Shown: positions 1-40,801 of the stretch, one piece after another
How positions within the stretch are numbered: the stretch's first letter is position 1
How the letters are laid out: each line of letters begins with the position of its first letter
Assembly (NCBI GenBank): GCA_013150915.1
Contig: JAADJE010000089.1
Span: 1 to 40,801 of the forward strand
Source of the DNA: Gammaproteobacteria bacterium
GTDB lineage: Bacteria; Pseudomonadota; Gammaproteobacteria; BMS3Bbin11
Length of the DNA stretch: 40,801 nt
Direction: 5' to 3'
Position numbers and translations under genes: made by a program
The notes under the pieces: model-generated
The model's database searches: none
What the model was told of the DNA's origin: nothing
The model's input: only the letters and a program-made list of their open reading frames with translations

Positions 1-110
1 TTATTGTCAGTCTGATTGCCCCGATTGCAATGGATGAAGGTCTGCGTTTTGCAGTACGTGAAGGTGGCCGTACCGTCGGCGCCGGTGTAGTATCGAAGAT
101 TATCGAATAA
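1..110 (+). CDS. tuf: Elongation factor Tu, 3' end (first copy, partial)
   Basis: The frame opens at base 3 and codes for the last 35 residues of EF-Tu (domain III), ending GVVSKIIE and TAA at 108-110. EF-Tu delivers aminoacyl-tRNA to the ribosome as a GTP complex. Bases 1-92 are identical to 16485-16576 in the second tuf copy; the two diverge only in the final codons. The position before tRNA-Trp and secE is the usual site of one of the two gammaproteobacterial tuf genes. The 5' part lies outside the window. Confidence 0.97.
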
Positions 111-130
111 AACAACTTATCCGTTCAGAG

Positions 131-161
131 AAACCCGCACAGTTTAGGCTGTGTGGGTTTT
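131..161 (+). terminator. Rho-independent terminator after tuf
   Basis: An 11-pair stem (AACCCGCACAG with CTGTGTGGGTT, one G-T pair) encloses a six-base loop and runs into TTTT. It lies 20 bases past the tuf stop and separates tuf from tRNA-Trp. Confidence 0.8.
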
Positions 162-199
162 GGCGTCTGGATTTGTATTTATTATTTATGGAAACTTAT

Positions 200-275
200 A
201 GGCCAGTAGCTCAATTGGCAGAGCGGCGGTCTCCAAAACCGCAGGTTGGGGGTTCGATTCCCTCCTGGCCTGCCA
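200..275 (+). tRNA. tRNA-Trp (anticodon CCA)
   Basis: A 76-base cloverleaf can be folded by eye: acceptor AGGCCAG with CTGGCCT, D stem GCTC/GAGC, anticodon stem GCGGT/ACCGC around loop CTCCAAA (anticodon CCA), T stem with TTCGATT loop, discriminator G, and an encoded CCA end at 273-275. A tRNA-Trp gene between tuf and secE is the standard gammaproteobacterial arrangement. The secE start is only 18 bases downstream, so both probably share a transcript. Confidence 0.97.
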
Positions 276-293
276 GAATTATCGGCAGGAAAT

Positions 294-638
294 ATGGATT
301 GGTTGAATAGAATTAAACTGATACTCGCTGTCTTGTTGGCAGCTAGCGGTGTGGTGGCCTATTACGTACTGGTGGATTATTCTGACCTGTTGCGTGTGCT
401 GGTAGTTGTGGCAGCGGTTATTGCTTCTCTCGCTGTCGCTTTGTGGAGCGAGCCGGGGCAGGCAGCGTGGACCTTTATTCGGGCCGCTGACCGGGAAGTG
501 CGTAAGGTTGTCTGGCCGACAAGGCGCGAAACTATCCAGACCACGATGATCGTAGTCGTGATGGTGGTTATCGTTGGCTTTGTCCTGTGGCTGATTGATA
601 TGGGGTTGGTCGCTGCATTAAGTAAACTGACCAGTTAA
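294..638 (+). CDS. secE: Preprotein translocase subunit SecE
   Basis: SecE is the small membrane subunit that clamps SecY in the SecYEG protein-export channel. The 114-residue product has three hydrophobic segments (about residues 8-25, 34-51 and 84-104), the three-helix form typical of gammaproteobacteria. The conserved cytoplasmic amphipathic segment with [13 protein letters not shown] at 68-80 precedes the last helix. I chose ATG 294, preceded by GGCAGGAA, because the longer open frame begins inside tRNA-Trp. It is followed after 11 bases by nusG, the usual partner. Confidence 0.96.
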
Positions 639-649
639 GGAGAACGTCG

Positions 650-1186
650 GTGTCGAAGAAATGGTATGTAGTTCATGCGTTTTCGGGCTTTGAGAAGCGT
701 GTCGTCTCATCCTTGAAGGAGCACATAGAGCGTGCCGGTATGGGTGATCTGTTTGGTGAAATCCTGGTGCCGACTGAGGATGTGGTGGAGCTGGACCGAG
801 GCGGTAAGAAACGCACCACAGAACGTAAGTTCTTTCCGGGCTATGTGCTGGTAGAAATGGAAATGAATGACGATACCTGGCATTTGGTCAAGAATGTGCC
901 TAAGGTGTCTGGTTTTATCGGCGGATCGGGTAATGAACCGACACCGATTACCCAGGCTGAGGTTGATGCAATCGTTGGCCGTATGCAGGACAGTACGGAA
1001 AAGCCGAAACCGAAATTTTCATTTGTGGCCGGCGAAATGGTTCGCGTTATCGATGGTCCATTTCTTGATTTCAACGGTACGGTAGAAGACGTGAACTACG
1101 AAAAGAACAAAATGCGTGTTGCAGTGTCCATTTTTGGTCGTTCAACACCGGTAGAACTTGATTTTAGTCAGGTAGAGAAAAGCTAG
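650..1186 (+). CDS. nusG: Transcription antitermination factor NusG
   Basis: NusG binds RNA polymerase, suppresses pausing, aids Rho termination and links polymerase to ribosomal S10. The 178-residue product has an N-terminal NGN domain (starting [13 protein letters not shown], with [10 protein letters not shown] at 61-70) and a C-terminal KOW domain at about 126-150. It starts at GTG 650, which is preceded by AAGGAGAA at 637-644, a strong ribosome binding site. Length and sequence match the E. coli protein (181 residues). Confidence 0.97.
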
Positions 1187-1269
1187 ACTGGCTAGGGATA
1201 TAGAGCTGTAGAGCTTGTTAAACCGGGGAGCTGAAAGGCGCCTGTACCCGAAAATGGAGTATTGAAACA

Positions 1270-1701
1270 ATGGCAAAGAAGATAGATGCCTACATAAAGC
1301 TGCAGGTTCCTGCAGGACAGGCAAATCCAAGCCCACCTGTAGGCCCTGCACTGGGCCAACATGGTCTGAATATCATGGAATTCTGCAAGGCATTTAACGC
1401 AGAAACCCAGGGTATGGAGCAGGGTATGCCGGTGCCGGTTATTATTACCGTATTTTCTGACAAGACATTCAGCTTTATCAGGAAGACGCCTCCCGCATCT
1501 GTTTTGTTGAAGAAGGCCGCTGGTATCAAGAGTGGTTCGGACCGCCCACACATGAATAAAGTCGGCAAGGTAAGTCGTGCACAGCTGGAAGAAATTGCCA
1601 CGGCTAAAATGGCAGACCTGAACGCGCATGATATGGACAATGCTGTTCGTATCATTGCCGGCAGCGCCCGAAGCATGGGAATTGAGACGGAGGAAGTTTG
1701 A
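1270..1701 (+). CDS. rplK: 50S ribosomal protein L11
   Basis: L11 forms the GTPase-associated centre of the 50S subunit with 23S rRNA and the L10 stalk. The 143-residue product has the N-terminal signature [20 protein letters not shown] and a C-terminal rRNA-binding domain. ATG 1270 follows GGAG at 1256. The 83-base leader after nusG can fold a small stem (CGGG/CCCG near 1223-1251) and might include an L1 autoregulatory site, which I could not confirm. It is one base from rplA. Confidence 0.97.
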
Positions 1702-1702
1702 G

Positions 1703-2404
1703 ATGGCAAAGAAGACAAGCAAACGTCGCCAGGCTATCGATGAAAAACTGACACTGGGTAAGGAACACGCACTGGATGAGGCACTCAACTTACTGAAAGA
1801 ATGCGCTACGGCAAAGTTTGAAGAATCTATCGATGTTGCGATCAATCTTGGTATTGATGCGCGAAAATCTGATCAGAACGTTCGCGGTGCAACGGTCATG
1901 CCTCAGGGCACAGGTAAAACTGTCCGTATTGCCGTGTTTGCTGACGGTGAGCAGGCTGATGCAGCCAAAGCCGCCGGTGCTGATGTAATTGGTATGGATG
2001 ATCTTGCTGAGACGATGAAGAAAGGTGATCTTGATTTTGATGTTGTGATTGCTGCGCCGGATGCTATGCGTGTCGTCGGTGCCCTGGGTCCAGTGCTCGG
2101 GCCGCGTGGTCTAATGCCCAACCCGAAGGTTGGAACTGTCTCGGCGGATGTCGGCAAGGCCGTCAGCAATGCCAAGGCGGGTCAGGTACAGTTTCGTAAT
2201 GATAAAGCCGGCATTATTCATTGTTCGGTTGGTAAAGCCACTTTTGCTACCGATGCACTGATTGAGAATATCAATACATTACTGGAAGCATTGAACAAGG
2301 CAAAGCCTTCTTCAGCAAAAGGACAGTACATCAAACATTTGACAGTTTCTAGCACTATGGGGCCGGGTGTTCGTGTAGACCGGGCATCCTTAGTGCTTAA
2401 GTAG
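1703..2404 (+). CDS. rplA: 50S ribosomal protein L1
   Basis: L1 builds the mobile L1 stalk that handles exiting tRNA and, in relatives, represses its own rplK-rplA mRNA. ATG 1703 gives 233 residues, the usual length (E. coli 234); the longer open frame starts inside rplK and was rejected. The ribosome binding site GGAGGAAG at 1689-1696 lies at the end of rplK. The central family signature [14 protein letters not shown] is intact. Confidence 0.97.
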
Positions 2405-2654
2405 AGTGTTGTAAAAGAATCTGGTGCTGTTAGTATCAGGCCGCAAGTCTAAGATTATTGATTTTCAGGATTTTTAATAATTAGGACTGGCGGTTGATAG
2501 GGCCGGTAAAAGACCTCGTCTTATACCGGATTGTCAAAGACCGCAGGGGCCAGCTATGTATTACTGCATATTGGCTTAATTACCTGCGCAGATGGTTTCC
2601 CCGACATCAGGATCTCCTGTTATCGGGTGCCACAAAATGGAGCTTGTACTCACT
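2405..2654 (+). promoter_or_regulatory. L10 (rplJL) mRNA leader
   Basis: These 250 untranslated bases between rplA and rplJ occupy the place of the leader bound by the L10-L12 complex in gammaproteobacteria, which represses rplJ-rplL translation. Within it, CCCGA-CAT-CAGG pairs with CCTG-TTA-TCGGG (2600-2627), a hairpin with a symmetric internal loop just before the start. The assignment rests on location, length and pairing; the L10-binding kink-turn was not modelled. Confidence 0.6.
2409..2436 (+). promoter_or_regulatory. Candidate sigma-70 promoter for rplJL-rpoBC
   Basis: TTGTAA and TAGTAT are separated by 16 bases, right after the rplA stop and before the L10 leader, where the main rplJ promoter lies in E. 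coli. The match is moderate and based only on sequence. Confidence 0.35.
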
Positions 2655-3176
2655 ATGAGTCTCAACATCGACGAGAAAAAGACAGTTGTCGCCGAAGTGT
2701 CAAAAATTCTAAATGACGCTCAGGCGACAATACTGGCTGAGTATCGAGGTTTGACTGTTACAGCGATGACGGAATTGCGCAATAGTGCGCGAGAATCTGG
2801 CGTTTACATTCGTGTGGTCAAGAACTCGCTGGCAAAGCGTGCAGTTGATGGTTCATCCTTTGAATGCCTGCAGGAGCACATGGCCGGACCACTGGCCTAT
2901 GCAATATCGGAAGATCCGGTAGCCTGCGCAAAGGTATTGAAGAATTTTGCTAAAGACAATGATGAGCTGGTCATCAAGATCGGTGCAATGTCAGGCAAAA
3001 TACTAAGTGAAGGTGAAATTACCGCACTGGCGAAGCTTCCTGGACGGGAAGAGTTACTGGCAAAACTGATGGGCACGATGCAGGCGCCTGTTCAGACCTT
3101 TGTTGCGACACTCAACGCGATCCCTGGAACTTTTGTCCGCACACTTGCTGCTGTTCGTGATAGCAAAGACAGTTAA
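2655..3176 (+). CDS. rplJ: 50S ribosomal protein L10
   Basis: L10 anchors the L7/L12 dimers on the ribosomal stalk and is the autorepressor of its operon. ATG 2655 (MSLNIDEKK) aligns with the E. coli start (MALNLQDKQ) and gives 173 residues; in-frame ATGs at 2592 and 2637 would add residues not found in the family. Conserved [13 protein letters not shown] and [12 protein letters not shown] segments are present. A GGAG at 2639 is the only nearby ribosome binding site, a little far from the start. Confidence 0.96.
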
Positions 3177-3238
3177 ACAGGGCACCTAATAAGGTCTATA
3201 AATACATTTATTTTTTTAAGAAATCAGGAGATTTCAAA

Positions 3239-3619
3239 ATGGCACTAACTAAACAGAAAATTATTGACGCAATCGCAGAGATGTCTGTACTGGACCTCTC
3301 CGAGATGATTACAGAAATGGAAGAAAAATTCGGTGTAACAGCTGCGGCGGCTGTTGCAGCAGCCCCAGCTACCAGCGATGCTGATGCAGGTGGCGCGGAT
3401 GAAGAGAAGACTGACTTCGACGTCATTCTTACAAGTTTTGGTGACAACAAGGTCTCTGTCATTAAAGCCGTACGTACTGCAACCGGTCTTGGTCTGAAAG
3501 AGGCCAAGGGCCTGGTTGAATCTGCTCCAACGCCAGTGAAAGAAGGTGCTGAAAAAGCGGAAGCTGAAGAACTGAAAAAGCAGCTTGAAGAAGCTGGCGC
3601 AAGCGTCGAGCTTAAGTAA
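3239..3619 (+). CDS. rplL: 50S ribosomal protein L7/L12
   Basis: L7/L12 is the multi-copy stalk protein that recruits translational GTPases. The 126-residue product has an N-terminal dimerisation helix, an Ala/Gly-rich hinge (about residues 35-60), and a C-terminal domain with [12 protein letters not shown] and a GASVELK end. Start at ATG 3239 follows a strong CAGGAG. It lies 62 bases after rplJ and shares its leader control. Confidence 0.97.
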
Positions 3620-3659
3620 GCTTTTTGCTCACTACACTGGTTACGGATATCAGTTTACA

Positions 3660-3683
3660 GGCTGGTGGCGAAAGCCACCGGCC
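3660..3683 (+). promoter_or_regulatory. Hairpin between rplL and rpoB (attenuator-like)
   Basis: GGCTGGTGGC and GCCACCGGCC pair around a GAAA tetraloop. It is followed only by TTTA, so termination would be partial. In E. coli this gap holds an attenuator and an RNase III site that set rpoB output below that of rplL; this stem is in the same position. Confidence 0.5.
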
Positions 3684-3774
3684 TTTAGCTGTTTGTAAGG
3701 GCGCCGCATTGCTGGAAACAACAATAGTATGTGGTACCCGATTAGATTTTGTCAAACTATATCGAGGACGATAA

Positions 3775-6700
3775 ATGGCTTACTCCTTTGCAGAAAAAAA
3801 ACGAATCCGGAACAGTTTTAGCAAACGCCCGAGCATACTCGAGACGCCGGATTTGTTAACGACCCAGAAAGAGTCTTACTACAAATTCCTGCAAACGGCT
3901 ACGGATCCGGATGATCGCCTTAACAGGGGTCTTCAGGCCGCTTTTAATTCGGTTTTTCCGGTCATAAGTTATAATAGCGATGTCCACCTGGAGTTCGTGA
4001 AGTATCGTCTGTGTACGCCTGTCTTCGATGTTAAGGAATGCCAGCAGCGCGGCCAGATTTACTCTGCGCCGATCAGGGTTACCCTGCGTCTTGTTATTTA
4101 TGACAAGGAAAGCAAGAAGTCCAATCGTACTATTCGTGATGTACGTGAGCAGGAGGTCTATCTGGGTGAAATCCCTTTGATGACAGATACCGGTTCCTTT
4201 GTTATTAACGGGACTGAACGTGTCATCGTGTCACAGCTGCATCGTTCACCCGGTGTGTTCTTTGGCGATGACGGTGGTAAGACCCATTCATCCGGCAAGT
4301 TGCTCTTTTCAGCCCGTGTGATCCCCTACCGTGGATCCTGGCTGGATTTTGAGTTCGATCCCAAGGATTTGGTTTATGTCCGTATTGATCGTCGCCGTAA
4401 GCTTCCCGCGACAGTCCTGCTACGAGCTCTTGGCTATAGTTCACAGGAAATTCTTGCTATTTTCTTTGAGACAGATACCTTCAAGTTGACCAAAAATGAT
4501 ATCAAGATGGCGCTGGTGCCGGAACGTCTGCGTGGCCAGGATTTATTTTTTGATATTAAAACACCTAAGGGTGGTGTCATTGTAGAAGCGGGGCAGCGCA
4601 TCACTGCGCGTCATATCCGTGAACTGACTAAGGCCCGCATTAAGTCATTACCGGTACCGGATGAATATTTCTTTGGTCGTACGATGGCTGAAGATTTTAT
4701 CGACCCGGATACCGGTGAAATTCTGTTTGAGGCGAATTCCGTCATTACAGAAGATATGCTGGAAGTCTTCCGTAAGCACGGGACTAAAGAGATCAAGACA
4801 CTGTTTACCAATGATCTGGATCGTGGTGCATTTATCTCTGAGACTATGCGCGTCGATGCCAGCCGGACCAAGTTGGAAGGTCAGGTGGAGATTTATCGTA
4901 TGATGCGTCCTGGTGAGCCACCGACGAAGGACGCCTCGCAGAATCTGTTTGAGAATCTGTTCTTCAATCCTGACCGCTATGATCTTTCTGCCGTCGGCCG
5001 GATGAAATTCAATCGACGCTTACTGAGAGACTCCGATGTTGGCGATGGTGTACTCAGCAGAGAAGACATTGTTGAGGTGCTGACTACTCTGGTCGACCTG
5101 AAAAACGGCAAGGGCAAAACCGATGACATCGATAACCTCGGTAACCGTCGTGTGCGTTCAGTTGGTGAGCTGGTTGAAAACCAGTTCCGTATTGGCCTGG
5201 TACGTGTTGAACGTGCTGTTAAAGATCGTCTCAGTATGGTTGAATCCGAAGGGCTGACCCCACAGGATCTGATTAATGCCAAGCCGGTTTCTGCCGTAGT
5301 AAAAGAGTTCTTTGGCTCCAGTCAGCTTTCACAGTTTATGGATCAAACTAATCCGCTTTCTGAAATTACGCATAAACGACGTGTTTCTGCATTGGGTCCG
5401 GGTGGTCTGACACGTGAACGTGCTGGTTTTGAAGTGCGTGACGTACACCCGACCCATTATGGCCGTGTATGCCCAATTGAAACACCGGAAGGGCCAAATA
5501 TTGGCCTCATCAATTCGCTGGCAATCTATGCCCGCACCAACGATTATGGTTTCCTGGAGACACCCTACCGCAAGGTAGAAAATAATCGTGTAAAGGATGA
5601 GATCGTCTATCTGTCAGCCATTGAGGAAGGTAACTTCGTCATTGCCCAGGCCAACGCCAGGACAGACAAGAACGGTAAATTCCTCGATAAGTTGATCTCC
5701 TGTCGTTACCGTAACGAATTTACGCTGGCGAACCAGGGCGATGTGTCCTACATCGACGTGGCACCCTCGCAGATTGTGTCGGTTGCCGCCTCATTGATTC
5801 CTTTTCTCGAACACGATGATGCCAATCGTGCGTTAATGGGCTCAAACATGCAGCGTCAGGCAGTGCCTGTTATTCGTAGCGAGAAACCATTAGTAGGCAC
5901 CGGCATGGAGCGGACTGTAGCAATAGACTCCGGTGTGACAGTGGTGGCCCGACGTGGCGGCGTAGTGGATTCAGTCGATTCAAGCCGTATTGTTGTGCGG
6001 GTGAATGACAACGAAGCCTCTGATGGCGATTCCGGTGTAGACATCTACAATCTGGTCAAGTATTCGCGTTCGAATCAGAATACGACCGTTAACCAGCGCC
6101 CGTTGGTCAAAGTCGGCGATCTGATAGCAAACGGTGATGTCCTGGCTGATGGGCCCTCCACTGATCTCGGTGAACTGGCGCTGGGGCAGAATATCCTTAT
6201 CGCCTTCATGCCGTGGAATGGATACAACTTTGAGGATTCTATTCTGATCTCAGAGCGTGTGGTGGAGAAAGACCTGTTTACCAGTATTCATATCGAAGAG
6301 AGAACATCCGTCGCGCGTGACATTAAACTGGGTTCAGAAGAGATTACTCGCGATATCCCTAACGTAGGTGAGGCAGCTTTATCCAAACTTGACGAGTCCG
6401 GTATTGTCTACATCGGTGCGGAAGTCAATGCCGGTGATATTCTGGTTGGCAAGGTTACGCCTAAAGGTGAAACACAGCTGACACCGGAAGAAAAACTGCT
6501 CAGGGCCATCTTTGGTGAGAAGGCCTCTGATGTGAAAGATACCTCGCTACGTATGCCCTCCGGTAGCGGGACGGTCATCGATGTACAGGTTTTTACCCGT
6601 GACGGTGTAGAGAAAGATCTGCGTACACAGGCGATTGAGAATGAACAGATCGTTGCAGTACAGAAAGATATGAGCGACCAGTTTCGCATTGTTGAGTCTG

Positions 6701-7854
6701 ATGCCTATGACCGTATTGCCAAACTGGTGACCGGCAAGCTTGCAGAAGGTGGACCCAATGGCCTGAAGTCTGGCAGCAAAGTGACTGAGGAGTACCTCAG
6801 TGATTTACCACGGTCAATGTGGTTTGAAGTTCGCATGCGTACTGAAAACATCAATAAGAGTATTGAGCAAATTCGCGAGCAGCTGGCTCAGCAGAAGAAA
6901 TTTTTTGATGATCTACTGGAAGAAAAGCAGGGCAAGATTACTGCTGGCGATGATCTCGCACCGGGTGTACTTAAGATGGTCAAAGTCTTCGTTGCCGTTA
7001 AGCGTCGCCTGCAACCGGGTGACAAGATGGCGGGGCGCCATGGTAACAAGGGTGTTATCTCACGCATTGTCACGGTTGAAGATATGCCGTATATGAAAAA
7101 CGGTAAACCGGTTGATATCGTTCTGAATCCACTGGGTGTACCGTCACGCATGAACGTCGGTCAGGTACTGGAAATGCATCTGGGATGGGCTGCCAGAGGT
7201 CTTGGAGACAAAATCAATGACATGATACGGGCGAAGAAAAAGACCTCCGAAATACGTAAGTTCCTGGAAAAAATCTACAACAGTAGCGGCAAGCCGGAAG
7301 ACATCAAGTCGCTGACTGATAGTGAAGTGATGGAGCTTGCCGGCAATCTGACTGAGGGTGTGCCGATGGCAACACCGGTGTTTGACGGTGCGGCTGAAGA
7401 GGAAATCAAGCGTATGTTGAAACTGGCTGATTTACCTGAATCAGGCCAGACACAGTTAATTGATGGGCGCACTGGTGAGACATTCGATCGTGAAACCACC
7501 GTTGGCTATATGTACATCCTGAAATTGAACCATCTGGTCGATGACAAAATGCATGCCCGTTCAACTGGACCCTACAGCCTGGTTACGCAACAGCCGCTGG
7601 GTGGTAAGGCACAGTTCGGTGGCCAGCGTTTCGGTGAAATGGAAGTGTGGGCACTGGAAGCTTATGGTGCTGCTTATACACTACAGGAAATGCTGACAGT
7701 TAAATCAGACGATGTAAATGGTCGTTCCAAGATGTATGAAAATATTGTCAAGGGCAACCATCACATGGAAGCAGGCATGCCGGAATCGTTCAATGTGTTA
7801 ATGAAGGAAATACGTGCGCTGGCGCTGGATATTGAGCTGATACATAACAACTGA
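3775..7854 (+). CDS. rpoB: DNA-directed RNA polymerase subunit beta
   Basis: RpoB forms half of the RNA polymerase active cleft. The 1359-residue product matches the family length (E. coli 1342), begins [17 protein letters not shown] and carries the C-terminal beta clamp segments. The rifampicin pocket (about 517-541) reads [20 protein letters not shown]; residues equivalent to E. coli D516, H526 and S531 are wild type (D523, H533, S538), while E. coli N518 is Thr here. ATG 3775 follows GAGGACG. rpoC starts 73 bases downstream in the same transcript. Confidence 0.99.
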
Positions 7855-7927
7855 TTGATAAATAATCATCAAAAATTATCGAACATAACCCTATTTTGGT
7901 GAGAATAATCATCGTGGAGACAGGACA

Positions 7928-10900
7928 TTGAGAGACTTATTCAATCTTTTCAATAAGGCAGAAAAAAATGACGACTTTGATGCCATTCGAATTGGTCTGG
8001 CATCGCCGGAGAAAATTCGTTCGTGGTCATTTGGTGAAGTAAAGAAGCCGGAAACCATCAACTACAGAACGTTTAAACCTGAACGGGATGGCTTGTTCTG
8101 TGCCAAGCTGTTCGGGCCGGTCAGTGACTATGAATGTCTCTGTGGTAAATACAAGCGTCTCAAACACCGCGGTGTGGTGTGTGAGAAGTGTGGTGTTGAA
8201 GTCACCCATTCCAAAGTACGTCGTGAGCGCATGGGTCATATTGACCTGGCCACTCCCTGTGCGCATATCTGGTTCCTGAAATCCTTGCCTTCGCGCATGG
8301 GTTTGGTTCTGGACATGACCGTGCGTGACATTGAGCGTGTACTGTATTTTGAGGGCTATATTATTATTGATGCCGGCATGACCCCGCTGGAAGAGCAGGC
8401 ACTGCTGACCGAAGACCAGTATATCGAAGCGCTGGAAGAATACGGTGATGAATTTGAGGCGTCGATGGGTGCTGAGGCCATTCGATCGCTGCTGAAAAAG
8501 ATTGATCTAAAAGAGGTCGCCGAAACATTGCGTGAAGAGCTCGATAATACCAATGCGGTGACCAAGATCAAAAAGCTGACCAAGCGTTTGAAAGTGATCG
8601 AGGCCTTTATTGCGTCAAATAACAAGCCGGAATGGATGATCCTTGATATCCTGCCGGTACTGCCACCTGACCTGCGTCCCCTGGTACCGCTGGATGGTGG
8701 TCGTTTTGCCACCTCTGATCTAAATGATTTATATCGTCGCGTTATTAACCGTAATAACCGTCTAAAAAGACTACTGGAGCTGAATGCGCCGGACATCATC
8801 GTCCGCAATGAAAAGCGTATGCTGCAGGAAGCCGTAGACGCATTGCTGGATAACGGACGTCGTGGCAAAGCCATTACCGGTGCCAACAAACGTCAGTTAA
8901 AATCCCTGGCCGATATGATCAAGGGCAAGCAGGGGCGTTTCCGCCAAAACTTACTGGGTAAACGCGTCGATTACTCCGGTCGCTCAGTTATCGTGGTTGG
9001 CCCGACACTAAAACTGCACCAGTGTGGGCTACCGAAGAAAATGGCACTGGAGCTGTTCAAGCCCTTTATTTTCAGCAAACTGGAATTGCGTGGTCTTGCG
9101 ACGACCATCAAGCAGGCCAAGAAAATGGTCGAAACCGAAAGCGCTGAAGTATGGGACATCCTGGAAGAAGTCATTCGTGAGCATCCGGTACTGCTGAATC
9201 GGGCACCCACCCTTCACAGGCTGGGCATCCAGGCATTTGAGCCTGTCTTGATTGAAGGTAAGGCGATTCAGCTCCATCCACTGGTCTGCGCGCCGTATAA
9301 TGCTGACTTTGACGGTGACCAGATGGCGGTACATGTGCCGCTGTCTATCGAAGCACAGCTGGAAGCGCGTACGCTGATGATGTCTACCAATAATGTGCTT
9401 TCACCTGCTAACGGTGAACCCGTCATTGTACCGTCACAGGATATCGTACTGGGTCTGTATTTCATGACACGCACAAACCTTAATGCCAAAGGCAACGGCG
9501 GTATCTTTGCTGATGTGAAGCAAGCCCAGTTAGCTTATGATTCTGGCGCAGTTGACCTGCACGCCTCGGCAAAAATACGTATTACTGAAGTGGTCACCGA
9601 TGAAAAGGGTAAAGAAACCACAGTAACAACAATATATGATACAACCGTGGGTCGTGCCATCCTGTCTGAAATCCTGCCTTCTGCACTGCCGTTTTCGGCC
9701 ATTAACAGAGTGATGAAGAAAAAGGCGATCTCCGAAATAATTAATCAAAGCTATCGCAAGGCGGGGTTAAAAGATACTGTAATCTTTGCTGATAAACTGA
9801 TGTACACCGGTTTCAAGATGGCAGCCAAATCAGGTATATCCATTGGCATTGATGACATGGTGGTTCCTGCCAACAAGGCAGATATTCTCAGCAAGGCCGA
9901 AACTGAAGTTCTCAGCATTCAGCAGCAATTTAATGACGGTCTGGTGACGAATGGTGAGCGATACAACAAGGTTGTAGATATCTGGACGCATACCAGTGAA
10001 AAAGTTGCCAATGAAATGATGGATCAGTTGGGTACTGATACATTTACGAATGAGGCCGGTGAAACCGTTGAGCAGGAATCATTCAACTCCATTTATATGA
10101 TGGCCGACTCCGGTGCCCGTGGTTCACATGCACAGATCAGGCAGCTGTCTGGTATGCGCGGTCTGATGGCCAAGCCGGACGGTTCCATTATTGAAACACC
10201 CATTACGGCTAATTTTCGTGAAGGGCTGAACGTACTGCAGTACTTTATTTCCACTCACGGTGCACGCAAGGGCCTTGCCGATACAGCACTGAAAACCGCT
10301 AATTCCGGGTACCTGACACGTCGCCTGGTTGATGTTTGCCAGGATCTGGTGGTGGTGGAAGAAGACTGTGGTACTAAGCAGGGTGTTATTAAAGAAACCC
10401 TGGTTGAGGGGGGTGAAGTCGTTGTGCCATTGTCTGATTTAGTGTTGGGTCGAGTTGTAGTCAGTGATATCCCGAATCCGGAAGGCAAGGACACGCTGAT
10501 CAAGAAAGGCAAAATGCTGGATGAAAAAGACATTGCCCAGCTTGATGAGAAATCTATCAATGAAGTTCTGGTGCGTTCACCGGTAACCTGCGAAACCCGT
10601 TATGGTATTTGTGCCACCTGTTATGGTCGTGACCTCGGGCGGGGCCATCTGGTCACTACCGGTGAAGCAGTTGGTGTCATCGCTGCACAATCTATCGGCG
10701 AACCAGGTACTCAGTTGACGATGCGTACCTTCCATATTGGTGGCGCGGCCACCGGTTCCGCTGCAGTTAGTAATGTTGAAGTGAAGAATAACGGGACTAT
10801 CCATTTCCATAACGTCAAGTCCGTAAAAAATACCAAGGGGAATCTTGTTACCATTTCTCGCTCAGGTGAACTGATTGTTCAAGACAAGCGAGGGGCGAAC

Positions 10901-12148
10901 CGTGAAAAGCACAAAATACCCTACGGTGCTGAACTAAATATCAAGGACGGCCAGAAAATTGTTTCCGGCGATATTGTTGCCGAATGGGATCCGCATACAC
11001 ATCCGATAGTTTCCGAGGCGGCTGGAAAAATCAGCTTCATAGACATGCTGGAGGATGTCACCTTCAAGAAACAGTCTGATGATGTTACAGGTCTGACGCG
11101 TTATGTGATCACTGATTTAACGCAGCGATCAGCGGCAGCTGCTGACATGAAGCCTGCAATCATGCTGGTGGACAAAAAAGGCGAACCGATTAACTTCCCG
11201 GGTACCGAAATACCGGCGAAATACTTCCTGCCCGGTAACGCCATTTTAATGGTTGATGACGGCAAAGAAGTCAAAATTGGTGACATAATGGCCAAAAATC
11301 CGCGTGAAGGTTCAACTACCCGTGATATTACCGGTGGCCTGCCGCGTGTAGCCGAGTTATTTGAGGCGCGCAAACCGAAAGAACCGGCGATTCTGGCTGA
11401 GGTCAGTGGTGTTATCTCGTTTGGTAAGGAAACCAAAGGCAAACAGCGCCTGGTGATCTCCGATAACGAGGGTGAAAACCATGAATTTCTGATCGCCAAG
11501 GATCGTCCGCTGTCAGTGGTCGAAGGTGAATCCGTTATTAAAGGTGATGTTCTGGTAGATGGCCCACCCGTTGCGGCAGATATCCTGCGTTTGAAGGGTG
11601 TGCCAGAGTTGCTTGAGTACATCGTTGCAGAAGTACAGGATGTTTACCGCCTGCAAGGTGTGAAGATCGATGATAAGCATATTGAGGTTATTGTTCGTCA
11701 GATGCTACGTAAGGTGACAATTCTTGATCCGGGCGACACCCTGCTGCTGCCGGGCGAACAGCTGGAACGCACGGCCTTACTGGAAGAAAATGACAGGATG
11801 CTGGCTTCGGGTAAGAAGGAAGCCATAGCAGAGCGTAATTTGCTGGGCATCACCAAGGCGTCTTTGTTAACCGAATCCTTTATCTCAGCGGCATCTTTCC
11901 AGGAGACAACGCGTGTTCTGACCGAGGCATCGATCATTGGCAAAACGGACTCCTTACGGGGCCTGAAAGAGAATGTTATTGTTGGCCGCTTGATTCCCGC
12001 TGGAACGGGCCTGGCCTACCATCAGGAACGCCAGCGCCGCAAAGAACGCGAAAAGGATGAAAAACAGGCACTGGAAGAATTCGTAAAGGGCGCCAAGACA
12101 ATTGAAACCGAAGTATCTGAAGGGGATGAGGCAGCTATCTCTGCATGA
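7928..12148 (+). CDS. rpoC: DNA-directed RNA polymerase subunit beta'
   Basis: RpoC carries the catalytic magnesium site and bridge helix of RNA polymerase. The 1406-residue product has the N-terminal zinc site C70, C72, C85, C88 and the active-site motif NADFDGD at 458-464, with Asp 460, 462 and 464 as in E. coli. The start is TTG 7928, supported by GGAGACAGG just upstream and by alignment of MRDLFNLF with E. coli MKDLLKFL. A second cysteine cluster ([17 protein letters not shown]) is intact. Confidence 0.99.
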
Positions 12149-12160
12149 GGTAAATCTATC

Positions 12161-12189
12161 TTGACAGCGGGGGCCGATGCCCCTAGAAT
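12161..12189 (+). promoter_or_regulatory. Strong sigma-70 promoter of the str operon
   Basis: A consensus -35 (TTGACA, 12161-12166) and a good -10 (TAGAAT, 12184-12189) are separated by exactly 17 bases. The spacer holds an inverted repeat, GGGGC-CGAT-GCCCC. Downstream of the -10 the discriminator is TGCCCCTC, GC-rich as in stringently controlled ribosomal promoters. Transcription would start near 12196, before rpsL. Confidence 0.75.
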
Positions 12190-12203
12190 TGCCCCTCTTT
12201 TCG

Positions 12204-12229
12204 CAGGCTGGAGATTTTTCTCCGGCCTG
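12204..12229 (+). promoter_or_regulatory. Leader hairpin upstream of rpsL
   Basis: CAGGC-T-GGAG pairs with CTCC-G-GCCTG around a T-rich loop, followed by TGTCTTGTTTT. It could terminate rpoC transcripts or act as an attenuator in the rpsL leader, since it lies just downstream of the predicted start of the str promoter. Confidence 0.45.
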
Positions 12230-12257
12230 TGTCTTGTTTTGGGCTGGAGAATATTGA

Positions 12258-12632
12258 ATGCCAACAGTTAATCAGCTGGTGCGTAAGCCGCGTCAGCGTC
12301 AGACAAAAAAGTCAAATGTACCCGCTTTAATGGCCTGTCCGCAGCGCCGTGGGGTGTGTACGCGTGTTTATACTACGACACCGAAGAAACCTAACTCTGC
12401 ACTGCGTAAAGTGGCACGCGTCAGGCTGACTAACGGCTTTGAGGTCAGTAGTTATATCGGTGGTGAGGGACATAACCTGCAGGAGCACTCGGTGGTACTG
12501 ATTCGCGGTGGTCGTGTAAAGGATTTGCCTGGCGTACGCTACCACACAGTGCGTGGCACGCTGGATACAGCAGGTGTCGCAGACCGTCGCAGAGGCCGTT
12601 CGAAATACGGCACCAAGCGGCCTAAGTCATAA
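12258..12632 (+). CDS. rpsL: 30S ribosomal protein S12
   Basis: S12 lies at the decoding centre and affects accuracy and streptomycin response. The 124-residue product has [11 protein letters not shown] with Lys43 and [11 protein letters not shown] with Lys88, the two lysines where streptomycin resistance changes arise; both are wild type. Asp89, the usual methylthiolation site, is present. ATG 12258 follows CTGGAGAA. The 102-base gap to rpsG is about the size of the E. coli S12-S7 gap that binds S7, but I did not verify that structure. Confidence 0.98.
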
Positions 12633-12734
12633 CTGAGTCACAAAGGGAATTAAAGACGGGTTCAGAAGCCCCAATTATTGTTGTACACGGATCACACAGA
12701 CCTAATACACAGAGAATTTAGATGGATTTAACCG

Positions 12735-13205
12735 ATGCCTAGAAGAAGAGAAGTACCCAAACGCCAGATTCTGCCTGATCCTAAATTCGGCAGTGAAACG
12801 CTGGCCAAATTTGTCAATATTTTGATGCTGGATGGTAAGAAGTCGACGGCTGAAAAGATTACTTATGGTGCCCTGGATCTGATTGTAGAGCGTGGTAAAA
12901 GTGACCCGATAGAGGTCTTCGAGACGGCGCTGGAAAATGTCCGTCCGACGGTCGAAGTAAAGTCTCGTCGCGTTGGTGGTGCGACCTACCAGGTCCCTGT
13001 AGAAGTGCGTCCGAGTCGTCGTACAGCGCTGGCTATGCGATGGTTAGTAGAGGCGTCGCGCTCACGTGGTGAAAAATCCATGGGGATGCGCCTTGCGGGT
13101 GAATTGATGGATGCCTTCGAGGGCCGTGGGTCTGCGGTTAAGAAGCGTGAGGATACACATCGCATGGCAGAAGCCAATAAAGCATTCTCACATTTCCGCT
13201 TCTAG
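12735..13205 (+). CDS. rpsG: 30S ribosomal protein S7
   Basis: S7 nucleates assembly of the 30S head and in E. coli represses its own operon. The 156-residue product starts [20 protein letters not shown] and contains [16 protein letters not shown] and the C-terminal [15 protein letters not shown] 12735 is preceded by GATGGA; an ATG at 12722 is out of frame. It is followed by fusA after 52 bases. Confidence 0.98.
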
Positions 13206-13257
13206 ACAATATCTGGAATTAATTGAAGACAGTAGAAAAATATTCAGGAAACATAAA

Positions 13258-15357
13258 GTGGCACGTAAAACACCCATCAAGCGTTATCGGAACATCGGCA
13301 TCATGGCTCATATTGATGCGGGGAAGACGACGACTACCGAACGTGTTCTGTACTACACCGGTATTTCACACAAGATTGGTGAAGTGCATGATGGTGCTGC
13401 AACCATGGACTGGATGGAGCAGGAGCAAGAACGTGGAATTACCATTACCTCGGCTGCAACCACCTGCTTTTGGAGTGGTATGCGCAAGGACAAGGACGAA
13501 CACCGTATCAATATTATTGATACCCCTGGCCATGTAGATTTTACTATCGAAGTTGAGCGCTCACTGCGTGTGCTCGATGGGGCCTGTGCCATATTCTGCG
13601 CAGTGGGTGGTGTAGAGCCACAGTCTGAGACAGTCTGGCGTCAGGCGAACAAGTACAAAGTGCCACGTATGGCATTCGTTAACAAGATGGATCGCGCCGG
13701 TGCAGATTTCCTGCGTGTGGTCGATCAACTGAAAGACCGTCTGGGTGCCAAAGCGGTGCCTGTGCAGCTACCTATCGGTGCGGAAGAAAACTTCGAGGGC
13801 ATCATCGACCTGGTTCGTATGAAAGCGATTTACTGGGAAGAAGAAAATATGGGCTCCAACTTCGAGGAGCGCGAGATTGCCGCGGACATGCTCGAGCAGT
13901 CTCAGGAATACCACGAAGCCCTGGCTGAGTCGGCGGCTGAAGCAAATGAAGAGCTGATGGACAAATACCTGGAAGAGGGTGAGTTGTCTGTTGAAGATAT
14001 ACTTGAGGGTTTGCGTTTACTGACGTTGGCGAATGAGATTGTGTGTGTTTTCTGTGGCTCTGCATTCAAAAACAAGGGCATACAGGCCATGCTGGACGGT
14101 ATTATTGACCTTATGCCCTCACCTCAAGATGTGCCGCCTATCTCTGGTATTCTGGATGACAAGGATGAAACTGAGGCTGTGCGCCCCCCTGATGATAATG
14201 CACCTTTTGCCGCATTGGCGTTCAAGATCGCGACAGACCCTTTTGTTGGTCAGCTGGTCTTTTTTCGGGTTTATTCCGGGGTGATGAAGTCAGGCGATAC
14301 CGTGTTTAATCCCGTTAAGCACAAAAAAGAACGCATCGGGCGTATTCTTCAAATGCATGCCAATTCCCGTGAGGAAATCAAAGAGGTGCGTGCAGGTGAT
14401 ATTGCGGCGGCTGTTGGTATTAAAGATATCACTACCGGTGATACACTGTGTGCAACCAGTGATATTATTACTCTGGAAAGAATGGAATTCCCTGATCCGG
14501 TTATTTCACAGGCCGTTGAGCCGATAACCAAGGCTGATCAGGAAAAAATGGGTATTGCTTTGTCAAAACTGGCACAGGAAGATCCCTCATTCCGTGTGCA
14601 TACTGATCATGAGTCCGGTCAGACTATTATCTCGGGCATGGGCGAGCTACATCTGGATATCATTATTGATCGCATGAAGCGCGAATTTAATGTTGAGGCC
14701 AATGTGGGCAAGCCACAGGTTGCATATCGAGAGACTATTCGTAATACTGTCGAGCACCAGTACAAGTACGCCAAACAGTCCGGTGGTCGTGGTCAATATG
14801 GCCATGTCTATCTGCGTCTTGAGCCGCAGGAATCGGGCAGTGAATTTGAGTTTCTGGATGAGGTCAAGGGTGGCGTCGTACCAAAAGAATTTATCCCGGC
14901 AGTCAGAAAAGGTATCGAAAGCACTATACAGTCTGGTGTTATGGCCGGTTTTCCTGTGGTTGATGTCCGAGTTGCTCTGTATGACGGCTCTTATCACGAG
15001 GTGGATTCATCCGAGCAGGCGTTCAAGGCCGCCGCATCAATCTGCTTTAAAGAGGCGTTCATGTTGGCCAGCCCTCAGTTGCTTGAACCTATTATGGCGG
15101 TAGAGATTGTTACGCCGGAAGAATATATGGGTAATGTGAATGGCGATGTGTCATCCCGTCGCGGTATTATTCAGTCCATGGAAGACGGCCCTTCAGGCAA
15201 GATTATTCGCTGTGAAGTGCCATTGTCAGAGATGTTTGGCTATGCGACATCATTGCGTTCGGCTACGCAGGGAAGAGCAAATTATTCGATGGAGTTCAAG
15301 CGGTATGCGGCGGCGCCGAATAATGTGGCTGAGGCAGTCATCAAAAACAAGAAGTAG
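13258..15357 (+). CDS. fusA: Elongation factor G
   Basis: EF-G drives tRNA-mRNA translocation and ribosome recycling using GTP. GTG 13258 (ribosome binding site CAGGAA) gives 699 residues, close to E. coli (704); the longer open frame overlaps rpsG and was rejected. The P-loop AHIDAGKT is at 17-24, followed by DTPGHVDF and [10 protein letters not shown] motifs, with a domain IV/V region ending in an [14 protein letters not shown] tail. It sits between rpsG and tuf, the classical str operon order. Confidence 0.98.
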
Positions 15358-15403
15358 TTAAGCTTAACCAATAGATAAATACGATTAGGTCGAGGAATAA
15401 GGC

Positions 15404-16648
15404 ATGTCCAAGGAAAAATTTGAACGCACGAAGCCCCATGTAAACGTGGGAACGATTGGCCATGTAGACCATGGCAAGACGACGCTGACAGCGGCACTGA
15501 CGACCGTTCTGTCGAAAACATATGGCGGTGAAGTCAAAGGTTACGATCAGATTGATAACGCCCCGGAAGAGCGTGAGCGTGGTATCACGATTGCGACGGC
15601 TCACGTTGAGTATGAGACAGCGAACCGTCATTACGCACACGTTGACTGTCCGGGCCATGCTGACTACGTCAAGAATATGATTACCGGTGCGGCGCAGATG
15701 GACGGTGCGATTCTTGTAGTGAGTGCTGCAGACGGTCCGATGCCACAGACCCGTGAGCACATACTGCTGTCACGCCAGGTGGGTGTCCCCTACATACTGG
15801 TTTATATGAACAAGGCGGATATGGTCGATGACGACGAGCTTCTGGAGCTGGTTGAAATGGAAATTCGTGAGCTGCTGGACATGTACGAATTTCCGGGAGA
15901 CGACACACCGGTGATTATTGGTTCTGCGTTGAAGGCACTGGAAGGCGATCAGTCGGATATTGGAGAGCCCTCCATCCTCAAGCTGGCCGAAGCACTGGAT
16001 TCCTATATACCGCAGCCGGAACGTGATGTAGAGAAGGCTTTCCTGATGCCGATTGAAGATGTATTCTCAATCTCGGGTCGTGGCACGGTTGTCACGGGTC
16101 GTATAGAAAGCGGCATAGTTAAAGTGGGTGAAGAAATCGAAATTATTGGTATTAAAGATACTCAGAAGACCACGGTGACCGGTGTAGAAATGTTTCGCAA
16201 GCTGCTGGATCAGGGTGAAGCCGGTGATAATGTGGGAATTCTTCTTCGTGGCACTAAACGAGAAGAAGTCGAGCGTGGTCAGGTATTGGCACATCCGGGC
16301 AGCATTACCCCCCACACTCGGTTTGAGGCAGAGGTCTATATTCTGAGCAAGGATGAAGGGGGTCGTCATACGCCATTTTTCAATGGTTATCGTCCACAGT
16401 TTTACTTTCGTACGACGGATGTCACGGGTGCTGTTGATCTACCTGAAGGAGTTGAGATGGTCATGCCGGGTGACAATGTAAAATTTATTGTCAGTCTGAT
16501 TGCCCCGATTGCAATGGATGAAGGTCTGCGTTTTGCAGTACGTGAAGGTGGCCGTACCGTCGGCGCCGGTGTAGTAAGATTATTGAGTGATCATGGAAAA
16601 TCAGAAAATCAGAATCAAGCTAAAGGCCTTCGATCATCGTATGATTGA
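15404..16648 (+). CDS. tuf: Elongation factor Tu (second copy, altered 3' end)
   Basis: Residues 1-391 are normal EF-Tu: GHVDHGKT at 19-26, [15 protein letters not shown], and domains II and III. After GVV (codon ending 16576) the frame departs from the family and reads 23 unrelated residues (RLLSDHG...) to TGA at 16648, overlapping the first 56 bases of rpsJ. The other tuf copy has TCGA after GTAGTA; those four bases are missing here. Shifted back by one base, the sequence reads KIIE and TGA at 16588-16590, the normal family end at about 395 residues. So this is either a real 3' frameshift giving a 414-residue EF-Tu or a sequence/assembly error. ATG 15404 follows CGAGGAA. Confidence 0.9.
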
Positions 16649-16904
16649 TCGCTCCGCATCTGAAATTGTTGAGACGGCAAAACGCACAGGTGCCATAGTA
16701 AAAGGACCAATCCCTTTGCCTACTCGAATTGAACGCTTCACCTTGTTGAGTTCACCCCATGTCAACAAGAAGGCTCGGGATCAGTACGAAATCCGTACAC
16801 ACAAACGCATTATGGATATCGTAGACCCGACTGAAAAAACTGTCGACGCATTGATGAAGCTGGATCTTGCAGCAGGTGTTGATGTCGAAATCAAGCTCAG
16901 TTGA
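16593..16904 (+). CDS. rpsJ: 30S ribosomal protein S10
   Basis: S10 is a 30S head protein and, as NusE, part of antitermination complexes. ATG 16593 gives 103 residues, exactly the E. coli length, starting [19 protein letters not shown] 16587 would add two residues. There is no good ribosome binding site: only TTGAG lies just upstream, inside the end of tuf. Translation may therefore be coupled to tuf. The S10-operon leader known from E. coli is absent. Confidence 0.96.
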
Positions 16905-16934
16905 GTTTGAAGCAGGCGAATTGGAGTTAATGTA

Positions 16935-17585
16935 ATGGCAATTGGACTAGTAGGGCGCAAAGTAGGCATGACCCGCGTATTCAGTGAGGGCGGCGAATCA
17001 ACACCGGTTACTGTCATCGAAGTGACACCGAATCGTGTTGCCCAGATCAAGAATATGGATATAGATGGCTATACCGCTGTGCAGCTAACTGTTGGTAATC
17101 GTCGTCCAGGCCGGGTCACCAAGGCTATGGCAGGACACTTTGCCAAAGCAGGTGTTGAGCCAGGCCGTAGTGTTACCGAGTTTACTGCCACTGATGAGCA
17201 GATTAACGAATTGGACAGTGGTTCTGAGATGGGTGTGGCAATCTTTAACGAAGTTAAGTTCGTTGATGTAACAGCGAGCAGTAAGGGTAAGGGTTTCGCT
17301 GGTGTAATGAAGCGTCACGGTTTCCGCGGTGGTCGTGCAACACACGGTTGCTCTATTTCACATCGAGCGGCAGGTTCCACTGGTCAGAATCAGTCTCCGG
17401 GCAAGGTTTTCCGTGGCAAGAAAATGGCGGGGCAGATGGGTAGTGTCACAAAAACACAGCAAAATCTTGAAGTGGTAAAGGTTGATGAAGAACGCAATAT
17501 GATTCTACTGAAGGGATCTGTCCCGGGTTCCAAAGGTTCTGACGTCATCATTCGTCCAGCTGTAAAGAAATTATTTAAGAAGTAA
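16935..17585 (+). CDS. rplC: 50S ribosomal protein L3
   Basis: L3 starts 50S assembly and reaches toward the peptidyl transferase centre. The 216-residue product begins [16 protein letters not shown] and has the central [13 protein letters not shown] loop; Gln151 corresponds to the glutamine methylated by PrmB in E. coli. ATG 16935 follows TTGGAG. The second gene of the S10 operon. Confidence 0.97.
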
Positions 17586-17609
17586 AACCAGGATTTTGAG
17601 GAAATAACG

Positions 17610-18230
17610 GTGCAAGTTTCAGTATTAAAAAGTGACGGAGCAGATAGCGGCAAAAAGCTGGATTTGGCAGATGCCGCATTCGACGCCAGCTATAACGAAG
17701 CATTGGTTCATCAGGTGGTAACAGCTTATATGGCAGGGGCTCGTAGTGGTACCCGTGCACAGAAGAATCGTTCTATGGTTGCCGGCGGTGGTGCCAAGCC
17801 CTTTCGTCAGAAAGGGACAGGCCGTGCGCGTGCAGGAACCATACGCAGTCCTATATGGCGCGGTGGTGGAAAGATTTTTCCTGCCTGCAATACCAGTTTC
17901 GAACAGAAACTGAACAAAAAAATGTACAAGGCAGGTATGCGTTCTATCGTATCTGAGTTGTTGCGTAATGGCCGCATGACAATAGTTGATTCAATGGATG
18001 TTTCAGAGATCAAGACAAAGGCCGTTGCGGCACGCTTGCAGGCTATGGGTAAGACCGATGTATTGATCGTCAGTGAAACACCTTCTGAAGCACTGATACT
18101 GAGTACACGTAATATCCGTAATGTCGAAGTCGTAGATCTGACCGGTTTGAACCCATACAGCCTGCTGCAGCATTCAGAGACCATTATTACTGCTGCTGCA
18201 GCGAGTAAACTTGAGGAAGTACTGGTATGA
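17610..18230 (+). CDS. rplD: 50S ribosomal protein L4
   Basis: L4 lines the nascent-peptide exit tunnel and in E. coli also autoregulates the S10 operon through its leader, which is absent here. The 206-residue product has the conserved loop with GTRAQKNRSMVAGGGAKPF and QKGTGRARAGTIRSP. The start is GTG 17610, with TTGAGGAAA upstream. The stop overlaps the rplW start by four bases (ATGA). Confidence 0.97.
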   Translation: MQVSVLKSDGADSGKKLDLADAAFDASYNEALVHQVVTAYMAGARSGTRAQKNRSMVAGGGAKPFRQKGTGRARAGTIRSPIWRGGGKIFPACNTSFEQKLNKKMYKAGMRSIVSELLRNGRMTIVDSMDVSEIKTKAVAARLQAMGKTDVLIVSETPSEALILSTRNIRNVEVVDLTGLNPYSLLQHSETIITAAAASKLEEVLV

Positions 18231-18526
18231 GTGATTCCGCACTGTATAACGTGATTCTGGCACCCCATGTGTCCGAAAAGAGTACTCAGCTGGCAGAAAG
18301 TGCCAGGCAGATTGTATTTAAAGTATCTATTGATGCCTCCAAACCACAGATTCGTCGTGCAATAGAAAAGCTGTTTTCTGTTGAAGTGGAATCTGTCAAG
18401 GTTGTGCGGCAGAAAGGGAAGAAGAAAAATTTTGGTCGCATTCCCGGCAAACGTAAGGACTGGAAAAAGGCCTATATCAGACTGAAAGAAGGCCAGGATA
18501 TAGATTTTCTGGCTGATGCCGGATAA
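18227..18526 (+). CDS. rplW: 50S ribosomal protein L23
   Basis: L23 sits at the tunnel exit and docks trigger factor and SRP. The 99-residue product has APHVSEKST near the N-terminus and a VKVVRQKGKKKNFGRIPGKR loop typical of the bacterial form. Its ATG overlaps the rplD stop, with GAGGAAG inside rplD as ribosome binding site, which indicates translational coupling. Confidence 0.97.
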   Translation: MSDSALYNVILAPHVSEKSTQLAESARQIVFKVSIDASKPQIRRAIEKLFSVEVESVKVVRQKGKKKNFGRIPGKRKDWKKAYIRLKEGQDIDFLADAG

Positions 18527-18548
18527 GCCCGGCTTAGGATAACTAGTA

Positions 18549-19373
18549 ATGGCACTTATCAAATCAAAACCAACGTCACCTGGACGCCGTGGGCAGGTCA
18601 GTGTAAAAACTGAAGGGCTGCATAAGGGCAAACCATTTGCCCGATTGGTAGAAAGGAAAAATTCGATTAACGGCCGTAATAATGCTGGCCGCATCACTGT
18701 CAGACATCGTGGCGGTGGACACAAACGTCATTATCGTGTGATTGATTTCAAGCGCAACAAGGACGGTATCCCCGCCAAAATTGAACGTATTGAGTATGAT
18801 CCAAATCGCAGTTCGCATATTGCACTGGCTTTGTATGCAGACGGTGAGCGGCGATACATAATTGCACCGAAAGGCATGAAGGTTGGCGACAGCATTCTGT
18901 CCGGAGCTGAAGCACCTATTGCAGTCGGTAACGCGCTAGCTTTGCGCGATATCCCGGTAGGTACCAGCATACACTGTGTTGAATTAAAACCGTTGAAAGG
19001 CGCACAGATCGGACGGGCCGCAGGCAGTGTTATCCAGTTTGTTGGCCGCGACGGTGATTATGCCCAGCTTCGTTTGCGTTCAGGTGAGATGCGTAAGGTA
19101 CATCTGGACTGCCGCGCGACGATTGGTGAGGTCGGTAATTCTGAACATTCATTGCGTAAATTGGGCAAGGCCGGTGCAAAACGCTGGCGGGGTATTCGCC
19201 CTACGGTTCGGGGCGTAGCGATGAACCCGGTAGATCACCCACACGGTGGTGGTGAAGGACGTACCTCCGGTGGTCGTCACCCGGTTTCGCCCTGGGGTGT
19301 ACCAACCAAGGGCTACCGTACACGCAATAATAAACGTACGGATAATATGATTATCCGTCGTCGTAAGAAGTAA
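18549..19373 (+). CDS. rplB: 50S ribosomal protein L2
   Basis: L2 is essential for subunit joining and peptidyl transferase activity. The 274-residue product has an OB-fold and SH3-like region and the C-terminal signature [15 protein letters not shown], containing the functionally important histidine. ATG 18549 follows TTAGGATAAC. Confidence 0.98.
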
Positions 19374-19387
19374 GCAGGAGTCAGTTT

Positions 19388-19663
19388 ATGCCACGTTCAA
19401 TTAAAAAGGGCCCATTCGTTGATCACCATCTGATGGCTAAGGCCGAAAAGGCGAATAGCGAAAATAATCGCAAACCGATCAAGACCTGGTCCAGGCGTTC
19501 AATGATTATGCCTGAATTTGTTGGTCTGACAATTGCGGTGCATAACGGTCGTCAACACGTCCCTGTTCTTATTTCAGAGAACATGGTGGGACATAAGCTG
19601 GGTGAGTTTGCAGCAACACGCACCTATCGCGGCCATATGGCAGACAAGAAAGTTAAACGATGA
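19388..19663 (+). CDS. rpsS: 30S ribosomal protein S19
   Basis: S19 binds S13 in the 30S head near the A-site tRNA. The 91-residue product starts [15 protein letters not shown] and includes [20 protein letters not shown] and [15 protein letters not shown] 19388 follows CAGGAG. Confidence 0.98.
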
Positions 19664-19691
19664 AAATTAAACGAAAAATGGTGTCTCGGTA

Positions 19692-20036
19692 ATGGAAACA
19701 CAAGCGGTATTGAAACATGTGAGAACCTCACCACAGAAACTGCGCCTGGTCACTGATCAGATCCGTGGTCTGCAGGTTGAGCGCGCGCTGGAGATTCTTG
19801 AATACAGTACCAAATCGGCTGCTGACACAATCAAGAAGGTACTCAATTCCGCAATAGCCAATGCTGAGCACAATGATGGTGCCGATATTGATGAGTTGTT
19901 TGTCACGACGGCCTTTATTGATGGTGCGCCAACAATGAAACGTATACGTGCACGTGCCAAAGGCCGTGCAGCGAGAATTCTCAAACGAAGCAGTCACATC
20001 ACCATTAAGGTGGGTGAAAAGCAGGGGAGTAAGTAA
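19692..20036 (+). CDS. rplV: 50S ribosomal protein L22
   Basis: L22 lines the exit tunnel with its extended beta hairpin. The 114-residue product has [18 protein letters not shown] and the tunnel hairpin segment [22 protein letters not shown]. The start at ATG 19692 has no clear ribosome binding site (only TCGGTA), so reinitiation from rpsS is likely. Its stop overlaps the rpsC start by one base (TAATG). Confidence 0.96.
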
Positions 20037-20707
20037 TGGGCCAGAAAGTCCAACCAATTGGTTTCAGACTTGGCATAGTCAAGGACTGGACAGCGAAATG
20101 GTACGGCAACAAACGCCAGTATGCGGAATATCTGACTACCGATATGAAAGTTCGCACATTTCTTGATAAACGGTTGTCCAATGCTGCAATCAGCAAGGTG
20201 GTTATTGAACGTCCTTCACAGAATATGAATATCACCTTGTATACAGCACGTCCCGGTATTGTCATCGGGAAAAAAGGTGAAGATATCGATCGCCTGCGTA
20301 AAGAGCTGGGAAAGATGGTTGGTTTACCGGTACAGATTGCCGTAGAAGAAATTCGCAAGCCTGAAATGGATGCAAAACTGGTTGCCGAGAACATTGCCCA
20401 ACAACTGGAAAAACGCGTTATGTTCAGACGTGCGATGAAACGCTCTATGCAGAATACCATGCGCCTCGGTGCTGAAGGCGTCAAGATCATGATTGCAGGC
20501 CGTTTGAATGGTGCAGAGATTGCACGTACTGAATGGGTCAGAGACGGCAGAGTTCCATTGCACACACTGCGTGCAGATATTGATTATGGAACAGCAGAAG
20601 CGTTGACGACATACGGAATTATTGGCATCAAGGTGTGGATCTTTAAGGGCGAAGTCCGTGATACTGATGAGGGTGACAGTAGTGTCAAGGCTGCAACTGG
20701 GGCCTGA
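20036..20707 (+). CDS. rpsC: 30S ribosomal protein S3
   Basis: S3 forms the mRNA entry site and part of the ribosomal helicase. The 223-residue product starts [13 protein letters not shown] and has the KH-domain motif [15 protein letters not shown]. The ATG overlaps the rplV stop; GGGGAG lies upstream within rplV, so the two are translationally coupled. Confidence 0.98.
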
Positions 20708-20721
20708 TGGAGATATAGACT

Positions 20722-21135
20722 ATGCTGCAACCAAAGAGAACAAAATTTCGCAAAATGCACAAGGGCCGCAACCGTGGCCTGGCGTCTCGCGGTAACAAGG
20801 TGAGTTTTGGTGAATTTGGCCTGAAAACGACAGAACGTGGTCGGCTAACGGCGAGACAGATTGAGGCCGCGCGTCGTGCAATGACGCGTTACATCAAGCG
20901 TGGTGGTCGAATCTGGATCCGAGTTTTTCCCGACAAGCCCATATCAAAAAAGCCATTGGAAGTCAGAATGGGCAAGGGTAAAGGCAATCCGGAATACTGG
21001 GTTTCACTTGTTAAACCGGGTCATATTCTGTACGAAATGGAAGGGGTGACTGAAAACATAGCACGTGAAGCATTTCGCCTGGCAGGTGCCAAGTTGCCGG
21101 TAAAAACTGTATTTGTTTCAAGGCAGGTGGGCTAA
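20722..21135 (+). CDS. rplP: 50S ribosomal protein L16
   Basis: L16 organises the A-site region of the 50S subunit. The 137-residue product begins [19 protein letters not shown] and contains [20 protein letters not shown], including an arginine of the kind hydroxylated by RoxA in E. coli. ATG 20722 follows ATGGAGAT. Its TAA is immediately followed by the rpmC ATG. Confidence 0.97.
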
Positions 21136-21345
21136 ATGAAAGCAAATGATATGAGAGCGCTTGACACTAATGCACTGCAATCAAAGCTCGACGAACTACT
21201 TGAGCAGAAGTTTACCTTGCGTATGCAGATTGCAACGGGGCAGCAGGGAAATCACGTTGCACTACGTGATGCAAAGCGTTCCATTGCACGTGTAAAAACG
21301 ATTATGAATGAAAAAGTGAACGAAAAAGTAAGAGGCGAGGCATGA
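21136..21345 (+). CDS. rpmC: 50S ribosomal protein L29
   Basis: L29 is a small two-helix protein next to L23 at the tunnel exit. The 69-residue product has the conserved [13 protein letters not shown] and a basic second helix ([17 protein letters not shown]). It abuts rplP with no gap, with CAGGTGGGC upstream, and overlaps rpsQ by four bases. Confidence 0.95.
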
Positions 21346-21602
21346 GCGAACAGGAAAAAGTGGCGCGTTCAATCAGCGGTGTAGTCATCAGCAACAAAAT
21401 GGACAAAACCGTGACGGTACTGGTAGAGCGCCTGGAAAAGCATGCCTTGTACAAAAAGTACATCCGCAAATCCACCAGGTTGCATGCACACGATGAGTCA
21501 AATGAATGCAACGAAGGGGATAGAGTACAGATTGAAGAATGCCGTCCACTGTCTAAAAGCAAAAGCTGGCGTGTTATTCAGGTGGTTAGTCGGGAAGGTT
21601 AA
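21342..21602 (+). CDS. rpsQ: 30S ribosomal protein S17
   Basis: S17 is an early-binding OB-fold protein of the 30S body. The 86-residue product has [18 protein letters not shown] and the [16 protein letters not shown] signature. ATG 21342 overlaps the rpmC TGA and is preceded by GAGGCG. It is the last gene of the S10 operon; a 70-base gap to rplN marks the S10-spc boundary, with no terminator visible. Confidence 0.97.
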
Positions 21603-21672
21603 GCTGACTAAACAGGTCTATGTCTGAAATATACAGAATGAAACGGAATATAATTACTAGGAGTCCAGGGCA

Positions 21673-22041
21673 ATGATCCAGATGCAAAGTGTACTTGATG
21701 TCGCTGATAACAGCGGTGCAAGGAAGGTTATGTGCATCAAGGTGCTTGGTGGGTCCAGACGTCGTTACGCCGGTATTGGTGATGTCATAAAGATCAGCAT
21801 CAAGGAAGCAATTCCAAATGGTCGTGTAAAAAAAGGTGATGTGTATAATGCCGTCATCGTTCGTACCAAAAAAGGCGTGCGCAGACAGGACGGTTCATCG
21901 ATTCGTTTTGACGGCAATGCAGCTGTTTTGTTGAATACCCAGTTGCAGCCAGTTGGCACGCGTATCTTTGGTCCGGTGACTCGTGAATTGCGCAATGCGC
22001 AGTTTATGAAGATTATTTCACTGGCACCTGAAGTTCTTTGA
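21673..22041 (+). CDS. rplN: 50S ribosomal protein L14
   Basis: L14 lies at the subunit interface and is the target of the silencing factor RsfS. The 122-residue product starts [19 protein letters not shown] and ends [10 protein letters not shown], the full family length. ATG 21673 follows TAGGAG. First gene of the spc operon. Confidence 0.98.
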
Positions 22042-22053
22042 GGGTTGTGGCTA

Positions 22054-22371
22054 ATGAATAAAATTAAAAAAGGTGACGACGTCATCGTTATCACAGGTAA
22101 AGACAAAGGCAAGCGTGGTAGTGTGATGCGTGTGCTGAATAATGGTCGCATCCTGGTAGATGGTATTAACATTGTAAAAAAGCATATTCGCCCGAATCCG
22201 CAGGCGGGTGAAAGCGGTGGCATACTTGAACAGGAAGCGGCACTGGATATTTCTAATATCTCATTGTATGACGCTGCATCAGGCAAGGCCTCTCGCGTTG
22301 GTGTCAAGGTGCTTGAAGATGGAAAGAAAGTCAGAGTTTATAAAACATCTGGTGAAGTGGTCGACGTATAA
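22054..22371 (+). CDS. rplX: 50S ribosomal protein L24
   Basis: L24 initiates 50S assembly and carries a KOW motif. ATG 22054 gives 105 residues (E. coli 104) beginning [20 protein letters not shown]; the open frame extends three codons further to an unlikely TTG. GAGGGTTG precedes the start. Confidence 0.97.
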
Positions 22372-22388
22372 TATAGCAGGATATCGAC
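22360..22388 (+). promoter_or_regulatory. Candidate S8 operator hairpin at rplX-rplE junction
   Basis: GTCGA-CG-TAT pairs with ATA-TCGAC directly before the rplE ATG, with the ribosome binding site GCAGGA at the loop edge. In E. coli, S8 represses spc translation by binding a hairpin at this rplX-rplE junction. Position and masked ribosome binding site fit; similarity to the S8 rRNA site was not tested. Confidence 0.35.
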
Positions 22389-22946
22389 ATGGTACGTTTG
22401 GAAAAATATTACAAAGAAACAATTGTTCCGGCATTAAAGGAAGAGCTTGCTCTTGATAATGTCATGCAGATTCCCAGGATTACCAAGATCACGCTTAATA
22501 TGGGTGTTGGTGAAGCAGTGGCAAACAAGAAAGTGATGGAATTTGCTGTCAAAGACATGGAGCTGATCAGTGGCCAGAAACCGGTTGTGACTTATGCACG
22601 TAAGTCTATCGCTGGATTCAAGATACGCGATGGTTGGCCGATAGGTTGTAAAGTTACCCTGCGCAGTGAGCGTATGTATGAGTTCCTGGACAGGCTGGTA
22701 AGCATCGCAATTCCCCGTATTCGTGATTTTCGTGGGTTGCCCGCAAAATCATTTGACGGGCGCGGCAATTACTCAATGGGGTTGAAAGAACAAATCGTAT
22801 TTCCGGAAATTGACTATGAAAAAGTCGATACTCTTCGTGGTCTGGATATTACGATTACTACCAGTGCGGCCAATGATGAACAGGCACGCGCTTTATTAAA
22901 GGGATTTAATTTCCCGATTAAGGCTAAAACACAGGTTAAAAGTTAA
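22389..22946 (+). CDS. rplE: 50S ribosomal protein L5
   Basis: L5 binds 5S rRNA and contacts P-site tRNA. The 185-residue product has [17 protein letters not shown], the [19 protein letters not shown] loop and [23 protein letters not shown] 22389 follows GCAGGA within a hairpin that may be an S8 operator. Confidence 0.98.
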
Positions 22947-22948
22947 TT

Positions 22949-23254
22949 ATGGCTAAAAAATCAATGATTGCCCGCGAGAAACGTCGTACTGATGCTGTCA
23001 ATAGACTGCATGCAAAACGCACGGCGCTAAAGGTAATAATTATCGACCCGGAAGCTTCAGCCGAAGAAGCTATGGCCGCAATGTATGCCCTGCAGAAATT
23101 ACCCCGTGATTCAAGTAAGGCACGTCAGCGTAATCGTTGTAGTATGACCGGTAGACCGCATGGCTTCTATCGCAAATTTGGACTTTCACGCAATAAACTG
23201 CGTGAGGTTTTAAACCGTGGCGAAGCCCCTGGTGTAGTCAGAGCCAGCTGGTGA
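22949..23254 (+). CDS. rpsN: 30S ribosomal protein S14
   Basis: S14 is a 30S head protein. The 101-residue product is the long, zinc-independent form: it has only one cysteine ([17 protein letters not shown]) and no CxxC pairs, as in most gammaproteobacteria. ATG 22949 is two bases after the rplE stop, suggesting coupled translation. Confidence 0.97.
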
Positions 23255-23312
23255 GCGAGTGCTCCTTAACACAAGACATTTCAGAAAAAAACGACACTGA
23301 GAAGATACGAAC

Positions 23313-23711
23313 ATGAGTATGAGTGACCCAATTGCCGATATGTTGACACGTATTCGCAATGCCCATCATGCAGAGATGACGACAGTTTCCATCCCGACAT
23401 CTACTACCAAAAAGGCCATTGCGGAAGTACTAAAGGCAGAAGGCTATATCAAGTCAATTTCTGAAGGGAAGGATGATAATGGTTTCTCGTCACTAAAGCT
23501 GACACTGAAATATTACCAGGGCAGTCCTGTCATAGAAATGATAAAACGTGTCAGTAAACCGGGCTGCCGTGTGTATACCGGTAAAGACGATATCCCGACC
23601 GTTAAGAAAGGTCTGGGTATCACCATCGTATCAACATCAAAAGGTATCATGACCGATCGCAGTGCCCGCAAAGCGGGTGTTGGTGGTGAAGTGATCTGTT
23701 ACGTCGCTTAA
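23313..23711 (+). CDS. rpsH: 30S ribosomal protein S8
   Basis: S8 binds the central 16S rRNA domain and is the likely spc-operon autorepressor. The 132-residue product starts [21 protein letters not shown], matching E. coli MSMQDP, and ends [16 protein letters not shown] 23313 was kept over ATG 23319 for this reason; GAGAAG lies upstream. Confidence 0.97.
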
Positions 23712-23723
23712 TATAGGTGCATC

Positions 23724-24257
23724 ATGTCACGAGTAGCTAAAAAACCCGTTTTATTGCCAGGCGGCATTGAGGTAACAATAAGTGATACAACGATTGTTGC
23801 TAAAGGTCCAAACGGTGAACTGTCCATGAATAAACATCCTCTGGTAACGGTAAACCTGGAAGATGGCGTGCTGAAAATTGCCGCCAATGATGATTCCACT
23901 ACAGCAGTAGCCATGTCAGGAACTACACGTGCACTACTGTCGAATCTGGTGGCTGGAGTCAGCAAAGGTTTTGAAAAGAAATTAACCATTATTGGTGTGG
24001 GTTATCGCGTACAGGTACAGGGAAAAAATCTGAATATGAGCCTGGGTTTTTCACATCCTGTTGTGTATACCATACCCGAGGGAATTACTGTTGAAGCCCC
24101 GAGCCAGACAGAGCTCGTAATAAGGGGTGCCGATAAGCAGAAGGTAGGTCAGGTAGCGGCCGAAATTCGCCACTTTCGTCCGCCTGAGCCTTACAAAGGC
24201 AAAGGTGTTCGTTACAGCGATGAATATGTCGTTCGTAAACAGGCCAAAAAGAAATAA
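23724..24257 (+). CDS. rplF: 50S ribosomal protein L6
   Basis: L6 stabilises the factor-binding region next to the sarcin-ricin loop. The 177-residue product has two repeated domains and the C-terminal signature [22 protein letters not shown] 23724 follows AGGTGC. Confidence 0.98.
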
Positions 24258-24272
24258 TTGATAGGTTGAGAA

Positions 24273-24626
24273 ATGAGTAAAAAATCAGCACGTATGCGTC
24301 GAGCCATAAAAACCCGGTCAAAGATTACTCGACTGGGCTCAGATAGGTTAAGTATTCACCGTACTTCACAGCATATCTATGCGCAAGTAGTACAAGCGGA
24401 GACAGGCAAGATACTTGCTAGCGCTTCTACTGTTGAAACTGAACTGCGTAAAGAGCTTGGAAATGGTGGAAACATAGAAGCGGCTTCAGCTGTCGGTAAG
24501 CGTATCGCCGAAAAAGCTGTTGAGGCAGGAATCAAGAGCGTGGCCTTTGATCGCTCCGGTTTCAGATACCACGGACGCATAAAGGCCCTGGCTGATGCTG
24601 CTCGTGAAAACGGATTAGAATTTTAG
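24273..24626 (+). CDS. rplR: 50S ribosomal protein L18
   Basis: L18 binds 5S rRNA with L5 and L25. The 117-residue product has a basic N-terminal tail ([17 protein letters not shown]), [15 protein letters not shown], and the C-terminal [23 protein letters not shown] 24273 follows GGTTGAGAA. Confidence 0.97.
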
Positions 24627-24635
24627 GAGTCAATT

Positions 24636-25145
24636 ATGGCTGCACGCCGTATGCAAAATGATAAGCGCGATAATTTCATAGAGAAGCTGGTAAGTGTTCG
24701 TCGCGTAGCAAAAGTAGTAAAAGGTGGCCGTATTTTCGGTTTTTCAGCACTGGTTGTTGTCGGTGATGGAAATGGAAAAGTGGGCATGGGACGTGGCAAA
24801 GCCCGCGAAGTGCCCGTTGCTGTCCAGAAGGCCCTGGAAGAGGCACGTAAGTCAATGGTTAATATTGCCCTTGATGACGGTACTTTGTTCTATAAGGTTG
24901 AATCTATACACAGTTCTTCCAAAGTCGTCATGCGCCCGGGCTCAGAAGGCACAGGCATCATTGCGGGGGGCAGTATGCGCGCTGTATTTGAAGCCGTTGG
25001 TGTAAGAAACGTGCTGGCTAAATGTATCGGCTCAACTAATCCGGTAAATGTTGTAAGAGCAACCATGAAAGGACTGCAGAATATCAGCAGCCCGGAACAG
25101 GTTGCTGCCAAGCGTGGCCTGAAAGTTGAAGAACTGCGCGATTGA
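24636..25145 (+). CDS. rpsE: 30S ribosomal protein S5
   Basis: S5 acts in decoding accuracy and mRNA entry. The 169-residue product has the dsRNA-binding-like N-domain with [20 protein letters not shown] and [14 protein letters not shown], then [10 protein letters not shown]-type residues ([16 protein letters not shown]). ATG 24636 follows TAGGAG. Confidence 0.97.
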
Positions 25146-25160
25146 TGTTGGAGTAACAAT

Positions 25161-25349
25161 ATGGCTGACAAGAAAATGCTGAAAGTTAAGCTCATCAAGA
25201 GTATGTATGGCCGTGGTAAAAAACACATGGCCTGTGTAAAGGGGCTTGGTCTGCGTCGTATGCATCACACCGTTGAGGTAGAAGATACCCCGGCTGTTCG
25301 TGGGATGATCAATAAAGTCAATTATTTACTTGAATGGGAACAGGTATAA
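25161..25349 (+). CDS. rpmD: 50S ribosomal protein L30
   Basis: L30 is a small 50S protein of the bacterial short type. The 62-residue product has [20 protein letters not shown] and [23 protein letters not shown] 25161 follows TTGGAG. It ends two bases before rplO. Confidence 0.96.
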
Positions 25350-25351
25350 TC

Positions 25352-25783
25352 ATGCATTTGAATTCAATCAAGCCGGTTGCCGGTTCAAATAGGGCGCCCA
25401 AACGTGTAGGCCGTGGGCCTGGTTCCGGATGGGGCAAAACATCTGCACGTGGACATAAAGGTCAGAAGGCAAGGTCCGGTGGCTACCATAAGGTTGGTTT
25501 TGAAGGCGGCCAGATGCCATTACAACGTCGTCTGCCAAAACGTGGTTTTCGTTCTGCACTAAAGCTGACCACGGCTGAAATCCGTACGCATGAACTGGAA
25601 AAAGTTAAGGAAGATATTATTGATCTTGCCGCATTACGTAGTGCAGGCTTGATACATAGCCGTATATTGCGTGCTAAAGTTATGCTTTCAGGTGCCATTG
25701 AAAAAGCGGTAACGTTAAAAGGCATTGCTGTAAGCAAAGGTGCAAAAGAAGCAATACAGAAAGCGGGCGGTAAAGTAGAGTAA
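25352..25783 (+). CDS. rplO: 50S ribosomal protein L15
   Basis: L15 is a late-assembly 50S protein. ATG 25352 gives 143 residues starting MHLNSIKP; a longer frame overlapping rpmD was rejected. The glycine-rich basic arm [20 protein letters not shown] and [18 protein letters not shown] are diagnostic. The stop TAA overlaps the secY ATG by one base. Confidence 0.97.
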
Positions 25784-27126
25784 TGGCAAAACGCGGTACA
25801 TCAATAGGTGCCAAAAAAGGTGGGCTGACCGAGCTTAGGCAGCGCATTTTATTTGTTATTGGAGCGCTAATAATATTTCGCATGGGTGCTCATATTCCAG
25901 TTCCCGGTATTAATGCCGAAGCACTGGCGACATTATTTGCTCAAACAAAGGGTTCAATTGTTGATGTGTTCAACATGTTTTCGGGCGGTGCATTGAGTCG
26001 CCTGTCGTTGTTTGCTCTGGGTGTGATGCCTTATATCTCATCATCAATCATCATGCAGATGATGACGTCAGTTGTGCCGACGCTGGAGCAGTTAAAGAAA
26101 GAAGGTGAAAGCGGTCGTCGCAAGATTACACAGTACACCCGTTACGGTACAGTAGTACTCGCGACATTCCAGGCCATGGGTATCGCCATAGCACTGGAAA
26201 GCCAGACGGCGGGTGGCATGAATGTTGTTATCGCTGCGGGGCTGGGTTTCAAGATAACGACGGTTATTACGCTGGTCGCCGGGACCATGTTCCTGGTCTG
26301 GCTGGGTGAACAGATGACTGAAAGAGGGATAGGTAACGGAATCTCTTTGATAATATTTGCCGGTATCGTGGCAGGGCTGCCAAAAGCACTAGGTGGAACT
26401 CTGGAGCTGGCACGAACAGGAACATTTTCACCCATAGGCGTGCTGTTGCTGCTGGTGGGTGCACTGGCCATTACTGGCTTTGTTGTCTTTATGGAACGTG
26501 GTCAAAGAAGGATTACGGTTAACTACGCACAGCGTCAGCGTGGTAGAAAAATGTATGCCGGACAAAGCAGTCATTTGCCATTGAAAGTGAATATGGCGGG
26601 TGTAATACCCCCTATTTTCGCTTCAAGCATCATACTTTTTCCAGCCAGTCTCGGCAGCTGGTTCGGGCAGGCCGAAGGAATGCGTTGGTTAAAAGACCTG
26701 TCGACAACACTGTCACCGGGGCAACCCTTATACGTAATGCTTTATGCCGCATTGATTATATTTTTCTGCTTTTTCTATACGGCGATGATTTTTAATCCGA
26801 AGGAGACAGCAGAGAACCTGAAGAAATCAGGTGCATTTGTTCCCGGAATTCGTCCTGGAGACCAAACAGCAAATTATATTGATGCTGTCGTCTCCAGATT
26901 GACACTGGTCGGTGCTGCCTATATTACATTTGTCAGTTTGGTGCCTGAGTTTCTGATCGTTAAATGGAATGTGCCATTTTACTTTGGCGGTACATCATTA
27001 CTGATTATCGTTGTTGTATTAATGGATTTTATTTCACAGATTCAGTCTCATCTGATGTCACGTCAGTATGAAAGTCTGCTGAAAAAGACAAATCTGTCTG
27101 GCAGTGGATTGGGTTTTGGAAGTTGA
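25783..27126 (+). CDS. secY: Preprotein translocase subunit SecY
   Basis: SecY forms the protein-conducting channel of the SecYEG translocon in the inner membrane. The 447-residue product has the expected ten hydrophobic segments, the plug region after [20 protein letters not shown], and conserved cytoplasmic loops with [20 protein letters not shown] and FKPxE-like [13 protein letters not shown]. It is translationally coupled to rplO (TAATG) and its partner SecE is encoded at 294-638. Confidence 0.98.
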
Positions 27127-27137
27127 GGTAAAGGAAA

Positions 27138-27251
27138 ATGAAAGTACAGGCATCAGTCAAGAAACGTTGCAGAAATTGCAAAATCGTTATTCGTAAACGG
27201 GTTGTACGTGTGATCTGTAAAGACCCTCGCCATAAACAGCGACAGGGTTAA
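27138..27251 (+). CDS. rpmJ: 50S ribosomal protein L36
   Basis: L36 is a tiny zinc-ribbon protein of the 50S subunit. The 37-residue frame starts [17 protein letters not shown] and has C11, C14, C27 and H32, the zinc-binding set, so this is the zinc-dependent form. ATG 27138 follows AAAGGAAA. It lies in its usual place between secY and rpsM and closes the spc operon. Confidence 0.97.
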
Positions 27252-27335
27252 AAGTATTTGTACAAAAGTCTGGAAAAATACCACCTTAACGGAGAGTGGC
27301 ACCGGGGTGTTTGTGTAGTAAACAATCGATTGATT

Positions 27336-27420
27336 TTGTGTGTAAAGAGCAGTATCCTTACGCGCTTTTCAATTTCGCACTAAATTCTACAGCGGAGAGC
27401 CTTAGATGGCACGTATAGCG
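27336..27420 (+). promoter_or_regulatory. Alpha-operon leader (S4-binding pseudoknot)
   Basis: The region before rpsM resembles the E. coli alpha-operon leader: both share a GTATCCT segment followed by GCTTTTCA and a strong ribosome binding site at the 3' end. GTGTG (27338-27342) can pair with CGCAC (27376-27380), and AAGAGC with GCTTTT. In E. coli, S4 traps the ribosome on this pseudoknot. Assignment is by eye. Confidence 0.55.
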
Positions 27421-27762
27421 GGTATAAATTTACCGAATTACAAGCATGTTGTAATTGGACTGACTTCCATTTACGGCATAGGCAACACACGTTCTCGCCA
27501 GGTTTGTGAGGCGGCGGGTGTAAAACCTGAGACAAAATGCAGTGAATTAAGTGATGCCGATGCAGAACAGCTGCGTGTCGAGGTTGCAAAATTTGATGTG
27601 GAAGGCGATCTCCGCCGTGAGACGACTATGAATATCAAGCGTCTTATGGATATGGGGTCATACCGTGGCATCCGCCATCGTCGTGGACTGCCTGTCCGTG
27701 GTCAGCGCACCAAAACTAATGCACGCACACGTAAAGGCCCCACCAGGCCAATTCGTAAGTAA
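27406..27762 (+). CDS. rpsM: 30S ribosomal protein S13
   Basis: S13 contacts P-site tRNA and L5 through intersubunit bridges. The 118-residue product starts [19 protein letters not shown] and ends in the basic tail [17 protein letters not shown] 27406 follows GCGGAGAG. First gene of the alpha operon. Confidence 0.98.
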
Positions 27763-27797
27763 GAACATCGAAAAAATAGAGTACAAAGAGTTAAATT

Positions 27798-28193
27798 ATG
27801 GCTAAACCAGTATCAAGTTCAAAAAGCAAGAAGCGTGTAAAAAAGAGTGTCTCAGAAGGGATTGCGCACATACATGCAACCTTTAACAACACGATAATCA
27901 CCATCACAGACAGACAGGGCAATGCTTTGTGCTGGAAAACTGCAGGCGGTTCAGGCTTTAGAGGCTCGAGAAAGAGCACTCCTTTTGCTGCACAAGTTGC
28001 TGCAGAGCAAGCTGGAAAAGATGCCAGGGACATGGGTGTCAGGCACCTTGAAGTTCGTGTCAAAGGCCCTGGGCCTGGTCGTGACTCAGCTATACGTGCA
28101 CTCAATTCTGTAGGATTCGAGATCAGTAATATTTCGGATGTTACACCTATCCCTCATAATGGTTGCCGCCCGTCAAAACGGCGCCGCGTCTAA
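27798..28193 (+). CDS. rpsK: 30S ribosomal protein S11
   Basis: S11 lies on the 30S platform near the mRNA exit. The 131-residue product has [22 protein letters not shown] and a [13 protein letters not shown] motif, ending [12 protein letters not shown] 27798 follows AAAGAG. Confidence 0.98.
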
Positions 28194-28209
28194 TCACCCG
28201 GAGTTAACA

Positions 28210-28836
28210 GTGGCAAGATATATAGGATCAGTCTGTCGTTTGTGTCGTCGTGAAGGTGGCAAACTTTATCTGAAAGGCGAGCGTTGCTTTACAGAAAAGT
28301 GTGCGGTTGAAAAGCGTGCATACCCGCCTGGACAGCATGGCCAGCGCCGTACACGTGTCTCGGATTATGGTCTTCAGCTAAGGGAAAAGCAGAAGCTGCG
28401 TCGTATCTACGGTGTGATGGAAAAGCAATTTCTTGGTTACTATAAAGAAGCCGATCGTATAAAAGGTTCTACAGGGGATAATCTTCTGAAGTTGCTGGAG
28501 GGGCGTCTTGATAATGTTCTTTATCGTATGGGTTTTGGCACTTCAAGAGCGGAGTCACGCCAACTGTTGCGTCATAACTGTGTACTTGTAAATGGTAAAC
28601 GTCTTAATATCCCTTCTTACCAGATTCGCCCAAGTGACGAAATTACTGTTATAGAATCAGCCAAACAGCAGATTCGTGTCAAAGCTGCACTTGAAGCAGC
28701 AGAACAGCGTGGTGTTGCCGACTGGCTTGATGTTGATTTTAAGGCAATGAAAGGTGTTTATCGTGTTAGCCCGGATCGCAGCGACCTACCCGGTGAGATC
28801 GACGAGTCACTCGTTATCGCACTGTACTCCAAGTAA
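28210..28836 (+). CDS. rpsD: 30S ribosomal protein S4
   Basis: S4 initiates 30S assembly, proofreads decoding and represses the alpha operon. GTG 28210 (preceded by CGGAG) gives 208 residues, the family length (E. coli 206); the longer frame begins inside rpsK. The N-terminus has C9, C12, C26 and C31, a zinc-binding set that the E. coli S4 lacks, and an S4 RNA-binding domain in the centre ([20 protein letters not shown]). Confidence 0.97.
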
Positions 28837-28870
28837 TTAAAGTCTCAGCCCATACACAAGAGGGATTGGA

Positions 28871-29893
28871 ATGTCAGATTCAGTAATAGATTTTCTGAAG
28901 CCACGTTTTGTTGATGTCACTAAGATTGATGATAATCACGCACGTGTAACTATCGAACCGCTGGAACGCGGGTTTGGGTTTACCCTGGGGACCGCCCTGC
29001 GTCGTATCCTGCTGTCATCCATTACGGGTTACGCGATCTCAGAAGTAAAAATCACCGGCGTTGATCATGAATATGACAATATCGAAGGCGTACAGGAAGA
29101 TGTATTGGAGATTCTGATGAATCTTAAGAGCGTTGCTCTTTCCCTTGAAGGTAGAGAGAGCGCAAAACTCTATATAAAGAAAAAGGGCCCAGGCGAATTA
29201 ACGGCAGGCGATCTTGCTGCAGAGCATGATGTGATGATTGCCAACCCTGATCTTGTTATCGCCCATATCAACAAAAAAGTCGAATTGGAAATGGAACTTG
29301 ATGTTACCCAGGGCAGAGGCTATCACACAGCCGTCTCGTATAAGAATGATGAAGAAACAAGCAGTATCGGTGTGATCAAACTTGATGCATCATACAGCCC
29401 AGTACGTCAGGTATCATACGATGTAGATTCAGCCCGCGTAGAACAGCGTACGGATCTCGATAAACTAATTTTCACACTTGAAACAGACGGTACAGTTGAT
29501 CCGGAACAATCAATTCGTATGGCAGCCACCATTCTTTATGACCAGATTTCAGTATTTGTTGATTTAAAAGTCAAAGAACCGGAGCCGGAAGAACCGGAAG
29601 AGCCACCGATAGACCCGATCTTATTGCGCCCTGTCGATGATCTTGAGTTAACCGTCCGGTCTGCAAATTGCCTGAAGGCTGAAAATATATTTTACATCGG
29701 TGATCTGGTTCAGCGTGATGAAAGCGAGTTACTGAAGACGCCGAATTTAGGCAAGAAATCATTAACGGAGATTAAAGACGTTCTGGCACAAAATGGACTT
29801 TCTCTTGGCACCAAACTTGAAGTATGGCCACCCGCCTCACTGATTCAAAGCAGTGATGAAGAAGCGGCTACAGGATTTTTAGAGGTCAAATAA
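28871..29893 (+). CDS. rpoA: DNA-directed RNA polymerase subunit alpha
   Basis: RpoA dimerises to start polymerase assembly and binds UP elements and activators. The 340-residue product has the N-terminal assembly domain ([19 protein letters not shown]), an acidic proline-rich linker ([11 protein letters not shown] at about 237-247), and a C-terminal domain with [20 protein letters not shown] and [16 protein letters not shown] 28871 follows AGAGGGATTGG. One base separates it from rplQ. Confidence 0.99.
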
Positions 29894-29894
29894 A

Positions 29895-30290
29895 ATGCGG
29901 CATCGTAAAAGCGGTAGAAAGCTGAGTATGACCAGTACTCATCGCAAGGCCATGTTTAAAAATATGGCAGTTTCTCTTCTTCGTCATGAAGAAATTCGCA
30001 CAACCTTACCGAAGGCAAAAGAGCTTCGCCGTCATGTAGAGCCTTTGATTACTCTTGGAAAGACCTCAACAGTCGCTAACCGTAGACTGGCATTTTCACG
30101 TCTGCGTGATCGTGAGATGGTAAGTAAGTTGTTCGACGACCTTGGTGTACATTTTAAAGATCGTCCAGGTGGCTATTTACGCATCCTGAAACACGGATAT
30201 CGTCCGGGTGACAAAGCACCCATGGCCATTGTGCAGATGGTCTCACGTGAAAAAGTTGATGCAGTGGGTGATGATTCATCAGCTGATTAA
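29895..30290 (+). CDS. rplQ: 50S ribosomal protein L17
   Basis: L17 sits near the tunnel exit. The 131-residue product begins [20 protein letters not shown] and has the conserved [18 protein letters not shown] and [23 protein letters not shown] 29895 follows AGAGG within the end of rpoA. It is the last gene of the supercluster. Confidence 0.98.
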
Positions 30291-30311
30291 CAAGCGTTTA
30301 ACGTACTGTAT

Positions 30312-30344
30312 AAAAAGGCCATGCATTATGCATGGCCTTTTTTT
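30312..30344 (+). terminator. Rho-independent terminator of the alpha operon
   Basis: A perfect 12-pair stem, AAGGCCATGCAT with ATGCATGGCCTT around a one-T centre (the innermost pairs will open to form the loop), is followed by TTTTTT. It ends the ribosomal supercluster. Confidence 0.92.
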
Positions 30345-30371
30345 GCATCGCATGTAATCATTCTTTACTAT
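30343..30371 (+). promoter_or_regulatory. Candidate promoter of the DUF62 gene
   Basis: TTGCAT (30343-30348) and TACTAT (30366-30371) with a 17-base spacer lie directly after the alpha terminator and about 30 bases before the next gene. Moderate match to sigma-70. Confidence 0.4.
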
Positions 30372-30402
30372 CGAAGCGATTATCCAGCGGGTTAAAATAG
30401 TT

Positions 30403-31125
30403 TTGATTGCTCTGTTTACTGATTTTGGACACGATGGACTGTATGTGGGACAGTTACATGCTGTTATCGGTGCTGTCTTACCTGAAACGAAGGTTGTCGA
30501 CCTGTGTCATTCTATACCACCGCATGATATTCGTGCGGCGGCTTATCTCCTCCCGGCCTATACGCGTTATTTCCCTCCAGCCTGTGTTGTAGTCTGTGTT
30601 GTCGATCCCGGTGTTGGCGGCGAGCGGTCTCACGCCGTCTGTAAAGCTGATGGTCGTTGGTACATAGGGCCGGACAATGGCCTTTTTGATGTACTGGAAC
30701 AACATATACATGGCTTCAGGAAATATCATTTTCGGTGGTCTGGTGAAGTAAGTGACAGCTTTCACGCACGTGATATCTATACGCCTGCGGCCTGTCTGCT
30801 CGTAGAATCTGGTGGGTTGGATAGTTTACAGGCCCAGCAGGTAGAGACGGATAGACAGAGATTTTCTGCGGATCTTTATGAAGTCATCTATTTTGATTAT
30901 TTTGGGAATGCAATAACCGGTCTACGCGGGTCTTCAGTCAAATCTAAAGACAAAATTGCGATAAATGGTGTGACAATAAATCATGCCAGAGTCTTTTCAG
31001 ATGTACCGGTGGGTGACTGTTTCTGGTATGAAAATGCAAATGGTCTTGTTGAAGTTGCTGCTAATCTGGGTAGTGCGAAAGATCGATTGGGGTTGAAGTT
31101 GGGGGATATGTTTAGTATAGATTGA
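30403..31125 (+). CDS. S-adenosylmethionine hydrolase (SAM hydroxide adenosyltransferase, DUF62 family)
   Basis: Members of this family use water or hydroxide to split S-adenosylmethionine into adenosine and methionine; they are relatives of fluorinase and chlorinase. The 240-residue product has the family N-terminus IALFTDFGHDGLYVGQLHA, the VVDPGVGGERS loop and YIGPDNGLF, and a C-terminal beta-barrel region. The halogenase-specific residues cannot be judged safely by eye, so hydrolase is the default. The start is TTG 30403; no in-frame ATG is available and the N-terminus fits the family. Its stop is four bases from the convergent uvrA stop. Confidence 0.88.
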   Translation: MIALFTDFGHDGLYVGQLHAVIGAVLPETKVVDLCHSIPPHDIRAAAYLLPAYTRYFPPACVVVCVVDPGVGGERSHAVCKADGRWYIGPDNGLFDVLEQHIHGFRKYHFRWSGEVSDSFHARDIYTPAACLLVESGGLDSLQAQQVETDRQRFSADLYEVIYFDYFGNAITGLRGSSVKSKDKIAINGVTINHARVFSDVPVGDCFWYENANGLVEVAANLGSAKDRLGLKLGDMFSID

Positions 31126-31129
31126 AATT

Positions 31130-33973
31130 TCAAGCTGCCGTTTTCGACTCCGCCCGTTCAAGTAAGGGTTTCAGATAAACGCCGGTATAGGACGCACTGA
31201 TCTCACATATCTGTTCAGGTGTACCGGAAGCAATAATTGTTCCACCACCGTCACCCCCTTCAGGCCCAAGATCGACAATCCAGTCGGCGGTTTTGATGAC
31301 ATCGAGGTTATGTTCTATCACTATGATGGTATTGCCCTGATCGCGCAGGCGGTGCAGCACAGTTAGTAACAGCTCAATATCCTGAAAATGCAGGCCGGTT
31401 GTGGGCTCATCAAGAATGTACAGTGTTTTACCTGTACCACGTTTGGACAGTTCGCGAGACAGCTTAATGCGTTGCGCTTCACCACCTGAAAGTGTTGTTG
31501 CGCTTTGGCCGAGGCAGATGTAACCCAGCCCGACATCCATCAGGGTGTCGAGTTTTCGCCTGACCACCGGGATGGCCCTAAAAAAGTCTGCCGCTTCCTC
31601 GACGCTCATTTGCAGGACTTCCTGAATGGATTTTCCCTTAAAAGTGATACCCAGGGTTTCTCTGTTGTAACGTGCGCCGTGGCAGCTGTCGCAGGGTACA
31701 TAGATATCTGGCAGGAAGTGCATTTCAACCTTGATCAGGCCATCGCCCCGACAGACCTCACAGCGCCCTCCTTTGACATTGAATGAGAAGCGGCCCGGTT
31801 TATAGCCTCTGGCTCGTGCTTCCGGGGTATTGGAAAAGAGCTCCCGTATCGGTGTGAACAGACCGGTGTAGGTGGCCGGGTTCGAGCGCGGTGTGCGGCC
31901 AATCGGACTCTGATCAATATCGATGACCTTATCAAAGTAATCCAGGCCCTCTATCGCTTCATGCGGGGCGGGTTCCAGGCTACTGCCGTTCAGATGCACT
32001 GCAACAGCAGGGTAGAGGGTATCATTGATCAACGTAGACTTACCCGAACCGGAAACGCCAGTGATGCAGGTCAGCAGGCCGACCGGGATGGATGCATTGA
32101 TCTTACGTAGATTGTTGCCACTGGCTCCTTTGATGGTCAACTGTTTTCTCTTGTCCGGTTTTGTTCTTGACCCGGGAACCGCAATCGACAGCTCACCTGA
32201 GAGGTATTTACCGGTTACCGATGCAGGGTTGTTGAGAATGTCTTCAGGCGTGCCCTCAGCGACGATGTGACCGCCGTTTATACCTGCACCGGGGCCAAGG
32301 TCCAGTACGTGGTCGGCACGGCGTATGGCCTCTTCATCGTGCTCTACGACGATTACCGTGTTACCGAGGTCGCGTAGCTGCAGCAAGGTAGCAAGTAGAC
32401 GGGAGTTATCGCGCTGGTGCAGACCGATTGAGGGCTCGTCCAGCACGTACATCACACCCACCAGGGCTGAGCCAATCTGTGAGGCCAGGCGTATGCGCTG
32501 GGCCTCGCCACCGGACAGGGTCTCAGCAGAACGACTTAATGAAAGATAACCGAGTCCGACATTGGTCAGAAAACCCAGTCTTTCGGTTATCTCCTGGATA
32601 ATACGATGGGCGATTTCGGCACGTGATCCTTCGAGTTTTAATTTCCTGAAGTATTCTACTGCTTGATCGATGGGCAGTGCAGAGATGTCATGTATTGCCA
32701 TATTTCCGATGAAAACGTGACGAGATTCTTCACGAAGACGGTTGCCATTACAATGCTCGCAGCTATGTACTGACAAATAACGTGCCAGCTCATCACGTAC
32801 CGCATGAGATTCTGTTTCCCTGTAACGGCGTTCCATGTTTGGAATAACACCCTCAAAAGCATGTGTGCGGGTTTGCCCACGCATACTTTTGAAATGAAAT
32901 GTTATCTTTTCCTTACCGCTACCATACAGCAGGATATTCTGAATTTTTTTTGGTAATTTCTCAAAAGCGGTATCGATGCTGAAGCCATAATGTTCTGACA
33001 GGTTGTTTAGCAGATTGAAATAGAAGCCATTGCGTCGATCCCAGCCCGCAATAGCACCCCCTGCTAAGCTTAAAGATTTGTCACGAATAACGCGCTTGGG
33101 GTCGAATAACTGGCGCACCCCCAGGCCATCACATTTGGGGCAGGCACCCGCCGGGTTGTTGAAGGAGAACAGACGCGGTTCGAGCTCGGACAGGCTGTAA
33201 CCGCATTTCGGGCAGGCATAGCGGGCTGAAAAGACATGGCTAGTTTCCTTACCCCGTTTGGGCTGCGTCAGCACGTGTACCAGGCCATCACTCAATTCCA
33301 GTGCGGTTTCAAAGGATTCGGCCAGTCTCTGTTCGATTCCCTCACGCACTACCAGTCGATCAACCACTGCTTCGAGAGTATGTTTGTTGTTCTTTTTCAA
33401 CTCCGGTACAAATTCAAGTTCCGTTACTACCCCATCTATACGTGCGCGTATAAAGCCCTGGACACGCAGCTGTTCAATAATCTGTACATGTTCCCCTTTG
33501 CGTTCCTGGATTACCGGTGCCAATAACAGCAAACGATCACCCTCATCCATGGCCATTACCTGATCGACCATCTGACTGATGGTCTGTGCCTTCAGCGGTA
33601 GATCATGGTTTGGGCAGCGCGGCTCACCGATGCGTGCAAACAGTAGGCGCAGATAGTCGTGGATCTCGGTTACCGTACCGACCGTTGAGCGCGGATTATG
33701 GGAGGTACTCTTCTGTTCAATGCTGATGGCGGGCGACAGGCCTTCGATATGATCCACGTCCGGTTTTTCCATCAATGACAGGAATTGCCGCGCATAGGCT
33801 GACAAAGACTCAACATAGCGCCGTTGACCTTCTGCATAGATGGTGTCGAAGGCCAGTGACGACTTGCCGGAGCCAGAAAGGCCCGTGATGACAATAAGCT
33901 TATTACGCGGCAGATCCAGCGAAATATTTGCCAGATTATGCATGCGTGCGCCGCGGATGCTGATGTGTTTCAT
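31130..33973 (-). CDS. uvrA: Excinuclease ABC subunit A
   Basis: UvrA is the damage sensor of nucleotide excision repair and loads UvrB. The 947-residue product has two ABC ATPase modules: the first Walker A GLSGSGKS at 31-38, a second GVSGSGKST in the C-terminal half, and two LSGGEAQRI signatures. Zinc fingers are seen as [14 protein letters not shown] with CPKC, and CEVCRGDG with [12 protein letters not shown] 33973 begins [14 protein letters not shown]. It is divergent from an MFS gene and ssb, an order common in gammaproteobacteria. No consensus LexA box was seen upstream. Confidence 0.98.
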
Positions 33974-34023
33974 GACAGGGTTGTGATCGATAGAAAATTC
34001 AGAAGGTAACCGGGAAAAAGCAT

Positions 34024-34053
34024 ACTATAGATCGATTTTACTCCAGTAGGCAA
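34024..34053 (-). promoter_or_regulatory. Candidate uvrA promoter
   Basis: On the minus strand TTGCCT (34053-34048) and TATAGT (34029-34024) are separated by 18 bases, about 50 bases upstream of the uvrA start. Sequence match only. Confidence 0.4.
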
Positions 34054-34161
34054 TTGCTTCTCACCTTTATGTGTATTCGTGATGAATAAATGAACTGATG
34101 AGAGTAAAATTTGCGCTTTTAATCTCCCGGTGATAACTCCCCGTTGCTTGCTGTGCAAAGA

Positions 34162-34185
34162 CCGTAGGTTCGAATTTATTCAAAC
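34162..34185 (+). repeat. REP-like palindromic element, copy 1 (degenerate)
   Basis: CCGTAGG followed by TTCGAATTTATTCAAAC. It matches the reverse complement of copy 2 (34271-34296) at most positions, but its hairpin arms are imperfect. The GTAGG head plus palindrome is the layout of REP elements in gammaproteobacteria. Confidence 0.5.
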
Positions 34186-34270
34186 AAAACCAGAGGTAGA
34201 TTTTCCGGCGGCTAGCTGCGCATTATTGGAGATGACAAATTCGAGTAGCGTGAGGGCCATTTCAGGTATT

Positions 34271-34296
34271 GTGTGCGAATGAATTCGCACCTACGG
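34271..34296 (-). repeat. REP-like palindromic element, copy 2
   Basis: Read on the minus strand: CCGTAGG, then TGCGAAT and ATTCGCA arms around a TC-type centre. It lies in opposite orientation to copy 1, about 85 bases away, an arrangement like a BIME pair. Confidence 0.6.
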
Positions 34297-34351
34297 AATA
34301 CGTACCAGTTTACTCTGGTGTTGGCGGTAGTACCGATAAAGTTCGATAAAT

Positions 34352-35743
34352 ATGAAGCGATCAGGCAGAAATAAAAACCCGATGACCCCCCTGGAGCGTC
34401 GTGCCGTCAGTGCGCTGGCGGGTGTCTTCGGACTGCGCATGCTGGGGTTATTTCTTATCCTGCCTGTATTTGCACTCTATGCCAGGGACCTTAAGGGGAA
34501 TACAGCCTTTCTTACCGGTGTGGCAATAGGAGCATACGGTCTGACACAGGCCATTTTTCAGATTCCTTTTGGTCTGATGTCAGATAAATACGGTCGTAAA
34601 CGCGTTATTGCTGCCGGCCTGCTGATATTTGCTGTTGGTAGCGTGGTGGCGGCCACGGCAGACAGTATCAACGGTGTTATTTTTGGTCGTGCCCTGCAGG
34701 GCACCGGCGCCATTGCCGCTGCAGTTATCGCGCTGGCCTCTGACCTGACACGCGAAGAACAGCGTGCCAAGGCAATGGCTATCATTGGTATGACAATCGG
34801 TCTGGCTTTCTTTGTCGCCTTAATGCTGGGGTCGGTACTGGATCGAAGCATCGGTGTACCCGGAATATTCTGGTTGACTGCAGTACTTGCCATCGCTGCC
34901 ATCGTCGTTGTCTACAAATCCGTACCCACACCCGTTGCCAGCCATGTCCCGCTGGGTGGCGAGATTAGTCTGAAAAAACAATTTTCAATCATCTTTAAAA
35001 ATATTCATCTACTGCGCCTGGATTACGGGATATTCAACTTACACCTGGTGCTGACAGCCCTTTTTGTCGCTGTCCCTTTCACCCTGGTTGAATCCCTTGA
35101 TATTCCACGTGAGTCACACTGGAGTGTTTACCTGCCTGTAGTGTTGTTATCCATTTTGGCGATGGTACCGCTGATTCTGATGACCACCCGCAAAAAGCGT
35201 ATCCCGAAAATTTTTATGTCTGGAATCACCATGCTGCTGGTGGGTGAATTAATGTTTGCTTTCGGTGCTCAGTCGACAATCTGGTTTCTTCCAGGAATGG
35301 TGATTTGGTTCACCGGCTTTAATACCCTGGAATCACTGATGCCCTCGCTAGTTTCACGTCTTGCCCCAGTGCAGAATAAGGGTGCGGCAATCGGTATTTA
35401 TAACAGTTCAGAATTCTTTGGCGCCTTTCTTGGCGGCGTGCTGGGTGGTCTGGTGCTGGGACTCTATGGGCCGCAGGGGGTCTATCTGATGAGCGCAGGG
35501 GTGATAGTCGTGTGGTTATTGATTATGCTGCCGGCGAAACCACCCAGGTTGTTCGATACTCATGTGCTGCGCTTCGATGATCTTGAAACACAGGGCAATA
35601 ATTTGGCAGCAGAGTTATCGGCCATAGACGGTGTAACAGAAGTAATCATCATGGCCCCACAGGGCGTGGTCTATCTTAAGGTCGACTCGGAGTTGTTGCT
35701 GCCTGAGGCATTGGACAAGTATGAGACAGCTGCAGGTAATTGA
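34352..35743 (+). CDS. MFS transporter, YajR-like with C-terminal cytoplasmic domain
   Basis: A major facilitator superfamily inner-membrane transporter of unknown substrate. The 463-residue product has about 12 hydrophobic segments, MFS motif A GLMSDKYGRKRV at 74-85, and GRALQGTGAIAAA in TM4. After the last helix a soluble tail of about 70 residues (from about 395) resembles the YAM domain of E. coli YajR, a ferredoxin-like fold. ATG 34352 has a weak ribosome binding site; ATG 34382 (MTPLERRAVS) is an alternative start. The uvrA, MFS, ssb order is shared with many gammaproteobacteria. Confidence 0.9.
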   Translation: MKRSGRNKNPMTPLERRAVSALAGVFGLRMLGLFLILPVFALYARDLKGNTAFLTGVAIGAYGLTQAIFQIPFGLMSDKYGRKRVIAAGLLIFAVGSVVAATADSINGVIFGRALQGTGAIAAAVIALASDLTREEQRAKAMAIIGMTIGLAFFVALMLGSVLDRSIGVPGIFWLTAVLAIAAIVVVYKSVPTPVASHVPLGGEISLKKQFSIIFKNIHLLRLDYGIFNLHLVLTALFVAVPFTLVESLDIPRESHWSVYLPVVLLSILAMVPLILMTTRKKRIPKIFMSGITMLLVGELMFAFGAQSTIWFLPGMVIWFTGFNTLESLMPSLVSRLAPVQNKGAAIGIYNSSEFFGAFLGGVLGGLVLGLYGPQGVYLMSAGVIVVWLLIMLPAKPPRLFDTHVLRFDDLETQGNNLAAELSAIDGVTEVIIMAPQGVVYLKVDSELLLPEALDKYETAAGN

Positions 35744-35820
35744 GATATTATTATCTTGAATTTATTTAAAACAGGTTTCATGGACTGGAAACCACAACAC
35801 AACACAACGGAGACGCAGCA

Positions 35821-36276
35821 ATGGCACGAGGAGTGAACAAGGTAATTCTAGTTGGTAATCTTGGTAAGGATCCAGAAGTCCGCTTTGCACCCAGCGGCAG
35901 TGCGGTGGCAAATATTACCGTCGCGACCACTGATTCGTGGAAAGACAAGCAAACTGGCGAGAAACAGGAAAAAACTGAATGGCACAGGGTTGTCTTTTTT
36001 AACAGGTTGGCTGAAATTGTCGGCGAATATCTGAAAAAGGGTAGTCAGGTCTATATTGAAGGCCGTCTGCAAACGCGTAAATGGCAGGGGCAGGATGGTC
36101 AGGATCGCTATACCACCGAAATCGTTGCGAATGAGATGCAGATGCTGGGAGGAAGACCAGGTAGCAGCGATACTGCCTGGAATACACCAGAAAATTCTGC
36201 TCCGGCGCAACAAACGGCTACGCCTGAGGTTAGTACACCGCCGAGTGACGATTTTGATGATGATGTTCCGTTCTGA
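35821..36276 (+). CDS. ssb: Single-stranded DNA-binding protein
   Basis: SSB coats single-stranded DNA in replication, repair and recombination and recruits partners by its tail. The 151-residue product has the OB-fold starting [20 protein letters not shown], with [20 protein letters not shown] and [15 protein letters not shown], then a short flexible linker and the acidic tip DDDVPF. ATG 35821 follows CGGAGACG. Its neighbours uvrA and MFS are the usual ones. Confidence 0.98.
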
Positions 36277-36301
36277 CGCCTTCGCGGCGGGCGTTTATTT
36301 A
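36276..36301 (+). terminator. Candidate terminator after ssb
   Basis: ACGCC pairs with GGCGT around a GC-rich loop and is followed by TTATTTA. The stem overlaps the last base of the ssb stop codon. The T tract is interrupted, so strength is uncertain. Confidence 0.4.
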
Positions 36302-36576
36302 CCGTTCTGAGGTTTTTTGTAGGAGCGTTGCTCGGCGCGATTTTTTGTTTTTTTGTGGGTGATTCCGGCTTTATGTTTCGTCCTTTATGGGCGAGTAACC
36401 AAAAGAAATGACACCCCATGTGCTGGCCTTCGGCGTCTCTGCGCGCTTCAGTCTGAACCGGGCACGGTGAACTCGCTGCGCTCAGACGTGCACCGCGCTT
36501 ATCCGGCCCAGCCTTCCAGTGCTCGACAGCCCAAAAGGGGATTGTGGGCCAAAGACCAAAGACCCAGGTATTACTA
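36277..36576. other. 300-base intergenic region between ssb and M3 peptidase gene
   Basis: No gene is supported. The left part has the ssb terminator and a REP-like palindrome. The right part (about 36350-36565) is a GC-rich segment unlike its flanks, with phrases such as GGGCGAGTAACCAAAAGAAA and AACTCGCTGCGCTCAGACG. I recall such phrases from dispersed intergenic repeats of gammaproteobacteria, but this is unverified. No clear promoter for the peptidase gene was found. Confidence 0.45.
36318..36340 (+). repeat. REP-like palindromic element, copy 3
   Basis: TGTAGGAGCG-TTGCTCGG-CGCGA, followed by a run of T. The GTAGGAGCG head and CGCGA end match the general REP pattern known from Pseudomonas and relatives. 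Confidence 0.5.
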
Positions 36577-38823
36577 ATGACCAGAACTAAATCTCACAAC
36601 AAGCTTCTTCATCGGTTTCCTGCGTTTATCACGGGCCTATTCCTGACCGCTATACTGTCTGCCTGTGGTCAGAGTGATAACACAGACAATCAACAGTCTG
36701 AAGTAGAGGCTAAAACATCACAACCGGCCACGGAGTCCACTGCTAAGTTTCAAGCGAATAAAGCAGGGGAGGGTACCGAAAAATTATTGGCACTATCCTC
36801 TTTTCAGCCCGCCGCAAAGAGAGCGAAGGTATTATTTGAATTGCCGGTTTGGGAGAAAACACCCACCGAAATTGATACTTCTGTTAGCGCTGCGATTGAA
36901 AAAGGGGATAAACAGCTGGATGCCATTGCCACACTGTCAGCGGAGGAAAGTAATTTCGCCAACACCATCGCTGCACTGGACGATGCCTTCTACCAGGGTC
37001 TTAATGTCAATGATCGTATTGATGTTATCAGAGAAACCAGTCAGAAAAAGGCGATGCGAGATAAGGCGCTGGAGGCCAGTAAGAAGATTCAGGCATGGTA
37101 TGTGGCGGCAGGATTCAGGGAGGATGTTTATAAAACAGTGGTTGCCTATGCGGCAACCAGGCCCAGGTTGCGGGGCGAAGATGCCATGCTGTTAAAAGAA
37201 ACCCTGCGTGATTATCGTCGCAACGGTATGGCTCTGCCAAAAGAAAAACGTCAGCAATTAAAAGAATTAAAAACTGAGCTGAATAATATGAGTCTGGAAT
37301 TTGCCGCCAATATCACTGAGGCCAAAGTAGCTGTTGAATTTACAGCGGAAGAATTGGCGGGTATGCCGGAAGATTTTCTCAATAATAAGGAATTGAAAAC
37401 GGATAAAGGGACTTACAAGGTAAAGGCCAATGTCAACTGGCAGTATATCGCAGTCATGCAGAATGCCAGCAATGAAGAGACACGCAAAAAACTGGTGACG
37501 GTACGTTCAAATAGGGCGAAGAAAAAAAATATCCCGCTGTTCACCAAAATTCTAAAAACACGGGCACAGATAGCCACTTTACTTGGTTATGATAACTGGG
37601 CTGACTACCGTATTGAAACAAAAATGGCGAAGACGGCGAAAACAGCCTTTGATTTTGAACAGCGCCTGGTGCAGGGGCTGCAACCGAAGTTTGATGATGA
37701 AATGGTCCTGCTGCAGAAACTGAAGGCGGACGAAACCGGTAATCCTGATGCAAAAATTATGCTCTGGGACATGCGTTATTACAAAAATATATTGAAAAAG
37801 ACCCGCTACCAGGTTGATACCAGTAAGTTGAAAGTATTTTTTGAACTGGACAATGTTTTAAACGGTATGTTCGGTATTTTTGAAGAAATTTTCGGTCTTA
37901 AAATCGAGGCCGTTGAGCCGGGTTATAAATGGGTTGACGATCTGCGTCTATATGCCATTATCGATTCTGCTTCCGGTGATCCGCTGGGTCTGATCTACAT
38001 GGATCTGTACCCACGGGAGGATAAATATGGGCATTTTGCCCAGTTTGGCGTGACCACAGGTAAACTACTCAATGATGGTTTTTACCAGCGCCCTGTGGTG
38101 GCCCTGATTGTTAATTTCCCACCGGCAACAGAAGATAGGCCTTCATTATTGAAGCACAGTGATGTGGAGACGCTATTTCATGAATTTGGCCACGCACTGC
38201 ATTCCGTGCTAACCCAGGCAAAGTACGCTTCATTTTCAGGTACCTCAGTGCCACGGGATTTTGTTGAGGCTCCGTCGCAGATGCTGGAAAACTGGGTATG
38301 GGACAAATCAGTCCTTGATCGTTTTGCCGTTGATTATCGTGATCCCAGCAAGAAAATTCCAGAAGACACGCTGGATAGGATGGAGCAGGCACGATTTGCA
38401 ACCATCGCCACCTGGTATAGACGGCAGCTTTCTTTTGGTATGCTGGACCTGAAATTGCACATGAGCAGTGATGAGAAGGATTTTGATAACTTTGTTAAAG
38501 TCAGTAATGACATCATGTCTAAAGTCTATCTGGCACCACCAAAAGATACTGCCTTTGTTGCCTCCTTCGGTCATCTTGCCGGAGGTTATGATGCCGGTTA
38601 CTACGGTTATGCCTGGGCAGAAGCCATCTCGGCAGACATGGTCTCGGTGTTTAAAAAAAGTCCAGGAGGTTTGATGGATAAAGATGTTGGCAAACGGTTG
38701 CGTGATGAGATCTATGCCAAAGGGGGCTCACGGGAGATCGATGAATCAATAAACGCCTTCCTCGGCCGCAAGCGTTCACTGGATCCATTCTTTGAATATA
38801 TTGGTCTGGGTGACAAAAAGTAG
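36577..38823 (+). CDS. M3 family zinc oligopeptidase, lipoprotein
   Basis: A thimet-oligopeptidase/Dcp-type metallopeptidase that cleaves short peptides. The zinc motif HEFGH is at 535-539 and the third ligand is Glu564 in FVEAPSQMLENW, at the family spacing. ATG 36577 gives 748 residues and places a lipoprotein signal first: a basic start, a hydrophobic stretch, and lipobox LSAC with Cys30 followed by Gly. It is thus probably anchored at the periplasmic side of the outer membrane. A low-complexity polar linker (about 31-65) follows. The longer frame to GTG 36544 would spoil the signal peptide and was rejected. Confidence 0.92.
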   Translation: MTRTKSHNKLLHRFPAFITGLFLTAILSACGQSDNTDNQQSEVEAKTSQPATESTAKFQANKAGEGTEKLLALSSFQPAAKRAKVLFELPVWEKTPTEIDTSVSAAIEKGDKQLDAIATLSAEESNFANTIAALDDAFYQGLNVNDRIDVIRETSQKKAMRDKALEASKKIQAWYVAAGFREDVYKTVVAYAATRPRLRGEDAMLLKETLRDYRRNGMALPKEKRQQLKELKTELNNMSLEFAANITEAKVAVEFTAEELAGMPEDFLNNKELKTDKGTYKVKANVNWQYIAVMQNASNEETRKKLVTVRSNRAKKKNIPLFTKILKTRAQIATLLGYDNWADYRIETKMAKTAKTAFDFEQRLVQGLQPKFDDEMVLLQKLKADETGNPDAKIMLWDMRYYKNILKKTRYQVDTSKLKVFFELDNVLNGMFGIFEEIFGLKIEAVEPGYKWVDDLRLYAIIDSASGDPLGLIYMDLYPREDKYGHFAQFGVTTGKLLNDGFYQRPVVALIVNFPPATEDRPSLLKHSDVETLFHEFGHALHSVLTQAKYASFSGTSVPRDFVEAPSQMLENWVWDKSVLDRFAVDYRDPSKKIPEDTLDRMEQARFATIATWYRRQLSFGMLDLKLHMSSDEKDFDNFVKVSNDIMSKVYLAPPKDTAFVASFGHLAGGYDAGYYGYAWAEAISADMVSVFKKSPGGLMDKDVGKRLRDEIYAKGGSREIDESINAFLGRKRSLDPFFEYIGLGDKK

Positions 38824-38990
38824 TATATGTGTATGTACTAATCCGAACGCACTCATCATCCTTTATGTCAAATCGTCTTTGGTTCTTGGGTGCGTAATCC
38901 TATTTCTAATGGGAACTGCTTCTTTTTATGGCGACCAAACGCTATCTCCATAATTGGGGTATCTACCTCTTATTGCTTTAATATAGCAAT

Positions 38991-39260
38991 TTATGCATAA
39001 CAACAGACATAGCATGAATACTTATCACAACACACGAAACAACCACCGTAGTAAACATCTGATGGATTCTCTGGCATTTTGAAAACACTTCCTAAAATCT
39101 CATCAATTTTTTCTTGCTTCTTTTTTTCTGATGGATCATTTGGGTCTCCAAGCATAAATCGAGTTACCTGTTCTTCAATGCCGTGCTCATTTAAAACTTC
39201 GTTGAACTTCATAAGAATATCAGGAAGTACTTTTTCTAATTTTTCTACATCGCAGGTCAT
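38991..39260 (-). CDS. Small protein with Gly-Gly and cysteine-repeat C-terminus
   Basis: I do not recognise this 89-residue protein. ATG 39260 has an excellent ribosome binding site (AGAGGAGATG), so translation is likely. Residues 4-60 are charged and mostly helical in character, ending in a KKKQEKIDEILGSVF segment. Then comes YYGG (70-73) and a 16-residue tail CFVCCDKYSCYVCCYA with two repeats of C-aromatic-V-C-C (Cys74, 77, 78, 83, 86, 87). A Gly-Gly before a short Cys-rich core is the layout of peptides exported by double-glycine peptidase transporters, but no such transporter or modifying enzyme is nearby. Metal binding is the other option. The frame is followed by an AT-rich stem (ATTGCT/AGCAAT at 38972-38990). 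Confidence 0.75.
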   Translation of the reverse strand: MTCDVEKLEKVLPDILMKFNEVLNEHGIEEQVTRFMLGDPNDPSEKKKQEKIDEILGSVFKMPENPSDVYYGGCFVCCDKYSCYVCCYA

Positions 39261-39375
39261 TTTACATCTCCTCTTAGGTAAATAGAATTACGATACTACC
39301 ACCGGGTGAGACATTCCTGAACCTCATTACTATTTATACTGTAGGTGATGACCTGCTCCCCTAGAAGTTTTTCCC

Positions 39376-39849
39376 CTATAGCCGATCTGAATCAACTTTC
39401 CAGAATTTCTTCTCCGGCCCCCAGCGGTCTGCCACCTCTTTGGGAGGGCGGACAACCAGCGCTTCACATGTGGCAGTTACTGTGCCGTCGGGTAGCCGGA
39501 GTTCTGCTGCAACTTTGGCTTTATGAGCACTTCGGCGGATCACCCAGCCGACCGCGGTGAGTTCTACCCCGGTGGGTGTTAAATTTCGAAAGGTGGTCTC
39601 CAATTTTAAAGTAACAAATAACTCGTCAAAATCACCGTCGAGCAAAATAGAACGACCGGCAGTTTCGTCTAAAATCGCGGCGACAATTCCCCCATGCGCA
39701 ATCCCTGGGTAGCCATTGAAACGCTCGGGAATAGTTACTTTCCCCTGATTCTGTTCTTTTTCCGGGATATTGTACCAGCTCATTTTCAGACCCGAATCAT
39801 TTTCGCGGCCACACATAAAACAGCTGCGAGAATTGGGTTGTTTGTCCAT
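39376..39849 (-). CDS. PaaI-type hotdog-fold thioesterase
   Basis: A 157-residue 4HBT-family protein; such enzymes hydrolyse acyl-CoA thioesters. It has the hotdog signature GIAHGGIVAAILDETAGR with HGG at 52-54 and Asp61/Glu62 as likely catalytic acid residues. The N-terminus carries CxxC (Cys10, Cys13) in SRSCFMCGREND, seen in a subgroup of these proteins. The substrate is unknown. ATG 39849 has GAAGAG upstream. It directly follows an attC-like remnant, so it may mark the first chromosomal gene beyond a cassette array. Confidence 0.85.
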   Translation of the reverse strand: MDKQPNSRSCFMCGRENDSGLKMSWYNIPEKEQNQGKVTIPERFNGYPGIAHGGIVAAILDETAGRSILLDGDFDELFVTLKLETTFRNLTPTGVELTAVGWVIRRSAHKAKVAAELRLPDGTVTATCEALVVRPPKEVADRWGPEKKFWKVDSDRL

Positions 39850-39869
39850 ATTAGACTCTTCGGTTTAGG

Positions 39870-39908
39870 AGCGCTTGACGTTTTTGACGCTACAGTCGCT
39901 TGTTATGC
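39870..39908 (-). repeat. Candidate partial attC site (cassette array remnant)
   Basis: On the minus strand, four bases after the stop of the small basic protein gene, GCATAAC is followed by AAGCGACTGTAGCG. This has the same layout as the R''-L'' half of the clear attC at 40265-40361 (ATAACAA and AGCG at equal spacing). The expected right half with a GTTATGC box is missing: after a short AT spacer the DNA reads CAAGCGCTCC. It may be a degenerate last attC of the array. Confidence 0.35.
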
Positions 39909-39911
39909 GTT

Positions 39912-40235
39912 TTATTTATTACCATGTATTCCAATTATCTCAGCAGTATTATTTGTTTTGGATTTTATGTTTTTTATTTTACTTATCAAACCAGGAGAAA
40001 CATTCCATTTTTGCCTATTTTCAGTGGTTATTGTGACTGTCTTTTTATTAAATTTAACAAGTGTACCTATTTGTCTTTTTCTACCTGGCGGTTCAAAAGC
40101 AACTTGTTCTCCAGGATTGAACTGCATCATTTCATTATGAGTATGCATTGTTTCTAAAAATTTGAGACGCTCGACAATTTTATGATTTAGTTCAATTAGT
40201 TCATCTTCTGTTAAATTATCTATATTAATTTTCAT
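39912..40235 (-). CDS. Small conserved basic protein, SH3/KOW-like, probable cassette gene
   Basis: The 107-residue product has an N-terminal helix (NLTEDELIELNHKIVERLKFLE, 7-28), a helix-like stretch, and then a beta-rich segment (FNPGEQVAFEPPGRKRQIG and LVKFNKKTVTITTENRQKW) that reads like a KOW or SH3-type nucleic-acid-binding barrel. I have an impression that similar small hypothetical proteins are common in gammaproteobacteria, but no function is known to me. ATG 40235 follows GCAGGTAAT. A 35-base leader connects it to the attC boundary at 40270, and an attC-like half site follows its stop, so it is organised as an integron cassette. Confidence 0.75.
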   Translation of the reverse strand: MKINIDNLTEDELIELNHKIVERLKFLETMHTHNEMMQFNPGEQVAFEPPGRKRQIGTLVKFNKKTVTITTENRQKWNVSPGLISKIKNIKSKTNNTAEIIGIHGNK

Positions 40236-40264
40236 GATATTACCTGCACTTTAAAATATTTACC

Positions 40265-40361
40265 GCATAACGCCATGCTTAGCGGCAATTCAAAGTGGCG
40301 CGGTTTTGCGAATGCAAAACAAGTGCCGCTTTGAATTGTACGCTGGAGCTATTTGTTATGT
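40265..40361 (-). repeat. attC recombination site of an integron cassette
   Basis: On the minus strand the 97-base element starts ACATAAC (R'') and ends GTTATGC (R'), which pair. Inside, AGCTCCAGCG (L'') pairs with CGCTAAGCA (L') with one extra base on the L'' side, the extrahelical base that sets attC polarity. Further in, CAATTCAAAG pairs with CTTTGAATTG and GTTTTGC with GCAAAAC around a four-base loop. It lies 20 bases after the M23 gene stop and before the next gene on the same strand, as expected for a cassette 3' end. Confidence 0.85.
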
Positions 40362-40381
40362 GTTTACCCATTAATTGTACT

Positions 40382-40801
40382 CTATATTTTTATAAATGAT
40401 TTAACTTTTGGAACATCAAGTGAGTGCTTTTCCCATTTTTTATTTTCATTCAATTCCATATACTCTCTAAAAACAAAAGGAAGAACTTTTGCACTTAAAG
40501 GATTATTCATTTGGTCAAATATATTGACATGCAAATGAGGCATTGTTGAGTTTCCTGAATTACCAATTTTACCAATTGAATCACCAGATTTAATCTGTTG
40601 GCCTTCAGCTACGTTTATTGAGGCATTTCTTAAGTGCGCCAGTAAAACCACATAGCCTTTTTCTGCTTGAATTATGACGTAGTTTCCTACATTTGGCCTT
40701 ATATCTAGTCTTCCATTTATTTTTTTCGGTTTAAACTTATAAGTTGCGTTATACCACAGGGTAATTGTTTTCCAAATATTGGTTTTTTCATGGTCTTCCC
40801 A
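40382..40801 (-). CDS. M23 family (LytM-type) peptidase, 5' end outside the window
   Basis: The frame runs off the window edge; 139 C-terminal residues are visible. It carries the end of a LytM/M23 domain: VVLLAHLRNASI (His66 of the visible part), then GQQIKSGDSIGKIGNSGNS and the catalytic/zinc motif PHLHVNI (His89, His91). The first zinc ligand motif (HxxxD) would lie upstream. M23 enzymes cut peptidoglycan cross-links or peptides in the envelope. The GNSGNSTMPHLH core is unusually well kept for a cassette gene. The attC after its stop marks it as the cassette upstream of the basic protein gene. Confidence 0.85.
   Translation of the reverse strand, partial: WEDHEKTNIWKTITLWYNATYKFKPKKINGRLDIRPNVGNYVIIQAEKGYVVLLAHLRNASINVAEGQQIKSGDSIGKIGNSGNSTMPHLHVNIFDQMNNPLSAKVLPFVFREYMELNENKKWEKHSLDVPKVKSFIKI

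Follow-up and report, generated by a model that had tools for sequence, protein, structure and literature searches.

The imperfect hairpin near the right end of the DNA analyzed here (the window: 40,801 nt, an entire contig) is an attC site by every feature open to testing. With a probability of about 0.93, it is the attC of a gene cassette encoding an M23 family peptidase, joined to a second cassette that encodes a 107-aa protein, in a sedentary chromosomal integron array split by the assembly. The best reading of the wider data is that this sedentary integron is in decay, its integrase having decayed or been lost across the genus. The site is well formed but ordinary, and this kind of system is well known; the most notable part is the genus-wide decay of the integrase.

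Anatomy and covariance-model scores of the attC site

The 97-nt site lies on the minus strand at 40265-40361, exactly where an earlier note on this DNA had placed a well-formed attC. Read along the minus strand, it consists of the R'' box ACATAAC (40355-40361), a spacer starting with AA, the L'' box GCTCCAGCG with an extrahelical base (40341-40349), a long stem topped by an apical hairpin, the L' box CGCTAAGC (40277-40284), a second spacer and the R' box GTTATGC (40265-40271). The R boxes were assigned from the sequence and its alignment to the R'' and R' columns of the covariance model described below, and the L boxes from the sequence and the fold. The R boxes form an inverted repeat in which R'' ends in AAC and R' begins with GTT, as is the rule for attC sites, and pair at six of seven positions (GCATAAC/GTTATGT). 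The L boxes also pair (GCTTAGCG/CGCTGGAGC), with two unpaired bases in L'' versus one in L', which leaves the surplus base on the L'' side that sets the strand; further asymmetry is found more inward in the stem. The R and L box pairing described in the earlier note is therefore real, with the correction that the site is on the minus strand, with R'' at its high-coordinate end and R' at its low end, and the extra base that it saw on the L'' side is present. Strand exchange is predicted to involve cleavage at the G^TT of R', between 40271 and 40270.

Single-stranded DNA folding gave -29.4 kcal/mol (z -5.95) for the plus strand of this interval and -25.1 kcal/mol (z -5.25) for the minus strand, energies that none of 200 shuffles equaled in either case, in keeping with the long imperfect stem noted earlier. 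Both strands form strong hairpins but fold unlike each other, the asymmetry expected for an attC. A DNA similarity search found the 141-bp stretch that carries the site in a single copy in the genome, indicating that it is not a dispersed repeat, and Rfam models matched just tRNA and the alpha-operon leader.

A simple scanner for R and L boxes picked up the window site but missed weaker sites at locus L121 and on contig C42, and was replaced by a covariance model. The first model (R1) was derived from 27 attC sites in integrons of other gammaproteobacterial families, representing 9 of the 19 integrase loci sampled; sites were gathered from array-side DNA by box pairing and folding and then aligned, and the structure was written by hand. 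R1 uses alignment A1, a MAFFT alignment (A2) having been passed over as out of register in the L'' region. The sole R1 match in the window was 40361-40265 on the minus strand, which covered model positions 1-71 of 71 with a few non-standard pairs and scored 31.7 bits (E 2.5e-6); on the plus strand there was no match up to E = 5. When R1 was run on the whole draft genome (2.65 Mb in 122 contigs, estimated contamination 0.41%), the window site ranked first (E 1.6e-4), followed by a site on contig C69 and then by five consecutive sites on contig C101. Across training and related loci R1 gave 64 matches, from which a second model (R2) was built; the window site was absent from its training set and scored 40.1 bits. 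Both-side changes occur in 17 of the 22 pairs of the R2 alignment, and its covariation score is 0.457 versus at most 0.126 for slid controls, a score to be read with the fact that the alignment was fitted to the model, which favors the modeled structure. Control DNA from 79 other bacterial loci (1.1 Mb of M3 peptidase gene flanks, two of the loci from congeners) yielded top scores of 13.3 bits with R1 and 14.4 bits with R2. The covariance search proposed in the earlier note thus placed the site far above background rather than below threshold, and the hairpin did not recur at non-cassette loci, the other outcome that the note held would count against an attC.

Cassette genes and other attC sites in the genome

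The M23 peptidase gene (40382-40801, minus strand; Pfam PF01551, E 9.9e-16) is open at the contig end, which falls inside it 440 nt past the attC. Its stop codon is 20 nt from R'', and 29 nt separate R' from the start codon of the next cassette gene, an ORF for the 107-aa protein without a Pfam domain (39912-40235, minus strand). The attC thus follows the stop of its own gene with the next gene close past R', all on the minus strand, which upholds the earlier description of same-strand genes at cassette spacing. Both genes are AT-rich, with 31.9% (M23) and 28.1% G+C versus 47.7% for the window. Among the ten best matches listed for the 107-aa protein, identities to plasmid hypothetical proteins were 48-59% over 83 aa. 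Its relatives are found on 99 plasmid records, mostly from Rhizobiaceae, and for two of the listed ones the overlying features are described as hypothetical protein and IS66 family transposase. Farther from the contig end, on the same strand, are an accessory 4HBT thioesterase gene (39376-39849; Pfam PF03061; 50% G+C), which a genus search did not find in six congeners, and an 89-aa ORF without a Pfam domain (38991-39260); the cassette status of both is uncertain.

A filter-free scan of 38800-40801 with the full model found no second attC, and none beside the thioesterase gene. A candidate at approximately 39850-39905, after the 107-aa gene (GCATAACAAGCG), was rejected, having neither an attC-like fold nor a filter-free model signal. 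The window therefore contains one complete attC, compared with the default of two for a CALIN in IntegronFinder, and more may lie past the contig end. Since the contig stops at 40801 and its continuation is unassembled, we infer the array at this locus.

The cassette stretch (38824-40801) is preceded by an M3 peptidase gene (36544-38823), after which the gene order is unlike that in all four congeners with a close M3 orthologue. The gene in this position is one that we take to be SIMPL-like in three of them (G001, G005 and G006) and presumably encodes a pcm-like methyltransferase in the fourth (G002). Searches of the window's genome with the G002 pcm gene returned just relatives of 31-49% identity, and with the SIMPL-like gene of G001 no match. 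The earlier claim that the cassettes lie close to the core ribosomal supercluster in this lineage consequently holds for the window's genome but is private to it, the congeners having other genes after M3; the integrase locus of the genus adjoins endA-rimO.

Further attC sites are scattered over the draft genome. Contig C101 carries complete sites at 9511, 10151, 10565, 10957 and 11342 of locus L178 and a sixth, at 11786, that is cut by the contig end. They are spaced at intervals of 385-640 bp, and the intervening ORFs of 102-179 aa matched no Pfam family. With more than the at least two attC sites that define a cassette array or CALIN, and no integrase near, C101 bears out the earlier proposal of a cassette array or integrase-less cluster at the level of the genome, where the integrase is only a remnant, whereas the window itself has the one complete site. 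Within their aligned parts, three of the C101 sites show 93-98% similarity to one another; G002 and G001 also have sites of this type. Members of this lineage-specific type (L178 9511-10648, L208 17916-17989 and L209 3020-3103) share 88-98% identity over aligned parts, a range that spans comparisons within and between species and is comparable to that of Vibrio integron repeats. To the left of the array are transposase genes (L178 7791-9070; HTH_Tnp_1, and IS3-like by the second ORF) and an N gap. Contig C69 has an attC at its beginning, the terminal attC of C35 adjoins a toxin-antitoxin pair of the Phd/YefM-ParE type, and C66 and C18 have isolated single matches. On C42 there is a degraded attC (8.4 bits) with 1-base indels in both R boxes; a 39-nt part of it shares 92% identity with one of the attC sites of C101. 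Attempts to join contig ends by exact overlap (C45, C42, C101, C69, C35, C66 and C18) produced no join.

Alternative origins of the hairpin

An intrinsic terminator, or another imperfect inverted repeat that resembles an attC by chance, would also be expected to give a strong hairpin in both strands and could equally lie between same-strand genes. We regard this as extremely improbable, since the match to the attC model is full length, confined to a single strand and includes the R, L and asymmetry features, at a score that 1.1 Mb of control DNA never approached. Moreover, the 97-nt imperfect stem is much longer than that of a usual terminator, and the combination of a short GC-rich stem with a T-run is absent: no T-run follows the hairpin, where the minus strand reads GGTAAATATTTTAAAG. 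A real attC could instead be a stray insertion or the last remnant of an array, with no array at this locus and no cassettes there at any time beyond the M23 gene and, perhaps, the 107-aa ORF. The one complete site in the window and the isolated matches on C66 and C18 fit this explanation, which we nonetheless consider unlikely, as the contig end interrupts the cassette gene upstream, and three other contigs end in or near an attC (C101 on the right, C69 on the left and C35 on the right), as expected if attC repeats break the assembly. Repeated attC sites are known to do so (PMC9024848).

The same property raises the question of whether the stretch after M3 (38824-40801) is an assembly chimera, in which case the attC would be real but not near the ribosomal cluster. 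The fragmented state of the draft, the assembly-breaking nature of such arrays and the failure to find the usual neighbor of M3 in the window's genome are all compatible with a chimera. Set against these points, the M3 end of the stretch is without an attC, leaving the assembler no such repeat to jump on at that point, the stretch runs for 2 kb on one contig, and the estimated contamination is low; a chimera is therefore quite improbable. Little weight is likewise given to a more dynamic history, in which several independent integrase lesions accompany large arrays that continue to turn over from one species to another and have moved to new chromosomal sites, such as that next to the ribosomal supercluster, and which would imply an integrase acting in trans or some other route by which cassettes move.

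Integrase decay and comparison with known integrons

In integrons, it is the bottom strand of attC that folds and is recombined by IntI (PMC8352920, PMC8618304). At the attC of the M23 cassette this strand, here the plus strand of the window, would fold into the hairpin once the duplex is opened; an integron integrase would then recognize the R and L boxes as its binding sites, take its orientation from the surplus bases of L'', and exchange one strand at the G^TT of R', thereby excising or inserting the cassette. Recombination presumably occurred at this site in the past. At present it is probably inactive, or active only with an integrase supplied in trans, because no intact IntI was found: integron integrases above the family cut-off were present in 54 of 144 relatives, all outside the genus, and in the window's genome and six congeners nothing exceeded the TIGR02249 cut-off. 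A complete integron, as defined by an intact IntI gene, was accordingly not found in these seven genomes, and only remnants of the integrase were seen. The window's genome likewise has no intact locus at which an attI site and a Pc promoter would be expected next to intI, and no attI was found. The R2 search detected attC sites in five congeners (G000, G001, G002, G004 and G005).

In the window's genome, a C-terminal remnant of IntI adjoins hemD on C42, with the degraded attC close by; over a stretch of 29 aa this remnant matches the tail of the IntI of G005 at 83% identity, and further genes on this contig encode a DUF2726 protein, a methyltransferase and an HTH protein. G002 has, next to endA-rimO, a 122-aa IntI with its middle missing, and two attC sites with cassette-like ORFs lie on its divergent side. 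The IntI of G005 is frameshifted, with higBA as the first cassette and an attC, and just the C-terminal end was seen in G006, near a contig start. The remnants map to L242 8301-8669 (internal deletion), L121 921-2317 (frameshift), and L243 ~260-364 and L010 13794-13886 (truncations), at endA-rimO in three genomes and beside hemD in the window's genome. The contig with rimO in the latter (C34) stops inside endA, near the expected start of the integrase locus, so that the ancestral locus falls at an assembly break. The gene after hemD, which we read as hemC in G001, G003, G004 and G005, is replaced in the window's genome (L010 12759-13768) by the integrase remnant. This change of neighbor points to rearrangement by way of the integron region.

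In their lineage-conserved attC sites, small unassigned ORFs, toxin-antitoxin cassettes and single integrase locus divergent from the array, these elements resemble the sedentary chromosomal integrons of the Vibrio and Xanthomonas type; they differ in that no intact integrase was found in the window's genome or six congeners and that the array pieces lie on several unordered contigs. The C101 array, with five complete attC sites, one cut site and no integrase near, is like a CALIN as defined by IntegronFinder (PMC9024848), whereas the window contig, with its single attC, is below the default of two, and its end may hide others. A further parallel is with Xanthomonas, a genus of which many members have an inactivated integrase but have kept their arrays (PMC8618304); here, however, the lineage is Arenicellales-like and the lesions vary from species to species, with a frameshift in G005, an internal deletion in G002 and truncations in G006 and the window's genome.

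Integrons of this Arenicellales-like genus may not yet have been described, since, among the papers searched, the one that mentions both Arenicellales and integrons is a marine-sediment resistome survey. An uncultured Arenicellales-like gammaproteobacterial genus thereby joins the integron hosts, and it offers a small natural series of integrase decay, through frameshift, internal deletion and truncation with arrays retained, that is comparable to that of Xanthomonas.
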